Below are positions 1 to 64,000 of a stretch of DNA of 64,000 nucleotides, in pieces. Source of the DNA: Candidatus Peregrinibacteria bacterium Gr01-1014_25. Its GTDB lineage: Bacteria; Patescibacteriota; Gracilibacteria; Peribacterales; Peribacteraceae. The position numbers were made by a program, and so were the translations under genes. The notes under the pieces were generated by a model that saw nothing but the letters and a program-made list of their open reading frames with translations, did no database searches and was not told the DNA's origin. Each line of letters begins with the position of its first letter. Within the stretch, counting starts at the first letter, position 1. The stretch covers positions 30,661-94,660 of the forward strand of contig VMFU01000001.1 of the NCBI GenBank assembly GCA_007376205.1, given 5' to 3'.

Positions 1-78
1 GGGATTCGAACCCTCGAGACCCTTTTGGGGCCTACACGATTTCGAGTCGTGCGCCTTCAACCACTCGGCCATCCCTCC
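1..78 (-). tRNA. tRNA-Ser (anticodon CGA), 3' end truncated by window edge
   Basis: Reverse complement GGAGGGATGGCCGAGTGGTTGAAGGC..CACGA-CTCGAAA-TCGTG..long variable arm..GGTTCGAATCCC; anticodon loop CTCGAAA. Confidence 0.93.
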
Positions 79-106
79 AAGACCATTGTACACAGCGACG
101 CGACGC

Positions 107-868
107 TCATGTGTACTTTTTCCCGTACAACTCGGCAACCGGTGAGAGCGTGGATTTCTGGGGGATCTTTTCCGCAAGGACTTTGCCGCGGCGCTTGTAC
201 ACCCGATAGGCGGCGGCACGGGGCTTGGACGTGAGGATTTTGAAATACTTTCCATCGATGAATGCCACGGCGCAGTGATTTTCGACGGCGATGCCGATGC
301 CTCCGCGACGGGCGATCATATCCCGAAAATGCTTCCTGCGTGGCACTCCCCGCGTGTTGCTGTCGTAGTGGGGACAATGCACGCCGCGAATCAATCCCAG
401 TCCTTTGACATTGATGTACCGCCACTTCCGCGGATTGTAGAACGACATCGAATCGCTGTGCCCCGACGCAAACCAGCAGATCGATCCCGCGCTGACGCCG
501 CAGAGCACGATGCCTTTCCGGTAGGCGGCCGCAAGCATGCGGTCGACGCCGAGGCGCCGCCAGATGCGCATCATCTTCAGCGTGTTGCCTCCTCCGACGT
601 ACACGATGTCCGCCGACAGGATTTTCCTCCGCATCGCCGCGGGCGCCGGCGTTTTCCCGACGAGATGGAGCACGTCCGTCCTACATCGCAGCACGTCACC
701 GAAGTACCGTTGGATATTGCGCCAGTATCCTGCCGAGTCCGAACTGGCCGTCGGAATGAACAGGAGTCGCGGGTGCTTCTTGCCGGAAAGACGGATGATT
801 TCCTCATCGATGGCCTTCGTCGCTCTCTTGCGAATGTCGCCGCCGCCAATGGCCACCAGTTTTTTCAT
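107..868 (-). CDS. Peptidase S51 (dipeptidase E/cyanophycinase-like) family protein
   Basis: MKKLVAIGGGDIRKR..., LLFIPTASSD, YVGGGNTLKMM, GVSAGSICW nucleophile-elbow motif. Confidence 0.85.
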   Translation of the reverse strand: MKKLVAIGGGDIRKRATKAIDEEIIRLSGKKHPRLLFIPTASSDSAGYWRNIQRYFGDVLRCRTDVLHLVGKTPAPAAMRRKILSADIVYVGGGNTLKMMRIWRRLGVDRMLAAAYRKGIVLCGVSAGSICWFASGHSDSMSFYNPRKWRYINVKGLGLIRGVHCPHYDSNTRGVPRRKHFRDMIARRGGIGIAVENHCAVAFIDGKYFKILTSKPRAAAYRVYKRRGKVLAEKIPQKSTLSPVAELYGKKYT

Positions 869-1059
869 GAATCGACGCGGGAATATTCCCACCATACACT
901 TCCCTCCATCAGCAGTGGTTCGATTTGAGGGCGCAAAGGAGCCACTCGAGCAATCAGCCTGGCGTTCTGCCCGTAATCCTCGAATAGCGCGGCATCTGGA
1001 AAAAAACGTCCGTCAATTGCTTCTGTGCTGCCCTCATACATGCGAAAAACCGGGGGGTC

Positions 1060-1088
1060 TTGCCTTCCTTGCCTTCTATTTCTAGAAT
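1060..1088 (+). promoter_or_regulatory. Candidate sigma70-type promoter for the histone-like gene
   Basis: TTGCCT - 17 nt - TAGAAT, about 32 nt upstream of ATG 1121. Confidence 0.4.
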
Positions 1089-1120
1089 CTCACCTGTTTT
1101 TAGTACTTTTCCCCCTTCCT

Positions 1121-1480
1121 ATGTCCTACGTTGTTGCTTCCAAGGTCAAGGAATACGTGAACGGCAAAAACATGATGGCCGCCGGCGACCTCGCCGACCA
1201 TTTGAGCAAGCAGGTCGAGATGTGGTTGGCTCAAGGCCTCAAGGCCGCTCAAGCCAACGACCGCAAGACGGTCCGCGGCTGCGACATTCTCGTCTTCTCC
1301 CCGGGCAAGACGCCGTTCGTTGTCGCCTCGAAGATCAAGGAATACGTGAACGGCAAAAACATGATGGCCTCCGGCGACCTCGCCGACTACGCGAGCGGCC
1401 TGGTCGAATGGCTCCTCTCGATGGCCTGCGACCGCTGCAAGTCCAACGACCGCAAGACGGTCCGCGGCGGCGACCTTTGA
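1121..1480 (+). CDS. Bacterial histone-fold doublet (two fused histone folds, tail-less)
   Basis: 119 aa with two copies of VVASK(V/I)KEYVNGKNMMA(A/S)GDLAD...NDRKTVRGxD(I/L), matching the archaeal/Bdellovibrio-type histone fold (helix1-GDxxxxL helix2-RKTVRxxD). Confidence 0.85.
   Translation: MSYVVASKVKEYVNGKNMMAAGDLADHLSKQVEMWLAQGLKAAQANDRKTVRGCDILVFSPGKTPFVVASKIKEYVNGKNMMASGDLADYASGLVEWLLSMACDRCKSNDRKTVRGGDL
1146..1470 (+). repeat. Direct repeat at 189-nt offset inside the histone doublet gene
   Basis: 35 nt identical (1146-1180 vs 1335-1369), then 1 mismatch and 17 identical nt; 26 nt CCAACGACCGCAAGACGGTCCGCGGC identical at 1254 and 1443. Confidence 0.9.
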
Positions 1481-1503
1481 ACCGTTTCTCTATCGGTATT
1501 CCT

Positions 1504-1532
1504 ACAGGGCGGCTGAAGGCCGCCCTGTTTGT
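1504..1532 (+). terminator. Rho-independent-like terminator after the histone doublet
   Basis: Perfect 10-bp stem ACAGGGCGGC-TGAAG-GCCGCCCTGT followed by TTGT. Confidence 0.7.
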
Positions 1533-1587
1533 ATAGGCATGGGGCCCCTCTGGGCCGCCCTCGCTCCGTCAGCTACACTCCTACCCT

Positions 1588-2976
1588 ATGAAAATTGCCG
1601 TGATCGGCACGGGCTACGTCGGTCTGGTCAGTGCCGCATGCTTCGCGGAACTGGGTCATACCGTGTACGGCATCGACATCGACCCGAAGAAGGTCGAGAA
1701 GCTACAGGCGGGCATTCCCACGATCTACGAACCCGGACTGGAGGAGATTCTCAAGCGCGGCCTTGAGCACAAGCGTCTGACGTTCTCCACAGACATTCAT
1801 GACGCGTTGCCGCACGTCGAGGTCGTCTTCTGCGCGGTGGCTACGCCGCAGGGCGAGAATCACCAGGCCGATTTGCGCGCGGTATTCGCCGTGGCGGACG
1901 ACGTCGGCCGGCACGCGATGCGCGGCCTGGTATTCGTGAACAAGTCGACGGTGCCCGTCGGCACGGGAAAGAAGTGCGAGGAACGGATCGCGGCGATCCT
2001 GAAGGAGCGCGGCGTGGACTTCCGCATCCCCGTCATCAGCAACCCCGAATTCCTGCGCGAAGGCATGGCGGTGACCGATACGACGATGCCGGAGCGGATC
2101 GTCGTGGGCATCAATGACGACGCTATGAGTTATGAGCCGCAAGCTATGAGCGATGGGGAAAATACTCACAGCTCACAGCTCACAGCTCACAGCCCCATCA
2201 ACGCCAGAGCGTTGATGGAAGAGCTCTACCGTCCCATCACGCGCATCGGCAAGCCGCTGGTTTTCATGGGCCGCGAGAGCGCCGAAATCGTGAAGTACGC
2301 GTCGAACGCCTTCCTCGCGACGAAGATCAGCTTCATCAACATGCTAACGGAATTCTGCGAGAAGACCGGCGCCAACATCCGCGACGTCGCGCGCGGCATG
2401 GGACTCGACAGCCGCATCGGATCACGGTTCCTCCACGCGGGGATCGGTTATGGCGGCAGTTGCTTTCCGAAGGACGTGAAGGCGCTCATGGCGACGGCGA
2501 AGGAGTACGATCTCGATTTCGCCATCATCGAAGCGACGGACGAGATCAATGCGTACCAGCGCAAACGATTCTTCGACAAGATCCTTAAGGCGCTGCCGCC
2601 GAAGGCGACGGTGTGCGTGTGGGGTTTGGCCTTCAAGCCGAAGACCGACGACATGCGCGATGCGCCCAGCTTGGACCTGATTCCCCTGCTCCTGCAATCC
2701 GGCCATGCCGTGCGGACGTACGATCCGGCGGCGATGGAGAACGCGAAAAAACTCTTACCCGACAGCGTCGCATTCTGCACGAATCCCCTCGAGGCGGCGC
2801 AGAAGGCCGATGCGGTCGTCCTCCTCACCGAATGGGACGAATTCCGCGGTGTGGATCTGGCGGAACTGGCGAAAGCCATGAAGGGCAAAGACCTCTTCGA
2901 CGGACGCAATGTCTACGAACCGAAGGAGGTGATGGATGCGAGATTGGCGTACCATGGGATCGGGATTGATTCATAG
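1588..2976 (+). CDS. ugd: UDP-glucose 6-dehydrogenase (with internal heptamer-repeat insertion)
   Basis: MKIAVIGTGYVGLVSAACFAELGH, NPEFLREG, GIGYGGSCFPKD, WGLAFKPKTDDMRDAPS. Confidence 0.93.
   Translation: MKIAVIGTGYVGLVSAACFAELGHTVYGIDIDPKKVEKLQAGIPTIYEPGLEEILKRGLEHKRLTFSTDIHDALPHVEVVFCAVATPQGENHQADLRAVFAVADDVGRHAMRGLVFVNKSTVPVGTGKKCEERIAAILKERGVDFRIPVISNPEFLREGMAVTDTTMPERIVVGINDDAMSYEPQAMSDGENTHSSQLTAHSPINARALMEELYRPITRIGKPLVFMGRESAEIVKYASNAFLATKISFINMLTEFCEKTGANIRDVARGMGLDSRIGSRFLHAGIGYGGSCFPKDVKALMATAKEYDLDFAIIEATDEINAYQRKRFFDKILKALPPKATVCVWGLAFKPKTDDMRDAPSLDLIPLLLQSGHAVRTYDPAAMENAKKLLPDSVAFCTNPLEAAQKADAVVLLTEWDEFRGVDLAELAKAMKGKDLFDGRNVYEPKEVMDARLAYHGIGIDS
2122..2193 (+). repeat. Heptameric repeat element translated within ugd
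   Basis: gctatga gttatga gccgcaa gctatga gcgatgg ggaaaat actcaca gctcaca gctcaca gctcaca; encodes AMSYEPQAMSDGENTHSSQLTAHS. Confidence 0.85.
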
Positions 2977-2980
2977 AAAA

Positions 2981-3009
2981 GCGAACCTACGGGGATACCG
3001 TAGGCTCGC
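2981..3009. terminator. Bidirectional terminator between ugd and convergent purC-purE
   Basis: GCGAaCCTACGG-GGATA-CCGTAGGcTCGC; AAAA on the left gives a U-run for minus-strand transcripts. Confidence 0.65.
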
Positions 3010-3020
3010 TGGTTCTTGGT

Positions 3021-4349
3021 TCAAAGCATGCATGATGGGGAATCGAGAGTTTCGATTGCCATCCGCCGCATAGCGTAGGCAGCAGGATTACGATGCGAGA
3101 GAATGTTGAGCGCCGCAAGGACGCCGTTATCCACGTCTGGCGCAACCAGCAGCGGGACGCTGCTGGGCATCCGCAGACTGCTCCAGAGGTCGTCAGGAAA
3201 TTCCTTGGCTGTCGCACAGACTGCAATGATCGGCCAGCTGGAACGAGCGGCAAGCACCGGGCCAAGCCCGTCGCTCTTCCCGACAACAGCGAGGATGACG
3301 CCGCCATCGGGGTAGCGATCGAGAAGACCATCGAACGTCTGCAGTGTTGCCACGGGTGCCTTGTGCGCGGAGCACGCGACCGATTCCACTGTAACGCCCG
3401 GGCAGTGGACACTGTCGGAAGGCCCGGGGTCTTTTACAGACCCCCGCCAGAGAACGATCGCCTGACGGGGAATACGCATCTGTTCGGTCAGACGAGCAAC
3501 GAGTGCGTACTTCCCCTCGACCTCGCTCAGAGGGTGATCATCTCGGAAGAGTTGCTTGCTGACTTCCTTGCCCTCACGGTCTTTCAGTCTCCAGTTATCA
3601 CTGTCGATCACGTCCGCGATGTAAAGTTTCCCTTGTGAGTCAACACCGAACTCGATCTTGAGATCAATGAGCTTGAAGCCCATTTGCATCCATGCGCCTT
3701 CCAAGACGAGAAACACCCGCCGTGTCAGTTCTTCGAGCTGTTTGATCGTGACTGACGCAGGCAAGATGCGTGACCGATCGACAGACAGCTCCAGTGCGCC
3801 CTGGCTGGACCACAGCGGAACTTTCGAATGGCGAAGGGTCCAGCGCTCGTCCTGAGGATTGAGAATGAGTGGATCCTCAACGAGCTTCTTGCCGGCCGGA
3901 TCGAGACAGTCGACGGGAAGGGTACCTTCCATACCGGAGCACTGGCCTTTTGTCGTCTTGAGGAAGAACTCGATTTGCAGACGGTGAAAGCGATGCAATG
4001 GAGTGATGGGAAGATGTGGGTTGCGCTTGAGAATGCTGCCATCGGCATAGCGCCGTGCAACGACCTCAAGGAGAATCATGTCACACAAAGGTGCCAGGAA
4101 TTCCGTCTCGGAGAGCTGCTGTCTGTATGCCACGGGTAAACCAGCATCTCGCAGGAGCTCGAAGATGCGACAGGTGGTTGCCGTTGCGGACTTGGCCTTC
4201 GTGTCGAATTGCCGCGTCAACGAGGGGTCATCCATGGCCGTGATCGCTTTCTTAGCCTCCAGAATGGAGAGAGTAGGGTGACCTTCCGCCTCATACACCA
4301 GTTTGGTCTTCCCCTCCGCCAGCAAGCGACCTTTCAGAAACGTGTTCAT
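3021..4349 (-). CDS. Bifunctional PurC-PurE (SAICAR synthetase + AIR carboxylase, PAICS-like)
   Basis: N-term LLAEGKTKLVYEA, ILKRNPHLPI, DLKIEFGVD..LYIADVIDSDNWRL (PurC); C-term SAHKAP..TL, GKSDGLGPVLAARSSWPIIA, DDLWSSLRMPS (class II PurE-like); one continuous ORF. Confidence 0.88.
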   Translation of the reverse strand: MNTFLKGRLLAEGKTKLVYEAEGHPTLSILEAKKAITAMDDPSLTRQFDTKAKSATATTCRIFELLRDAGLPVAYRQQLSETEFLAPLCDMILLEVVARRYADGSILKRNPHLPITPLHRFHRLQIEFFLKTTKGQCSGMEGTLPVDCLDPAGKKLVEDPLILNPQDERWTLRHSKVPLWSSQGALELSVDRSRILPASVTIKQLEELTRRVFLVLEGAWMQMGFKLIDLKIEFGVDSQGKLYIADVIDSDNWRLKDREGKEVSKQLFRDDHPLSEVEGKYALVARLTEQMRIPRQAIVLWRGSVKDPGPSDSVHCPGVTVESVACSAHKAPVATLQTFDGLLDRYPDGGVILAVVGKSDGLGPVLAARSSWPIIAVCATAKEFPDDLWSSLRMPSSVPLLVAPDVDNGVLAALNILSHRNPAAYAMRRMAIETLDSPSCML

Positions 4350-4539
4350 GAGAAACCATGTCCTTTCTGTTAGGCATGCCGTTGGAACCAAAGAACGCCT
4401 CGCGGTGGCATGAAAAAGTTGCGAGGCCGGGGAGCATATCAAGCCCGGGTTTACGCCGCCAGTGAATCGGCCATCCCGGTCCTTGACCAGATCTGGGCTT
4501 CTTTCGTTTGCGCGGCTTCTTCGATATCGTTGCGAAGAC

Positions 4540-5487
4540 ATGCGCATTCTCTTAACAGGCGCCGCAGGCTTCATCGGCTTCCATACCGCAACGGCGCTCC
4601 TCGCGCGCGGGGACGAGGTCGTTGGATTGGATAACATGAGCCCCTACTACGACCCCAAGCTGAAGAAAGACCGGCTGCAGTATCTGCAGGGCAAGAAGGG
4701 ATTTACATTCATGGAGGGCGACATCCGTGACCGCGCTACGGTCAAGAAGGCGATGGAGGGCTGCGACCGCGTTTGCCATCTCGCCGCGCTCGCCGGGGTC
4801 CGCTACGCGTTCGATCACCCCGACGAGTACATCGCGATCAACATCACGGGGTTCTTCAACGTCCTCGACGAAGTCCGGCTCCAGAAGATCCCGGGCCTCA
4901 TCTACGCCTCGTCCAGCTCCGTCTACGGCGGCAACACGACGTTCCCGTCCAAGGAAACCGACCGCACCGACGATCCGATTTCCCTCTACGGCCAAAACAA
5001 GAAGGACAACGAACTCCTTGCGCACACGTACCACAGGCTCTACGGAACGCACGTCACGGGGTTGCGATTCTTCACGGTCTACGGACCGTGGGGACGGCCC
5101 GACATGGCGCTGTTTCTATTCACGGAATCGCTGTTGCATGATCGGCCGCTCACCATCTTCGGCCACGGCAAGATGCAGCGCGACTTCACGTACGTCGACG
5201 ATATCGTGTCGGGCATCGTCGCCACGATCGACAAGAATTGCGAGGAGGAAGTATTCAACCTCGGCTGCGGCAAGACGGAGGAGCTGATGGACTACGTGAG
5301 GATGATTGAAGCCGCCTGCGGAAAGGAAGCCAAGAAGGAATTCCTCCCCATGCAACCGGGCGACACGACGAAGAGTGCGGCGGATATCACAAAGGCAAGG
5401 ACGATGCTCGGGTTCGATCCCCAGACGACGATCAAGGATGGTGTGCCAAAATTTGTAGAATGGTATCGCGGGTACTACAAGATCTAG
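4540..5487 (+). CDS. NAD-dependent epimerase, UDP-glucuronate 4-epimerase-like
   Basis: MRILLTGAAGFIGFHTATALLARGDEVVGLDNMSPYYDPKLKKDRL, SSSSVYGG, YGQNKK. Confidence 0.88.
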   Translation: MRILLTGAAGFIGFHTATALLARGDEVVGLDNMSPYYDPKLKKDRLQYLQGKKGFTFMEGDIRDRATVKKAMEGCDRVCHLAALAGVRYAFDHPDEYIAINITGFFNVLDEVRLQKIPGLIYASSSSVYGGNTTFPSKETDRTDDPISLYGQNKKDNELLAHTYHRLYGTHVTGLRFFTVYGPWGRPDMALFLFTESLLHDRPLTIFGHGKMQRDFTYVDDIVSGIVATIDKNCEEEVFNLGCGKTEELMDYVRMIEAACGKEAKKEFLPMQPGDTTKSAADITKARTMLGFDPQTTIKDGVPKFVEWYRGYYKI

Positions 5488-6665
5488 CGCCGCAGCCAGA
5501 CCTCGGCGCCATTCGTCGCCGTCTCTTTCCACTGCTCGCTCCAACTGCGCATCACCGGACATGGTCGCAGGCACACTACCGCGCTGCCGCGCGGCAGGAG
5601 TTCGGGGACGAAACGCCGCACTTCCAGCGGAGAGTATTGCCACTCGTGGCCGAACGGTCCCACGAGGAGGACGACGCCCTGCACTCTCCGTTCTTGCAAC
5701 ATCGTAAGCGTGGACACCGCAACGGACGGCGGAGGGCGACGCAGGAGGGAAGGTAGTGCGACGACGCTTCCAACAATCGCTAATGCCATCACTCCGACGG
5801 GCAGCAACGCGCCGGACGTACGGGAAAGCAACTGGCGTATACCCTCGATGCCGAGCGGTAGCAGGAGAATCGCGTAGTACGCATGTGGCGCGGAAAGCAG
5901 GATGAATGCCGCTGTTAGGAGTGCCGCGGCGCGCAGCGACCATGAACCGTACCGGAGAATCCCCCATGTTCCCAACACGACGGCGGGGATGCCCGTAAGA
6001 AGCAGGACATTGCCCGCATCGAGAAATCGCTGGGACGATGGCATCGCTCCACCCGCGCCGTGGATCAGCATCGTCGCAAGCGCGAGTGGATTGGTGAGCG
6101 AGTAAAGCGCGAGGAGAGCGACGGGCAAGGCGACAAGCCCCCCCGCACAGAGGCGCGACGGAGCGACGCCGGAGCACGCACGCCAAGCGAGCGGCAACGC
6201 GAGGATGCCTTGGTACGCGACGAAAAGATTGCCGAGCCACAGCAGTCCGACGATCCCCTGATACGCGCGGAGGCGATCCTGCCGCGCGATGCACCAAACG
6301 AGAAGGAGCGTACCGAGCGCTGTGAGTGGCGCGAGCATGATCGTCCCCGCCTGCAGGAGCATCGCCGGAGCAAGCAGCCACGCCACGCACAGCGCGATGC
6401 GGTCGCGCACCGGGCGGTCGCGTGCGCAATCCGCGACGATCCACGCCGCCTGCACGAGCGCGGTGGCGAGGACGAGACGCCAGAGTGCCTCCTGCCACGG
6501 GAACGCTTCCGTCAGGGAAAAGAGCGCCCTTGCCAGCGGCGGGTGCGGGTAGGGAATGTTCAGGAGGTACTTCGCCTCGTCTGTCCGCACACCGATACCG
6601 AGCTGGAAAACCGCCAGCGCGACCGCGTACGCCTGCAGGATCACCGCGTAGAGGACGCGTCGCAT
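5484..6665 (-). CDS. Multi-TM GT-C/GT39-like membrane glycosyltransferase
   Basis: Hydrophobic; TDEAKYLLNIPYPHPPLARALF (PMT/ArnT-like acidic first loop). Confidence 0.6.
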   Translation of the reverse strand: MRRVLYAVILQAYAVALAVFQLGIGVRTDEAKYLLNIPYPHPPLARALFSLTEAFPWQEALWRLVLATALVQAAWIVADCARDRPVRDRIALCVAWLLAPAMLLQAGTIMLAPLTALGTLLLVWCIARQDRLRAYQGIVGLLWLGNLFVAYQGILALPLAWRACSGVAPSRLCAGGLVALPVALLALYSLTNPLALATMLIHGAGGAMPSSQRFLDAGNVLLLTGIPAVVLGTWGILRYGSWSLRAAALLTAAFILLSAPHAYYAILLLPLGIEGIRQLLSRTSGALLPVGVMALAIVGSVVALPSLLRRPPPSVAVSTLTMLQERRVQGVVLLVGPFGHEWQYSPLEVRRFVPELLPRGSAVVCLRPCPVMRSWSEQWKETATNGAEVWLRR

Positions 6666-7660
6666 GGCTGCGGAGGGGACAGATCGAAGAAGAGACGCAG
6701 GCATGTTTCATCGTCCGTCCCGCGCCGGTGTCGCCGGTGCAGCACCTCGATGGCATCTGCGGCGACGCGCTGCAGGAGGACATCCGAGAGCAGCCATCCC
6801 TCCCTGTCGGCATGGAAACGCAGCGTCTGTTCCGCCTGCTGCGGCATCGCGCGGTTGGCATAGAGCGGAGACAGGGCGAGCGCGCGGGGGAGGAGCCACA
6901 GGAACATCGCGATGCATAAGGCTAAGAGCAGCCACACCGTCCATTCGACGCCCATCTGCCGCAGCATGAGCCGCAGGAGCTGGCGTCCGAACGCGAGCTG
7001 CACGGCGAACGTCAGCTTGCTATGTCCCGCGATCCGCTGCCGGAACACCAAGGGCACTTCGCCGACGCGCGCCGTCGGCGGGAGCGCGGCGAGGATCTCC
7101 AGGAGGATTTTGAAACCGGACGGTCGGAGCGCGGCACGCACGCCCTCCCATGACGTGCGCCGCAGGACAAAGTAGCCGCTCAAAGGATCGGTGACGCCGG
7201 CGGGACAGATGCGACGGGTGACCCACGTGCCGACGCGGCTCATGATGCGGCGGCTCTCGACCCACTCCCCCGTGCTGCCTCCTTCCCTGTAGCGCGACGC
7301 GACGGCGACGTCCGCGCCCCGTTGCACCGCGGCAAGCAGCGCGGGGAGTTGAGCGGGATCGTGTTGCCCGTCGCTGTCCATGACTGCAAGAACGTCGCCC
7401 GACGCGGCCGCGAAGCCCGTGACGACTGCCGAGGAGAGGCCGCGCTCATTCGTGCGCCGCACGACGCGGATGCGGTGGTCGTCCGCGCCCAGTCGCTCCG
7501 CAACCGCCCACGTCTGGTCCGGCGAATCGTCGTCAACGACGATCACTTCGTAATCGATGCTCCCGAGCACCGTCCGTATCTCCGCGAGAAGCTGCGGGAG
7601 CGACTGCGCCTCGTTGTACGTGGGAATGACGAGGGAGAACACGATGGAAGTATAGGACAA
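6641..7660 (-). CDS. GT2 dolichol/polyprenyl-phosphate mannosyltransferase-like with C-terminal TM
   Basis: FSLVIPTYNEAQSLPQLL, VVDDDSPDQTW, VMDSDGQHDP, TDPLSGYFVLRR. Confidence 0.9.
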   Translation of the reverse strand: MSYTSIVFSLVIPTYNEAQSLPQLLAEIRTVLGSIDYEVIVVDDDSPDQTWAVAERLGADDHRIRVVRRTNERGLSSAVVTGFAAASGDVLAVMDSDGQHDPAQLPALLAAVQRGADVAVASRYREGGSTGEWVESRRIMSRVGTWVTRRICPAGVTDPLSGYFVLRRTSWEGVRAALRPSGFKILLEILAALPPTARVGEVPLVFRQRIAGHSKLTFAVQLAFGRQLLRLMLRQMGVEWTVWLLLALCIAMFLWLLPRALALSPLYANRAMPQQAEQTLRFHADREGWLLSDVLLQRVAADAIEVLHRRHRRGTDDETCLRLFFDLSPPQPCDASSTR

Positions 7661-7666
7661 GAAGGG

Positions 7667-9367
7667 TTACGAAACCTTCTTCTCTTCGTGATACACCATA
7701 TCGAGGTTCACCTCCCACAGGTTCGTCTTGTCGGTCCTCCCCTCAATGATGTTGTCGACGGCCATCATCGCCGTGAGCATCGAGTGGTCCTGGTTGTTGT
7801 ACCGATGCATGCCGTTGCGTCCGATGAGCACCAGGTTTGGGATCGCATTCACGTAATCCTGTACGACCTTCAGTTGCGTGTAGCTGCCCCAGTACGCCGG
7901 GTAGGCTTTGGGCATGCGCAGGACGCAAGCGTCGAGGACGTCTTCCTTCCGAAGAAATCCGATGGACTCCATTTCGCGGACGCCCAGGTCGATGAGCTGC
8001 TGATCGGGCATGACCCACAGATCCCCGCCTTCGTTGACGAAGTACTCGAGCCCGATCCACACGGTGTTCTTCCGGTCCGCCACCATGTACGGACTCCAGT
8101 TGTTGAAGATCTGCACGCGGCCGACGCGCACGGCGCCCTCCTGGATGTAGATCCAGTTGTCCGGCACCGATGACGCCGGCTCCCTGCCGCGCTCGCGGAC
8201 GTGCAGTTTGCCAAGGAGCAGCCCCACGGTAAGGAAATCGCGGTACTGGAGCCCCTCGGCGACCTCCACGACCGATGCGGGCGGATGCGGGCGAAGCATG
8301 CCGATGAGGTGCTTGATGGGCATGGTGGAGAACAGCATGTCGCAGGCGACTTCTTCCGTCATGCCCGTGGCGGCGTTCTCGAGCGTCGCGGCGACGACGC
8401 GTCCGCCGTCCATCCGCACGGCGCTTACACGCGTCCGCATCCGCACCTCGCCGCCACACGCCCTCACCTGCTCCGCGACGGTTTCCCACATTTGCCCGGG
8501 GCCGAATTTGGGATAGTAGAAACGCGTGATCAGACTCGTCTCGCGCTCCTTCTGGGCCTTCTGAAAATCACTGCTCAAGAGGTCCTTCACCGCGTGCACC
8601 ACTGCCCGCTTGAGCGACAAACCCTTCACTCGCTGCGCCCCCCAATCGGCACGGATCGCGTTGCACGGCACGCCCCACACTTTCTCCGTGTACGCCTCAA
8701 AGAACGTGCGGTAGAGCCGGTCACCGAAGCGGTTGCGGTAGAACGCGTCGAGGTACGTTTCATCGCGCAGCGGCAGCGCGCGGCGCCACAGGTACGAGAA
8801 GCCGATGAGCATCGTGTTGATGAGTCCGAGCCGGCGCGCCACCGTCAGCGTGATGCTGATCGGATACGGGAAGAAGTTCTTGCGGTAGAAAATGCGGGAG
8901 ATGCGCGGTCGCTGGAGCATGACGGCGTCTTCTTTCTCCGGATCGGGGGCCGGCCGCTTCACAGTCAATGCGCTGCCTTCTGCCTGCCGACCGCTGTCCG
9001 CCTGCCCCTCGAAGTCTTGGCGAAGTGGGGCTGCCCGCTCGTGTTTGCACTCCGGACAGAGGTACTCCACGATCGCTTCAGCCGCGTAGTCGATCGCATG
9101 GTTCTTCTCTTCGGTATCGGCCGCGGGCGCGCCCTGGAGCGGCAGAATATTGAACCACCAGCGCATCACGCGTTCGCTCTTGCTGAAGAACCGGTGCCCG
9201 CCGATGTCGATGCGGTTGTCCTTGTACACGTACGTCTGCGCGATGCCGCCGATGGTGTCGGTCGCTTCGCAGACGATGGGCACGATGTCGGTGCGTTTCA
9301 GGAGCTCGTACGCCGCCGTCAGACCGGCCGGCCCTGCGCCCGCGATGATGGCAATCTTGCGCGACAT
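7667..9367 (-). CDS. FAD-dependent oxidoreductase, protoporphyrinogen oxidase/UDP-galactopyranose mutase-like (with CPEC/heptamer-bearing insertion)
   Basis: [68 protein letters not shown]. Confidence 0.88.
8972..9006. repeat. Degenerate heptameric repeats within the oxidoreductase CDS
   Basis: GCTGCCT TCTGCCT GCCGACC GCTGTCC GCCTGCC. Confidence 0.65.
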
Positions 9368-9406
9368 GGAGTGGACGCAGTCTAGCGGCTGCTCCGCCGA
9401 TGAGCA

Positions 9407-9817
9407 TCACATCTTCCCGTGTCCGCGGAATACGAAGCTGTGGAGCAGACAGTAGTTCCACATCGCGACGCAACCGATGGCGAGGAACTTTGCAGGGAAC
9501 GCTGGTAGCCCCGCCGCCAGAAACAGGAGCGAGAGCATGCCATTCCAGAGGAACGCCGCGGCGTAGACCAGACCGAATTTCACGACCTGTGAGCCGGCTT
9601 TCCCCGATGCGCGGAACGTCACATGCTTGTTCATGAGGAACACGACGATGAGCGCCGGCACGGATGACAGGATCACCGCGTAGCGATCGTCGACATGCAG
9701 GATCGCCGTGAGGACGAACAATCCCGAGAAGTCGACGATGGCCCCAAGGCCGCCGCTCAAACCGAATTTCATGAAGCGCGGGCCGTGGCTGCGAACGATG
9801 TGGCGGATGCGCTTCAT
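9407..9817 (-). CDS. GtrA-family membrane protein
   Basis: RFMKFGLSGGLGAIVDFSGLFVL, FLMNKHVTFR, WNYCLLHSFVFR. Confidence 0.88.
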   Translation of the reverse strand: MKRIRHIVRSHGPRFMKFGLSGGLGAIVDFSGLFVLTAILHVDDRYAVILSSVPALIVVFLMNKHVTFRASGKAGSQVVKFGLVYAAAFLWNGMLSLLFLAAGLPAFPAKFLAIGCVAMWNYCLLHSFVFRGHGKM

Positions 9818-10800
9818 CGTGAGCGGGAGGAACGGGCGAGTGTTTTCCTGGGACGGGTGGCGGGCGCTGCGCCGGCGGTCGTCCACCAATCGTACGTCTT
9901 GCGCAGGCCTTCCTTGAGCGGCGTCCAGGGGAAGCGTCGCAGAACGGGGTGCATGGGCAGCGGAATGATACGGCCGGGTCCCTCCGGTTTGGTCCGATCG
10001 AAACGCAGACGCAGTCCGGGATGCACCAGATCGCGGATCTCCTCGGCGAGCTCGCGCACCGTCCAGGATTCGGGGGCGGTGACGTACTGAATGCCCGCCG
10101 CCTTCGCGTCGAGCAGCGTGAACAGTGCGTCAACGACATCCTCGACGTACAGGAACGCACGCTCCTGCTTCCCGCTCCCCCATACCGCCAGCTCACCGCG
10201 GGCATTGCGCGCCTTCACCATGAGCGCGGGGATGACGTTTCCGTTATCCGTGAACGTATCGCGCGGTCCGTAGACGCCGACCGGACGGACGATGAGCAGC
10301 GGGAACGGACGCTGACGGACCGCCGTCCACCAGAGCGCCTCGGACAGAGCTTTGCCCAGCACATAACCGTCGACCTTGTCCGCACGCGCCAGAGCCATGA
10401 CATCCATGTCGATGGGAACGTTCGCCGTGCTGAACACCGTCACCGGGACCGCGCCTTCATCCCGCAGAGCATCGATGAGCGCGAGGGTCATCGCGACGTT
10501 CGCATTCAGCACGTTGCTGCACCGCGCCTCATGCTCCGCCACGTTCCGCCGGCAGGACGCCAGGTGAAACACGTGATCGACACCCGCAACGAGTTTGCTG
10601 CAGTACTCACTGTCGCGCAGATCCCCCCGCACCCATTCCACGTTCGCGCGCTTGCGAGAGAGGGCGCGGTAATTCGTCGAACGCACGGGGACACGAACGC
10701 GAGCGCCTTCCGCCAGGAGCCGTTCCACGAGGAAGCTGCCGATGAATCCGGTGCCCCCCGTCACGAGAACCCGGCGATTGCGCCAGCGCATAGCCATCAT
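9814..10800 (-). CDS. NAD-dependent epimerase/dehydratase (SDR)
   Basis: [54 protein letters not shown]. Confidence 0.85.
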
Positions 10801-11867
10801 GCGGGGAGAGCAACGCCGAGTGCCGCGCAGTCTGCTTCGAGCATGAGGCGCGCGAGCGTATCGATGGTTGTGCGCGGTTCCCAACCGAGGACGCGCTTGG
10901 CCTTCGACGCGTCGCCCACGAGCAGATCGACGTCCGTCGGACGGCAGTAACGTCGATCCACGGCGGCGACGGTCTTCCCCGACCGCGTATCGACGTACAC
11001 CTCATCCATACCGGATCCTTTGCGCTGGACGGCAACACCTGCGTGCTGGAAGCACAGTTCCAGGAATGCGCGGACCGACGCCGTTTTGCCGGTGGCCAGT
11101 ACGTAATCGTCCGGCTCGGACTGCTGGAGCATCCGCCACATTCCCTCAACGTACTCGGGGGCGTAGCCCCAATCCCGCTGTGCGTCCAGATTGCCCAGGT
11201 AGAGGCAGTCGAGTTTGCCGGCGAGCATGCGCGCAATGCTCAAGGTGATCTTGCGCGTGACGAAGTTCTCGCCGCGGCGCGGCGACTCGTGGTTGAAGAG
11301 GATGCCGTTGACGGCGTACATCCCGTATCCCTCGCGGTAGTTTCGCGTGAGGTAGAAGGAGTACGCCTTCGCGCAAGCGTACGGGCTGCGCGGGTAGAAC
11401 GGCGTCGTTTCTGTCTGCGGCGTCTCCTTCACCTTGCCGTAGAGTTCGCTGGAACTTGCCTGGTAGAACCGCGCCGGCAGCTTGCTCGAGCGCAGCGCCT
11501 CGAGGAGGCGGACCGTCCCCAACCCCGTCACGTCGCCCGTGTATTCGGGGACATCGAAACTGATCCCCACGTGGCTCTGCGCGGCGAGGTTGTAGACTTC
11601 ATCCGGCCGCACATCCAGGAGAATGCGCAGGAGCGAGCTCGAATCGCTCAAATCTCCGTAGTGCAGATGCAGCGGAATCTTGACCATGTGCGGGTCGGTG
11701 AAGAGGTGGTCGATTCTCCCGCGGTTGAACGTCGAAGCGCGGCGCACGAGCCCGTGCACCTCGTATCCTTTCTCCAGAAGCAATTCCGCGAGATAGGACC
11801 CGTCCTGTCCGGTAATGCCGGTGATCAGCGCTTTCTTCACGGCAGGAAGAGTAGCGGAGGGAGGCAA
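10797..11867 (-). CDS. gmd: GDP-mannose 4,6-dehydratase
   Basis: [82 protein letters not shown]. Confidence 0.95.
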
Positions 11868-11887
11868 GAAATTCTACGATCCCCCCG

Positions 11888-13111
11888 ATGACCGCACATG
11901 AGACGCACCGCATCCCGGGCACGCCGCAGGGAACCATCCGCATCCCGCTGATGAAGTCCACGTACTTCCGCGAGGAGGAAACGCGCGAGGCGCTGATCGC
12001 GTTCCTGCGGAGCACGAACCGCTTGAGTATGGGCGAGCAGTGCGGGGCGTTCGAGAAGGCGTTCGCGTCAAAGCAGAAACGGAAGTACGCGGTGATGGTC
12101 GGCAACGGCAGCCAGGCGAACCTGGTGCTGATCCAGGCTTTGCTGAATACCGGGCGATTGAAGCGCGAAGATCGCGTGGGGATTTCCTCGCTGACGTGGC
12201 CGACGAACGTCATGCCGATCCTGCAGCTGGGCATGTTGCCAGTCGCGATCGATTGCGAGACGACATCCATGAACGTCTCCAGCCGCCAGCTCGAACCGCA
12301 CCTCGATGGCATACGCGCGTTCTTCGCCACGAACGTTCTGGGGTTTTGCGCGGACATGGACCGCATTCGCGCCCTCTGCCGGGAGCGGGACGTCCTGCTC
12401 ATCGAGGACAACTGCGAATCGCTCGGATCGGTCCACGCGGGAACGCTGCTCGGGAACTTCGGTCTCGCCTCGACCTTCTCCTTCTTCGTCGGCCATCACC
12501 TCTCCACCATCGAAGGCGGCATGATCTGCACCGACGACGAGGAGCTGTGGCACATGCTCATCATGATCCGGGCGCACGGGTGGGACCGGAACCTGCCGCC
12601 CGCGGCGCAAGAGGCTGTGCGCAAGCGCCACGGCATCGACCCCTTCTGCGCGAAGTACGCTTTCTATGAGCTCGCATACAACGCGCGCCCCACGGAAATC
12701 AGCGGATTCCTCGGCATGCACCAGTTGCCCATGCTCGAGGAGACGCTCGTCCAACGGGAACGGAATTTCAAGCGTTTCCACGCGGCGACGAAGGAGCGCG
12801 AGGATGCGTACCACACGATGGACGTCACGCACATGGACCGCGTGGCGAACTTCGCGATGCCGATCGTCTGCCGCGAGGCGAAACTCTACGAGAGATTGTT
12901 GCAGGCCTTCGTGGATGCCGGCGTCGAGATCCGCCCCATCATCGCAGGCGACATGACGCAGCATCCCTTTTACCGCAAATATGTGCCCACCCCGGAGCCC
13001 TGCCCCACAGCGTCGTTCATCCACGCGCAAGGACTCTATTTCCCGAACCATCCGGAGCTCACCGATGAGGAAGTGGAGATGATGTGCAACCTCCTGCGGC
13101 AGGCACGATGA
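11888..13111 (+). CDS. DegT/DnrJ/EryC1-family enzyme with His in place of PLP Lys (ColD/RfbH-like sugar 3-dehydratase candidate)
   Basis: FFATNVLGFCADMDRI, IEDNCESLGS, SFFVGHHLSTIEGGMICTDDEELWHMLIMIRAHGWDR. Confidence 0.82.
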   Translation: MTAHETHRIPGTPQGTIRIPLMKSTYFREEETREALIAFLRSTNRLSMGEQCGAFEKAFASKQKRKYAVMVGNGSQANLVLIQALLNTGRLKREDRVGISSLTWPTNVMPILQLGMLPVAIDCETTSMNVSSRQLEPHLDGIRAFFATNVLGFCADMDRIRALCRERDVLLIEDNCESLGSVHAGTLLGNFGLASTFSFFVGHHLSTIEGGMICTDDEELWHMLIMIRAHGWDRNLPPAAQEAVRKRHGIDPFCAKYAFYELAYNARPTEISGFLGMHQLPMLEETLVQRERNFKRFHAATKEREDAYHTMDVTHMDRVANFAMPIVCREAKLYERLLQAFVDAGVEIRPIIAGDMTQHPFYRKYVPTPEPCPTASFIHAQGLYFPNHPELTDEEVEMMCNLLRQAR

Positions 13112-14625
13112 CGGGCCTGCGCCGCTTCTGGCCAATGCTGCCCGTCATCACCGCCCTGCTGCTCTTCGCTCCCGCTGTGACGTTTGAGAGCGTCCGCTGG
13201 GACGATCCGCAGCTCGTCTTCGAGAACCCCCGCGTTACGGCATTTTCACCGAGTATCTGGTGGACGTACGACCCCGAGCTCTACGTGCCGCTGACATTGA
13301 CGACGTACCAGATCGAATACGCCCTCGTCGGGCCGCAGCCGTGGCTCTTCCACCTGACGAACATTCTCCTGCACGCGCTCAATGCCGCGCTCGTCTTCCT
13401 GCTCCTCAAGCGCCTGACGGGAAGCCAGAGCGCCGCCGCGATAGCGGCGGCGCTCTTCGCCGCGCATCCGCTCACGATCGAAGCGGTCGCATGGATCAGC
13501 GGCCGCAAGGAACTCCTCTGGGCCGCGTTCGCACTGTGCAGCATGCTCCTCTATGCCCGCACCGATGCGCGGCATGTTCGCACGCTCCTGCCGAGCATCG
13601 GCTGCATGATCCTTGCCACGCTCGCCAAACCGACTGCGCTGGTTATCCCCTTCCTTCTTTTGACGATCGACGCTGCAACCGGCCGGAGGATCGACCAGCG
13701 GGTAGCCGTCGAGAAATGGCCGTATGTCATCGTGAGCATCATCACCGGTGTCATCGCATTCCTCGGCAAAGAACACGCCGTCGGCATGCTTGGCCCGCTC
13801 GATACGCTCCTCCTTGCGCTGCGCTCCGTTGCCCATACGGCGCAACACGCGCTCGCGCCGATCGGACTCTCCACGCTCTACCCCGTTGATCCATCGGGCA
13901 TTCGCTCGGCACCGGCGCTGCTTGCAGGCGCCGCCGTCCTGCTTCTCGCGGGAGCCGCGTGGATCCTCCGGAGGCGTGCCACGCTTTTGGGCGCGGGAAT
14001 CACATTTTTCTTGATCGCCCTCGCGCCCAGCCTCCTCGCGTACCAGCGCTCCAATGAGGTCGCCTTGGCCGCGGACCGCTACGCCTACGTCCCGCTCGTC
14101 GGGCTGGCCCTTGTCGCCGCGTGGGGCTTCACGTGGATGGAGAGCCGGGGCAAGCGCGCGATCGTCTGGATTTTCGGCGCACTCGCTATCGCGCTGCTCG
14201 CCGCATGCACGACGCTGCACCTCCCCGTCTGGCACGACACCGAAACACTCTTTCGCGCCGCGCTAAAAACCGCGCCGACGTCGATCGTGGCGAAGAATAA
14301 TCTGGCGTTCCGCCTGCTCGCCGACGGAAAACTCGCGGAGGCGGAAGTGCTCTTGAGCGAAGCGCTGACGGCGAACCCGCGGTACGCCGATGCCCTCGTG
14401 AACCTCGCGGCGATTCGCGGACGGCAGGGGCGACTGGATGAGGCCGAGTCGCTTCTCCTGCAAGCGCTCTCCATCAATCCCAAGCACGTGAACGCGCACA
14501 TCAACCTGGGCGGGGTCGCGCTCAAGCACGGCGACCGTCTTCGCGCGCGCGCCGAATATGAGGCGGCGTTGGCACTGCAGCCCGGCAATCCGCATGCGTT
14601 GCGATTGCTGCAGCAAATGGAGTAA
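13108..14625 (+). CDS. TMTC-like membrane protein with C-terminal TPR repeats
   Basis: FESVRWDDPQLVFENP, LYVPLTLTTYQIEYAL..FHLTNILLHALNA, HPLTIEAVAWISGRKELL; C-term TPR motifs NPRYADALVNLAAI..NPKHVNAHINLGGV. Confidence 0.82.
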   Translation: MTGLRRFWPMLPVITALLLFAPAVTFESVRWDDPQLVFENPRVTAFSPSIWWTYDPELYVPLTLTTYQIEYALVGPQPWLFHLTNILLHALNAALVFLLLKRLTGSQSAAAIAAALFAAHPLTIEAVAWISGRKELLWAAFALCSMLLYARTDARHVRTLLPSIGCMILATLAKPTALVIPFLLLTIDAATGRRIDQRVAVEKWPYVIVSIITGVIAFLGKEHAVGMLGPLDTLLLALRSVAHTAQHALAPIGLSTLYPVDPSGIRSAPALLAGAAVLLLAGAAWILRRRATLLGAGITFFLIALAPSLLAYQRSNEVALAADRYAYVPLVGLALVAAWGFTWMESRGKRAIVWIFGALAIALLAACTTLHLPVWHDTETLFRAALKTAPTSIVAKNNLAFRLLADGKLAEAEVLLSEALTANPRYADALVNLAAIRGRQGRLDEAESLLLQALSINPKHVNAHINLGGVALKHGDRLRARAEYEAALALQPGNPHALRLLQQME

Positions 14626-14628
14626 TCA

Positions 14629-14675
14629 AAAAAAATGCACGAGGACGGAGGGAATAGCCCACCGGAGCCTCGTGC
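14629..14675 (-). terminator. Terminator of purM-like gene
   Basis: GCACGAGG..CCTCGTGC hairpin; minus-strand transcript runs into a U-run (aaaaaaaa on + strand). Confidence 0.6.
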
Positions 14676-14703
14676 GAAAAGGAATGACCATGAGATTGTT
14701 GCC

Positions 14704-15819
14704 TCATCGGAGATCCAACTCCGCGGCATCGAAGGTGATGTCGTGCTCCTTGATGACGACCTTGCGATCGCCCTCTTCGATGTGTCCGCAGAGGTACCAC
14801 GTCATCCCGAGGGACGACGCGACATCCGAGACGGCCCTCACATGTTCGGGGTCCACGTAGACCGCGAATCCGGCCCCCATGTTGAAGGTGGCGTACATTT
14901 CCCGGAGGGAAACGGGCCCCCTCTTCATGAGGAAATCGAAGATCGGCTGCGGTTTGGGTGCGCGTTCGATCACGTACGTCAGCGGTTGCGGCGCCCGCAT
15001 TAATTTGCGCCATCCATGCCCCGTGATGTTCACGCCGTACGCCAGTTTGGCATGCCGCTCCTGGCACCGCCGGATGAACTCCGCATAGATCGCCGTCGGC
15101 GTCAGGAGAAGATCTCCCAACATCCCTCCGTTTGGCACATGGGTCAGGTACCCGTCGGGAAGACTCTTGGCGATTTTTCGCGCAAGCGTCAGACCGTTGG
15201 CGTGGATGCCCGTCGATGCGAGCAGGAAAATCCGTTGTCCAGCGCGCACGTTGTGCGATCCCATGAGGAAGTCCTCATGCTGCACGATGCCGACGCTCGC
15301 ACCGCCCAGGCACATCGTGCCCGGAACGATGATGTCGCGCAGTCCCGGCGTTTCACCCGGTCCGTACGTGCACCGCGCTTGATTCAGTGCAAAACATGTC
15401 CCCATCAGCAGATCTTTGCCGTTGCCCAGAAGATGTCGCCCGTCTTCCACCGCCACATGCGTCCCGAGCACGATCGGCAGGGCGCCGACCGTGAGCAGGT
15501 CATTGATGATCATCGCGACATTGCACTGGGCGATGTAGTCGTAGAACGTCCTGCCGTCGTGCGCGCTGCGTATCTCCTGACTCTCCGCGACGATGTTTTT
15601 CGTTCCGAGTCCTTCGATGACGAATGCGAGGATGAGGCTCGTCAGTTCATGCTTGAACAAATAGGCGCTTTCACCGCGGCTCCATTCGATCTCCACGAAG
15701 CCCACGGACTTCATGTACTCGCGCGTCATCGCTGCCATGCGCATCGCATCGCGCTTGAAGGCATCGAGGTCCGCATATCCCACACCGGATCCGGCGTAGG
15801 TCCGCTCATCAGTACTCAT
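14704..15819 (-). CDS. PurM-like (phosphoribosylformylglycinamidine cyclo-ligase/AIR synthase-related) protein
   Basis: MSTDERTYAGSGVGYADLDAFKRD..., VAMIINDLLTVGALPIV, GGASVGIVQHEDFLMG, LASTGIHANGLTLARK, ANITGHGW-type motif NITGHGWRKLMR. Confidence 0.8.
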   Translation of the reverse strand: MSTDERTYAGSGVGYADLDAFKRDAMRMAAMTREYMKSVGFVEIEWSRGESAYLFKHELTSLILAFVIEGLGTKNIVAESQEIRSAHDGRTFYDYIAQCNVAMIINDLLTVGALPIVLGTHVAVEDGRHLLGNGKDLLMGTCFALNQARCTYGPGETPGLRDIIVPGTMCLGGASVGIVQHEDFLMGSHNVRAGQRIFLLASTGIHANGLTLARKIAKSLPDGYLTHVPNGGMLGDLLLTPTAIYAEFIRRCQERHAKLAYGVNITGHGWRKLMRAPQPLTYVIERAPKPQPIFDFLMKRGPVSLREMYATFNMGAGFAVYVDPEHVRAVSDVASSLGMTWYLCGHIEEGDRKVVIKEHDITFDAAELDLR

Positions 15820-15931
15820 AGCCACTCCTGTGAATGAACACGTCCTTACCGGCAAGCAGCGTGCCTGCCGGAAGCAGGTCATTGTCGTCGTTCTTTGCAG
15901 TGGAAGTCAACAATGCGCGTTATGCAAAATA

Positions 15932-15952
15932 AGGCCGCGCAATGCGCGGCCT
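15932..15952 (-). terminator. Terminator after tautomerase-like gene
   Basis: Perfect 9-bp stem AGGCCGCGC-AAT-GCGCGGCCT, then TATTTTG on minus strand. Confidence 0.6.
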
Positions 15953-15966
15953 CGTGCGTACCCTCC

Positions 15967-16350
15967 CTAGTGCGCGGGGCGTCCTCCTGTCTGGGCCGTG
16001 CGACGGAACACATCCGCTTTGCTGGCGTCGAACGGTGGGTCCAGAAACACTTCGATGACTTTCCAAGACGGCAAGTACATGTCAGCAAATTCCTGGAGTT
16101 CGAGAATCACTGCATTCAGAACGTCCTGACGGACCCGTTCCGTTCGTTCGGGCTTTGCGAAGAGCCCGAAGATTCTCCCAATCAGGGTTTTCCCATTTCG
16201 CGGAAGCAGGTCGGCGGGGAACTCCACGGTGATCTCTTTTTCCGTCAGACCGAGCGGTTTGATGCCTGCAATGGCATGCTGGATGTCATGCGCCAGCTTC
16301 TCGAGCTTTCGCTCGCCCGCAGGCAATCCCGTAATCGTGACGATCGGCAT
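15967..16350 (-). CDS. Tautomerase-superfamily-like small protein
   Basis: Begins M-P-IVTITGLPAGERKLEKLAHDIQHAI (N-terminal Pro). Confidence 0.5.
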   Translation of the reverse strand: MPIVTITGLPAGERKLEKLAHDIQHAIAGIKPLGLTEKEITVEFPADLLPRNGKTLIGRIFGLFAKPERTERVRQDVLNAVILELQEFADMYLPSWKVIEVFLDPPFDASKADVFRRTAQTGGRPAH

Positions 16351-16494
16351 GATGGATCTCCTTGTGCGTTAAGGTGAAAGGGCGGAAGGGACGTATTATG
16401 AAAATACATGATTATCCAATTTTTGCAAATGGAGCTCCCTATTGGAAGAAGTTCGGACTGCGCTCCTTGAGATTTCTGATGCAAATTGACGATG

Positions 16495-17118
16495 TTATGC
16501 ACTCTTAGTATCCGATGCGCTCCAGCCCTCAAGGGTGCAGTCGCAATCTTGAAGCAACCTTCTCAATGTCTGTTTATATCTATGAAAACACACTCGGACG
16601 CTACAGTGCAGTTTTTCGAGATCCCCAATTTCGGGGCTCATGGGCAGCAATGCTTCAGCAATCTCGAAGAATGTTTTGCCACGCAACCGTTCACTTACAA
16701 TAAAATTCACAGGTGCAGGTAAATGAAGTTGTGCATCGAGTACTTCTTGTAATTTTGCTCTCATTTCACCCTCTATCATCATAGTAAGGGGCGGCTGGTC
16801 GGGGGCGATGAGAGAGGAGATGTCGATATCTTCTATTGAGCACCAATTGCGTTTCCATCCCCCCAGTTTTTCCCTGGCTATACTTCGCCCCATATTCTTT
16901 GCAATTGCTGTAAGCATTGCTATTGGCGGATTGAGATTGGTATTCTCATACTTCTGCCACATCTTTATACAAGCCCGCTGGACGACATCTTCAGCATCTT
17001 CCCTTGATAAGCCCATTGATTGTTGGAGATATACGAGAAGTCCGGGATATGCGTCATGAAATGCACTCTCGATCCATTGCAGTGTGGTTTGCTGCCCTTC
17101 GGCATTCACTTCTGCCAT
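16495..17118 (-). CDS. ECF-type sigma-70 family RNA polymerase sigma factor-like protein
   Basis: LSREDAEDVVQRACIKMWQKYENTN, AIAKNMGRSIAREK; AT-richer than neighbours. Confidence 0.65.
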   Translation of the reverse strand: MAEVNAEGQQTTLQWIESAFHDAYPGLLVYLQQSMGLSREDAEDVVQRACIKMWQKYENTNLNPPIAMLTAIAKNMGRSIAREKLGGWKRNWCSIEDIDISSLIAPDQPPLTMMIEGEMRAKLQEVLDAQLHLPAPVNFIVSERLRGKTFFEIAEALLPMSPEIGDLEKLHCSVRVCFHRYKQTLRRLLQDCDCTLEGWSASDTKSA

Positions 17119-17155
17119 ATATGTGCATATTTCAGTTTTTTCTCATTTTTGTCAA

Positions 17156-17230
17156 TGGAGCCGCTGACCGGGATTGAACCGGTGACCACCTCCTTACCAT
17201 GGAGGTGCTCTACCACTGAGCTACAGCGGC
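17156..17230 (-). tRNA. tRNA-Thr (anticodon GGT), CCA encoded
   Basis: GCCGCTGTAGCTCAGTGGTAGAGCACCTCCATGGTAAGGAGGTGGTCACCGGTTCAATCCCGGTCAGCGGCTCCA. Confidence 0.96.
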
Positions 17231-17278
17231 TGAATACTTTGGCAATGAACAAAGAAAAACGGCGATGTGTCTGCGCTG

Positions 17279-17310
17279 AATTGTCAATTGTCCATTGTCC
17301 ATTGTCAATT
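17279..17310. repeat. Heptameric repeat at sufU stop codon / tRNA-Thr 5' flank
   Basis: aattgtc aattgtc cattgtc cattgtc aattt. Confidence 0.8.
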
Positions 17311-17712
17311 TAGCCCAAGTGTCTCCTCCCAAGATTGTGGCGTCTGCCCGGCTGCAGTGCGCAGCGCATTCTTCAGCGCATGCAGGCAGAGGAACGCGCA
17401 CTTGAGACGACGCGTCCCGACGGGGACGCCGAGGAGGTCGCGGACGCGCTGGGGTGGGAGATTCCGCGCATCGTCGACGGACATACCGGCCAGTTCACCG
17501 GCAAGCATCGACATCGCCGCCTGGCTGATGGCGCAGCCGGTCCCCTCCCATCCGCATGCAGCGATACATCCGTCGGCGATCTTCACATGAAGCGTCAGCG
17601 TGTCGCCGCAGCCGACGTTGATTTCTTCGCGCGTCACGGTCGCCCCCGGCACATCGCCTTTGCATTGCGGGTGACGGAAATGCTCAAGGATGTTGTCGGC
17701 GTAGAGGTTCAT
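17305..17712 (-). CDS. sufU: SufU/IscU-like Fe-S cluster scaffold
   Basis: ADNILEHFRHPQCKGDVPGAT, VGCGDTLTLHVKI, GCAISQAAMSMLAGELAG, LKCAFLCLHALKNAL. Confidence 0.9.
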   Translation of the reverse strand: MNLYADNILEHFRHPQCKGDVPGATVTREEINVGCGDTLTLHVKIADGCIAACGWEGTGCAISQAAMSMLAGELAGMSVDDARNLPPQRVRDLLGVPVGTRRLKCAFLCLHALKNALRTAAGQTPQSWEETLGLN

Positions 17713-17714
17713 GT

Positions 17715-18935
17715 TCAGCGAGCGAATGTGCGGGCGGCGTCGGCGATGGCGGCACCCAATCCCCGCACATCCTCCTCCGTGTTGTAGATGCCGATGGCAA
17801 TCCTCGCACTTGCGCCAATGCCGAGACGCCGGTGGAGCGGCTGCGCGCAGTGGTGCCCCGCGCGGAGCATGTATCCGCGTTCGCCGAGGAGCGCCGTCAG
17901 GTCGTGTGGGTGCACGCCGTCAACGGTGAAGCTGATGCATCCGGTGATTGCGTCGGCCTTGCCGGGACCGAGGATTCGCACGCCGGGCGTACTGCGCAGC
18001 TCATCAAGAGCGGCGGCAAGAACGTCCCGTTCGTGCGCCACGACATCCTGCCAAGAGAATTGCGAGAGCCAGTCGATCGCCGCGGCGAGGCCGACCGCCT
18101 CAACGTAGGGCGGCGTCCCCGCTTCGAAGCGGGCTGGAGGATCGGCGGGAATGAAACCATCCCGTCGCACCTCCTGGATCATCATGCCTCCTCCCATCAC
18201 CGGCGGCATGGACGCAAGCAGCTCGGATTTGGCGTAGAGAACGCCGATGCCCGTAGGGCCATAGAGCTTGTATCCCGAGAATGCGAGGAAATCGCAGTCG
18301 AGCGCGCGGACATCCACCGGCTGGTGCGCGACGAGTTGGGCGGCATCGACGCAAACGCGCGCTCCGACAGCGTGGGCGCGGCGGATGATCTCCGTCAGCT
18401 GCGGCTGCACGCCGAGGACGTTACTCAAACCCGTGACGCTGACGAGCTTCACCCTGCCACCCACGAGCACCTCATCGAGCGCATCGAGATCGAGGACGCC
18501 GGCATCGTCGCAATCGATCCAGGTCAGGACGACGCCGATGCGCGATGCGAGCTGCTGCCAGGGGACGATGTTACTGTGGTGCTCCAGCACCGTCAGCACA
18601 ACGACGTCGCCCGCCTGTAGCGTCTCCTGCGCCCAGCTGCGTGCGACGATGTTGATGGCCTCGGTGCAGTTCCTCGTGAACACGATCTCACTCGGCGTCC
18701 GCGCCCCGATGAAACGCCGCACGGTACTGCGCGCCGATTCGTACGCCTCTGTCACCCGCTCGGCGAGCGGGTACATACCGCGATGGGGATTGGATCGCTC
18801 CGCCAGTGCCCGCACGGTTGCATCGATGACCGCATCGGGCACCTGGGTCATCGCCGCACTGTCGAGGTAGCGCGCCGCGGGATGCTCGCGCATGAACGGG
18901 AAGGCGCTGCGGATATATGGAACGTCCATGGACAT
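17715..18935 (-). CDS. sufS: SufS-like cysteine desulfurase
   Basis: YLDSAAMTQVPDAV, EHHSNIVPWQQLA, FSGYKLYGPTGIGVLY, MLRAGHHCAQPLHRRLG. Confidence 0.93.
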   Translation of the reverse strand: MSMDVPYIRSAFPFMREHPAARYLDSAAMTQVPDAVIDATVRALAERSNPHRGMYPLAERVTEAYESARSTVRRFIGARTPSEIVFTRNCTEAINIVARSWAQETLQAGDVVVLTVLEHHSNIVPWQQLASRIGVVLTWIDCDDAGVLDLDALDEVLVGGRVKLVSVTGLSNVLGVQPQLTEIIRRAHAVGARVCVDAAQLVAHQPVDVRALDCDFLAFSGYKLYGPTGIGVLYAKSELLASMPPVMGGGMMIQEVRRDGFIPADPPARFEAGTPPYVEAVGLAAAIDWLSQFSWQDVVAHERDVLAAALDELRSTPGVRILGPGKADAITGCISFTVDGVHPHDLTALLGERGYMLRAGHHCAQPLHRRLGIGASARIAIGIYNTEEDVRGLGAAIADAARTFAR

Positions 18936-18945
18936 GGGACGGAAA

Positions 18946-18987
18946 GTATACCGTATACTGCCCGCCTACCGCTTACCGCCAATCGCT
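18946..18987. repeat. Degenerate heptameric repeat in divergent intergenic region
   Basis: GTATACC GTATACT GCCCGCC TACCGCT TACCGCC AATCGCT. Confidence 0.7.
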
Positions 18988-19011
18988 CGCCTCTGTACAC
19001 TGTCCCTAACC

Positions 19012-21852
19012 ATGCACCCCCTTGTCCAACGCTGGCTGCCTGCCGTGTTCACGGTTGTCCTCGTGCTGTGGGGCGCCTTCACGGCCATCGCGTACGTCGG
19101 CGTTCCGGTCCACGGCGCGGTGCTCCTCTCCGACAGCGCGCAAATCGCCGTAAACGCGGCATGCCCCGAGACCGCAGACTCTTCGCAAGCGGGCGTGATG
19201 CTCTGCCGCGGCATACGATCGCTGTGGCCGGCGTTCTCCTACAGCGTGAGCCGGTGGTTCTGGTCTGTGGAAAACAATGCCGTCCACTCCCTCCTCTGGT
19301 TCTTTATCGCCAGCGCGATTCTCTACGCCTGCTGCATCGGCTACAGCATCCTGCGACACGGGACGGCGCACGTTCGCCTCGTCTTGTCGCCGCTGCGTAT
19401 CGGCCTCCTCTCCCTCGGCATCCTGTGGCTGTTGTTCACAAGCATGAGCCTGGGCAGCAGCGAGTCCGGGCCCTATCGCCGGATTTTTGAAGCCACGCCG
19501 CAGATGTACACAACGTCCGGCACGGAGACGCTCGGCGCGCTCCGCGAAAATATCGACCGTCTCGAGCAGAGGGGATGTCTGATTTTCCGGGGCGTCACCG
19601 ACAACAACACGCGCGTCTTCGACCTTCGTCTGCCCTGCATGCAGACGTTCTTCGTCACCCGCGTCCTACCGCCCATTCTCATCGTCATCGCGCTGATATT
19701 CGTCGCCCTCGTGATCGGGCGGGCCTCCCTCGGCCTGCTGCGACTGCGCCCCGAGACGCTGCTTACGGAAGGCGTCCTCTCCGCCGGCGTCGGCGCGGGA
19801 GTCCTCATCGCCGTGCTCTGGACCATCGCCGCACTCGGCATGTTCACGGCGACCCCCGTCTGGCTGCTCCTGATCGCCGTGCTTGCCGCTTTGTACCGGC
19901 ACGGCCTCTACTGGCTCTCGGCGCTGCGCCGCCGGTTCGTCATCGACGTTCCATGGCATGACATTTCGCTTCTCCTTGGTTGGCTGCTGATCAGTTATGT
20001 CGCCTTCAACGCGTTGACGGTCGTGCGGCCCTTCCCCATCGGATGGGATGACCTCGGCGTCTATCTGAACAAACCGCGCCTGATCGTCAGCTACGGAATG
20101 CTGATTCCCCAAATGGGTTCCTTCCAATGGGAGTACCTGACTGCTCTTGGATTCCTCCTCTTCGGCTACGACAGCATCTTGGGCGCGACCACGGCGATGA
20201 TGATCAACTGGTCCGAGGGCCTCCTGGCCGTGCTCGTCCTCTACGCCTTCGTTCGGCGCTTCCTCCCCAAAGCAGCGCTGCTCGCGTGCCTCCTTTACTA
20301 CACACTTCCCCTCGTCGGCCACTTCTCGTTCGCCGACATGAAGATCGACAACGCGGTCTTCGCCTACGGTTCGCTAGCGACATTCTGCGTGTTTCTGGGC
20401 ATGTTCGGCGAGCGGGAAGCGGATGACGATGCCCGCCTTCCACCCCGTCTGCGCTGGCTCCTCGTCGCCGGCCTGCTCTTCGGCCTCGCGCTCGGCATCA
20501 AGATCACATCATCGATGTTTCTCTTCGCCGCCGGCGCCGTCGTCATGGGTGCGCTCCTGGGATCGGGCGGCTTCGTCGGCAGCGCGCTCTTGAGCCTATG
20601 GCTCTACATCCAGCAGGGACAGTTGCGGCCGCTGCAGATCATGGAACGGGTCTACGGCACGCCGCCTGCGTGGACCGACGTCATTTCACCCGCGCTCCTG
20701 ATCATGGGCGTCGGCTGCGTCGTCCTCGGCTTCTTGAGCAATCGCTCCGCTCTGCGCTCCACCGCCGCATCCGTCGGTGTGCTCGCCGCCGCATTCATCG
20801 CGGCCATCCTGCCGTGGTTCATGTACAACAACATCGCGAGCGGCGACATCATCCTCACACGCCTCCTCACCTCCCCACCCAACACGCTCACGCCGGTCAT
20901 CGATGTGACGGGCACGATGAAGCCCGATGCCAAGACGTACGTGCTACCCCCGGATCTCGCCGTCAACCCGAGCAGCCCCACGTGCCAGTCGACGGCAAAA
21001 ACGGAGGAGCTCGACCGTTACTGGGGATTCGGCAGCGGCTGGTCGCATTATCTTCTCCTGCCGTGGCGCACGGTCATGAACCTCGATGCAGTGGGGTACT
21101 ACGTCACCACGATTCCCGCGCTGCTCCTCTTCCCGCTACTTCTCCTCCTGCCGGGATTCTGGGCGGGCAACCGGCGCTGGCTGCGCTGGCTCTGGTGCAG
21201 TGCCGCCTTCGTCATCGTGCAATGGATCTTCCTGGCCAATGGCATTCCCTGGTACGGCGTGGGGATGTTCTTCGGCTTGAGCGTGACGCTCGCCACCCTC
21301 GCAACGCTCGCACCGACCGCCGTCGCACGGTGGACCGCGGGCATCCTTCTCGGCTTCTCCCTGCTCCTCGCGCTGGGGAACCGTGAGTGGCAGTTCGACA
21401 ACATGCAGAACCTCTACGAGTACCCGCTCGGCAAAGTATCGGCGGAGGCGATGCGGGAACGGACGATCCCCCACTACGACGACATCCGCGACATCGTCGA
21501 GGAGCGTGCGGTTTCCATTCCCGACCGGCCGTTCGTCTTCCGTGCCGGGACGTTCATTCCGTATTTCTTGCCGCGGAACCTGGAACGCATTCCCATCGCC
21601 GACAACCAGCTGGAGGTCTTCAAGTGTCTCTACCAGGAGCGCGATCCTGCGTTGACGGTCCGGCGTCTCAAAGCCCTCGGCTTCAACAGCATCATCTTCG
21701 ATACGAATACGAACACCATCGAGCAGGACCCGAACGGCACGTTGCACCAGAAGGTCCGCGCCTTCGTGGAGTTCGCCAACGACCCCCGCGCGGGTCTGAA
21801 GATCGTGGTCAACGACCCGGGGAACGGCATCGCCTTCCTCCTCATTCCATGA
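19012..21852 (+). CDS. Large multi-TM GT-C-like membrane protein
   Basis: About 946 aa; hydrophobic segments throughout; RPFPIGWDDLGVYLNKPRLIVSYGMLIP. Confidence 0.65.
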   Translation: MHPLVQRWLPAVFTVVLVLWGAFTAIAYVGVPVHGAVLLSDSAQIAVNAACPETADSSQAGVMLCRGIRSLWPAFSYSVSRWFWSVENNAVHSLLWFFIASAILYACCIGYSILRHGTAHVRLVLSPLRIGLLSLGILWLLFTSMSLGSSESGPYRRIFEATPQMYTTSGTETLGALRENIDRLEQRGCLIFRGVTDNNTRVFDLRLPCMQTFFVTRVLPPILIVIALIFVALVIGRASLGLLRLRPETLLTEGVLSAGVGAGVLIAVLWTIAALGMFTATPVWLLLIAVLAALYRHGLYWLSALRRRFVIDVPWHDISLLLGWLLISYVAFNALTVVRPFPIGWDDLGVYLNKPRLIVSYGMLIPQMGSFQWEYLTALGFLLFGYDSILGATTAMMINWSEGLLAVLVLYAFVRRFLPKAALLACLLYYTLPLVGHFSFADMKIDNAVFAYGSLATFCVFLGMFGEREADDDARLPPRLRWLLVAGLLFGLALGIKITSSMFLFAAGAVVMGALLGSGGFVGSALLSLWLYIQQGQLRPLQIMERVYGTPPAWTDVISPALLIMGVGCVVLGFLSNRSALRSTAASVGVLAAAFIAAILPWFMYNNIASGDIILTRLLTSPPNTLTPVIDVTGTMKPDAKTYVLPPDLAVNPSSPTCQSTAKTEELDRYWGFGSGWSHYLLLPWRTVMNLDAVGYYVTTIPALLLFPLLLLLPGFWAGNRRWLRWLWCSAAFVIVQWIFLANGIPWYGVGMFFGLSVTLATLATLAPTAVARWTAGILLGFSLLLALGNREWQFDNMQNLYEYPLGKVSAEAMRERTIPHYDDIRDIVEERAVSIPDRPFVFRAGTFIPYFLPRNLERIPIADNQLEVFKCLYQERDPALTVRRLKALGFNSIIFDTNTNTIEQDPNGTLHQKVRAFVEFANDPRAGLKIVVNDPGNGIAFLLIP

Positions 21853-22529
21853 CCCCCGCACCGCGCATCGTAGCCGTGCTGCCGGCATTCAACGAAGCAT
21901 CGCGGATCGGCAGCGTGATTCCGGAAGCGGCGAAAGCGGTCGACGCGGTGATCGTCGTCAGCGACGGTTCCACCGATGACACGGCCGCCGTCTCCCGCCG
22001 CGCGGGCGCGATCGTCCTGGAACATATCGAGAACTGCGGCGCGGGCGCCGCGACGATGACCGGCATCGAAGCGGCCCGTGCGCTCGGCGCCAGCATCGTC
22101 GTGACACTGGATGCGGACGAGCAGCACGACGCCAATGAAATTCCCCGCCTCCTCGCCCCGATCCTCGACAGCAGCGCGGACATCGTCTTCGCCAACCGCT
22201 TCGGTCAGCGCAACACGATTCCTCTCGTTCGCCGCGTCTTCAACCACCTCGGCAACGTCGTCACGTTCGCCGCCACCGGCCTGTGGATCGCCGACAGCCA
22301 ATGCGGGTACAAGGCCTTCGGCCCAAGAGCCGTCCGCGAGATCGCCATCCGCATGAGCGGATACGAGTTCTGCACGGAAATCGTCCGCGAGGCCGCACAA
22401 CGCCGCTGGCGCATCGCGACCGTTCCGGTGAAAGTCCTCTATTCCGCATACACGCTGGCGAAAGGACAGTCATTCGCGAATGGTTTGCGGACAGCCTTCA
22501 AGATTCTGCTACGCTCATTCCTCCGATGA
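21849..22529 (+). CDS. GT2 family glycosyltransferase (DPM1-like)
   Basis: RIVAVLPAFNEASRIGSVI, VVSDGSTDDTAAVSRRAGA, TLDADEQHDANEI, DSQCGYKAF. Confidence 0.92.
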   Translation: MTPAPRIVAVLPAFNEASRIGSVIPEAAKAVDAVIVVSDGSTDDTAAVSRRAGAIVLEHIENCGAGAATMTGIEAARALGASIVVTLDADEQHDANEIPRLLAPILDSSADIVFANRFGQRNTIPLVRRVFNHLGNVVTFAATGLWIADSQCGYKAFGPRAVREIAIRMSGYEFCTEIVREAAQRRWRIATVPVKVLYSAYTLAKGQSFANGLRTAFKILLRSFLR

Positions 22530-22897
22530 TCACCACCCTCACCCCCTACCAGATTATCGTTCCGCTCGTCGCGGTCGTCGCGATCGTCTACGCGTGGAAC
22601 CTGATGCTGCGGCAGCGCAAGAGTATCTGGGAATCCTGCCTGTGGACGATTTTCTGGGGATTGATCGCCATCATCGCGATCGAACCGGGCATTCTCACGT
22701 ACCTGACGGCGGTGACCGGCATCAAGAGCCAGGTCAACGCGGCACTGGCGACGGCCATCGGCATTCTCTTCTTCCTTATCTTCTCGATGATCATCCGGAT
22801 CGAAGAACTTGAGCAGCGTCTCACCCGCGTGATTCGTGCGCTCGCCATCCGCAACGCGGAGCTGGGAGAGCGCCATGAAGAGAAGGACCGACGCTAG
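22526..22897 (+). CDS. DUF2304-like small membrane protein
   Basis: MITTLTPYQIIVPLVAVVAIVYAWNLMLRQRKSIWESCLWTIFWGLIAIIAIEPG; coupled to upstream GT2. Confidence 0.75.
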   Translation: MITTLTPYQIIVPLVAVVAIVYAWNLMLRQRKSIWESCLWTIFWGLIAIIAIEPGILTYLTAVTGIKSQVNAALATAIGILFFLIFSMIIRIEELEQRLTRVIRALAIRNAELGERHEEKDRR

Positions 22898-22914
22898 TTT
22901 CCCTCGCAGGCACC

Positions 22915-24111
22915 ATGAAAACGATATTGCTGATCAGTCCGTACTGGCGCGAGCCGCATCGTTGGATGGTGAGTTCCGTGAAGCTGGCGGAGCTATGGCA
23001 GCGGCTGGGATTCCGGATAGTGGTGGGATGCATGGGGGGGACGGGCGGGCAGCGGGCAGCGGGCAGCGGGAAGAGGACGTCGGTTGAGGACGTGTCGCCG
23101 ACGCTCCGCATCTACCGCATGCGGGATCGGTTTCTGCCCGATCCGCTCAATTTCGGGATCGCCCTGGGATTCGCGCGCATGGCGCGGCGCATCATACGCA
23201 TCGAGCGACCGGACATGGTCGTCATCAACAAAGTCCTGTTCTGGACATCGTTCAGCATCATCCCCCTCCGACTGCGGGGGCATCGCGTCGTCGTGCTCAC
23301 GGACGCGCTCGTCGGCATGACGTGGCAGCCGCGGGGATGGCCCGCGCGCATCATCATGACGGCGGGGGCGTGGACCGTCGGATGGCTGGTACTGCTCTGC
23401 GCGCACCGCGTCGTTTTCTTCCACCCGCAACCACCCCGGCTCCTCCGGTTTCTCGGCATCGCGCACAAATGCGAGGTGATTCCGACGGGGATCGATCCTT
23501 CCGGCTATGGGCTATTGGCTATGGGCTCCGAGCAAAGAAAGTCTCACAGCTCACAGCTCACAGCTCACAGCTCAATTGTCGTCACCTACATCGGCCGCCT
23601 CGAATCGGTAAAGGGCGTCGACGATTTTCTGGCGGCTGCCGTAGAGGCGAAACGGCATCACCCACAGATCACCATCCGCGTCGTCGGGTGGTATAAGGAA
23701 GGACATCCGCTCGTCGCGCGGTACGCCGATCGAGTGACGTTCACCGGGCTGCGCGATGACATTCCCACATTGCTTGCGGAGTCGGACATCTTCGTGCTGC
23801 CGAGCTACAGCGAAGGATTGAGCAACGCTCTCATGGAGGCGATGGCCAGCGGCTGCGCGTGCGTCGCGAGCGACGTCGGCGGCAATCGCTTCCTCATCGA
23901 GAACGACGTGTCGGGCCTGCTCTTCCCCGCGGGCGACCGCGCGGCGCTCGCCGCCCACCTCCGGCGCCTCGCGGACGATCCTGTGAAGCGCATCGCCCTG
24001 GGCGCGGCGGCCCGCAGGAGAATTGAGGACCATTTTTCATGGGACATGGTAGGAAAACTCTACAAGCGTCTAATCGACCAAGTTCTGCGCGAGGAAGGAA
24101 CTACCGCGTGA
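22915..24111 (+). CDS. GT4 family glycosyltransferase with two heptamer-repeat-encoded insertions
   Basis: VTYIGRLESVKGVDDFLAAA, DIFVLPSYSEGLSNALMEAMASGCACVASDVGGN. Confidence 0.9.
   Translation: MKTILLISPYWREPHRWMVSSVKLAELWQRLGFRIVVGCMGGTGGQRAAGSGKRTSVEDVSPTLRIYRMRDRFLPDPLNFGIALGFARMARRIIRIERPDMVVINKVLFWTSFSIIPLRLRGHRVVVLTDALVGMTWQPRGWPARIIMTAGAWTVGWLVLLCAHRVVFFHPQPPRLLRFLGIAHKCEVIPTGIDPSGYGLLAMGSEQRKSHSSQLTAHSSIVVTYIGRLESVKGVDDFLAAAVEAKRHHPQITIRVVGWYKEGHPLVARYADRVTFTGLRDDIPTLLAESDIFVLPSYSEGLSNALMEAMASGCACVASDVGGNRFLIENDVSGLLFPAGDRAALAAHLRRLADDPVKRIALGAAARRRIEDHFSWDMVGKLYKRLIDQVLREEGTTA
23047..23074 (+). repeat. Heptameric repeat (GGGCAGC)3 in GT4 CDS
   Basis: gggcagc gggcagc gggcagc gggaaga, encodes GQRAAGSGK. 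Confidence 0.8.
23504..23580 (+). repeat. Heptameric repeat element in the same GT4 CDS, related to the ugd element
   Basis: gctatgg gctattg gctatgg gctccga ... acagctc x4; encodes YGLLAMGSEQRKSHSSQLTAHSS. Confidence 0.85.
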
Positions 24112-24144
24112 GGCCGGACGCAGGTATCGTCTTTCACCGCAGCG

Positions 24145-25215
24145 ATGAAGCCGCGCGTCGTCATCCTCTCGGCGTTCGCCACACCGCTGCGCAGCGGCGC
24201 GGAGGCATGCGCGGAGGAAGTCGGCTTGGCCATGCTGGAGCGCTACGATGTGATCCTGGTGACCGCGCGTCTCCTGCGTTCGTCGTCCAAGCGCGACCTG
24301 CTCCACGGCCGCCTTCCCGTGCGCCGGATCGGCCTGGGCCTGCCGATCGACAAGTGGCTCTTCCCCCTGCTCGCGCCGTTCGTCGTGCGCGCGCTGCGTC
24401 CACGCCTCGTCCATGCCGTCCTCGAATCCTATGCGGGATTGGCCATGATTCTCACAAGCTGGACGTATCCGCATGCCAAGCGTCTGCTGACGTGCCAAAG
24501 CACGAACACCTCGCTTTTGCTCGGGTGGATGCACCGATCCGCGGACCGTGTCACCGCCATCAGTTCGGTCCTCGTGCGTCGCGCGCTGGGATACGGGCGC
24601 AAGGACGTTCTGCGCATTCCCAACGGGGTGCACGTCGGAATGTACGCGCATGAACGCGCACGCGAGCGCCGCGTCCCAGGCTGCATCCTCTTCGTCGGAC
24701 GCCTTGAACGCATGAAGGGTGTCGACGTGCTGATCGACGCATTCCGGCTCCTCGCGAGCGAGTTTCCCCACGCGCACCTGCGCATTGTAGGCAGCGGTTC
24801 TCTTCGTCGCACGTTGGAGCGGCGGGCGGCGGACCTCGCCGCAACCGGCCGCATCACGTTCGCCGGATACCTCCCCGCCGACGCGGTGGCCGCGGAGTTC
24901 GCGCGCGCGCCCATTTTCTGCGCACTCTCCCGCAGCGAAGCGCTGGGCAATGTTTTTCTCGAAGCGCAGGCTGCGGGCTGCGCCGTCGTCGCCTCGCGCA
25001 CCGGCGGCATCCCCGACATCGTCGTCGAAGGACAGACGGGCCTGCTCATTCCCCCGAATCATCCCCAGGAAGCGGCGGACGCTCTGCGCTTGCTGCTGCG
25101 CAAAAACGACCTTACCGACCGCCTGGGCAAAGCCGGAGCCGACCATGCGCGAAAATTCGACTGGTCACGCATCACGGCGGAGTACGGCCGCGTCTACGAC
25201 GAGCTCTGCTCCTGA
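24145..25215 (+). CDS. GT4 family glycosyltransferase
   Basis: GCILFVGRLERMKGVDVLIDAFRLL, FCALSRSEALGNVFLEAQAAGCAVVASRTGGIPDIV. Confidence 0.92.
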   Translation: MKPRVVILSAFATPLRSGAEACAEEVGLAMLERYDVILVTARLLRSSSKRDLLHGRLPVRRIGLGLPIDKWLFPLLAPFVVRALRPRLVHAVLESYAGLAMILTSWTYPHAKRLLTCQSTNTSLLLGWMHRSADRVTAISSVLVRRALGYGRKDVLRIPNGVHVGMYAHERARERRVPGCILFVGRLERMKGVDVLIDAFRLLASEFPHAHLRIVGSGSLRRTLERRAADLAATGRITFAGYLPADAVAAEFARAPIFCALSRSEALGNVFLEAQAAGCAVVASRTGGIPDIVVEGQTGLLIPPNHPQEAADALRLLLRKNDLTDRLGKAGADHARKFDWSRITAEYGRVYDELCS

Positions 25216-25919
25216 AGACGCTTCTCCCGCACCAACATCGCCGCATGGTAGAAGCTCTCGAAAGTCCCCGCATCGACCCATGGCCCATCAACGACCGTGG
25301 CGGCCAGTTCGCCATGATCCAGGTACCACCGGCTGACGTCCGTGATTTCCAGCTCGCCGCGGGGGGAGGGCTTGAGCCCTCGGATGATGTCGAAGCAGCG
25401 ATGGTCGAACAGGTAACAGCCGGTTTGCGCCAATGAAGATTTCGGCTGCAGGGGCTTCTCTTCGATGGATACCGGCTTCCCGTCGCGCAGCTCGACGACG
25501 CCGAAACGCTCCGGATCGTGGACCTCTTTGAGGAACAGGTGGCCGCCGCCGCGGAACGCGCGGATCGTTTTCGAGATGTCCTGCAGGAAGACGTTGTCAC
25601 CGAGGATCGCGCACAGCCTGTCCCCCGCGACGAATTCCTCCGCCAGCCCGAGTGCCTGGGCGATGCCGCCCGGCTTCTCCTGCACCGCATACGTGAATGC
25701 GCAGTCATGCGACGCGCCGGATCCCAGGAATGCCGCTATCTGATCGATGTGCTCCGTCCCCGTCACAATCATAATCTCGCGGATCCCGGCATCGAGCAGC
25801 ACCTGCAGAGGGAATAGGATCAGCGGCCGGTCGTACACCGGCAAAAGGCTCTTGTTCGTCACGTCGGTCAGCGGCTTGAGCCGCGACCCCGTCCCGCCGC
25901 AGATGAGGACGCCTTTCAT
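25194..25919 (-). CDS. rfbA: Glucose-1-phosphate thymidylyltransferase-like nucleotidyltransferase
   Basis: MKGVLICGGTGSRLKPLTDVTNKSLLPVYDRPLILFPL, AILGDNVFLQD, YLFDHRCFDII. Confidence 0.85.
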   Translation of the reverse strand: MKGVLICGGTGSRLKPLTDVTNKSLLPVYDRPLILFPLQVLLDAGIREIMIVTGTEHIDQIAAFLGSGASHDCAFTYAVQEKPGGIAQALGLAEEFVAGDRLCAILGDNVFLQDISKTIRAFRGGGHLFLKEVHDPERFGVVELRDGKPVSIEEKPLQPKSSLAQTGCYLFDHRCFDIIRGLKPSPRGELEITDVSRWYLDHGELAATVVDGPWVDAGTFESFYHAAMLVREKRLQEQSSS

Positions 25920-25945
25920 AGGCATTGCATGGTAGCATGCATGGC

Positions 25946-26950
25946 ATGAACCTGCTCGTTACGGGAGGAGCCGGCTTCATCGGCTCGCACTTCGTCCTGC
26001 GGCACGCGGGAGCGAATCCGCGGGATGCTCTCGTCGTGCTCGACAAGATGACGTACGCGGCGAAACGGGAGTACCTCGCGCCGGTCGAGAAGAGCATCAC
26101 CTTCGTCCAAGGCGACATCGCCGACATCGAAACCGTCGCCCGCATCGTCCATGACCGCGCCATTGATGCCATCGTGAATTTCGCTGCCGAATCGCATGTC
26201 GACCGGAGCATCGAGAGCGCGGTGCCGTTCCTCCATACGAATGTCCTGGGCGTGCAGAGCCTGATCGAAGTTTGCCGTGCCGCGAAAACCGTCCGCCTCC
26301 TGCACGTTTCCACCGACGAGGTCTACGGCGACGTCCCCGACGGCGCCGCGCCGCGCACCGTGGAGGATGCCCTCTGCCCCAGTTCGCCCTACGCCGCCAG
26401 CAAGGCCGCGGGGGAAATGCTCGTTCTCTCCGCGATCCGCACGTACGGCCTGCGCGCCTGCATCACCCGCTGCACGAACAACTACGGCCCTCATCAGGCG
26501 GGCGAGAAATTCATCCCCACCGTCATCCGCAGCGCACTGAAGGACGAACCGATCCCGCTCTACGGCGACGGCAAAAACAAGCGCGACTGGCTCTACGTCA
26601 CGGACCACTGCGACGCCCTCGAACGCATTCTGCAGGAAGCGACCCTCTTCCAGCCGCCGGGCGCCGGGGCGAAGGGCAGACGCTGCTGCGACCACGTGAT
26701 GAACATCGCCGCGGGCGACGAGCGCGAGAACATCACCGTGGCGAAGATGATCCTGAACATCCTCGGCAAGCCCGAGAGCCTCCTCTCCTTCGTCCCGGAC
26801 CGGCCGGGCCACGACTGGCGCTACGCGATCGGCGATGTCCCGCTGCGCATGCTCGGGTGGAAGCCGTCCGTGCATTTCGACGACGGCCTGCGGGCGACGG
26901 TGGAGTGGTACCGCGGCATGTGGGAATCGGCTCTCGCCAAAGGTTGTTGA
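25946..26950 (+). CDS. rfbB: dTDP-glucose 4,6-dehydratase
   Basis: MNLLVTGGAGFIGSHFVLRH, FAAESHVDRSIE, STDEVYGDV, SPYAASKAAGEMLV, NNYGPHQAGEKFIPTVI, RPGHDWRYAI. Confidence 0.95.
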   Translation: MNLLVTGGAGFIGSHFVLRHAGANPRDALVVLDKMTYAAKREYLAPVEKSITFVQGDIADIETVARIVHDRAIDAIVNFAAESHVDRSIESAVPFLHTNVLGVQSLIEVCRAAKTVRLLHVSTDEVYGDVPDGAAPRTVEDALCPSSPYAASKAAGEMLVLSAIRTYGLRACITRCTNNYGPHQAGEKFIPTVIRSALKDEPIPLYGDGKNKRDWLYVTDHCDALERILQEATLFQPPGAGAKGRRCCDHVMNIAAGDERENITVAKMILNILGKPESLLSFVPDRPGHDWRYAIGDVPLRMLGWKPSVHFDDGLRATVEWYRGMWESALAKGC

Positions 26951-26973
26951 CGACGCCCTCCTCTTCTCCACGT

Positions 26974-28104
26974 ATGTCTCTGCAGATCGTCCTGGCAACG
27001 GGGATCTACCCGCCCGACATCGGCGGTCCGGCGACGTACGTGGAACATCTGGCGAAGGAGCTGACTGCCAAGGGCATCGATGTGACCGTGGTGACGTATG
27101 CGATGAGTGCGGACGGCGAGAAGCGGACAGCGCAACGCTGGCAGGTCGTTGGCGTCGGCAAATGGGGCGGTCCTCTCCTCCGCTGGCTGCGGTACATGCG
27201 GGCACTGAAGAGGCATGCCGGCGATGCGGATGTCGTCGTTGCATTCTCCTCGATCAGCGTCGGCGTGCCGATGATCATGGCGCACCTGAAAAAGCCGAAG
27301 AAGATCCTGCGACTCGGCGGCGATTTCTTCTGGGAGCGCTACACCGACTGTGGCGGGATGCTCGGCCTGCGGGCTTGGACGGCGCAGTCCGGACTCCATC
27401 GCCGCATCATGGGCGCCATCCTCCGGCGCTTCGATCATGTCGTCTTCTCCACGCGCTTCCAGGAAGAATTGTACGAGGAGTTCTATTCGCTTCTCCCACG
27501 ACATTCCGTTATTGAGAACGCTCTTGCCACTACCATCCAGCATCCAACATCCCATATCTCTCACTCGCCATTCCGCCTCCTCTTCGTCGGTCGGTTCGTC
27601 CGCTTCAAAAACCTCGAACACCTCCTGCTGGCGATGACACAGCTGCCGCAGACATCGCTGACGCTCGTCGGCGACGGGCCGCGGCGCGAACGGCTCACGG
27701 CCCTTGTCACCGCGTTGAACCTCCGCAGCCGCGTGCAGTTCGTGCCGCCGACGCGCGGCGCGGACAAAGAGCGCCTCTTCGCCGAGCACGATCTCCTCGT
27801 GCTTCCTTCGATCACCGAAATCAGTCCGCACATCGCCCTCGAGGCCCGCGGCGCGGGCCTGCCCGTCCTCCTCACGGGGGAAACGGGCCTGTCCGAACGT
27901 CTGACGCACGGCATGCTGCTGCGACCGCTCCTCTTGCCCCGGCAGATCGCCGACGCCATGCGCGAAGCGATCGATAACTACGACACGCTCGCCCGCAACG
28001 CCTCCTCTCCGCACCCCGGACGGTCGTGGAGCAGCCTCGCGGAGGAGTGGTTCAGCCTCGCCGAGACGGTCATTCCTTCCGCGGATCGCCGAGTAGCAGA
28101 TTGA
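26974..28104 (+). CDS. GT4 family glycosyltransferase with repeat-derived segments
   Basis: QIVLATGIYPPDIGGPATYVEHLAKEL, LFVGRFVRFKNLEHLLLAM, HDLLVLPSITEISPHIALEARGAGLPVLLT. Confidence 0.9.
   Translation: MSLQIVLATGIYPPDIGGPATYVEHLAKELTAKGIDVTVVTYAMSADGEKRTAQRWQVVGVGKWGGPLLRWLRYMRALKRHAGDADVVVAFSSISVGVPMIMAHLKKPKKILRLGGDFFWERYTDCGGMLGLRAWTAQSGLHRRIMGAILRRFDHVVFSTRFQEELYEEFYSLLPRHSVIENALATTIQHPTSHISHSPFRLLFVGRFVRFKNLEHLLLAMTQLPQTSLTLVGDGPRRERLTALVTALNLRSRVQFVPPTRGADKERLFAEHDLLVLPSITEISPHIALEARGAGLPVLLTGETGLSERLTHGMLLRPLLLPRQIADAMREAIDNYDTLARNASSPHPGRSWSSLAEEWFSLAETVIPSADRRVAD
27109..27143 (+). repeat. Degenerate heptameric repeat in GT4 CDS
   Basis: gcggacg gcgagaa gcggaca gcgcaac gctggca (encodes ADGEKRTAQRWQ). 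Confidence 0.55.
27535..27562 (+). repeat. Degenerate heptameric repeat in GT4 CDS
   Basis: atccagc atccaac atcccat atctctc (encodes IQHPTSHISHS). Confidence 0.65.
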
Positions 28105-28504
28105 ACAGGAGAAATTGCCAGGGATACTTCTGGCGCAACCAACGGAACGTGTACGGCATGGCCGGCTCCCCCCGCCCCCGCTGCCTCTTTTCGCGAAGCG
28201 CCTTGCGGACGTCTTTCAATTCTTCATCCAACCACCGGTCGACACTGGTGATGGTGGCATAACCAACATGGAGATTCTTGCGAATCGCTTCATGGCCCTC
28301 TCCTTTGAGAAGCTCTTTGGCCACTGCCAAGCGTCGCATGGCCATGAGCCATTCGCTGTCCGTGAACAGCCTCCTCAATAATCTCTGTCCACGTTGCGAT
28401 AGCCCGAGTTCCTCAAAGAGCCGAAGTGTTCTGGCAGTTTCACGCTGCCATGCTTGCGATGGAATTTTTCGATAATCCAGCTTGCCCATGACCGCATCGT
28501 ACAC
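28070..28504 (-). CDS. TrpR/YerC/YecD-family HTH regulator (true start may be ATG at 28489)
   Basis: LFTDSEWLMAMRRLAVAKELLKGEGHEAIRKNLHVGYATITSVDRWL. Confidence 0.78.
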   Translation of the reverse strand: MYDAVMGKLDYRKIPSQAWQRETARTLRLFEELGLSQRGQRLLRRLFTDSEWLMAMRRLAVAKELLKGEGHEAIRKNLHVGYATITSVDRWLDEELKDVRKALREKRQRGRGEPAMPYTFRWLRQKYPWQFLLFNLLLGDPRKE

Positions 28505-28505
28505 C

Positions 28506-28535
28506 TACCTACAATTATTTCAATAATTGTAGGTA
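28506..28535. promoter_or_regulatory. Perfect palindrome at start of TrpR/YerC-like gene (candidate operator)
   Basis: TACCTACAATTATT-TC-AATAATTGTAGGTA, 14-bp perfect arms. Confidence 0.7.
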
Positions 28536-28618
28536 AGAAGAGAATGTAGAAGAGAAAGATCGAGTAAAAGCCAAAAATAAAGGGGTGAATCACGGACTGC
28601 ATTACTGTGTAATGCGCT

Positions 28619-29734
28619 ATGATGGGCCTGATGAACCTCCTTATGATCTCCGGGGATCGCATGCTCGCAGCGGGGAAGCGCGGGGCGTTCTGGTACACAC
28701 TCGAAGAACTCCATCGTCATTTCGACCGCATCGACATCATCTGTCCGAAAGCGCGTGGAGCAGCGTCGTCTCCGTTTGCGAATGTTTTCCTCCATCCTTC
28801 ACCACGCGGACTGTGGTATCAGCCGCTGTGGATTCTGCGAAAGGGAAAGGAGCTCTGGGCCGCGCACCGCCACGACGTCATGACCGTGCACGAATACCCT
28901 CCGTTCTACAACGGGCTGGGGACGTTGCTGCTGCGCCGAGCCGCGTTCATACCGATAGTTCTGGAAATTCACCACATCGTGGGGTGGCCGCGGGCGGCGA
29001 GTGCGACGGAGCGGATCGGGTTCTGCCTCTCGCGCGTCTTCCTACCATTCGAGGGGAGCGCTGCATCGGCGGTGCGTTGCGTGAGCGGAAGCGTAGAAGC
29101 GCAGCTGCGTCGCTGGGGCGTCGCCAATCTCCACCGCGCACCCTCGTTGTATCTGGATCACGACGCGCTGCAACCGGATGCCACGATGACGAAGAGCGTC
29201 GACGTCGCCTGCTGCGGACGCCTGGTTCGGAGCAAGGGATTTGACCGCCTGCTTGAGGCGCTCGCGCTCCTGCCGCGGGCGACGCTCGCAGTCGTCGGGG
29301 ACGGCCCCGAGCGCGAGCGCCTGGAGCGCCGGGCGCGGAACCTGGGCATCGCGGACCGCGTCACGTGGCGCGGGTGGCTGGAGGATCAGACAGCCGTGTA
29401 CCGCGCGCTGCAGACAGCGCGCGTCATCGCCGTGCCGTCCTTGAGCGAGGGCGGTCCGCGCATCGCGGTCGAGGCGATGGCGCTCGGCTTGCCCGTCGTT
29501 GCAACGCGCGTCGGCATTCTTCCGGACGTCATCGTCGACGGCGAGAACGGTGCGTTCACGGACGGGTCTCCCGCGGACCTTGCGGCGGTCATCGGCAAAC
29601 TTCTGGCCGACGAGGCGATGCGGCAGCGTCTCGGGGAATCCGCGCGCGGCGTCCTGGGTCTCTTCGAGCGCCGCACGCTGATCAAGCAGTACGCAGACTT
29701 TCTCAAGTCGATTGTTCCGCTGCCAATGCCATGA
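28619..29734 (+). CDS. GT4 family glycosyltransferase
   Basis: MNLLMISGDRMLAAGKRGAFW, VACCGRLVRSKGFDRLLEAL, VPSLSEGGPRIAVEAMALGLPVVATRVGILPDVI. Confidence 0.9.
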   Translation: MMGLMNLLMISGDRMLAAGKRGAFWYTLEELHRHFDRIDIICPKARGAASSPFANVFLHPSPRGLWYQPLWILRKGKELWAAHRHDVMTVHEYPPFYNGLGTLLLRRAAFIPIVLEIHHIVGWPRAASATERIGFCLSRVFLPFEGSAASAVRCVSGSVEAQLRRWGVANLHRAPSLYLDHDALQPDATMTKSVDVACCGRLVRSKGFDRLLEALALLPRATLAVVGDGPERERLERRARNLGIADRVTWRGWLEDQTAVYRALQTARVIAVPSLSEGGPRIAVEAMALGLPVVATRVGILPDVIVDGENGAFTDGSPADLAAVIGKLLADEAMRQRLGESARGVLGLFERRTLIKQYADFLKSIVPLPMP

Positions 29735-30864
29735 TGCAGTATCCAACCAACTCGTCCGAACGCGGGGGTCTTGCGGGCCCCGCGCGTGGAGGACACCGCT
29801 TGTGGGAAAGGATGGTTCGCGGAAGGAAAACCGGAGGTTTGCCTTTCGCGCTGTTATTTATCACCCAAAAGCTCCATACGCAGGATGCCTTCGGCATCCT
29901 CTGGGCCAATGCCTTCGCGGCCCGCGGGTACGACGTGCATGTCATCTGCCTGGAGGATCGCACCGCGGCGGGGCAGGGAGCGCTCGGCGACATCACGCCG
30001 CGCTTCACGGTGCACTCACTCGGCAAGGAGCACGGCACGGGGCGCATCCGCCAGGTTCTGCGGTTCTGGTCGCTGATCATCACGCTGCGCTACGACCGCG
30101 TCTTCATCCACATGTCGCCGGTGTGGTACGCACTGGGCTGGTGGTGGTGGCTGCTGCGGGGCATACCCGTGTACCTGTGGTACACGCACTACAAGATGCA
30201 GCCGGGCGTACGCCTCTTCGGGTGGTTCGGCCGCCGCTTCTTCTGCGCGACGGCGCAGAGCCTGCCGCAGTACCGGACATCGCCGAAGAAGATCATCACG
30301 GGCCACGGCATCGACCTCGCTTTCTGGCCCAAGCGCCCGAATGTTTCTTCCAATCCCAACAGCCTGCTCGTCGTGCACCGGCTCTCCCGCAGCAAGCGGC
30401 TGGAATTGATCTTGTACGCGCTCACGCTCCTGCCCGGATTCACCGTCGACATCTACGGCATCGACGCCGAGGCAGATTACGCCGCCGCGATGCGCAGTCT
30501 GGCCGGCAATCTCGGCGTGGACGGCCGCGCGGTGTTCCATGGCACGATTCCGATGAAGAAGTTGCCGGCGATCTATACGCGCCACCGTCTGATTCTGAAC
30601 ATGGCATCGGAGACCATCGACAAGACGATGCTGGAGGCGATGACGTGCGGTTGCTATCCCGTGACGACGAAGGCCAACGCGCAAGCGATCGGACTGCCCG
30701 CGGCTCCGGCGGACGACACGCCGGAGGCGATTGCCGCGTTCGTGGAATCGGCATCGGCATCGCCGCCTCTCCCCGCGGACGCGCTCTACGCAATCGTCGT
30801 CGAGCGGCATAGTCTGGGACGCCTCTTAGACCAGATGGATCGCTACATTCGCTCGGGAACATGA
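29731..30864 (+). CDS. GT4-like glycosyltransferase
   Basis: ALLFITQKLHTQDAFGILWANAFAARG, LLVVHRLSRSKRLELIL, LNMASETIDKTMLEAMTCGCYPV. Confidence 0.8.
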   Translation: MMQYPTNSSERGGLAGPARGGHRLWERMVRGRKTGGLPFALLFITQKLHTQDAFGILWANAFAARGYDVHVICLEDRTAAGQGALGDITPRFTVHSLGKEHGTGRIRQVLRFWSLIITLRYDRVFIHMSPVWYALGWWWWLLRGIPVYLWYTHYKMQPGVRLFGWFGRRFFCATAQSLPQYRTSPKKIITGHGIDLAFWPKRPNVSSNPNSLLVVHRLSRSKRLELILYALTLLPGFTVDIYGIDAEADYAAAMRSLAGNLGVDGRAVFHGTIPMKKLPAIYTRHRLILNMASETIDKTMLEAMTCGCYPVTTKANAQAIGLPAAPADDTPEAIAAFVESASASPPLPADALYAIVVERHSLGRLLDQMDRYIRSGT

Positions 30865-31703
30865 CTCCCGCCATCCCCTGCACCGTGCAGCTCCTGTGCC
30901 GCAACAACGCGGCATCGATCGGCGCGTGTCTCGATTCCCTCGGAGAATTCGCGGAGGTCATCGTGCAGGACGGCTCCTCGACCGACGGCACGCGGGAGAT
31001 CGCGCTCGTTCATCCGAACGTGCGCATCATCGATCAGAACCGCGCGTACATCGACGCATCCAGCCGCATCACCGATTTCGCCTCGATGCGCAACGAGAGT
31101 ATCGCGGCCGCTCGTCACGACTGGCTCTTCGTCGTCGATGCTGACGAAGCCGTCACACCCGCACAGACGGACGAAGTGCGTTCCATCGTGCAGCGCGGCA
31201 TCCCGGGCGTGTTCGTCGCCTCGCGCCGCTTCGTCGTCGACGGCAAGGTGATCGACCGCTGCTCGGGATACCCCGCGGAACAGATCCGCCTGTTCCACCG
31301 ATCGTTGACGCACGGCTATGTGAAGACCGTGCATGAACGGCTGCACCTGAAGAACGGAGTAACGACGCAGCACTTGCAAGAAGAGCTCCTCGTGCCCCTC
31401 CCTCCCGCCTCGTCGCTGCCGGCCAAGCACGCGCGCTACCTCGACATGGAAGTGCGGCGGCTCGGTGTCGTCGGCATGGGCCGCTGGACGCGGTGGATTC
31501 TCCTGCGGAATCTGCGCACCGCGGCGGGGTTGCTGCTGCGCATCGCCTGGATCCGCCTGACGCCCACCCGCGCGACGATCATGCCCCTGCGCTACGAACT
31601 TCCCTACGTCGCGCACGTGCTGCGCACGATCGTTCGCACATTCCCGCCCTTCGTCGCCGCGAACATCCGCCGCTACGGCGACGACGCCGGCACGAAGCGG
31701 TAG
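30861..31703 (+). CDS. GT2 family glycosyltransferase (KdtX/WaaE-like)
   Basis: TVQLLCRNNAASIGACLDSLGEFAEVIVQDGSSTDGTREIA, MRNESIAAARHDWLFVVDADEAV. Confidence 0.88.
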   Translation: MTPAIPCTVQLLCRNNAASIGACLDSLGEFAEVIVQDGSSTDGTREIALVHPNVRIIDQNRAYIDASSRITDFASMRNESIAAARHDWLFVVDADEAVTPAQTDEVRSIVQRGIPGVFVASRRFVVDGKVIDRCSGYPAEQIRLFHRSLTHGYVKTVHERLHLKNGVTTQHLQEELLVPLPPASSLPAKHARYLDMEVRRLGVVGMGRWTRWILLRNLRTAAGLLLRIAWIRLTPTRATIMPLRYELPYVAHVLRTIVRTFPPFVAANIRRYGDDAGTKR

Positions 31704-33370
31704 ACGGTGTACGCGCCGACCCGCTCAAAGGACGTGAAGAGGTCGGCGTACGCGCGCGGAAGCGGTTTCGCGGTGACCAGAACGTCGGGCGCATAGCGCC
31801 GGAGCAGGCTGCGCACCTCGACGGGCGCGGGCGGGTGCACGTCGCGCTCCAGGCGGGCGCGGATGGTTTGGTCGGGAATGAAGTCCGCGATCGTTTTGTC
31901 GAAGGGCTTTTGGAAGAGCGTCGCGAGTTGGTGGGTCGTGCGGGCGCGAGCGAATGCCTGTCCCGGGTAGTTGCCGAAGACGGGCTGGGCGCCGATGCTC
32001 GTCGGCTGCTCGTCCTCCGGGAAGAACGCCAGTTGCACGATATACCGCTCGAAGAGTTCGCGATCCGTCGCAAAGAAAATCCGCGCGCCGGGGCCCGTAA
32101 GGACGTAGTGCGCCGTGTAGACGGGGACAAGACGGGCGAGGGTATTATAGGACGCCAGAACAACGCTTTCCGCCGGGAGGCGTTCGTCGAGCCATGCCAG
32201 TACACGCCGTTCGTCGGATGCCTGCCACGCCGGCAGCGGGCTTTCGGCGATAGCAACGGGGAGCGTGCGGAGGACGGACGCGGCAACGAGAACCGTCATG
32301 GCGACGCCAACCCATTTGCCCGCCCACAGGAGGAAAATCCCCAAACAGAGGAACAATCCGGCTACGGTGAACAGACGAACGAAACGTCCATAGTGCCCCT
32401 GGAAGTCGGCCTCGTGCCCCGTCACGACATTCGCATTCACCGCGATGACACTCGCCATGAGCAAGAAGAGAAGGAGAAGCGGCCGGCGGCCCGTGAGCAG
32501 GCGCGCGCGCCATGCGACGACGAGCGCGATCAACCACGTCCACAGCACCGCCTGCAGGGCGGGAGCGCCGGGGAGGCGACTCTGAATGACGCCGAAGTGC
32601 CGGTACGTCTCCAGGAACGCCGGATCGGCTTTGCGCGAGAGCAGGGCGATGGCATAGGGAAGGGCGAGGAGCGCGAACGGGCCGAAGACGCAGGCGGCGT
32701 CCGCAATCCAGGCGCGGATCGGTTGCCGCCGGATGAGCAACGCGTGCAGGAGGAGCAGCCCTTCGAACGCGGCAAGAACCGTCCAGTGATAGGAGTAGGT
32801 ATGGAACATCGCGCCGAGCAGGACGCCGCGCGCAAGGCGGTGCCACCGCCGCTCCCGATCGGGAAGGAAGAGCAGGCAAAGGAAAAGATTCGGGAAGAGC
32901 AACGTCAATTTCGTCGCGTCACGCACGAGATAGTGGACGCCCCAGACGTCCGCCCAGAACACCGTCGCCGCGGCGACGGCAAGCATGGGGTGGCGCAGCA
33001 ATCCCCATACCCAGAGGTAGGCGAGCAGCACGTTGAGGAATGTGGCGGCGATGTCGGTCAGGGCAATCGCCGTGCCAAGGGGCATGCCCGTGGTGATGAT
33101 GATGCCTGCCGTGATCCACTCCGCGAACCCGTTCGGCGAAATGTCCGCGCGGTGTTCTTTCAGGATGGGATTGCCGATGAGGGGGTATCCGTCGACGACT
33201 TCACGGATCCGCGCGAAGTACCGCGCCTCGTCCTCGTCTGCGCTGCTCTCCACGAGCGGGCGATCCCACGTGCCAAAGCGCGCCCGGTCGACAAGCGTGG
33301 GCGCATTCACGAGGAGCGTGATCACACAGGAGAGCAGCAAACCGATGGTAACGGGCGATTTCCAATGCAT
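31673..33370 (-). CDS. Multi-TM GT-C-like membrane protein
   Basis: 565 aa, repeated hydrophobic helices; SSADEDEARYFARIREVVDGYPLIGNPILKEH. Confidence 0.6.
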   Translation of the reverse strand: MHWKSPVTIGLLLSCVITLLVNAPTLVDRARFGTWDRPLVESSADEDEARYFARIREVVDGYPLIGNPILKEHRADISPNGFAEWITAGIIITTGMPLGTAIALTDIAATFLNVLLAYLWVWGLLRHPMLAVAAATVFWADVWGVHYLVRDATKLTLLFPNLFLCLLFLPDRERRWHRLARGVLLGAMFHTYSYHWTVLAAFEGLLLLHALLIRRQPIRAWIADAACVFGPFALLALPYAIALLSRKADPAFLETYRHFGVIQSRLPGAPALQAVLWTWLIALVVAWRARLLTGRRPLLLLFLLMASVIAVNANVVTGHEADFQGHYGRFVRLFTVAGLFLCLGIFLLWAGKWVGVAMTVLVAASVLRTLPVAIAESPLPAWQASDERRVLAWLDERLPAESVVLASYNTLARLVPVYTAHYVLTGPGARIFFATDRELFERYIVQLAFFPEDEQPTSIGAQPVFGNYPGQAFARARTTHQLATLFQKPFDKTIADFIPDQTIRARLERDVHPPAPVEVRSLLRRYAPDVLVTAKPLPRAYADLFTSFERVGAYTVYRFVPASSP

Positions 33371-33418
33371 GGCGCATATTTACTATAGGCCAGGAATGGC
33401 CTACGTTACATGCGTTCC

Positions 33419-34558
33419 ATGACGCCGCCCCCCTCGACCATTCGCGGCAGGCATATCTTGGTGACCGGCGGCGCCGGTTACCTGGGATCCATGCTGGTAC
33501 CCGCGCTTCTGGGACAGGGCTACGAGGTGAGCGTCGTGGACCTATGCATCTTCGGCGACGACGCGCTGCAGCCGGTCGCCGATCATCCCCATCTGCACAT
33601 TTACAAGGAGGACATCCGCGAGCTCGACCGCTTTTCATCGCTCCTGCGCAACATCGACGTCGTCATCCATCTCGCAAGCATCTCCAACGATCCAACATCC
33701 GACCTGGACCCCGACCTGACCATCAGTACCAACTACCTCGCCACGACCGCCCTCGCGCGGTGGGCGCGCGCGCAGGAAGTTCAGCAGTTCATCTTCAGTT
33801 CCTCGTGCAGCGTCTACGGCGCATCCACCGGGCGCCTCCTCGACGAGCTCTCCCACACCGGACCCATCACGCTCTACGCGCTCACCAAACTCGCGAGCGA
33901 GCGCGAACTCCTTGAACTCTCCAGCAATGATTTCCGCGTGACGGTGCTCCGCTTCAGCACACTGTTCGGCCTCTCCCGCCGGATGCGCTTCGACCTCGCC
34001 ATCAACGCGATGGCAAAGAGCGGCATTGATGGCAAGAATCTCGTGGTCAACGGCGCGGGCACGCAGTACCGCCCCTTCGTTCACCTGCTCGATGCGGCGG
34101 ACGCCATTCTGGACGTGCTGCGCGCCGAGCCCTCCGTCGTGCGCGGGCAGACTTTCAACGTCGGCGGGGATCACCTCAATTTCACCATCCAGGGGCTGGC
34201 CGAGGAGGTGCAGAAGGCCTTTCCGGATATCGCTATCGATCATGCCACGGCGAACGTCGACGTCCGTTCGTACCAGGTCCGCTTCCAGAAGATCGTCGAC
34301 GCCCTCGGCTTCAAACCGCGCCGGGGCGTCCTCGACGGCGTCGAAGAGATCAAACGCGCGGCGGAGAGCGGCGTTCTGGGCTCCATGGATGACAAGCGCT
34401 ACTACAACCTCGCGGTCATGAAGGAAAGCTCCGATACGAAGAAGGAGAGCCGCTGGTCGGTCGTCTCGTCGCCGAAGGACAACACGTCTACAGCAAAATC
34501 CCCCGCACCCCGCAGGGGAAAATCCCTCATCACTATCGGACAGACGCACGATGAATAA
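33419..34558 (+). CDS. NAD-dependent epimerase/dehydratase (extended SDR)
   Basis: RHILVTGGAGYLGSMLVPALLGQGYEVSVVDLCIFGDDAL, HLASISNDP, SSSCSVYGA, YALTKLASE. Confidence 0.9.
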   Translation: MTPPPSTIRGRHILVTGGAGYLGSMLVPALLGQGYEVSVVDLCIFGDDALQPVADHPHLHIYKEDIRELDRFSSLLRNIDVVIHLASISNDPTSDLDPDLTISTNYLATTALARWARAQEVQQFIFSSSCSVYGASTGRLLDELSHTGPITLYALTKLASERELLELSSNDFRVTVLRFSTLFGLSRRMRFDLAINAMAKSGIDGKNLVVNGAGTQYRPFVHLLDAADAILDVLRAEPSVVRGQTFNVGGDHLNFTIQGLAEEVQKAFPDIAIDHATANVDVRSYQVRFQKIVDALGFKPRRGVLDGVEEIKRAAESGVLGSMDDKRYYNLAVMKESSDTKKESRWSVVSSPKDNTSTAKSPAPRRGKSLITIGQTHDE

Positions 34559-36563
34559 TCCGACGCAAACGCCGCAGGGCCCGCGCCGCCCGAAAGTCGT
34601 CGCCGTGATCATGACGTACAACTGCGCGCGTCTGCTGCGCAAGGCGTATGAGCAGCTGCCGATGGATTGCATCGACGAGGTGATCGTCACGGACGATGGA
34701 TCGAGGGATAACATCGAGCAGGAGGCCGCGAACCTGGGCCTGACGCTCAAGCGTCACACGCCGAACCGCGGCTACGGAGGCAATTTGAAAGCGGGACTGA
34801 CCCATGCGCTTGAGCGCGGCGCGGACTACATCGTGGAAATCCACGGCGACGGTCAATTCCATCCATCCGCCCTGCGCCACGCGATGCCGTTCATCCGCGA
34901 AGGGCGCGAATTCATTATCGGCTCCCGCTTCATCCATCCGCGGCGGGCGCTGGAACTGAAAATGCCGTTGATCCGCTTCCTCGCGAATCGTGGATTGAGC
35001 TTCATCGACCGCATCGTCCTGGGGCTGCCCTTTACCGAATTCCACACGGGGTTCCGCATCTACAGCCGCGAATTTTTGAACGCCGTCCCATGGCGGGACA
35101 ACTCGAACGACTACCTGTTCAGCTTCCAGATCATCGCCCAGGCCGCGTACGCGCGGGCGAGAGTCGCCGAAGTTCCCGTGGAAGCCGACTACCGCGGCGA
35201 CCATACGTCGCACAGCATCAAAGGAGCGTCCATCTACGCCTTCCAGACGTTCCGCGTTCTCGCGGACTACATCCTGGCGCGCCTCGGCATCAGCTTCACG
35301 CCCGTCTTTCCGGCGCGGGACAGGATGGCGGCGCGTGCGGTAACCGAATGTCAGGGGTGCGGCAACCGCAGCCTGAAGGCCATGTTCGACCTGGGCGTCG
35401 TGCCTTCGGTGAACACGTATTTCACGAAAGAGGAACTGCATCGCGAATATCCGTACCTGCTGGACGTGCACTGGTGCACGCACTGCACGCTGGTACAGCT
35501 GGGCACGATCGTCCCGCCTGGCGAACTGTTCAGCCATTACCAGCATCTTTCGTCCGCGTCACAATCGAACATCCGCCACTTGGAAGAACTAGCGGCGACA
35601 CTCAAACAGAAACTATCGATCGGCGCGTCGACGCGCGTCATGGACGTCGGCTCTAACGACGGCACGCTGCTCTCGAAATTCCTGGACCGGACCCCGCATG
35701 TCCTCGGCGTCGATCCCGCGGAGAACCTGGTGACCTACGCGAAGGAGCGCGGCGTGGAGCAGATCGCAGCGTTTTTGAATCCGGAAACAGCCAAAACCAT
35801 CGTCGCCTCGCACGGCAGACGTGACCTGATCATGGCCCTCAACGTCGTCGCTCACACCCCCGACGTCCGCAACCTGCTCCGGGCCGTGAACACCGTTCTC
35901 GCGGAGAAGGGCACGTTCGTCATGGAAGCCGTTCACGTGTTCGCCACGATCTTGAAGGGGGAGTTCGACACGGTCTATCACGAGCACGTCTACTGCTTCT
36001 CGCTGACGGCCCTCGTTCCCCTTCTTGCCCAAGCGGGCCTCACCGTCGTCGACGTCGAGGAGATTCCCACGCAAGGAGGCTCCCTGCGCGTCTATGCACG
36101 CCACACCTCCGAGCAGCCGGGGATTGCGGATGTCGTCCATCGCCTGCTCGAGCGCGAGGAGAAGGAGGGCGTGCGCGACCCGGAAACGTACGCGCGCGTC
36201 GGCCGACAGGTGGAGGCATTCAAGCGGGATTTTCGCCAGAGCCTACAGGTTCTGCGAGCCAAGCATGGCCGGATCGTCGCGCTCGGCGCGCCGGCGAGGG
36301 GCGTGGTCATCATGAACGCGTGCGGCATTTCGACGGACATCGTGGACGCCGTCGTCGACGACACACCGCTGAAGCAGGGGCGGTTGATGCCCGGCGTGCA
36401 CATCCCCGTGATTTCCTGGAAGGAATTGGCGGCAAACCCCGCATCGGGCTACGTCCTGCTGTCCTGGAATTACGAGGAAGAAATGCTGTCAAAACTGCGG
36501 GGCTGCGTGCGTGAGGCGGACGTCGTCATTCCGTTCCCGACGTTGCGCACGGTGCGCCTATGA
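34551..36563 (+). CDS. Fusion: N-terminal GT2 + C-terminal C-methyltransferase (zinc-binding N-domain, SAM, C-terminal domain)
   Basis: GT2: VVAVIMTYNCARLLRKAYEQL..VTDDGSRDN..GDGQFHPSAL; MT: ECQGCGNRSLKAMFDLGVVPSVNTYF..WCTHCTLVQL..VMDVGSNDGTLLSKF..HEHVYCFSLTALVPLL..GAPARGVVIMN. Confidence 0.9.
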   Translation: MNNPTQTPQGPRRPKVVAVIMTYNCARLLRKAYEQLPMDCIDEVIVTDDGSRDNIEQEAANLGLTLKRHTPNRGYGGNLKAGLTHALERGADYIVEIHGDGQFHPSALRHAMPFIREGREFIIGSRFIHPRRALELKMPLIRFLANRGLSFIDRIVLGLPFTEFHTGFRIYSREFLNAVPWRDNSNDYLFSFQIIAQAAYARARVAEVPVEADYRGDHTSHSIKGASIYAFQTFRVLADYILARLGISFTPVFPARDRMAARAVTECQGCGNRSLKAMFDLGVVPSVNTYFTKEELHREYPYLLDVHWCTHCTLVQLGTIVPPGELFSHYQHLSSASQSNIRHLEELAATLKQKLSIGASTRVMDVGSNDGTLLSKFLDRTPHVLGVDPAENLVTYAKERGVEQIAAFLNPETAKTIVASHGRRDLIMALNVVAHTPDVRNLLRAVNTVLAEKGTFVMEAVHVFATILKGEFDTVYHEHVYCFSLTALVPLLAQAGLTVVDVEEIPTQGGSLRVYARHTSEQPGIADVVHRLLEREEKEGVRDPETYARVGRQVEAFKRDFRQSLQVLRAKHGRIVALGAPARGVVIMNACGISTDIVDAVVDDTPLKQGRLMPGVHIPVISWKELAANPASGYVLLSWNYEEEMLSKLRGCVREADVVIPFPTLRTVRL

Positions 36564-36576
36564 GTACGCTGCGGGC

Positions 36577-37404
36577 ATGACTCCCATCGACCGCAATCGC
36601 GTTTTGATCACCGGGGGCAACGGCATGATCGGCCGCGCGATCGACGCCGGCATGAAACCTCCCCGCAGCGAGCTCGATGTTTGCGATCGTGACGCCGTTG
36701 CGTCGTGGATGGAGCGCAACCGCCCCAGCGCCATCATCCATCTGGCGAGCATGGATTTGCATCGCTCGGAAAGCGACCCGCGCGCGGCCATGGAAACCAA
36801 TGTCGTGGGAACGTACAACGTCGGGTTGGCAGCGCGCGATGCGGGCATCCCGCTGGTCTTCTTCTCCAGCGGCGCCGTCTTCGGCGGCGAGCGCGGCACG
36901 GTCCACGACGAGGAAAGCGCGCCACGTCCGGTCAACGTCTACGGGAACACGAAATGGCTGGCCGAGACGATGCTCCAGGCGCTCCGCGGCGAAATGCTGA
37001 TCATCCGCACGGGCTGGGTGTTCGGCGGCAGCCAGGCACATCATAGGAAATTCGTCGACATCGTGATCGAGAAAGCCCGCTCGGGCGAACCGATCACCGC
37101 CGCTTGCGACCGCTGGGGATCGCCGACCTTCGTGCGTGACGTCGTCGCCGAAATGTGGCGGCTCCTCGACGGCGGGCAGCGCGGCATCGTCCACGTCGTC
37201 AACGAGGGCCAGGCGACCGCCTGCGACATCGCACGGGAGATCATCGCGCAGCTCCACAGCGGCAGCGCGCTTCATGAAGTGACGCAGGAGGAGCTCGCGC
37301 CCGGCGGGACACCACGCGCCGTTTCGGAGATCCTCGTTTCAAAACATGTCCACCTGCGCCCATGGCAGGAGGCCCTGCGCGAGTACGTCGCTTCGCGTCC
37401 TTGA
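36577..37404 (+). CDS. RmlD-like NAD(P)-dependent sugar reductase
   Basis: RVLITGGNGMIGRAID, SELDVCDRDAVASWM, FFSSGAVFGGERG, VYGNTKWLAET, LIIRTGWVFGG. Confidence 0.85.
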   Translation: MTPIDRNRVLITGGNGMIGRAIDAGMKPPRSELDVCDRDAVASWMERNRPSAIIHLASMDLHRSESDPRAAMETNVVGTYNVGLAARDAGIPLVFFSSGAVFGGERGTVHDEESAPRPVNVYGNTKWLAETMLQALRGEMLIIRTGWVFGGSQAHHRKFVDIVIEKARSGEPITAACDRWGSPTFVRDVVAEMWRLLDGGQRGIVHVVNEGQATACDIAREIIAQLHSGSALHEVTQEELAPGGTPRAVSEILVSKHVHLRPWQEALREYVASRP

Positions 37405-37431
37405 CCCGCTCTCCTTCCCTATACTGACCGC

Positions 37432-38829
37432 ATGCCTGATGTTTCGGCATCCTCACACCGCGCGTTCTTCGACGCCATTGCGGCGCGGCGCGAACGGGAC
37501 GTCCGGCGCCACCGGACGTACTACGCGGATCGGGCGCGTTGGCTGCGCGCGATCCTTCCTGCGGACGCTTCCCTTCTCGAAATCGGCTGCGGCATCGGCG
37601 CGACGCTGAAGGAACTCCCTCACGTCAGAAAAGTCGGCATAGATCTTTCTCCGGCGATGATCGACATCGCCCGCGGTCGGGATCATTCTTCGCAATATGT
37701 CGTCGACGACGCCACCGCGCTCCGGCATCGGGGGACGTACGATGCCATCCTGCTCCTCGACGCGATCAACTACCTCGCGGATGTGCAGCACGCCCTCGGT
37801 GGTATGCGGGGCCTCTGCCACGAGCGCACGCGCGTCGTGATCACGTTCTACAACTTCCTGTGGCAGCCGCTCTTCCTCGTCGGTGAATGGCTCGGATGGA
37901 AAACTCGCTTCCCCGAACAGAACTGGCTGCGACGCTCGGACATCGCCAATCTCCTGACGCTCGCCGGCTTCGACGTGGTGACGGGTGGCGGGCGCGTTCT
38001 TTGCCCCATCGGCATCCCGCTTTTCGAACCGCTATGCAACCGCGTGTTCGCCAGCTTTCCGGTCTTCCGTTCGCTGTGCTTGAGCCAGTACATCATCGCG
38101 CGGCCCAGGCCCCGTCAGCGGCATGACTACACCGTCACGATCCTCTCGGCTGTGCGCAACGAGCGGGGCAACATCGCGCCGATTGTTGAAGCAATGCCGC
38201 AGATCGGCACGCGGACGGAGCTTCTCTTCGCCGAGGGGCATTCGACGGACGGAACATGGGAAGAGATCGAACGGGTTTCGCGCGAACACAGGGGGCCCGT
38301 GACCGTCCGGAGCATCAAGCAACCGGGGCGCGGCAAGGGCGATGCCCTGCACGCCGCAATCGCGGCGTCCACGGGAGAGCTGCTCATCGTCTACGACGGC
38401 GACTTCACCGTGCATCCGTCGGAACTGACGAAACTCTATGACGCCATCGCCGACGGCCATGCCGAATTCGTGAACGGCTCGCGGCTGGTGTACCCGATGC
38501 GCGAGGGAGCGATGCGTATGCTCAACCTGATCGGCAACAAACTCTTCAGCGCGCTCTTCAGCTGGTTGTTCGGTCAAAGTCTGGCCGATACCCTCTCGCC
38601 CGTGAAGGCGTTTCTGCGGAGGGACTACGCCGGCATGACGACGCGGATGGATCCGTTCGGCGATTTCGACCTGTTCCTCGGAGCGGCGAAGCAGCAGCTG
38701 ACGATGCGTGAGGTGCCCGTGCATTACCTTGAGCGCACGTACGGCATGACGAAGCTCTCCCCCTTCGGCCACGGCTGGTTGCTGCTCAAGATGTGGTGGC
38801 GGGGAACGAAGGAGCTGCGGTGGCTGTAG
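37432..38829 (+). CDS. Fusion: N-terminal SAM methyltransferase + C-terminal GT2
   Basis: MT: ASLLEIGCGIGATLKELPHVRKVGIDLSPAMI; GT2: TVTILSAVRNERGNIAPIVEAM..FAEGHSTDGTWEEIE..GKGDALHAAI..VYDGDFTVHPSEL. Confidence 0.9.
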   Translation: MPDVSASSHRAFFDAIAARRERDVRRHRTYYADRARWLRAILPADASLLEIGCGIGATLKELPHVRKVGIDLSPAMIDIARGRDHSSQYVVDDATALRHRGTYDAILLLDAINYLADVQHALGGMRGLCHERTRVVITFYNFLWQPLFLVGEWLGWKTRFPEQNWLRRSDIANLLTLAGFDVVTGGGRVLCPIGIPLFEPLCNRVFASFPVFRSLCLSQYIIARPRPRQRHDYTVTILSAVRNERGNIAPIVEAMPQIGTRTELLFAEGHSTDGTWEEIERVSREHRGPVTVRSIKQPGRGKGDALHAAIAASTGELLIVYDGDFTVHPSELTKLYDAIADGHAEFVNGSRLVYPMREGAMRMLNLIGNKLFSALFSWLFGQSLADTLSPVKAFLRRDYAGMTTRMDPFGDFDLFLGAAKQQLTMREVPVHYLERTYGMTKLSPFGHGWLLLKMWWRGTKELRWL

Positions 38830-38843
38830 GCTACACTCCTGCC

Positions 38844-40451
38844 ATGACGAACCGGGTGCTTCGACTGTGGCTTGCAATCCTCTACGGCGGCGGCGTGCTC
38901 ACGCACCTCATCCAGCCGCTGCGCGGCATGCTCGATCCGGCGTACCGGGGGCTGATTCCCTATAACGGCCCCGAGGAGGCGATGTACCTCCTGCGCACGC
39001 AGGAGGCGCTGCTCCATCCATGGAACGGCATCGTCAGCAACGGCGTCTGGTCGGGCATCGGCGCTCCGCCCGGCATGCAGATGGCCGGTGGCGAACATCT
39101 CATCGGGTTGTTTCTGGGATGGACGGGTATCGCCGCACCCTACGTCGTTCTCGCATTGACCGCCCTCATCGCCCCCCTCATCCTCGTGCTCACGTCGCTG
39201 CTCGCGCGCCGTTGGGGGCTGCCGCCCGTCTGGGCATTGGCGAGCGGAGTGCTTGTTTTCTGGCTTGTCGCCTTCGGCCATCGGTTCTTCCACCCGGGGT
39301 TCAGCCTGCCGCTCGTCCTCGCGGCGCTCATCGCGCTCTCTACCTGGTGGGATCGCCCAGGCCGACACAGTTCCGTCCTCGCCGGAGCGCTCCTCGGCGC
39401 GGGCGTGCATCTCTATTTCTGGAGTTGGACGTTCCTGTGGGTGACTGCGGGCCTGCTCGCGCTCGCATGCATCGCCGATCGGCGATTGCCGCAACGCCCG
39501 GGGCTGCTGCGATCGCTCCCCCTCCTCGGCGGCGTGACGGTGCTGGTCGCTCTTCCCGCCATCGCGCAGATGGTTGAAGCGCGTGCGCATCCCGCATACA
39601 CCGAAACGGCGGTCCGCGTCGGACTCGTCGCTTCCCGTGGGCTGGAATCCCCGGTGCGTTCGCTCCTCACCGCGCTCTTCGCGCTCGCCCTCCTCTGGAG
39701 CATGCGCCACGCATGGCGCCGGTATGGAGTGCTGCTTGCCTCGAGTGTCGCGCTCGCCATCGTCTACAGCCAACAGCTCATCCACGGCCTTGTCATCTCC
39801 TTTTCCTCACACTACTACCAGTACGTCTGCGTTATCGCACTGCTCGGCGCGTTCGTCGCGCTGCGCGTACGGCCACGGGCGGTTTCGACGTGGGTCGCCG
39901 TCGGCATTGCGGGACTCTTCATCGCCGGCGGCGTGCATGATTACGGGAAGCGCATCGATCACTTCATGCGGCCCGAAACATCGCACCAACATCTCGCAAG
40001 CGCGCTCGACGCGTTGCGTGACGGCACGGTCGACACCGTTCTGGCCGATCGGTGGACGGCCGATCTTGTCGCTTCGTACACGGAGGATGACGTCGTCTTC
40101 ACCGAGTACACCGAACTCCTGCTCATTGCCGATGACGACTACCGCCAGCGGTACTGCCTGTCGGAAATGTACGCGCCTCGGCCGCTGCCGGTCGACGACC
40201 TCGTGGTGTTTGCCGAAGCGCGCCTGCGGGTCGTGCGTGGCCAGGAAGCACAGGAGGAATACGATGCAAGCGTCGCCGCTGTGCGCGACGTGTGTGAGCG
40301 CATCCGTCGCGATCCCAAGGACGCCCTGCAACGCGTCGGCGTCACGAAGCTGCTCTGGGATGAAAAGCGCAGGCCAGCGTGGAAACCGGATGGCAACGTG
40401 TTTGTAAAAGTCAGCCAAGGCGATGGATGGAGTTTGTGGGGGATCCGCTGA
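38844..40451 (+). CDS. Multi-TM GT-C-like membrane protein
   Basis: LIPYNGPEEAMYLLRTQEALLHPWNGIVSNGVW and about 11 hydrophobic stretches. Confidence 0.6.
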   Translation: MTNRVLRLWLAILYGGGVLTHLIQPLRGMLDPAYRGLIPYNGPEEAMYLLRTQEALLHPWNGIVSNGVWSGIGAPPGMQMAGGEHLIGLFLGWTGIAAPYVVLALTALIAPLILVLTSLLARRWGLPPVWALASGVLVFWLVAFGHRFFHPGFSLPLVLAALIALSTWWDRPGRHSSVLAGALLGAGVHLYFWSWTFLWVTAGLLALACIADRRLPQRPGLLRSLPLLGGVTVLVALPAIAQMVEARAHPAYTETAVRVGLVASRGLESPVRSLLTALFALALLWSMRHAWRRYGVLLASSVALAIVYSQQLIHGLVISFSSHYYQYVCVIALLGAFVALRVRPRAVSTWVAVGIAGLFIAGGVHDYGKRIDHFMRPETSHQHLASALDALRDGTVDTVLADRWTADLVASYTEDDVVFTEYTELLLIADDDYRQRYCLSEMYAPRPLPVDDLVVFAEARLRVVRGQEAQEEYDASVAAVRDVCERIRRDPKDALQRVGVTKLLWDEKRRPAWKPDGNVFVKVSQGDGWSLWGIR

Positions 40452-40456
40452 CAGCC

Positions 40457-40571
40457 ACTTTCTTTTGCGGCGTCCAAAAGAAAGTAGCCAAAGAAAATGA
40501 CGCCGCCGCCAATTCCTCCTCCACACCGCGCCGTGTCTCGTCGCCGGACGGTCCAAGGCTTCCCGTCCGGC
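40457..40571. repeat. Widespread-type hairpin repeat (double-hairpin element)
   Basis: ACTTTCTTTTG-CGGCGTC-CAAAAGAAAGT (40457-40485) followed by AGCCAAAGAAAA; second hairpin GCCGGACGG..CCGTCCGGC (40543-40571). Confidence 0.75.
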
Positions 40572-40600
40572 TCCTCGACGGATGAAGCGGCGCTACCCCT

Positions 40601-41281
40601 TCACCCCCCGTGGCGGCGGACCCCTCCGACGTGGCGCAGGATATCCGGAGGCGTCGCGTAGAGCGCGTCGTACTCCGCCCCCTCGCAATCGATCTTCAGC
40701 ACGTCGCATACGTCGATGCCGTGCCTCTGAAACAGAGATGCAAGACACACGACCGGAACGGTAACGGATGTGCTCGCTTCCTCGTACCGGATCAAGGAGT
40801 GTCCGCCGCTCCCGCTGCGGGCGAACGTCACGTGCAGCGTGGCGCTGCCATCGGCGGCGCCGAGCGCGGCTTCCACGAGTTCGACGCGGCCGCCGAGACG
40901 GTTCACGCCAATATTCCTGCGAACAAGCTGCGCGTTCGATGGCTCGGGTTCGACCGCGACGATGCGCGCGCCCGGCGCATGCGCGGCGGCGAAGAGGGTG
41001 AATGTCCCGATGTGGGCGCCGATGTCGACGATCGTCCGGCACGACCGCCAATCCCAGGAAAGTCCGAGGGCATTGGGGTCGTAACATCGATCAAGCCACT
41101 CTTCATTGATGATCGCGCGATCGACGGAGAACGGCCGGCCGATGATCGTCATGCCGTTCCACAGATGGAAACGCACCTCCGAACGCTTCTCCATCCACCC
41201 GAAGCGATTGAGGAAGTACACCGGCCAATTACGGACGGTTGTGAGCAGGCGCCAGAGGAGCGTGATCGTCGGCGTGGACAT
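40601..41281 (-). CDS. FkbM-family methyltransferase, apparently C-terminally truncated
   Basis: TIVDIGAHIGTFTLFAAAHAPGARIVAVEPEPSNAQLVRRNI, VLKIDCEGAEYDALYATPPDIL then RHVGGVRRHGG*. Confidence 0.82.
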   Translation of the reverse strand: MSTPTITLLWRLLTTVRNWPVYFLNRFGWMEKRSEVRFHLWNGMTIIGRPFSVDRAIINEEWLDRCYDPNALGLSWDWRSCRTIVDIGAHIGTFTLFAAAHAPGARIVAVEPEPSNAQLVRRNIGVNRLGGRVELVEAALGAADGSATLHVTFARSGSGGHSLIRYEEASTSVTVPVVCLASLFQRHGIDVCDVLKIDCEGAEYDALYATPPDILRHVGGVRRHGG

Positions 41282-42382
41282 TCAGAGGGCGGCACGCAAT
41301 GCTGTGACGACGGCGTCGATCTGCGCGTCGGTGAGTTCCGGGAACATCGGCAGCGAAAGAACATCGTTGGCCTGCGCCTCGGCCTCGGGAAAATCGCCGC
41401 GCTTCCACCCGCGATCCGCGTAGGCGGCCTGGAGGTGGATGGGGATCGGGTAGTGCACGCCGGCATTAATGCCATGCTCGGCGAGGGCGGCCCGCACGCG
41501 ATCGCGTTCCGGCACGCGAATGACGAACAGATGATAGCCGTGCTCGCGATCGGGATGTTCCGTAAGCAGCGTCACGCCCGCGCTGTCCGCGAGAGAGTTC
41601 CTGTACCGCCGCGCATGCGCGCGGCGCTGTGCGTTCCATCCGTCGAGATGCGGCAACTTTACGCCGAGCACCGCGCCCTGGATGCCGTCCATCCGATCAT
41701 TGCGGCCGACCAATGCGTGCTCGTATTTCCGGGGCATACCGTGCTCACGCAGCATCCGGACACGCTCGGCGATGGCGCCGTCATTCGTCGTAATCGCTCC
41801 CGCCTCGCCGTACGCGCCGAGATTTTTTCCGGGATAGAAGCTGAAGGCGGCGGCATCGGCGAGACTGCCCGCCCGCGCCCCCTTGTAGCCCGCCCCGTGG
41901 GCCTGGCAGGCGTCCTCGATGAGCACGAGGCGGTGACGCGCGGCTGTCGCCCGGAGTCCGTCCATGTCGGCACACTGGCCGTAGAGATGCACGGGAATGA
42001 TCGCCTTCGTCCGTGCCGTGACGGCGGCTTCAACGGCATCGACGTCGATGAGCGCATCGTCCGCCCGGCAATCCACGAGCACGGGCGTCGCGCCCACGAG
42101 AGAGATCGCCTCGGCGGAGGCGAAGAACGAATTGGCGACGGTGATCACTTCGTCGCCCTGGCCGATGCCGTACGCGCGCAGGAGGAGCTCCAGCGCCGCC
42201 GTGCCCGACGCGACGCCAACGCAGTGCCGCGTGCCGCAGAACGCGGCGAAGGATTCCTCGAAGGCTCTCACACTCGGACCCAGAACGTAGGTCGACGTCG
42301 CGAGCACATGCCCGACGGCCGCGTCGAGTTCGGGCTTGAGCGACCGGTACTGCGCCTGCAGATCGAGGAAGGGAACGATCAT
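41282..42382 (-). CDS. DegT/DnrJ/EryC1/StrS aminotransferase (WbpE/WlbC-like)
   Basis: MIVPFLDLQAQYRSLKPELDAAV, GTAALELLLRA, EDACQAHGA, SFYPGKNLGAYGEAGAI. Confidence 0.92.
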   Translation of the reverse strand: MIVPFLDLQAQYRSLKPELDAAVGHVLATSTYVLGPSVRAFEESFAAFCGTRHCVGVASGTAALELLLRAYGIGQGDEVITVANSFFASAEAISLVGATPVLVDCRADDALIDVDAVEAAVTARTKAIIPVHLYGQCADMDGLRATAARHRLVLIEDACQAHGAGYKGARAGSLADAAAFSFYPGKNLGAYGEAGAITTNDGAIAERVRMLREHGMPRKYEHALVGRNDRMDGIQGAVLGVKLPHLDGWNAQRRAHARRYRNSLADSAGVTLLTEHPDREHGYHLFVIRVPERDRVRAALAEHGINAGVHYPIPIHLQAAYADRGWKRGDFPEAEAQANDVLSLPMFPELTDAQIDAVVTALRAAL

Positions 42383-42861
42383 GCGTGCGGCAACGTGCGG
42401 AGAGGTTTCGCGGGGCAGCCGGCCACCACCGTGTGCGGCGGGACGTCCTTTGTGACGACGGCTCCGGCGCCGACGAGTGCCCCCTCGCTGATCGTGACCC
42501 CTGGCAAAATCGTCGCCCCGCTGCCGATCGAGGCCCCACGCTTCACGACGGTGGGAACGCACGCCCAATCTTCACCGCGTTTGAGCGACCCGTCCGCGTT
42601 CGCCGCGCGCGGCAGGAGGTCGTTGGTGAACATGACTCCATGACCGACGAATACTTCATCGTCGATAGTCACGCCTTCGCAGAGGAAGCTGTGACTCTGG
42701 ATTTTGCAGTTCCTGCCGATCGTCACGCCGCGTTGGATCTCGACGAACGTGCCGATCTGCGACCCGTCGCCAATCGTGCAGCCGTAGAGGTTTACGAAGT
42801 CGCGGATGATGACATCCTTGCCGAGGACGACGTCGGGCGCGATGCGCTGGAAGGCGGTCAT
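42379..42861 (-). CDS. Left-handed beta-helix N-acetyltransferase (WbpD/WlbB-like)
   Basis: Hexapeptide repeats; VFVGHGVMFTNDLLPRA, GASIGSGATILPGVTISEGALVGAGAVVTKDVPPHTVVAGCPAK. Confidence 0.9.
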   Translation of the reverse strand: MTAFQRIAPDVVLGKDVIIRDFVNLYGCTIGDGSQIGTFVEIQRGVTIGRNCKIQSHSFLCEGVTIDDEVFVGHGVMFTNDLLPRAANADGSLKRGEDWACVPTVVKRGASIGSGATILPGVTISEGALVGAGAVVTKDVPPHTVVAGCPAKPLRTLPHA

Positions 42862-43871
42862 AGGGCAACGGGAGAACCGGAGGCGATGCTGCGATTGGCC
42901 GCGTCCAAGATGCGAAGCACGGCGAGTCCCGCTTCACCGGAGACACGGGGTTTCTCCTCGCCGTGCACGCAACGCAGGACATGTTGCGCTTCCGCCGAAA
43001 GAGTCTCGACAGTTGCAAGCGCCGGAATGACCACGTCGCCGCTGCGATACTTGGGGAAGAAGGGGTCGGGTTTCGCCGCATCACGCTCCACGCCTTTGTC
43101 GTATACGCGGATTTTCTCGCTGGGTTCGGCGTCGTCGTACAGCACCATCGCCTTCGCGCCGGTGAGCAGCGTCCGGCGGACCTTCACGGGCGACAGCCAG
43201 CTCACGTGGATGTGCGCGTGGAATCCACGGGGGAACGTCAGGTGCATGTGAGCCTCCTCGATCTGTTTGCCGAAGTGCGTGAAACCGACCGCAAGCACGG
43301 TCTGCGCCGTCTCGAGCGGAACGATGGCGGAGAGGATGCTTAAATCGTGGACTGCGAGATCCTCAATGACGTTCGCATCACGCTGGAGCAGGCCCAGATT
43401 GAGCCGCGCGGAATCGAAGCAGAGGAGATCGCCGAGCGATTGGCTCCCCGCGAGCGACGCGAGTTTCTCGACTGCGGGAGCGAAGGCGAACGTATGGTCG
43501 ACGAAAAGGAGCTTTTTCTGCTTCTTTGCCAAGGCGACGAGCTCCTCGGCTTCGGCAACGGTCGCGGCGAGCGGCTTTTCGACGAACACATGCTTCCCCG
43601 CCTCAAGCGCCCTGCGGGCGAGCGGCGCATGGGTGCCCGTGGGCGTGGCGATGAGAACGAGCTCGATGGATGCATCCGTAAAAATCTCCTCGGCATCGGC
43701 TGTGAAGCGCACCGATGGGTACTGCCGCTCCAGACGTTCCCGTCGCGCGGCATCGCGGTCGCACGCCAGCACCATCGCACACTCCCCCTGCGCGGCGAAG
43801 TTGCGCAAGACGTTGGGGCCCCAGTAGCCCAGCCCGATGATGGCGGTACGGACGGGAGACATCGCCGGCAT
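42858..43871 (-). CDS. Gfo/Idh/MocA-family oxidoreductase (WbpB/WlbA-like)
   Basis: VRTAIIGLGYWGPNVLRNFAAQG, VLIATPTGTHAPLARRALEAGKHVFVEKPLA. Confidence 0.92.
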   Translation of the reverse strand: MPAMSPVRTAIIGLGYWGPNVLRNFAAQGECAMVLACDRDAARRERLERQYPSVRFTADAEEIFTDASIELVLIATPTGTHAPLARRALEAGKHVFVEKPLAATVAEAEELVALAKKQKKLLFVDHTFAFAPAVEKLASLAGSQSLGDLLCFDSARLNLGLLQRDANVIEDLAVHDLSILSAIVPLETAQTVLAVGFTHFGKQIEEAHMHLTFPRGFHAHIHVSWLSPVKVRRTLLTGAKAMVLYDDAEPSEKIRVYDKGVERDAAKPDPFFPKYRSGDVVIPALATVETLSAEAQHVLRCVHGEEKPRVSGEAGLAVLRILDAANRSIASGSPVAL

Positions 43872-43877
43872 CCTACC

Positions 43878-44606
43878 TTACGCCAAGGGCTTGCGCAGAA
43901 CGAGGAGGTAGGCCTGCCCGAGACGCTTAAGGCCGGGAATGACACACAGGATATCGTCCATGGCGCGAATAACGGGATTGGTGAACCAGAACCGCGGGAC
44001 GCCGTAGAGGTGCAGCGGCGGCCAGAGCGTTGTCGCACGCGTACGGACAATCGTGAATGGCGTCGCCCGCACGAGGCGCAGCCAGCCGGATACGGAGTGG
44101 GTAGAGTTATGGGCGTCGAGGTGTCCGTGCGGCAGCGGTGTCGTCTTGCGGGCGAGGAGGCGTCCGATCGCGCGCGCCGCGTGGACGTAGTGATCGTGCA
44201 TCGCGGGGACGCTCACGAGCATCGTCCCGCCCGGCTTCAGGAGGCGATGGGCCTCGCGCAGGAAGGCGGCTGGATCGGGAACATGCTCGATGATGTCGAT
44301 GGCCAGCGCTTTATCGAATGCGTTGGAAGGGAGTCCCGTGTTCTCCACCGGCGCGCATCGCGTCTCGTACCCGGACACCCCGCACTCGGCGAGTAGCGTG
44401 TGGGAGTCCTTCAGTCGCCCCTCGTGCAGATCCACGCCGACCATGCGGCGAAACCGCCCCGCATAGACGACCGCCTGCGGCGCCAGCCCGCAGCCCAAAT
44501 TCACCACCTCGTCCGTCTTTTCCATGGGGAAGAAGCCGGGATAGATCACGGAACTGGTGACCTTGCCGTCGAATAAACGCCTATCCAAAGCGGGAGCGTC
44601 GTGCAT
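43878..44606 (-). CDS. Class I SAM-dependent methyltransferase
   Basis: VNLGCGLAPQAVVYAGRFRRMVGVDLHEGRL, FDKALAIDIIEHVPDPAAFLREAHRLLKPGGTMLVSVP. Confidence 0.88.
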   Translation of the reverse strand: MHDAPALDRRLFDGKVTSSVIYPGFFPMEKTDEVVNLGCGLAPQAVVYAGRFRRMVGVDLHEGRLKDSHTLLAECGVSGYETRCAPVENTGLPSNAFDKALAIDIIEHVPDPAAFLREAHRLLKPGGTMLVSVPAMHDHYVHAARAIGRLLARKTTPLPHGHLDAHNSTHSVSGWLRLVRATPFTIVRTRATTLWPPLHLYGVPRFWFTNPVIRAMDDILCVIPGLKRLGQAYLLVLRKPLA

Positions 44607-44630
44607 GAGACCCGAGTATACTCGCGCTCC

Positions 44631-45782
44631 ATGCGCATCGCGTACTGCACCAACGTCCGGCTGCCAAGCGAACGCGCCCACGGGCATCAGGTCGCCCGCG
44701 TGTGCGACGCGCTGGCGGGCATGGGGCACGAGGTGGTCATCCTCGCTCCGTACCGCCGCAATCCCATCACCAGCGACTTCTGGTCTTTTCACGGAGCCGA
44801 TCGCCGCGTGCGCCTGACGCACATCGGGTACGTCGACCCGATCGACCATCCCCTCCTGCCGAAGATCGCCCAACTGCCGATCCTGAACGGGCAGCTGCGC
44901 ATGACGCTGCCGCACGCGGTGCGGGCGGGCCGGTTCGACCTGCTCTATACGCGATCGCCGGCGCTCCTCGGATCGCTGCTCACTTGCGGTCACCCGACCA
45001 TTCTGGAATTGCACGCGCTTCCGCAATGGAACCGTCAGCGGTTCGTGCGGCAATGCAACCGCTGCACGCTCGTCGTCTGTCTGACATCGGCGATGCGCGA
45101 CGAGCTCGCCGCGTGGGGGGTCGATGCCCGGCGCATCGTCGTCGAGCCGGACGCCGTGGATCTCGCAGCGTTCACTCAAACTCCCCATGCTCCATCGCCG
45201 GAATTGGAGAAAGTCGCCATCGAATCCGGCACACCGGTCATCGGTTACGCCGGCCAGCTCGAATCGATGGGACTGTCGAAGGGCATTCCGGAACTGCTCG
45301 ATGCTCTGGAATTGCTGCGCAGGAAAGGGGCGAAGTTTCACACGCTCATCGCCGGACCGCAGCCGAAGAACGACGCGCTGACGGCGAGGCTGACGTTCGC
45401 GGCGCATTGCACGTACCTGGGCTTCCTCCCGCACGACCGCATCCCAGCGCTTCTCGCTATGTGCTCCATACTCGTCTACCCCGCGCCGAAATCCGATCAT
45501 TCGTTCTACGTCCGCGACACGTCGCCCCTGAAGATCTTCGAGTACATGGCCGCGGGCAAACCGATCGTCACCGCCGATCTCCCACCGATCCGCGACGTGC
45601 TTGACGAATCGATGGCCTCCTTCTGTAAACCGGGCGACCCCGACGACCTCGCCCGCGCCATCGGCGACGTGCTGCGGCATCCCGACGAAGCGCGGGCACG
45701 CGCGGAGAAAGCGCGCAAGGCCGTGGAGCGGTACACGTGGGGCAAACGCATGGCGCGCATCCTTGCCGCACTCCCTCAATGA
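44631..45782 (+). CDS. GT4 family glycosyltransferase
   Basis: MRIAYCTNVRLPSERAHGHQVARVCDALA, VIGYAGQLESMGLSKGIPELLDALELL, TSPLKIFEYMAAGKPIVTADLPPI. Confidence 0.92.
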   Translation: MRIAYCTNVRLPSERAHGHQVARVCDALAGMGHEVVILAPYRRNPITSDFWSFHGADRRVRLTHIGYVDPIDHPLLPKIAQLPILNGQLRMTLPHAVRAGRFDLLYTRSPALLGSLLTCGHPTILELHALPQWNRQRFVRQCNRCTLVVCLTSAMRDELAAWGVDARRIVVEPDAVDLAAFTQTPHAPSPELEKVAIESGTPVIGYAGQLESMGLSKGIPELLDALELLRRKGAKFHTLIAGPQPKNDALTARLTFAAHCTYLGFLPHDRIPALLAMCSILVYPAPKSDHSFYVRDTSPLKIFEYMAAGKPIVTADLPPIRDVLDESMASFCKPGDPDDLARAIGDVLRHPDEARARAEKARKAVERYTWGKRMARILAALPQ

Positions 45783-46873
45783 AGGTTCTCTCCATCGCAT
45801 CGGCCCGCCCGAACTTCGTGAAGCTCGCGGCCGTCCACCACGCGCTTGCAACGCGCGGCGACGTCGAGCATGTGATCGTGCACACGGGGCAGCACTACGA
45901 CCCGCTGCTGTCGGATGTTTTCTTCGAGCAACTGCACATTCCGCAGCCCGCGGAAAATCTCGGTATCCACGGCGGCACGCGCGAGGAGGTTATTGATCGA
46001 ACGAAGAAGGCGCTGATTCCCGTCCTCAAAAAGCACAGACCCGATTGGGTGTTGGTATATGGCGACGTGAACGGTGCGCTCGGCGGTGCGCAGGCGGCGA
46101 AGGAGGCCGGATGCAAACTGGCCCACGTCGAAGCAGGCCTGCGATCCGGTGATATGGACATGCCCGAGGAACACAACCGCATCGGCGTCGATACGCTGGC
46201 TGACCTTCTCTTATGCACCGAACAATCCGGCGTCGATCATTTGCGAAATGAAAAAGTGAAGGGTCGGATTGAGCTCGTGGGGAACACGATGATTGATACG
46301 CTCATCAGGATGATGCCGTTGATTCGACAAGATCCGCCTTTGAATCCTAGGGAAACTGAAGAGGGGTATGGCATCGTAACTCTTCACCGTCCAAGTAATG
46401 TTGATAATCAGACGACGTTGCGACGTAACCTTTCCTTTTTTATTGAAGCAATGAAGTTTCGTAGCTTGATTTTGCCCATGCACCATCGTCTGAAAAATGC
46501 ACTGGATTCTTTTCAAATATTGAAACCAGGGGAAATGCATGAATTGATGATGGCGGGGTTACATCTCTGCCCACCCCTGGGCTATTTGCAATTTTTGAGT
46601 TATCTAAATCACGCGTCATTTATCCTCACTGACTCGGGCGGGATTCAGGAAGAAGCGGTACTCCTCAAGAAACGATGCTTCACGCTGCGCAAGAACACGG
46701 AGCGCCCGGTCACGATCGACTGCGGCAGCAACGTGCTGATCGACATCGACAAACCCGAGGATCGGCAGAAAGTCCTGGACTACGCGGCAAATCCTACGCC
46801 GATCGACGTCGCGATTCCGCCGCTCTGGGACGGGAAAGCGGGGGAACGTATCGTGGAAATTCTCCGAGGCTAA
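45779..46873 (+). CDS. wecB: UDP-N-acetylglucosamine 2-epimerase family (WecB/WbpI-like), mosaic GC
   Basis: MKVLSIASARPNFVKLAAVHHAL, VIVHTGQHYDPLLSDVFFEQL, VYGDVNGALGGA, HVEAGLRSGDMDMPEEHNRIGVD, GIVTLHRPSNVDN, LTDSGGIQEEA. Confidence 0.92.
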   Translation: MKVLSIASARPNFVKLAAVHHALATRGDVEHVIVHTGQHYDPLLSDVFFEQLHIPQPAENLGIHGGTREEVIDRTKKALIPVLKKHRPDWVLVYGDVNGALGGAQAAKEAGCKLAHVEAGLRSGDMDMPEEHNRIGVDTLADLLLCTEQSGVDHLRNEKVKGRIELVGNTMIDTLIRMMPLIRQDPPLNPRETEEGYGIVTLHRPSNVDNQTTLRRNLSFFIEAMKFRSLILPMHHRLKNALDSFQILKPGEMHELMMAGLHLCPPLGYLQFLSYLNHASFILTDSGGIQEEAVLLKKRCFTLRKNTERPVTIDCGSNVLIDIDKPEDRQKVLDYAANPTPIDVAIPPLWDGKAGERIVEILRG

Positions 46874-46886
46874 CCAATATCTCAAC

Positions 46887-46928
46887 GATATGCATCGTGC
46901 ATATCTACTATTATTTCAATAATTGTAG
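46887..46928. repeat. Hairpin pair, second copy-like of the 28506 palindrome
   Basis: GATATGCA-TCG-TGCATATC then CTACtATTATT-TC-AATAATtGTAG. Confidence 0.55.
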
Positions 46929-46966
46929 GCGTGAAGAGAAATGCTCTTCAAAAAAGGCAAATGCCC

Positions 46967-47617
46967 TCACGCCTTGGTCGCGACGATGCACCACCCCAGC
47001 GCGTGCGCGGCGTCGGCGGGGTGCGATGAGTGGTTGTCGCGCCAGAGGGCCCAGCGTGTGAGGAGCGTGGCGGGGAGGACGAGGAACAACCGGGCCAGAC
47101 GGTTCTCGTAGGGCCGGTAGCGATCGATCCAGCGGCGGATGATCGTCTGCGCCAGGACGCTGTGATACTTGCCGCGCTGGTCGATGACGTCGACGCGGAA
47201 TCCCGCTTCCTCGAAGAGGACGCGCAGACCGTACTTCGTGTAGCGGAAGTAATCGTGCGGCTCTTCGTGGAGTTCGTTCCACTGCGGAATGGTGAGGAGA
47301 CAGACACCGCCCGGTTTCAGCACGCGGAAGATCTCCCGCACGACCGCCTGGGGATGGGCGACGTGTTCCAGGACCTGCGTGCAGAGCACGCCGTCGAACG
47401 ATGCGTCCGGCGTGGGAATGGCCTCGGCCGAGGCGATAATGTCCGCCTGCCAGCGCGGATCGGGGTCGAGCGTGCGCCAGAACGCGACGTTCGGGCAGCA
47501 CACGCGGTAACGGTTGAACCGTCCTGCGCCGACGTCGAGCACGTCGCCGTGCAGCACGCCTCCGTAGCGGACGAGCTGCTGGTGGAGCGCTATGCGTTCG
47601 GGCTGTGCGACGATCAT
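46967..47617 (-). CDS. Class I SAM-dependent methyltransferase
   Basis: GDVLDVGAGRFNRYRV, FDGVLCTQVLEHVAHPQAVVREIFRVLKPGGVCLLTIPQWNELHEEPHDYFRYTKYGL. Confidence 0.9.
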   Translation of the reverse strand: MIVAQPERIALHQQLVRYGGVLHGDVLDVGAGRFNRYRVCCPNVAFWRTLDPDPRWQADIIASAEAIPTPDASFDGVLCTQVLEHVAHPQAVVREIFRVLKPGGVCLLTIPQWNELHEEPHDYFRYTKYGLRVLFEEAGFRVDVIDQRGKYHSVLAQTIIRRWIDRYRPYENRLARLFLVLPATLLTRWALWRDNHSSHPADAAHALGWCIVATKA

Positions 47618-48867
47618 GGCCGGTTCATGGTAGCGCCATCGAAGAGTGCGAGGTACTTGCGGATCTGCTCACGCAACGAGAAATGTCCGTCGATCCGCCG
47701 TTTGGCGGCCTGGCCCATCGCCTTCGCCCGTTCCGGATCTTTCAGGAGACGCGTGAGCCGGTCGGCAAACTGCGCGGCGTCGTGCGGATTCACGAGGTAT
47801 CCCGTCTCGCCGTCGACGATCGCGTCCGGCGCGCCGCCGAAGATCGATCCCACGACCGGCTTGCCGGCGGCCATGCCCCACAAGTTCATCGTCGCGAGGG
47901 CGTCGAGATACACCGACGGCACCGTGACGACGTCGGACGCCGCGAGCGCCATCTTGAATTCGTCGAGAGACAGCCAACCCGTCGGCACGAGCTGCTGCTT
48001 CAGCGCCTGTGAGATGCGCGGGAAATACGGCGCAAGACGCTCGGTGTCGCCGCCGATGAGCACATGCGCGTGGGGAACCTCATGGATCGTGCGCTCCGCG
48101 GCGGCAAGCAAAGAATCCATGCCCTTGTCGCCGCTCAAACGCCCCCCGAAATAGACGGTCGGGCCCGTGAGACGGAATCGCTCGCGGAACTGCCGGATCT
48201 CCGCGTCAGGGATCGCCGGCATGTCATCGACCGAATGGTGGATGAAGGCCGTGTTCGTGATGCCATTGGCATGCATGAACTGCTCCATCGCCGTGCTGTA
48301 GACAACGACCTTGGTCATGCAATCGCGGAGGATGCGCTTGATGCGGGCGTTGCGCGGCGGGTAGTACTCGCGGCCGACGGCGCGCAGGTGGTCCCACCAG
48401 TGCATGCGGTACGGCTTGCCGGCGAGCGCGGCCGCCTCGTAGCGCGGACCGCCGACGCGGGCGAAGGAGACGAGGAACGTGTCCTGCGCGGTCATGAACA
48501 CGCGGTTGGTGACCGCGCGCGCGGCGCAGAAGGAGCGGTAGGTCAGGTAGGTGTGGACATTGTGCGCATGCACGACATCGGGCATCAGTTCCCGCATCGC
48601 CGCGAGCACCCGCGGCTCGACGTCGGTGCGCGAAACTGACCGCCGGTGCCTCCCCTTTACCGGCACGTCGACGAGAAGGCTGATCACCTCCCCCGCGGCG
48701 TCCGACCACCGGTGCTCTACTCCCAGCGACGGATTCTGGTGCGTGGTGACGAGCGAGACGCGATGGCCCGCCGTGGTGTAGCCGCGTCGGTACTGGTCCA
48801 CCACGACGGCCACGCCGCCGCGTGCGTCCGGTCCGACCACGTCGTCGTTGAGCAACGTGATGTGCAC
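47614..48867 (-). CDS. GT4 family glycosyltransferase
   Basis: GGVAVVVDQYRRGYTTAGHRVSLVTT, VHAHNVHTYLTYRSF, VYFGGRLSGDKGMDSLL, LWGMAAGKPVVGSIFGGAPDAIVDGETGYLV. Confidence 0.92.
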   Translation of the reverse strand: MHITLLNDDVVGPDARGGVAVVVDQYRRGYTTAGHRVSLVTTHQNPSLGVEHRWSDAAGEVISLLVDVPVKGRHRRSVSRTDVEPRVLAAMRELMPDVVHAHNVHTYLTYRSFCAARAVTNRVFMTAQDTFLVSFARVGGPRYEAAALAGKPYRMHWWDHLRAVGREYYPPRNARIKRILRDCMTKVVVYSTAMEQFMHANGITNTAFIHHSVDDMPAIPDAEIRQFRERFRLTGPTVYFGGRLSGDKGMDSLLAAAERTIHEVPHAHVLIGGDTERLAPYFPRISQALKQQLVPTGWLSLDEFKMALAASDVVTVPSVYLDALATMNLWGMAAGKPVVGSIFGGAPDAIVDGETGYLVNPHDAAQFADRLTRLLKDPERAKAMGQAAKRRIDGHFSLREQIRKYLALFDGATMNRP

Positions 48868-48919
48868 CGCGGCAGCCTAGCATGATAGAAAGCCCTTTCC
48901 ACGGGCAAAAACGGCGCAT

Positions 48920-50794
48920 TTGTCATTGCAAATGACAAACGGGAGCGACAAGCTGTCCGCAATGACTCCCCAGACGCAAGCAGTCAGCCACTGGAAGGTC
49001 CTGCGGCAGGTCTATCGACTGCTCCGGGAGATCCATATCTCCCCGACGTACTTCATCCCGCCGATTCTCCTATCGATCGGCGGAGCGGCCATGGAAGGCA
49101 TCGGTGCGGGTCTGCTCATCCCTCTCCTCAACGGCTTCCTCACGAAGGATTACAGCTTCATCACGTCGCTGCCGGGCTTGAGCCCCCTGATCCAGACGAT
49201 ATTCGGGGAGTCGCCATTGCGCGACCGGACGCTGTTCGCCGTTCTGATTCTGATCTTCATCACGGTCATCATCCTGAAAAACCTGTTGAAGTTCACGGCA
49301 ACGCTGGGCATGTCCTTCCTCGCGACCCGCGCTGTCCATCACCTGCGCAAGCAGATTTTCAACACGTACCTCTCCTTCGACAAACTCTACTTCGACCGGT
49401 CGAACGTCGGCCACCACAGCACGGTGCTAACGGTCTTCTCCAATTACGCCTTCACGCCGGTGCTCATCATCGACAAGGTGCTGCAGGCGCTGTTCTCCCT
49501 CACGGCGTACTTCGTCGTGATGTGCCTCATCTCCTGGAAACTGACGCTGTTGGCCGTGCCCATTTTTCTGTTGCTGCACTTCTCGGTGCGCCGCCTGATC
49601 AAGCGCATCCAACGACTGTCGATGACTATGGCCCAGCAATTGAGCGTCCTGGGGAAGACGGTCGTGGAAATCCTGTCCGTGATCCCCCTCGTGAAGACCA
49701 TGAACATGGAGGAGGCGGAGCGCAAACACTACTGCGACATCAGCGACGCAACAGCGCGGATTGAGTTCCGGAAGATCACGTTGCAGAAGGCAATCAATCC
49801 CGTGCAGGAGTTGATCACTCTGCTGGCAATCTTCCTGCTCTTCTCCGGCATGCTCTACCTGCTCGTGCGCGACGGGCAGACGACCGGCCCATCGTTCCTC
49901 GTATACTTCTACCTGGTGATGAACGCGGCCAACAAATTCGCCGCGATCACCGGATTCCAGGGCGACACGGCATCGGTGGCGGGACAGGTGGCGGGCGTAT
50001 GTGATGTGTTCGAGAACATGCACAAGCATCGCATGGCGGATGGCAAAACGGTGTTCGGCGGCCTGCAGAGGCACATCGAGTTCCGCGACATGCACTTCAG
50101 TTACACGGATGGCAGCCCGATTCTGCGCGGGGTGTCGTTCGCCATCGACAAGGGCAAGGTGACGGCGGTCGTCGGACCGACGGGCGTGGGCAAGACGACG
50201 ATCATCAGTCTGCTCCTGCGCTTCTACGACGTGCCGCCGGGATCGCTGCTGGTCGACGGCGACGACATCCGATCGTTCACCGCGGCGTCGCTGCGCTCGC
50301 ACATGGCTCTCGTCAGCCAGGAGACGCTGCTCTTGCACGAATCGCTGCGGCAGAACATCGCGTACGGCCAGGAGAACGTCGATGAGGAGCAGCTCCGGGC
50401 GGTGCTCCGCAACGCCCGCCTCGATGAGCTCGTCGAGCGGCTGCCCCAGGGATGGGACACGCTCATCGGCGACAGGGGCGTGAAGCTCTCGGGTGGCGAA
50501 AAGCAGCGGGTGTCGATCGCGCGTGCGCTGCTGAAGGGCGCGGACATTCTGATTCTGGACGAAGCGACGAGTTCTCTGGATTCCACGACGGAGAAAATTG
50601 TGCAGGAGGCCGTGGAGGAGGCGATCCGCGGCAAGACGGCGATCGTCATCGCCCACCGGCTCTCCACCATCAAGAACGCCGACCATATCGTCGTCATCGA
50701 CGGCGGCCGCTGCGTGGAACAGGGAACGCTGGAGCAGCTCCTCGAACACAACGGGAAATTCGCCGAACTCTGGCGCGCGCAGAGCTTTTCGTAG
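48920..50794 (+). CDS. ABC transporter, fused permease/ATPase (MsbA/PglK type exporter)
   Basis: TM domain plus VVGPTGVGKTTIISLLLRFY, LSGGEKQRVSIARALLKGADILILDEATSSLDS, IAHRLSTIKNADHIVV. Confidence 0.95.
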   Translation: MSLQMTNGSDKLSAMTPQTQAVSHWKVLRQVYRLLREIHISPTYFIPPILLSIGGAAMEGIGAGLLIPLLNGFLTKDYSFITSLPGLSPLIQTIFGESPLRDRTLFAVLILIFITVIILKNLLKFTATLGMSFLATRAVHHLRKQIFNTYLSFDKLYFDRSNVGHHSTVLTVFSNYAFTPVLIIDKVLQALFSLTAYFVVMCLISWKLTLLAVPIFLLLHFSVRRLIKRIQRLSMTMAQQLSVLGKTVVEILSVIPLVKTMNMEEAERKHYCDISDATARIEFRKITLQKAINPVQELITLLAIFLLFSGMLYLLVRDGQTTGPSFLVYFYLVMNAANKFAAITGFQGDTASVAGQVAGVCDVFENMHKHRMADGKTVFGGLQRHIEFRDMHFSYTDGSPILRGVSFAIDKGKVTAVVGPTGVGKTTIISLLLRFYDVPPGSLLVDGDDIRSFTAASLRSHMALVSQETLLLHESLRQNIAYGQENVDEEQLRAVLRNARLDELVERLPQGWDTLIGDRGVKLSGGEKQRVSIARALLKGADILILDEATSSLDSTTEKIVQEAVEEAIRGKTAIVIAHRLSTIKNADHIVVIDGGRCVEQGTLEQLLEHNGKFAELWRAQSFS

Positions 50795-50846
50795 GCTTCC
50801 CGGGGCGGTGGACACTGCCTGCACGGAACCGTAAGCTGCTCCAACG

Positions 50847-52037
50847 ATGGCAAATCCCTCCGACGTCCTCATTATCGGCGGTTTCGGGCATGTTGGCCTG
50901 CCCCTCGGCATCGTGCTTGCGGACGCCGGCTTGCATGTCTCGCTATTGGACATCGATGCAGTGAAAAGGCCGATGATCGAAGCCGGCACGATGCCGTTCA
51001 TCGAGTACGACGCCGAGCCGCTGCTCAAGAAGGTCATCGGGAAGACATTGTTCGTCGCGGACGGTCTCGCGGACGCCGCGAATAGCCGCATCGTACTGAT
51101 CACCATCGGAACGCCCGTCGACGAGTACTTGAGTCCCAAGACCGCGCCGCTCTTCGCGTTGGCGGACGCGCTCCTGCCGCACCTCACAGAGCAGCACACC
51201 GTCGTCCTGCGCAGCACGGTCTGCCCGGGGACGACGCGCGCGCTTCGTGCGCACTGGCTGGCGCGCGGCAAAGACATCCCCATCGCGTACTGCCCCGAGC
51301 GCATCGTCCAGGGGTACGCGATCCGCGAACTGCGCGAACTGCCCCAAGTCGTCTCGGGCACGTCGATGCAGGCGATCCAGACGGCAAAGGAGCTCTTCGG
51401 TCGTCTCGGCGTCGAGACGATCGACGTCGGCACTGAAGAGGCGGAGATGAGCAAGCTCTTTTTGAATGCCTGGCGGTACATTCAGTTCGCGACGGCGAAT
51501 CAGTTCTTCGTCATGGCCCGTGAACACGGACTGGATTACGACCAGATCTACCGCGCGATGACGCACCACTACGATCGAGGCAACATTCCGCGGCCGGGGT
51601 TCGCCGCCGGCCCATGCCTGCTGAAGGACACCATGCAGCTCGCCGCCGCCTACCGGAACCAGTTTTTCCTCGGTCACGCAGCGATGATGGTCAACGAGGG
51701 TCTTCCTGCGTTCGTCGTGGACATGGCGCGGAACGCGGCGGGAGATCTGCAGGGTAAAACCGTCGGCATTTTGGGGATGGCGTTCAAGAAAGACATCGAC
51801 GACACGCGCGATTCCCTGTCTTTCAAACTCCGCAAGCTCCTGCAATTCCAGGGAGCCGACGTGCTCTGCAGCGATGAATTCGCGGCGGGTGACGGCTTCA
51901 TCCCAAAGGAAGATCTCGTTCATCGCGCGGACGTGATCATCGTCGGCGTTCCCCACTCCGCCTACCGCGATCTCACGCTGCCAGCAAAGACGATCACAAT
52001 CGACCTGTGGGGCGTCCTGCCGATCGCAAAACGTTAG
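50847..52037 (+). CDS. Nucleotide-sugar dehydrogenase (WecC/WbpA-like)
   Basis: VLIIGGFGHVGLPLGIVLADAGLHVSLLDID, TVVLRSTVCPGTT, YCPERIVQG, EAEMSKLFLNAWRY, GPCLLKDT, GILGMAFKKDIDDTRDSLS. Confidence 0.92.
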   Translation: MANPSDVLIIGGFGHVGLPLGIVLADAGLHVSLLDIDAVKRPMIEAGTMPFIEYDAEPLLKKVIGKTLFVADGLADAANSRIVLITIGTPVDEYLSPKTAPLFALADALLPHLTEQHTVVLRSTVCPGTTRALRAHWLARGKDIPIAYCPERIVQGYAIRELRELPQVVSGTSMQAIQTAKELFGRLGVETIDVGTEEAEMSKLFLNAWRYIQFATANQFFVMAREHGLDYDQIYRAMTHHYDRGNIPRPGFAAGPCLLKDTMQLAAAYRNQFFLGHAAMMVNEGLPAFVVDMARNAAGDLQGKTVGILGMAFKKDIDDTRDSLSFKLRKLLQFQGADVLCSDEFAAGDGFIPKEDLVHRADVIIVGVPHSAYRDLTLPAKTITIDLWGVLPIAKR

Positions 52038-53053
52038 AGCGTCCCGCGGTCGACCTGCTCCTTGATCCAGGGGATGACTGCGTCGAGCATTTCGTCCAGC
52101 GTCGTTGTCGCCCGGAACCCAAGCATGCGCGCCGCTTTCTCCGTGTTTGGCACGCGCTTCTGCACATCGAAAGGGAACGGGGCATCGGAGACGTACCGGA
52201 AAGGTGCATCGCCCCGAATCTTCTTCCAGATGGTTTCGGCCAGTGCCAGAACGGTGGTGGATTGATCGGTGCTGATGTTGAAATCCTCGTTGACGGCCTC
52301 GGGCTTCTCGATGCACAGGCGGATGCCCAGCGCCAGGTCCGCGCCGTAGGTGTAGTGCCGCACCTGGTGTCCGTCTCCCAAAATGTGCAGGGGGTCCTGT
52401 CCTTTGAGGATTTTCTGCACGAGATCCGGCACAACGTGGCTCATCGCCAGCTTCACGTTGCCCGAGAGAATGTCCCTGTGGGAGGCCGACCTGCGTTCGC
52501 CGATGCCGACGCAGTTGAACGGACGAATGATCGTGTAGGGCAACTTGTACTGTTCCCATGCACCCTGCGCAAAGTACTCGGTGGCGAGTTTCTGGAAGCC
52601 GTACGTCGAGCTGGGCGGCGGGCAGCGCCGTTGTTCCCCCTCCGGCGTCGGCCAGACACCGGCGTTCTCGTACACCATCGACGAACTGATGACGTTCATT
52701 TTCTTCAGCGTGCCGGCCTTGTGCGCCTCGATCGCGGCGTCGAACGCCGCGGCGGTGATCCGTTCGTTCTCCGCCAGCAAATCGTACGCGAACTCGTGGA
52801 AATAGCTGATGCCGCCAATGCGCGCGGCGCCCGCGACCATCTGGTCGACGCCTTGAAGCAGCTCCCGCAGAAGCGCGGCATCTTTGGCATCGCCCTGCAC
52901 AAAACGGTAGCGGGGGTGATCCATCGACGCCTGGTGCACGGGCCCGTACTTGGAAAAGTTATCCAGGCCCACGACCTCATGGCCAGCCCGCAGCAGCTCC
53001 TCGACGAGGTAGCCGCCGATGAACCCTGCCGAACCGGTGACGAGAATTTTCAT
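52034..53053 (-). CDS. NAD-dependent epimerase/dehydratase
   Basis: MKILVTGSAGFIGGYLVEELLRAGHEVVGLDNFSKYGPV, SSSMVYENAGVWPTPEGE, STYGFQKLATEYF. Confidence 0.9.
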   Translation of the reverse strand: MKILVTGSAGFIGGYLVEELLRAGHEVVGLDNFSKYGPVHQASMDHPRYRFVQGDAKDAALLRELLQGVDQMVAGAARIGGISYFHEFAYDLLAENERITAAAFDAAIEAHKAGTLKKMNVISSSMVYENAGVWPTPEGEQRRCPPPSSTYGFQKLATEYFAQGAWEQYKLPYTIIRPFNCVGIGERRSASHRDILSGNVKLAMSHVVPDLVQKILKGQDPLHILGDGHQVRHYTYGADLALGIRLCIEKPEAVNEDFNISTDQSTTVLALAETIWKKIRGDAPFRYVSDAPFPFDVQKRVPNTEKAARMLGFRATTTLDEMLDAVIPWIKEQVDRGTL

Positions 53054-53134
53054 AGGAGAGACGCAGTGTACATCATGCGTGCCGTGCATCCACGGGCGAT
53101 TGTCAGCTCCCATAGAGGTTTATATGCTGCCCGC

Positions 53135-53923
53135 ATGATCAATCTGCGCAGAGCGCTGAAGCGCGGCCTGGGCAACGTCTTGGGACGCTTATTGCCCCGT
53201 CATAGCATGCATGCGATCGTCGAGGAGGCGATGCGCCGCGAGCCGGAGATGCTCTATCGCACCATAGCCCCGCACCTAGGTCGGCAACGCACGGTCGGGA
53301 CAATGCCCATGGATTTGCCCGCCGACGGCAATATGTGTTTCGAGCACCTCGCCGGCCTGTTTTCCAGCACGTCCTTCGACCATGCCGTCATTTCCCTGCC
53401 CGTTCGGCAGGGCGCGTACCTGTTCGGTCTCGTACGCCATATGAACGCGCAGAAGGTGATCGAGATCGGACGGTATAAAGGAGGATCCACCGTGCTCCTT
53501 GCCGCCGCCATGGGCGGCAAAGGCGATCTGTGGAGCATCGATGTCGGCGAGAAGTTCGTGCGGAACAATGCCGGCACGCAGCAACGTTACGACGACGAAG
53601 TGCGGTCGTTCCTGTCGAAGAACCATCTGGCCGCGCACCTCATCATCGGCGACACGCGCACCTTGGAGCTTGATACTGGCGATGTCGATCTCGTTTTCAT
53701 CGACGGCGATCACAGTTACGAAGGGGCCAAGATCGACTTTGAACGATTCGGACGACGTGTGCGGGTGGGCGGCGCCGTGCTGTTCGATGACGCATTCGAC
53801 GAGCCGCTCATCCGCTCGCACGCCGATACCGTCGGTCGGCTGGTCGACGAGATTGTGTGCAACGGCGATTTCCGCCTCGTCAAAGCCGTCAACCGCATGG
53901 CGCATTTGGAACGCGTGCGGTGA
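53135..53923 (+). CDS. Class I SAM methyltransferase (CmcI/Methyltransf_24-like)
   Basis: VIEIGRYKGGSTVLLAAAMGGKGDLWSIDVGEK, VDLVFIDGDHSYEGAKIDFERFGRRVRVGGAVLFDDAF. Confidence 0.85.
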   Translation: MINLRRALKRGLGNVLGRLLPRHSMHAIVEEAMRREPEMLYRTIAPHLGRQRTVGTMPMDLPADGNMCFEHLAGLFSSTSFDHAVISLPVRQGAYLFGLVRHMNAQKVIEIGRYKGGSTVLLAAAMGGKGDLWSIDVGEKFVRNNAGTQQRYDDEVRSFLSKNHLAAHLIIGDTRTLELDTGDVDLVFIDGDHSYEGAKIDFERFGRRVRVGGAVLFDDAFDEPLIRSHADTVGRLVDEIVCNGDFRLVKAVNRMAHLERVR

Positions 53924-53941
53924 GTTTGTACACTCGCCCCA

Positions 53942-55507
53942 ATGCTCTTCCATTCGCCGCAGTTTCTCTTTGTCTTCCTGCCGCTGGCCCTGCTCGGCTT
54001 CTTCGCGGTGGGGCGGTGGGGCTCACAGGCGCTGGCATTGCTGTGGCTCACATGCGTCTCCCTCTTCTTCTACGGCTACTGGAATCCCGCGTACCTCTGG
54101 CTCCTGGGCCTTTCGATCATCGTCAATTATCCGCTCGGCACGATCCTCATGCGCCGGGGCACTGGCGGGCGGGCGCTCCTCATCGTCGGCATTGCCGCGA
54201 ACCTCGCGCTCCTGGGCTACTTCAAATACGCAAATTTCTTCCTCGACGCCGCAGGCACCGCTCTCGGAGCCCCGTGGACACTGGGGACAATCGTCCTACC
54301 ACTTGGCATTTCGTTCTTCACCTTCGAACAGGTTGCCTGGCTCGTGGAGTCGCACCAAGGAAAAATTCCGCCGACAACCTTCCTGCGGTACTGCGCCTTC
54401 ATCACGAATTTCCCCAAACTCATCGCCGGGCCCATCGTCCGGCCGCATGAATTCCTGCCGCAACTCCAAGATGCGCATTGGGGCCGCTGCCGCGCGGAGA
54501 ACATGTCGGTGGGGGTGACGATCTTTATGATCGGCCTGTTCAAGAAAGTCGTTCTGGCGGACACGGTCGCGACGCTCGTGAGTCCCGTGTTTGCCGCATC
54601 CGCGGCCGGGGCATCGGTGACGCTGCTGGAAGCCTGGGGATCTCTGCTTGCCTACGCATTGCAGATCTATTTCGACTTCTCGGGGTACACGGACATGGCC
54701 ATCGGCGTCGCGCGGATGTTCGGCATCACGCTTCCGTTGAACTTCGCGGCGCCGTACCGCTCCGTTTCCATCATCGACTTCTGGCGACGGTGGCATATGT
54801 CGCTGTCACGCCTCGTGCGCGACTACGTGTACATCCCGCTGGGCGGGAACCGGTGCGGCACCGTGCGGCAATGGATCAACGTGCTCGTCACCATGGCCAT
54901 CGTCGGCCTGTGGCATGGCGCGGGATGGACATTCATCGCGTGGGGAACGCTGCATGGAGTGTTTCTCGTCATCAACCATGCATGGCGCGCGGCGCGGGTC
55001 CGGATGGGCCTCGCAAACCTCGGCACGTGGTGGAGTAGGAGCCTCGCGTGGATGACAACGTTCGCCGCGGTTCTCGTGGCGTGGGTGTTCTTCCGCTCGG
55101 AGAACATGCCGGCGGCGCTGCGTTTCCTCGGATCGCTCGCGGGCGCGGACGGCCTGTCGCTGCCCGGCATGTGGCAGGCGCGTTGGGGTGATCTGCTCTC
55201 GGGCTACGGCGTCCAGTTCGACCTGCAGCAGCGTCTCATTCTCCTGCCCAGTCAGTGGGTGCGGGGCAGCACATGGATTCTCGCCCTCCTGTGCATGGCC
55301 CTCCTGCTGCCGACAACGCAGCAATTCCTGCGGCATTTCCGGCCCGCCGGAGATGCTCGTGAGAATGACGTCGGCCCGGGCATCATGGGCGGCCTCACGT
55401 GGCAGCCGACGGTGCGATGGGCCTTGGGCCTCGCGGCGCTGACGAGCGTCACGATCGTTTTCCTGATGCTGTCGCAGCAGAGCGAATTCCTCTACTTCCA
55501 ATTCTGA
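53942..55507 (+). CDS. MBOAT-family membrane O-acyltransferase (AlgI-like)
   Basis: MLFHSPQFLFVFLPLALLGFF, GISFFTFEQVAWLVE, LQIYFDFSGYTDMAIGVARMFGITLPLNFAAPY, DFWRRWHMSLSRLVRDYVYIPLGGNR, MAIVGLWHGAGWTFIAWGTLHG. Confidence 0.95.
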   Translation: MLFHSPQFLFVFLPLALLGFFAVGRWGSQALALLWLTCVSLFFYGYWNPAYLWLLGLSIIVNYPLGTILMRRGTGGRALLIVGIAANLALLGYFKYANFFLDAAGTALGAPWTLGTIVLPLGISFFTFEQVAWLVESHQGKIPPTTFLRYCAFITNFPKLIAGPIVRPHEFLPQLQDAHWGRCRAENMSVGVTIFMIGLFKKVVLADTVATLVSPVFAASAAGASVTLLEAWGSLLAYALQIYFDFSGYTDMAIGVARMFGITLPLNFAAPYRSVSIIDFWRRWHMSLSRLVRDYVYIPLGGNRCGTVRQWINVLVTMAIVGLWHGAGWTFIAWGTLHGVFLVINHAWRAARVRMGLANLGTWWSRSLAWMTTFAAVLVAWVFFRSENMPAALRFLGSLAGADGLSLPGMWQARWGDLLSGYGVQFDLQQRLILLPSQWVRGSTWILALLCMALLLPTTQQFLRHFRPAGDARENDVGPGIMGGLTWQPTVRWALGLAALTSVTIVFLMLSQQSEFLYFQF

Positions 55508-55509
55508 CA

Positions 55510-56694
55510 GTGCACCGCTTGTACCTCGTCGCCTTCGCGTTGCTCCTGCTCCCCGTGTCCGGGGCGCTCGGCATCAACTATCGGTACCTCGATCGTGCCG
55601 GTGAATTTCTCACAGCGGAGGAGGTCATCGCACGTCAACGCACCGAATCGGGCTTCTGTCTGTACGGCAGCGCCCTGCACGACGACGTGTTTTCCTACAA
55701 GACGGCAGGCTATCGGACCGCGAAGCCCCACGTAACGCTCGCGGGTTCCTCCCGATCACTCAATGTTCGCGAACGCTTCTTCAACGTGCCCTTCTACAGC
55801 ATCGGCGGAGGAATGGATTCCGTGGTATACGCGGAGCATCTGCTGCGCGCGACGACGCAGGCGCACAAGCCAAAGCTCCTGCTGCTGGGCATCGATTTCT
55901 GGTGGTTCCACGAAGATGCCCGCCTCTACCGCAGGACGAAACCCCCCGTCGACGTCCGGCGCCTCACGCTTGCCAAACTCTCCCGTCCATTTACATGGCT
56001 GATCGACGGAAAAATTTCGCCCGGTGAATTTCTGCGAACGACTCTGGGATCCCCGCCGGACAACGGGAAGTGCGACATCGGCGTCCAGAGCCGACAGAAG
56101 CGCGACGGATACGGGCCTGACGGCTCCTACTACAACACGAGCCTGGTGACCGGTAAGCGTGAGCGGATCGAGGGATTCTCGAGAGAACGGCAGGACATGC
56201 AGGACGGCACCGATCACTTCCCGTTCGGAACAGATTTTAACCGCGAAAATCTGGAGGATTTCGTTCAGCTCATCCAATCTCTGGAAGCCGACGGCACTAC
56301 GGTGATCGTGTTCGCCCATCCGCTCGCGCCGAGCGTGTACCGCGAGATGCAGCGGTACCCGGACCGCTACGCATACGTGCCGAAACTGCTGCAAGCGCTG
56401 AAAACATCCGGCATTACGTTCTTCGATTTTCACGATCCGCGGAAACTGGGAACGTCCGACTGCGAATTCTGGGATGGCACGCACGGGGGCGATGTCACCT
56501 ACGCGCGCCTGCTTCTGGCCATCCATGATTCCCTGCGCGACCCCGCGCTTCGCCCCTTCTTCAACGTGCAAGTGCTGCGCGAGACGATAGAAGACTACGC
56601 GGGATTCTTCATGGTCCCCGATCCGCGCGTGACGAGCGAGCCGGAGGTCGATTTTCTGAACATCGGCTGCCGAAAGCGTCCGCGCGGCATTTAG
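55510..56694 (+). CDS. SGNH-hydrolase-like secreted/membrane-anchored partner of MBOAT (AlgJ/DltD-like role), GTG start
   Basis: N-terminal hydrophobic helix, HVTLAGSSRSLNVRERFF (G-S-S/R motif), LGIDFWWFHED, DCEFWDGTHGGDVTYARLLLAI. Confidence 0.6.
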   Translation: MHRLYLVAFALLLLPVSGALGINYRYLDRAGEFLTAEEVIARQRTESGFCLYGSALHDDVFSYKTAGYRTAKPHVTLAGSSRSLNVRERFFNVPFYSIGGGMDSVVYAEHLLRATTQAHKPKLLLLGIDFWWFHEDARLYRRTKPPVDVRRLTLAKLSRPFTWLIDGKISPGEFLRTTLGSPPDNGKCDIGVQSRQKRDGYGPDGSYYNTSLVTGKRERIEGFSRERQDMQDGTDHFPFGTDFNRENLEDFVQLIQSLEADGTTVIVFAHPLAPSVYREMQRYPDRYAYVPKLLQALKTSGITFFDFHDPRKLGTSDCEFWDGTHGGDVTYARLLLAIHDSLRDPALRPFFNVQVLRETIEDYAGFFMVPDPRVTSEPEVDFLNIGCRKRPRGI

Positions 56695-56739
56695 CGCCCT
56701 GCGCCTTGCATACGCAGGCGGGCAGTCTATATTGCCCGC

Positions 56740-57687
56740 ATGCCCGCTCTCCTTAGCACGCTTACAAACTCGGTGCTGAATCGCATTCGCCGCTCGCCGC
56801 TGTACTACGAGCGGTACAACAACACGTGCGATTTCACGACCAACAGAACCTACACGCGGTACGCGCGTGAATGCAGGGCGGCGTACGAGCGGGAGCACGG
56901 AACCGTCGATTTGCCGGAATCCCCCCTCTGGTACAACACCTCGACGCTGATCCGCGGAGCATTCCCGGCGGACAAGGCGCGCGCGTACTCCGACAAAATC
57001 GGGACGCTCATCGAACGCAAGGACCCCTGCATCATCCCTCCGAAAGAAGACGGCCTGGCGATCGGCATCCGCGAGCCGCTCATCAACCTCGGCAACGATC
57101 TTCTCGACACGCTCCGCGCCCCAGATGTCCAGCGCAACCTCCTCGCTTTTTTCCGCAGCCACTACCGCATCGAATGGATCGTCAGCTACCGCTCGCTCCC
57201 CTCGAAGAACGCCGCGGGCTCGTGGCTGTGGCATTCCGACACGTTCCCGCCGCATACCTGCAAGCTCTTCCTACACCTCACGAAGACAACGGCCGAAACG
57301 GGTGCCATGGAAGTCATGAACAGGGAAGACACGATGGCCTACCGCCGCGCCGGCTACTTCGGCCAATTCCAAAGCGAGCGCACCGCGGACTTGGAGGGCT
57401 TCGCGCGCACGCACGGCCTGCAGTACCGGCCACACCACTTCGACGCGGAACCGGGCGACGTCACGCTCTTCGACATGAACTTCCTCCATCGCGCCGTAGC
57501 CCCCCAAGCAGGCATCCGCGATGTCGTCGTCTTCCTGTTCCTACCCAACATGGTTTCCTGGGAGAAGCAACTAGAGTTGGACGGCGGCTTTGCTGCACGC
57601 AGCAAGCGCACACCCAGCCCCCTGCAGAAGGACCCCGGCGTGACGACGATCGTCCAAACCTCGGGCGGGGCGTCCATGATGGCCTAG
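56740..57687 (+). CDS. Phytanoyl-CoA dioxygenase-like Fe(II)/2-oxoglutarate oxygenase
   Basis: LWHSDTFPPHTCKLFLHLTKTTAETGAMEVM (HxD) and PGDVTLFDMNFLHRAVAPQAGIRDVVVFLF (distal His/Arg). Confidence 0.65.
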   Translation: MPALLSTLTNSVLNRIRRSPLYYERYNNTCDFTTNRTYTRYARECRAAYEREHGTVDLPESPLWYNTSTLIRGAFPADKARAYSDKIGTLIERKDPCIIPPKEDGLAIGIREPLINLGNDLLDTLRAPDVQRNLLAFFRSHYRIEWIVSYRSLPSKNAAGSWLWHSDTFPPHTCKLFLHLTKTTAETGAMEVMNREDTMAYRRAGYFGQFQSERTADLEGFARTHGLQYRPHHFDAEPGDVTLFDMNFLHRAVAPQAGIRDVVVFLFLPNMVSWEKQLELDGGFAARSKRTPSPLQKDPGVTTIVQTSGGASMMA

Positions 57688-57728
57688 CGCATTGCCCGTG
57701 GAGGAGCGCCCGGATAGGATTCCCCAAC

Positions 57729-59009
57729 ATGTCACAGCATCCCGCATCACCGGTCTCCCGATTGCTTCGGCGTGCGCAGAATGCCCTCCGCGTTCTCGTG
57801 CTGCGGCCGCTCGCCGCTGTATATATTGCCATCGAATACGGCGTGCTGCTGCTTACGCATCGGAAGGAACTGATGCGAGCGGGCTTCGTCACTCCGCTGT
57901 GGTTTTGGAGTTTCGGGCATCAAGCCATCGATCCCCACATGCTCGCGATGCGCTTCCGCGGAAAAAAACTCCTCATTGTCGTCAGTGACTACGGGAACAT
58001 GAATCCGTACCTCGTCGGTACGTTCGAGCAGTACGTCCGCATGTGCTACCTGCGGCACTCGCGGTTCATGGGAATGCTGCGCCCCCTGTTCAAACACGAA
58101 GAATTGCGGGCGTTGAAGATCGCCGTACTTCGCTTCGTCCTGCGCGTCCTCGGCCATGCAGCATCAATCGTTCCCACGTACCACGAACACCAGGGATCCG
58201 TCATCGAGGGGACGTTCATCACGGAACGTCTGCGGCTGTTCCAGCAGCATGCAGACATGCCTCTCATTCCCCTGACAGAGCCAATCGAACGCTTCCGCAG
58301 CCTGCTCCAGAAGACACATCCCGAACTGGCGGGGAAGTGGTTCGTTGCGCTCTACCTGCGCAGAACGGTAAAAGTCGGGGATGAAATGCGCGACACGGAC
58401 CCCGCCACCTTCGCCGACGTCATCGGGCGCATCCGTGGCCTCGGCGGATTCGTATTCTGCGGCGGCGACTACGACGATGCGCACGCCGTGTTCCCCGGAA
58501 TGCAGGGCGTCATGGGATACAGCGATTTCCCCTGCGAGCGGGAACTGACGGATTACTACGGCATCACACAGTGCCGCTTCCTCGTCGGTCCAACCAGCGG
58601 CCCGGTATCCATAGCCATGAGCTTCAACATCCCCAACCTCATGACCAACGACCCGTTCTACTACCATTCCGGCAACCGTGAGAACCAGATCGTGCTGCAC
58701 AGGAAGCTGCGCGATCGCGCGACGGGGAGAATCCTCGCGGCGCGCGAAACATTTTCCCCCCCCATCATCGCCTACCGCACGAAGGGCGAATTCGAACGCG
58801 CCGGACTGGAGCACATCGACAATACGAAGGAGGAGATCGCGGCCGCTCTCGAAGAAATGGTACAGCGCCACATCCTGGGGCACGACACCGTGCTGCCGGA
58901 GCACCAGCCTCTGTACGATCGCTTCAAGAGTCTCCTGCCGAAGGAATCCATCATCTACCAGTCGCCGTCGCGTCCGGCGCTTATCTATCTACAGAATCTC
59001 GTCTGGTAA
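57729..59009 (+). CDS. TIGR04372-like glycosyltransferase
   Basis: VALYLRRTVKVGDEMRDTDPATFADVIGRI, DYYGITQCRFLVGPTSGPVSIAMSFNIPNLMTN. Confidence 0.65.
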   Translation: MSQHPASPVSRLLRRAQNALRVLVLRPLAAVYIAIEYGVLLLTHRKELMRAGFVTPLWFWSFGHQAIDPHMLAMRFRGKKLLIVVSDYGNMNPYLVGTFEQYVRMCYLRHSRFMGMLRPLFKHEELRALKIAVLRFVLRVLGHAASIVPTYHEHQGSVIEGTFITERLRLFQQHADMPLIPLTEPIERFRSLLQKTHPELAGKWFVALYLRRTVKVGDEMRDTDPATFADVIGRIRGLGGFVFCGGDYDDAHAVFPGMQGVMGYSDFPCERELTDYYGITQCRFLVGPTSGPVSIAMSFNIPNLMTNDPFYYHSGNRENQIVLHRKLRDRATGRILAARETFSPPIIAYRTKGEFERAGLEHIDNTKEEIAAALEEMVQRHILGHDTVLPEHQPLYDRFKSLLPKESIIYQSPSRPALIYLQNLVW

Positions 59010-59039
59010 AGCGCGCGATGCATTCGTAGAATGCGCGCG

Positions 59040-60473
59040 ATGCAACACGTGATTGTCGGTAACGGTATTGTGGCGCTGTCAACGGCGTTCCGCTTGGCAC
59101 AGCGACTCAAGGGATCGGACACGGTCACGGTCATCGGACCGTGCGACCGCCCGGGCGCCGCGACGATGGCGGCGGCGGCGATGCTCAATTCGTTCGCGGA
59201 AATCAGCGCGTACTCCCTGAAGTCGAAAGAGGACCGCTATCACTTCGCGTTGAGCCGGAGGGCCGCGCAACAATGGCCGGATTTTGAGAAAGAACTCGTC
59301 GATGCGGCGCGCGGCGTGGGATCGGCGTGCGATGCCATCAGCCGCGGAGAGCAGGACCGCGGAACGTACATCATCAACAACACCGCGGCGGACGAATGGG
59401 ACGACAAAAATTTCGATGCCATGGTGAAGGCTCTTGAGGATTTCAAAGAACCATTCACATTCGTGCATCCCGGGGAGATTCCCAATTACCTTCCCGCCCA
59501 GCACGAGCGCGCCGCGCGGGCGATCTACATTCCCGACGAAGGCTGGCTGAACCCGCGCATCGTGATCGAGACGCTCGACACCATCCTTAGCGGGCACGAC
59601 AGGGTGACGGTGATCGACGGAGAGGCGCGGCGTTTCCGGAAAAGCGGCGATGCGATATCCGGCGTGGAACTGGCCGACGGCACGGTCGTGGAAGGCGACG
59701 CGTTCCTCCTGGCGACGGGAGCATCGGCGAGCGCCCTGCTCGACGCAAGCGACTTGGGCATTGCCATGCAGCCCGTGTTCTACGGCCTCGGCGTGTCCAT
59801 CGAAATACGATCGGAGGGGCATCCGCATACGAAATGCGTGCGTACCACGAACCGCGGCGGCGCCTGCGGCATCTACAGCGTGCCGCTGTTCCTCGGCAAG
59901 AACGGGCCAAAGGACCACCTCGTGATTGGCGCGAGCAACCGCGTCATCAACAAACCAGTGCTCTACGGCAGGCTGTCGGCGGTCGAACACCTCATGCGGA
60001 GCGCCATGCAGGAAATCAACGGCCACTTCTACGCCGCAGATCTGGTGCGCGTGAACGTGGGCTGGCGTCCGACATCCCAAGACACGTACCCGCTCCTCGG
60101 CAAAACATCCGTGGGGAACCTCTGCATTGCTACGGGAACGAAGCGGGATGGCTTCCACCTCTCCCCGGTTTTGTCCGACATCATGGCGACGCTCATGACC
60201 GGAGGATCCGCGGAGAAGGAGTTCGACATGTTCGCGCCTGAACGGAAGGTCATCCGGGACATCCCGCGACAGGACGCCGTCGAGATGATCGTCAACAGCC
60301 TCATGAGCGAGCAGTACCAGCACGGATACAACCCCTCGAACGTGCTCATGAACGCGCAGGTGCGGGAAACGTACCGGAAAGACATCGAGGCGCTGCACGA
60401 CCGCATCGGCGCAAAAGACTGGGGAATCCACCCCGAGCTGGTGAACATGTACCGGGAAGGGCACGCGAAGTAG
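59040..60473 (+). CDS. FAD-dependent oxidoreductase (DAO superfamily)
   Basis: MQHVIVGNGIVALSTAFRLAQRLKGSDTVTVIGP, GWLNPRIVIETL, GDAFLLATGASASALL, GWRPTSQDTYPLLGKT. Confidence 0.85.
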   Translation: MQHVIVGNGIVALSTAFRLAQRLKGSDTVTVIGPCDRPGAATMAAAAMLNSFAEISAYSLKSKEDRYHFALSRRAAQQWPDFEKELVDAARGVGSACDAISRGEQDRGTYIINNTAADEWDDKNFDAMVKALEDFKEPFTFVHPGEIPNYLPAQHERAARAIYIPDEGWLNPRIVIETLDTILSGHDRVTVIDGEARRFRKSGDAISGVELADGTVVEGDAFLLATGASASALLDASDLGIAMQPVFYGLGVSIEIRSEGHPHTKCVRTTNRGGACGIYSVPLFLGKNGPKDHLVIGASNRVINKPVLYGRLSAVEHLMRSAMQEINGHFYAADLVRVNVGWRPTSQDTYPLLGKTSVGNLCIATGTKRDGFHLSPVLSDIMATLMTGGSAEKEFDMFAPERKVIRDIPRQDAVEMIVNSLMSEQYQHGYNPSNVLMNAQVRETYRKDIEALHDRIGAKDWGIHPELVNMYREGHAK

Positions 60474-60480
60474 CGCGCCG

Positions 60481-61155
60481 TTACACGCGATACAAATTCA
60501 CTTTCAGGTTCTTGTGCCACCCCGTCAGGGCGAACAGGGGTTCGCGGGCGCCGAAGACCTCTTTGTAGACGGGATTGTTGTAGACGTAGAAAACGTTCTT
60601 GTTCCCCTTCGCCGACTCGATCTTCCGCAGCACTTCGCCCGTGATGGTTTGGTCGAAGGAATTCTTATTGTGAATAATGACGGTGTCGTAGTCCTTCATG
60701 AGCGATGCGTAATCGACGTGACGGACATCCGCGCAGAGCAGCTCGACGTCGCTCGAGAACGCAGCGAGATTTTTGCGGCAGATATCGAGGAGCTCCTGCG
60801 ACAAATCGACGCCGACGATGCGGCTGCCCCTGAATGCCTTCGCCGCGATGACGCAGGGCTTGCCTTTTCCCACACCCAAATCGATGAAGAGCACTTTCCC
60901 CTGCACGAGCCCCAGCTTCTTCATGGCATCGAATGTTTTGACCAGCGGACTCGCGTACGTCGGCTGGTACCAGTTCGCACCCTCGCTCGGCATCTGCTTC
61001 ACGAGCGAAAAAAACGAGCCGTGCGTGATGATCCCCGACGTCTCGACGCCATTCATGATATCGAACAACCGGTTCTCAATGAGCTCCTCCTTGAAGCGGC
61101 GCAAGCCATTCTTCAATCCGTGCGTCTGCACCATCTTCGTGAGCATCGTCGGCAT
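60481..61155 (-). CDS. Class I SAM-dependent methyltransferase
   Basis: KVLFIDLGVGKGKPCVIAAKAFRGSRIVGVDLSQELLDICRKNL. Confidence 0.85.
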   Translation of the reverse strand: MPTMLTKMVQTHGLKNGLRRFKEELIENRLFDIMNGVETSGIITHGSFFSLVKQMPSEGANWYQPTYASPLVKTFDAMKKLGLVQGKVLFIDLGVGKGKPCVIAAKAFRGSRIVGVDLSQELLDICRKNLAAFSSDVELLCADVRHVDYASLMKDYDTVIIHNKNSFDQTITGEVLRKIESAKGNKNVFYVYNNPVYKEVFGAREPLFALTGWHKNLKVNLYRV

Positions 61156-61318
61156 GGCATTCGTCGGGAAAAGCGACGGGGAACATAGCATGCACACATG
61201 GAAAACAAAAGCCGAATTTTCGGCTCCAAAGCGGCAAAATCCCCGCATGACATTCTTGTTTCCCGTGGGGGTATCCTGTATGGTTCGGCAACGTTTGGCT
61301 CTTGCGGCAATCGTGTCT

Positions 61319-61999
61319 ATGAAGCTCAATTTCTTCGATACGGCAAGCACTGCGCGGCCCGGTGACGCCCGACGGGAGGCGATACGGAATGTCGGCGAGC
61401 CGACGTTCACCGAGGATCATCGCGCCTTCGGGTACGACTACTTCGATAACCCCGATCTCGGCGTCGGATACGGCGGCTACGCCTACGACGGCCGGTTCGC
61501 CGAACCCGTGCGAAAAGCCATCGCCCACTATGGGCTGAAGCCCGGAGACCGCGTCCTGGAAATCGGGTGCGCGAAGGGGTACCTGCTGGTGGAATTCCTG
61601 AAGCAGGGCATGAACGTGGTGGGGATCGACGGCAGCGCGTACGCCATTGAAAACGCCCATCCCGACGTGAAGGCCTACCTGCAACGCGGCGATTTCCGCT
61701 CGTTGCCCTTCCCCGACAAATCCTTCGATCTCGTCATCGCAAAAGACACGCTGGAACACAACCCCGAGCCCGCGGTGCGAGCCACCATCGCGGAATGCAT
61801 GCGTGTGACGAAAGGTCCGACGTTCTTCCAGTTGTGCGTGGGGAGGACTCCAGCGGAAATCGCAGCCATGCCGAAGTGGGATCAAAGCTATACGATGAAC
61901 CACACGCCCGAGTGGTGGGATCGGTTCTTCGACGAGGTTGGCTACCGCGGCGACCTCCACTACAAAGTACTCGTCCCCGAGGGGGAGTGCGTTTCCTGA
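61319..61999 (+). CDS. Class I SAM-dependent methyltransferase
   Basis: GDRVLEIGCAKGYLLVEFLKQGMNVVGIDGSAYAIENA, FDLVIAKDTLEHNPEPAV. Confidence 0.88.
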   Translation: MKLNFFDTASTARPGDARREAIRNVGEPTFTEDHRAFGYDYFDNPDLGVGYGGYAYDGRFAEPVRKAIAHYGLKPGDRVLEIGCAKGYLLVEFLKQGMNVVGIDGSAYAIENAHPDVKAYLQRGDFRSLPFPDKSFDLVIAKDTLEHNPEPAVRATIAECMRVTKGPTFFQLCVGRTPAEIAAMPKWDQSYTMNHTPEWWDRFFDEVGYRGDLHYKVLVPEGECVS

Positions 62000-62006
62000 C
62001 CATTCC

Positions 62007-63122
62007 ATGCGCGTTCCCTTTTCCTACCTTGAACGGCAGTTCGCGGACATCGATGCGTACTTCGAAGAGTTGCGACCGCTCGTGCAGACCGGCAATTTCA
62101 CGCTCGGCAAACCCGTCGAGCAATTCGAGGAGAGATTCGCTGCTCTCTGCAAAATGCCCTACGCCGTCGGCGTGGGCAGCGGCACGGATGCGCTGATGAT
62201 CTCGCTGATGATGCTGGGCATCCAGCCCGATGACGAAGTGATCACCACGGCGAACAATTTCATCGCCCCTGCCGGCGCCATCGCCTGCTGCCGCGCCCGC
62301 CCGGTATTCGTGGACAGCGATGAGGCCTACATGATGGACCCTACAAAATTGGAAGCAGTGATCACGCCGCGCACACGCGCGATCATCGCCGTGCACCACA
62401 ACGGCAACGTCTGCGACATGCCCGCGATCATGGCGGTCGCGGAGAAGCACAAACTCCTCGTGATCGAAGACGCGTGCCATGCGATCGGCGCTTCGCTCAA
62501 TGGAACGCCGGTGGGATCGTGGGGATCGACGGCATGCTTTAGCCTCCACCCCCTGAAGAACCTCAACGTGTGGGGCGACGGCGGCGTGATCGTCACGCGT
62601 TCGAAGGAGCTCTATGAGAAGATGCATCTGTACCGCAACCACGGCCTGAAAACCCGGGACGAAGTCGTGCTGTTCGGGCGGAATTCCCGTCTGCATACGG
62701 TGCAGGCGGCCATCGGCAACAAGCTCATTCGCGAGATCGACTTCATCACGTCGAGACGGATCGAGATCGCAGGGCAATACGATGTGGCGCTCTCCAAGCT
62801 CGCCCCCGAAATCAGCGTCCCGCCGAGAAACCCCGCCGTGAAGCACGTGTTCTTCCAGTACATCATCCGCGTGCGCAGCCGCGATGCGCTTCTGAAGCAC
62901 CTGCACGACGCGGGCGTCGAGGCGAAGATTCACTACCCCATTCCGATCCACCTGCAGGAAGGCGCCAAGTACTTGGGCTACAAGCCGGGCGATCTGCCCG
63001 TGACGGAGGAGGACAGCCGACACATTCTCTCCCTGCCGCTCCACCAGCATCTGACGCCGGAGGAAGTCGGTTATACCATCGAGCAAGTTCGGAATTTTTG
63101 CCGGAAGCAGCCTGCACTATGA
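62007..63122 (+). CDS. DegT/DnrJ/EryC1/StrS aminotransferase
   Basis: RVPFSYLERQFADIDAYFEELRPLVQTGNFTLGKPVEQFEE, VGSGTDALMISL, IEDACHAIGA, CFSLHPLKNLNVWGDGGVI. Confidence 0.95.
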   Translation: MRVPFSYLERQFADIDAYFEELRPLVQTGNFTLGKPVEQFEERFAALCKMPYAVGVGSGTDALMISLMMLGIQPDDEVITTANNFIAPAGAIACCRARPVFVDSDEAYMMDPTKLEAVITPRTRAIIAVHHNGNVCDMPAIMAVAEKHKLLVIEDACHAIGASLNGTPVGSWGSTACFSLHPLKNLNVWGDGGVIVTRSKELYEKMHLYRNHGLKTRDEVVLFGRNSRLHTVQAAIGNKLIREIDFITSRRIEIAGQYDVALSKLAPEISVPPRNPAVKHVFFQYIIRVRSRDALLKHLHDAGVEAKIHYPIPIHLQEGAKYLGYKPGDLPVTEEDSRHILSLPLHQHLTPEEVGYTIEQVRNFCRKQPAL

Positions 63123-64000
63123 AGGAAACCGTCCTCGTCACCGGCGGAGCCGGATACGTCGGGAGCCTGCTGGTCCCACGCCTCCTGCGCGAAGGGTACC
63201 GCGTGCGGGTTCTGGATATGTACCTCTACGGGGATGAGGCGCTGGAGGGGGCGCGGGGCAACCCGAACCTGGAGGAAGTGAGGGGCGACATCCGCGACCG
63301 CGATCTCCTGCGCCGCGCGCTCGCGGGGTGTGACGTCGTCATCCATCTGGCCTGCATCAGCAACGACCCAAGCTTCGAGCTCAACCCCGCGCTCGGAAAA
63401 ACCATCAACCTCGATGCGTTCGAGCCGCTCGTGCAGGAAGCTGTACATGCCGGCGTGCAGCGCTTCATCTTCGCATCATCCGCGAGCGTCTACGGCGTCA
63501 AAGACGTAGAGAACGTGACCGAGGACATGCCGCTCGAGCCCCTGACGGATTACTCGAAGTACAAGGCGATGTGCGAGGGCATTCTCGCAAGGTATCAATC
63601 GCCGGACTTCACAACCGTGACGCTCCGTCCCGCGACCATCTGCGGCTACGCTCCGCGGCAGCGCCTCGACGTCGTCGTGAATATCCTGACGAACCACGCG
63701 TATCATCATCGAAAGATCAACGTTTTTGGCGGCGAGCAGAAACGCCCGAATCTGCACATCGCCGACATGGTCGACGCGTACATGCTCATGCTGACTGCGC
63801 CGGCCAATCGCATCGCCGGCAAGGTCTACAATGTCGGCGGGGAGAACCACACCGTGCATGAGCTCGCCGAGATCGTCCGCGGCGTTGTCGGCGACGATGT
63901 GACGATGGAAACCGTGCCGACGGATGACCCGCGTTCGTACCACATTTCGTCCGCAAAAATCGCGGCAGAACTCGGTTTCCGCCCCTCCCGCTCCATCGCC
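63119..64000 (+). CDS. NAD-dependent epimerase/dehydratase, 3' end beyond window (no stop; absent from supplied ORF track)
   Basis: ATG overlaps upstream TGA: MKETVLVTGGAGYVGSLLVPRLLREGYRVRVLDMYLYGDEALEGARGNPNLEEVRGDIRD..HLACISNDPSFELN..SSASVYGVKDVENVTED..YSKYKAMCE. Confidence 0.9.
   Translation, partial: MKETVLVTGGAGYVGSLLVPRLLREGYRVRVLDMYLYGDEALEGARGNPNLEEVRGDIRDRDLLRRALAGCDVVIHLACISNDPSFELNPALGKTINLDAFEPLVQEAVHAGVQRFIFASSASVYGVKDVENVTEDMPLEPLTDYSKYKAMCEGILARYQSPDFTTVTLRPATICGYAPRQRLDVVVNILTNHAYHHRKINVFGGEQKRPNLHIADMVDAYMLMLTAPANRIAGKVYNVGGENHTVHELAEIVRGVVGDDVTMETVPTDDPRSYHISSAKIAAELGFRPSRSIA

Follow-up and report, generated by a model that had tools for sequence, protein, structure and literature searches.

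A putative DNA-binding histone doublet of the alpha3-truncated group in a Peribacteraceae bacterium, apparently derived from a fused singlet gene

Analysis of a 64,000-nucleotide stretch of DNA (the whole of which is termed 'the window' below) from a Candidatus Peribacteraceae bacterium (Patescibacteria), the genome of which (G000) spans 1.12 Mb and is 99.9% complete, revealed a gene for a 119-residue protein that is predicted with high confidence to contain two histone folds in one chain, and to form an intramolecular pseudodimer. The reading that we favor, with a probability of roughly two in three, is that this product is a nucleoid protein created by the fusion of singlet histones of the face-to-face (FtF) type, that it binds DNA, and that two such doublets dock through their C-terminal halves only.

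The gene and its predicted fold

The features listed here all lie on the forward (+) strand of the window:

1060–1088 (+): sigma70-type promoter TTGCCT-17-TAGAAT, conserved 5' of singlets and doublets (sequence, promoter scan and family comparison)
1089–1120 (+): short pyrimidine-rich leader without a Shine-Dalgarno motif, conserved in the family (sequence and family comparison)
1121–1480 (+): histone doublet gene, 119 residues plus TGA stop (open reading frame, AlphaFold2, orthologues in four other Peribacteraceae)
1121–1288 (+): predicted N-terminal histone fold, residues 1–56, with alpha1 at 6–15, alpha2 at 24–45 and alpha3 at 53–56 (AlphaFold2 and residue alignment)
1289–1309 (+): linker LVFSPGK, residues 57–63 (doublets aligned with 56-residue singlets)
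1310–1477 (+): predicted C-terminal histone fold, residues 64–119, with helices at 69–77 and 87–108 (AlphaFold2 and residue alignment)
1504–1528 (+): 10-bp perfect hairpin ACAGGGCGGC tgaag GCCGCCCTGT, candidate terminator (read from the sequence)
1588–2976 (+): UDP-glucose dehydrogenase-like gene; syntenic marker at doublets and nearest singlets (gene-neighbourhood comparison)
4462–5487 (+): NAD-dependent sugar epimerase-like gene; second syntenic marker (gene-neighbourhood comparison)

The open reading frame runs from an ATG at 1121 to a TGA at 1478–1480, exactly as located in the initial annotation, which had described two copies of a single unit; that unit comprises 56 residues. The short linker described there was also present, but its proposed extent (LVFSPGKTPF) was revised to a linker proper of about 7–10 residues (LVFSPGK TPF). 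The AlphaFold2 model, calculated for the doublet from 36 aligned relatives (pLDDT 95.0, pTM 0.86), displayed two helix-helix-helix units, in which alpha2 of the N-half is 22 residues in length and the C-half stops within one turn. When that model was compared with the PDB using Foldseek, the highest-ranking whole-chain match was the histone doublet of Methanopyrus kandleri, 1F1E (E 1.4e-4, TM 0.68), followed by fused H2A-H2B chains and viral doublets, in agreement with the earlier proposal of two histone folds in one chain. The M. kandleri protein (about 150 residues) and the haloarchaeal HstA are nonetheless archaeal proteins that lie near the nucleosomal histones and are not alpha3-truncated. 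A single chain of HLp (9qt0) superposed on one half of the doublet with an rmsd of 0.8 A and 38% identity.

In most orthologues the two halves are 79–88% identical across helix 1 and loop 1 and 73–82% identical in loop 2, and only 22–33% identical in helix 2. Each half of the window protein carries a net charge of +1 to +2, a lower value than the +2 to +4 of most singlets. Every Peribacteraceae doublet half has gained a tryptophan midway along helix 2, W35 in the N-half and, offset from it, W97 in the C-half; the core singlets have none there, and these residues may lock the core of the pseudo-dimer.

The candidate promoter lies precisely where it had been proposed (TTGCCT at 1060–1065, a 17-nucleotide spacer, and TAGAAT at 1083–1088). 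Of 61 related loci, 48 have a corresponding element, TTGC..N15-19..TA(G/C)(A/G)AT, at a near-constant distance of 28–35 nucleotides 5' of the ATG, as compared with 0.07% in shuffled sequences. The codon adaptation of the doublet gene exceeds that of 41 of the 42 other window genes and, together with the conserved promoter, suggests strong expression. Its leader is 85% pyrimidine, and the mean purine fraction of the leader is 0.18 across Peribacteraceae histone genes. Among window genes of 150 residues or more, a Shine-Dalgarno-like motif precedes only 4 of 42, and translation in this host lineage may start without one. Of the terminator that had been proposed at 1504–1532, the perfect hairpin (1504–1528) was present; it was not among the calls of a terminator scan, and its T tail is therefore weak.

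Family membership, distribution and origin

Profile searches against solved proteins matched the doublet to HLp (1.7e-14), HBb (2e-13) and HTkC (1e-11), all of which are alpha3-truncated histones, and to nucleosomal histones only at about 5e-3. The doublet is thus a member of the alpha3-truncated group, with HLp slightly ahead of Bd0055/HBb as its nearest characterised relative. Histones of that group are described as having an alpha3 of 3–4 residues, a shortened alpha2, and an RxTxxxxD motif in loop 2 (PMC11390915); a short alpha3 and shortened alpha2 are found in the AlphaFold2 prediction, and the motif is present twice (R48-T50-D55 and R111-T113-D118) and is invariant in six doublets. The two halves differ in the FtF tetramer residues (R48 and N52 in HMM numbering), both of which are found in the C-half; the N-half has the asparagine (N46) but an alanine (A42) in place of the arginine. 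The HBb subgroup is defined by the absence of both residues, and the doublet, with the asparagine in both halves and the arginine in one, falls outside it. The Bd0055-type match proposed in the initial annotation was revised for the C-half, the signature of which is FtF/HLp-like rather than Bd0055-like.

The two Pfam profiles named in that annotation gave a near miss and no match: PF00808 scored 20.7 bits (E 5e-4), just under its curated cut-off of 21.4, and DUF1931 (PF09123) did not match the window protein up to E 10. The relationship to PF00808 and the archaeal nucleosomal histones is therefore one at the superfamily level only, and a search of the host genome with PF00808 yielded zero matches because the family sits just below that profile's reach. 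DUF1931 was also absent from the host genome, and membership of that family was ruled out. Both halves exceeded 100 bits when scored with a small profile for the Peribacteraceae histone family, a result that is not independent because the profile was partly built from both halves.

Comparison with individual members of the group indicated how the doublet departs from them. HLp, an FtF histone from Leptospira perolatii (PDB 9QT0-9QT2), is tetrameric and wraps DNA (PMC12701072); it shares the R..N.R tetramer residues with the C-half, as well as the RxTxxxxD loop, but is a single fold that forms a tetramer of identical chains and bears an N-terminal tail, whereas the doublet has two folds, no tail, and has lost the N-half arginine. 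HBb/Bd0055 from Bdellovibrio bacteriovorus (PDB 8FVX, 8CMP; PMC10627809, PMC11317129) resembles the doublet in its alpha3-truncated fold, its RKTV loop and its dimeric state, but has a single fold and lacks equivalents of R48 and N52, both of which are present in the doublet's C-half.

Among the 359 searched genomes of the class, a histone was found in 68 of 74 Peribacteraceae genomes and in two genomes of one further family (f5, three genomes covered), and in none of the other families of the class; a few further families elsewhere in the phylum have more distantly related singlets. Nearly all of the Peribacteraceae histones are 56-residue singlets (MSYVVASKxKELVKKxGMMSSGDLxDAxS...RAKANGRKTVRxEDL). 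Doublets were found in three of the 74 genomes (G000, G001 and G029, the last a single-contig genome), in two more Peribacteraceae records from another collection (L078 and L080) and, as a sixth, 121-residue example, in family f5 (G060); no second histone was found in the doublet-bearing genomes. An assembly artefact was ruled out by the five doublets other than that of the window (four from Peribacteraceae), since the full-length gene recurs across five independent Peribacteraceae assemblies, including a single-contig genome. A viral origin was also dropped, as the viral contigs searched contained no relative. Contigs labelled Uhrbacteria, Euryarchaeota and Rokubacteria (L078, L101 and L121) bear Peribacteraceae histones, the first of them together with Peribacteraceae gene order; these MAG contigs have probably been binned or labelled wrongly. 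A number of Peribacteraceae singlets (L034, L042 and L044-L049) have diverged strongly, several of them being rich in cysteine and ending in RQTVYGCDC, and possibly represent a second type of histone in this family.

Phylogenetic analysis of single folds together with separate doublet halves (56 alignment columns), as had been proposed with the initial annotation, grouped the five Peribacteraceae N-halves (100/98) and the five C-halves (91/86), joined both clades (94/60), and nested the joint clade among Peribacteraceae singlets, closest to those of genomes G028 and G035 (100/95). These two genomes share with those of the doublets the placement of the histone gene directly upstream of the UDP-glucose dehydrogenase and epimerase genes. 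The shared locus, the nested position and the lack of a second histone in the doublet-bearing genomes thus argue that a Peribacteraceae singlet gene was duplicated and fused in place. The singlets, which share the doublet's promoter, would represent its direct ancestor type: they have one fold and an intact R42 and are expected to form homodimers, whereas the doublet has two folds and A42 in its N-half. The f5 doublet, which is likewise predicted to have two folds (pLDDT 89), branches elsewhere, has a different linker and a short C-terminal extension, lacks the UGD/epimerase neighbourhood, and is probably of separate origin; a single origin of all doublets was disfavoured by the tree, with an AU p of 0.24 on 56 columns.

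The window gene itself might be read as a recent tandem-duplication artefact or a private mutation of one genome, given that 27 of the 32 identical residues of its halves share a codon, where window codon usage predicts 13.4 (none of 5000 draws reached the observed count) and a stronger codon bias 17.4 (p 0.0004). That account is scarcely credible and is already contradicted by the orthologues: differences between halves at particular positions are common to the five Peribacteraceae doublets, which also cluster by half, so the duplication is old. A tree in which the window genome underwent its own recent duplication was 14.9 lnL units worse (AU p 0.20 on 56 columns). The simplest reading of codon likeness within an old duplication is that local gene conversion later homogenised the parts encoding helix 1 and loop 2, whereas the identity in helix 2 fell to 22% by divergence; the halves of the G029 doublet, unlike those of the window gene, have a third-position identity of 0.42 in the first part.

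The docking face and competing readings of function

The HLp tetramer is held together by R49, S52 and N53 of one chain with R55, T61 and F63 of the facing chain (PMC12701072), and the FtF tetramer arginine is reported to grip the carboxylate at the C-terminus of the subunit opposite (PMC12701072, PMC11390915). Residues R49/N53/R55/T61/F63 of HLp map to A42/N46/R48/C54/I56 in the N-half and to R105/N109/R111/G117/L119 in the C-half. At the tetramer-face position 42, arginine is found in all 46 core singlets and all five C-halves, and alanine in all five N-halves; the N-half keeps N46, R48, T50 and D55, and the C-half keeps R105, N109, R111 and D118. The C-half also ends in D-L as the singlets do, and hence has a free C-terminus, with the full FtF set present in all five Peribacteraceae doublets. 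Because only this half retains a free C-terminus after fusion, an arginine facing an N-half would have nothing to grip; its loss from the N-half is thus sensible if like faces like, and its retention in the C-half fits docking of C to C', and not of N to C'. Counting against this arrangement, the substitution at position 42 amounts to a single event, on a branch with other changes as well. The N-half changes A39G, K44Q/N and G47D, at sites conserved in singlets, cluster with A42 at the end of helix 2 and in loop 2 of the N-half, and G47D also occurs in some C-halves.

The DNA-contact positions (A6, S7, K8, K10, G22, K49, T50 and R52) and their C-half partners are mostly kept. The exceptions are K14 (K21 of HLp, a DNA contact), for which both halves have asparagine, and the C-half counterpart of position 8, where L078 has alanine instead of lysine. 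A covalent pseudo-dimer that binds DNA is the best reading of the sequence, and the earlier suggestion of a fused pseudo-dimer capable of binding or bending DNA is supported by the predicted two-fold chain and the contact motif in both halves; the loss of K14 and the net charge per half, lower than that of most singlets, weigh against it. As we envisage it, a 56-residue FtF-type (alpha3-truncated) singlet, standard in Peribacteraceae, would have been duplicated and fused in place to yield a nucleoid protein, the single chain of which is confidently predicted to fold onto itself. Both halves would contact the DNA backbone, through ASKxK in alpha1 and the K, T and R of the RKTVR loop, such that binding without sequence preference would be expected, followed by bending or wrapping. 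The halves would be non-equivalent, the C-half carrying the full docking set (R105, N109, R111, D118 and the C-terminal carboxylate) and the N-half A42; two doublets would join C-half to C-half, leaving the N-half side weakened or open, and that pair would form a tetramer-equivalent that curves DNA. The residue logic of this arrangement is borrowed from HLp and other FtF histones. A stronger version, in which the protein is an obligate FtF pseudo-heterodimer and the first bacterial doublet that is a true chromatin protein, with both halves binding DNA and one docking, is tentative and falls somewhat short of probable; if true, a symmetric torus that wraps DNA became, through fusion, an open particle with only one docking side.

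The doublet might alternatively act as a stand-alone, HBb-like bender that does not dock, in which case the loss of R42 would mark the loss of the tetramer and R105 would be kept for some other reason, such as intramolecular packing. The minimal DNA-binding unit is already provided by the fusion, the tetramer face of the N-half is degraded, and HBb, without either FtF residue, is reported to function as a dimer (PMC11390915, PMC12701072); a pure dimer, however, would not need the full FtF set and free D-L terminus seen in five of five C-halves, and this behavior is possible but rather unlikely. We consider unlikely a closed, HLp-like torus of two doublets, in which A42 would be tolerated since N46 and R48 suffice. 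N46, R48 and D55 are indeed invariant in both halves in the doublet alignment, and the f5 doublet retains the arginine in both halves, but the otherwise invariant presence of that residue in the core singlets implies that its loss was probably not neutral for such a torus. The DUF1931 pseudodimers (Aq_328, 1R4V; Thermus, 1WWI) likewise contain two histone folds per bacterial chain, and the doublet matches 1WWI in overall architecture (TM 0.63); they nevertheless form a different sequence family, reportedly without DNA-binding residues (PMC12701072), whereas the doublet has the DNA-contact motif in both halves, and neither the protein nor its genome has a DUF1931 match, all of which renders a pseudodimer of that type, lacking a chromatin role, highly improbable.

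Relation to known doublets, and neighbouring features

The initial annotation had regarded fused doublets as mainly archaeal, a view that needs qualification: bacterial doublets are known as a size class (PMC10627809) and as DUF1931 proteins, although the latter reportedly have no DNA-binding residues (PMC12701072, PMC13088155). The accessible text of the histone literature contained no mention of an alpha3-type doublet, and open-access text searches returned nothing relevant on histones of Patescibacteria or CPR, some of which may be listed without comment in the supplementary tables of PMC10627809. Bacterial doublets and alpha3 histones were thus known before, and their combination was not found described; new as well is the observation that the arginine of the face-to-face tetramer is kept in singlets and C-halves and replaced by alanine in N-halves.

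One published proposal regards histone doublets as a step in the evolution of heterodimeric histones (PMC13088155). Here related genomes have an unfused ancestor type and a fused descendant at one and the same locus, individual residues point to specialisation of the halves, and the step is therefore testable by comparison of singlet and doublet proteins. Histones are, in addition, a family-wide trait in these Patescibacteria (Peribacteraceae), alongside HU, which is also encoded in the host genome, so that the histone is not its sole architectural protein.

Elsewhere in the window, the upstream neighbour of the doublet gene (107–895, minus strand) reads like what we presume to be a peptidase E/cyanophycinase-type (S51) protein. 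Within the UDP-glucose dehydrogenase gene, a low-complexity stretch (2120–2225) contains four in-frame copies of the 7-mer CTCACAG; the same 27–30 bp array was found at six other places in the genome, and appears to be a dispersed short repeat that landed inside the coding sequence.

Follow-up and report, generated by a model that had tools for sequence, protein, structure and literature searches.

How obligate histone heterodimers, on the way toward H2A-H2B and H3-H4, arose from symmetric homodimers is still to be explained; one proposed intermediate step is the doublet (PMC13088155). The locus described here raises this question in a bacterium. Within the window, a 64,000-nucleotide stretch of contig VMFU01000001.1 from Candidatus Peregrinibacteria bacterium Gr01-1014_25, one gene encodes two histone halves whose DNA is near-identical at both ends and strongly diverged in the central helix. 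The initial annotation attributed this pattern either to a recent duplication followed by rapid divergence of helix 2, through specialisation of the dimer or tetramer interface, or to gene conversion confined to the DNA-contacting ends. The features of the locus, in window positions, are as follows.

1060-1088, + strand: sigma-70-like promoter, TTGCCT-17-TAGAAT (promoter scan, 1 found against 0.2 expected)
1089-1120, + strand: pyrimidine-rich leader without a Shine-Dalgarno sequence, conserved in the family
1121-1480, + strand: doublet histone gene, 119 aa (reading frame from ATG to TGA; homologues share the start residue)
1127-1288, + strand: first histone fold, N half, residues 3-56 (AlphaFold model)
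1146-1198, + strand: 5' shared tract of the N half, covering alpha1, loop 1 and the start of alpha2 (pairs with 1335-1387)
1160-1162 and 1349-1351, + strand: N14 and N77 codons (alignment)
1190-1255, + strand: helix 2 of the N half, residues 24-45 (AlphaFold model, alignment)
1254-1279, + strand: 3' shared tract of the N half, loop 2, NDRKTVRG (identical to 1443-1468)
1289-1315, + strand: linker, residues 57-65, LVFSPGKTP (alignments)
1316-1477, + strand: second histone fold, C half, residues 66-119 (AlphaFold model)
1335-1387, + strand: 5' shared tract of the C half (repeat comparison)
1379-1444, + strand: helix 2 of the C half, residues 87-108 (AlphaFold model, alignment)
1443-1468, + strand: 3' shared tract of the C half (repeat comparison)
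1497-1535, + strand: terminator-like inverted repeat 3' of the stop, a stem followed by TGTTTGT (repeat search)
1588-2976, + strand: UDP-glucose/GDP-mannose dehydrogenase family gene, UGD (Pfam)

The doublet gene is present as a single copy in its 1.12-Mb genome (G000). Its start at 1121 is backed by the relatives, nearly all of which begin MSYVVAS, and its stop codon lies at 1478-1480. When 49 histone genes of the family, singlets and doublets included, were compared, nearly all proved to have the promoter (CTTGC, then TAGAAT or TACAAT) on their 5' side, and nearly all of these upstream regions also have a pyrimidine-rich leader of ~25-30 nt up to the ATG. Together with a strong codon bias, this conserved promoter suggests that the gene is highly expressed. 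The inverted repeat at 1497-1535 was missed by the terminator scan.

Searches of the protein against Pfam and NCBIfam gave histone matches only below threshold. For the single chain, AlphaFold returned a confident intramolecular pseudodimer (mean pLDDT 94.3, pTM 0.86), with helices at residues 6-14 and 24-45 and a one-turn alpha3 at 53-55 in the N half, and corresponding elements at 69-77, 87-108 and 116-118 in the C half. DSSP assigned alpha3 helix in this predicted model only at 53-55 and 116-118, as in the alpha3-truncated class of histones. With Foldseek, the whole chain matched the MkaH doublet of M. kandleri (1F1E, TM 0.68) as well as linked H2A-H2B, and each half matched HLp of Leptospira (TMt 0.93, 39% identity); by sequence, the closest solved relatives are HLp (9QT0, E 9e-7) and HBb/Bd0055. 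The RxTxxxxD loop-2 motif is present in both halves (R48-T50-D55 and R111-T113-D118) and is invariant in the doublets, and the alpha1 DNA lysines are present as K8, K10, K71 and K73. On the strength of this fold and these residues, both loop1-loop2 edges would grip DNA. A linker of about nine residues and complementary helices, which would fit pairing within or between molecules, might instead let each half pair with the half of another chain, giving a domain-swapped polymer that bridges DNA. We consider this arrangement quite improbable, given the confident single-chain prediction of the intramolecular pair and the internal pairing of the known doublets 1F1E and 1WWI.

The doublet was compared with four kinds of described histones. 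With the face-to-face (FtF) alpha3 histones (HLp of Leptospira perolatii, 9QT0; HTkC, 9F2C) it shares the truncated alpha3, the RxTxxxxD motif and the A-S-K and K10 DNA contacts, and their R42/N46/R48 signature is found in the singlet relatives and in the doublet C half. FtF histones are, however, torus-shaped homotetramers of single folds, whereas here two folds are fused; the R/N pair of the class (profile R48/N52), which FtF histones have in every fold, is kept in the C half (R105/N109) and broken in the N half (A42/N46), which thus lacks the tetramer arginine. The HBb/Bd0055 dimer histone (8CMP, 8FVX) has the same alpha3 truncation, RKT..D loop, S-K motif and per-half length, but it is a homodimer from a group without the R48/N52 pair that the doublet C half and the singlet relatives have. 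The DUF1931 pseudodimers (1WWI of T. thermophilus, 1R4V of A. aeolicus) are likewise bacterial double folds in one chain, yet they are without DNA-binding residues (PMC12701072) and 1WWI has 148 residues against 119; the doublet has no Pfam match of this kind and carries DNA-contact residues in both halves. Archaeal MkaH (1F1E) and HstA of Halobacteria are DNA-binding doublets with internal pairing, as is predicted here, and MkaH ranks with the best fold matches over the whole chain, but both are of nucleosomal type with a full alpha3 and are archaeal, with an origin separate from that of the alpha3-truncated bacterial doublet. By analogy, the protein may function as MkaH-like doublets do, with alpha3 halves as its building blocks. 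Hocher et al. (PMC10627809) noted size classes of bacterial histones that correspond to singlets and doublets. In the literature searched, which did not extend to supplementary tables where they may be listed, we found no description of Peribacteria histones or of DNA-binding alpha3 doublets; the present gene would add DNA-binding doublets to a bacterial repertoire in which the doublets described in that literature, the DUF1931 pseudodimers, lack such residues.

Histone matches were found in 68 of the 74 genomes of the GTDB family, and three of these carry the doublet (G000, G029 and G001). The other 65 matches cover about one half only and are singlets of ~56 aa where read out. A fourth orthologous doublet lies on the public contig JACRJW010000068.1 (locus L062, G353), and with orthologous doublets in four genomes or contigs an assembly artefact is unlikely. 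Linker residues L57, F59 and P61 are common to all four. The JACRJW010000068.1 contig belongs to a MAG labelled Uhrbacteria, whose L14 region is far from Peribacteria, so that its Peribacteria-type doublet points to a misbinned contig or to transfer. A Peribacteria-type singlet on NYYK01000002.1 (L083), a contig labelled Euryarchaeota archaeon, probably reflects a mislabelled MAG; the named relatives are mostly Candidatus Peribacteria or Peregrinibacteria MAGs. Genome contigs gave no match with the single protein as query and gave matches with the alignment as query, and an IMG/VR scan found no viral relatives of the doublet histone. One other doublet was found, in a genome of a different family of the same class (G039; 118 aa, locus L111, 9765-10118), and further doublets were not found in the sampled class and phylum.

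The age of the duplication was read from a tree of all halves and 38 singlets. The N halves of the four genomes make up a clade (100/99), and so do the C halves (100/99). Together these eight halves form a larger group (98/94), which adjoins the singlets of G028 and G035 (100/98). The halves therefore sort by position across four genomes, and the duplication is old. A recent duplication in the G000 genome with rapid divergence of helix 2, to which the near-identical end DNA might point, is refuted by these separate clades and has next to no probability: the position-specific helix 2 and linker are also present in G029, G001 and G353, and the helix-2 DNA tree groups by position, rejecting the two G000 halves as sisters (p-AU 0.0001). 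UGD follows the histone gene at each of the four doublet loci and also downstream of the sister singlets of G028 and G035, and this synteny, taken together with the halves tree, makes a single in-place fusion the simplest origin of the doublet. The UGD gene of the window has a peculiarity of its own: tandem arrays of the heptamer GCTCACA lie at 2163-2196 and 23541-23574 and at several genome sites (17 overlapping pattern matches), one of them inside the UGD reading frame, and the predicted UGD is 462 aa long against 432-441 in relatives.

The distribution of the doublet does not follow the genomes that carry it. On a tree of ribosomal-protein regions (G000 L112, G001 L114, G029 L113, G028 L136, G035 L137), G029 is sister to the singlet genome G028 (100/99), and a single clade of doublet genomes is rejected (p-AU 1.5e-21). 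Since the doublet genomes are not monophyletic, the doublet must have undergone either ancient transfer or reversion. We lean to transfer, because reversion would have had to take many helix-2 residues back to the singlet state.

Direct comparison of the two halves bore out the described pattern exactly: 1146-1198 and 1335-1387 differ at 1 of 53 nt at a constant spacing of 189, 1254-1279 matches 1443-1468 at every one of 26 nt, and the 55 nt between the shared tracts hold 34 mismatches. Under genome codon usage the two tracts would average 10.5 and 6.1 mismatches, and none of 20,000 draws reached the observed values (P printed as 0.00000). Shuffling the gene's own codons lowers the expectation to 6.0 and 1.6, with P=0.0014 for the first tract and 0.10 for the second, both tracts having been picked after the fact. 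Scan-type statistics, which are independent of the chosen tract limits, were also used. Of the 32 comparable codons in the G000 halves, 5 differ synonymously where the own-gene shuffle predicts 9.4 (P=0.009), their longest run without synonymous change is 17 codons (P=0.003), and their longest run of nucleotide identity has P=0.019, although the shuffle alone already predicts a 23-nt run. By hand estimate, a 17-codon run would arise in ~9% of random placements of 5 synonymous mismatches in 32 codons; because clustering along the gene is thus not significant by itself, we do not claim a sharp tract border. Codon usage for G353 taken from the ribosomal contig of its MAG was judged invalid on account of the Uhrbacteria label and the distant L14 region, and own-gene shuffles were used instead. 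Much of the resemblance between the halves is thus due to protein constraint and strong codon bias, with an excess that is real but modest.

Protein constraint at the ends is a property of the whole family. For pairs of the 38 singlets, protein identity over the ends is 0.74, compared with 0.57 over helix 2. Similar ends are thus usual in this family, and the 0.69-0.83 identity between the ends of doublet halves falls inside the singlet range. End protein sequences show no pairing by gene (rank 4/24), which argues that family-wide constraint is the main reason why the ends look alike. It is a real possibility, if the lesser one, that constraint and a narrow set of preferred codons explain everything and that no conversion occurred: the end positions are conserved in all singlets, the protein ends are unpaired by gene, a 23-nt run is expected from codon shuffling, and in three of the four doublets the excess over orthologues falls short of significance when codon composition is controlled (G001, P=0.12; G353, P=0.37; G029, P=0.40). 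The DNA of G000 argues against this reading. There, the within-gene identity excess over orthologues persists under the same control (P=0.0034), alongside the synonymous-identity run; the end DNA tree places the two G000 halves together (94/95), with an N clade rejected (p-AU 0.007), in discord with the helix-2 tree; and the GTG13 and AAA16 codons, both inside the 5' shared tract, occur nowhere in the gene but at corresponding sites of its two halves. The conversion tests draw on 102 nt of end DNA, which is little data. We consider it likely that the ends were homogenised in the G000 lineage by short conversion events across the direct repeat of 189 bp. The proposal of conversion at the ends therefore holds up for G000 only; conversion in all doublets is unsupported, the codon-controlled test being significant in one of four genes.

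The proposed specialisation of helix 2 is supported. Helix-2 identity within a gene is 0.17-0.33, against 0.67-0.78 among N halves, 0.44-0.67 among C halves and 0.57 between singlets; the fraction of pairs of the 38 singlets with values as low is 0.000 for G000, G353 and G001. This divergence is position-specific, is shared by four genomes and exceeds that of nearly all singlet pairs. Columns 3, 28, 30, 31, 34, 35, 39, 42, 44 and 56 have no residue common to N and C halves; helix 2 is marked by L28, K30, M34, W35, G39, A42 and Q44 in the N half and by W97, L98, A102, R105 and K107 in the C half (half positions 34, 35, 39, 42 and 44). Mapping of HLp contacts (offset 7, anchored at the RD clamp, R55 = R48; PMC12701072) places three dimer-core positions (28, 35 and 56) and two tetramer positions (42 and 56) among the position-specific columns, so that the diverged positions include contacts of both interfaces, with N/C differences of W35/L35 and A42/R42. 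None of nine mapped DNA contacts and 4 of 12 interface residues (28, 35, 42 and 56) are position-specific, a contrast that is not significant alone (Fisher P=0.10). R42, N46 and R48 are invariant in 38/38 singlets and match the HLp tetramer residues R49, N53 and R55 (PMC12701072).

The N half could merely have decayed, with the face-to-face tetramer contact unused and no complementary pairing gained. A39, R42, G47 and L56, all invariant in the 38 singlets, are replaced in N halves by G39, A42, D47 and I/M/V56, whereas C halves keep A39, R42 and L56. We think decay unlikely: across the four genomes, helix 2 of the N half is well preserved, at the 0.67-0.78 given above, and W35, K30 and G39 were gained in all four N halves, which looks like selection.

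We hold it to be fairly probable that a DNA-binding, alpha3-type, face-to-face-like histone doublet has here evolved into an obligate pseudo-heterodimer. A single-fold histone would have been duplicated in tandem and fused in frame at its own locus, and its two folds, pairing by the predicted histone handshake, would have formed a ready-made pseudo-heterodimer. Selection would keep the DNA-contact residues alike in both halves, while helix 2, which forms the core of the dimer and the contacts of the face-to-face tetramer, would be freed from self-symmetry and could diverge. The N half would thereby have come to carry its aromatic residue at position 35 along with G39, and the C half its own at position 34 along with A39, with contacts among positions 34, 35 and 39 across the helices that we infer by mapping, and with the tetramer R42 only in C. 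Such a protein would be a natural example of a symmetric histone pair becoming an obligate unequal pair, with DNA-gripping ends alike and pairing helices different. As doublet and singlet sisters occupy the same locus in related bacteria, this step can be retraced from existing sequences.

More speculatively, the N half may have lost part of its face-to-face contact set, so that doublets would join mainly C-to-C and form no symmetric ring. The C half alone has a free C terminus and alone keeps the tetramer arginine, a coincidence that is suggestive. That fusion thereby turned a closed homotetramer of a face-to-face histone into a one-sided C-to-C assembly of pseudo-heterodimers is a tentative proposal, which we rate as rather unlikely; if true, bacteria would have a counterpart of the H3-H3' contact found in the eukaryotic tetramer, and the second fusion, in G039, offers a comparison. 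The halves of that doublet group with each other (100/99), so it arose independently. Its AlphaFold model is similarly confident (mean pLDDT 92.8, pTM 0.85), and in it, too, helix 2 has diverged more than the protein ends, which are alike; both halves have W at position 34 and keep R42. Loss of R42 is therefore not a necessary result of fusion.

One DNA contact differs from that of most singlets. All four doublets carry asparagine at position 14 of each half, as do the sister singlets of G028 and G035, whereas K14, a DNA-contact lysine in HLp, is present in 36/38 singlets; this replacement may have altered DNA binding. HU is also encoded in G000 and in 67 of the 74 family genomes, and the histone is therefore one nucleoid protein of G000 among others.
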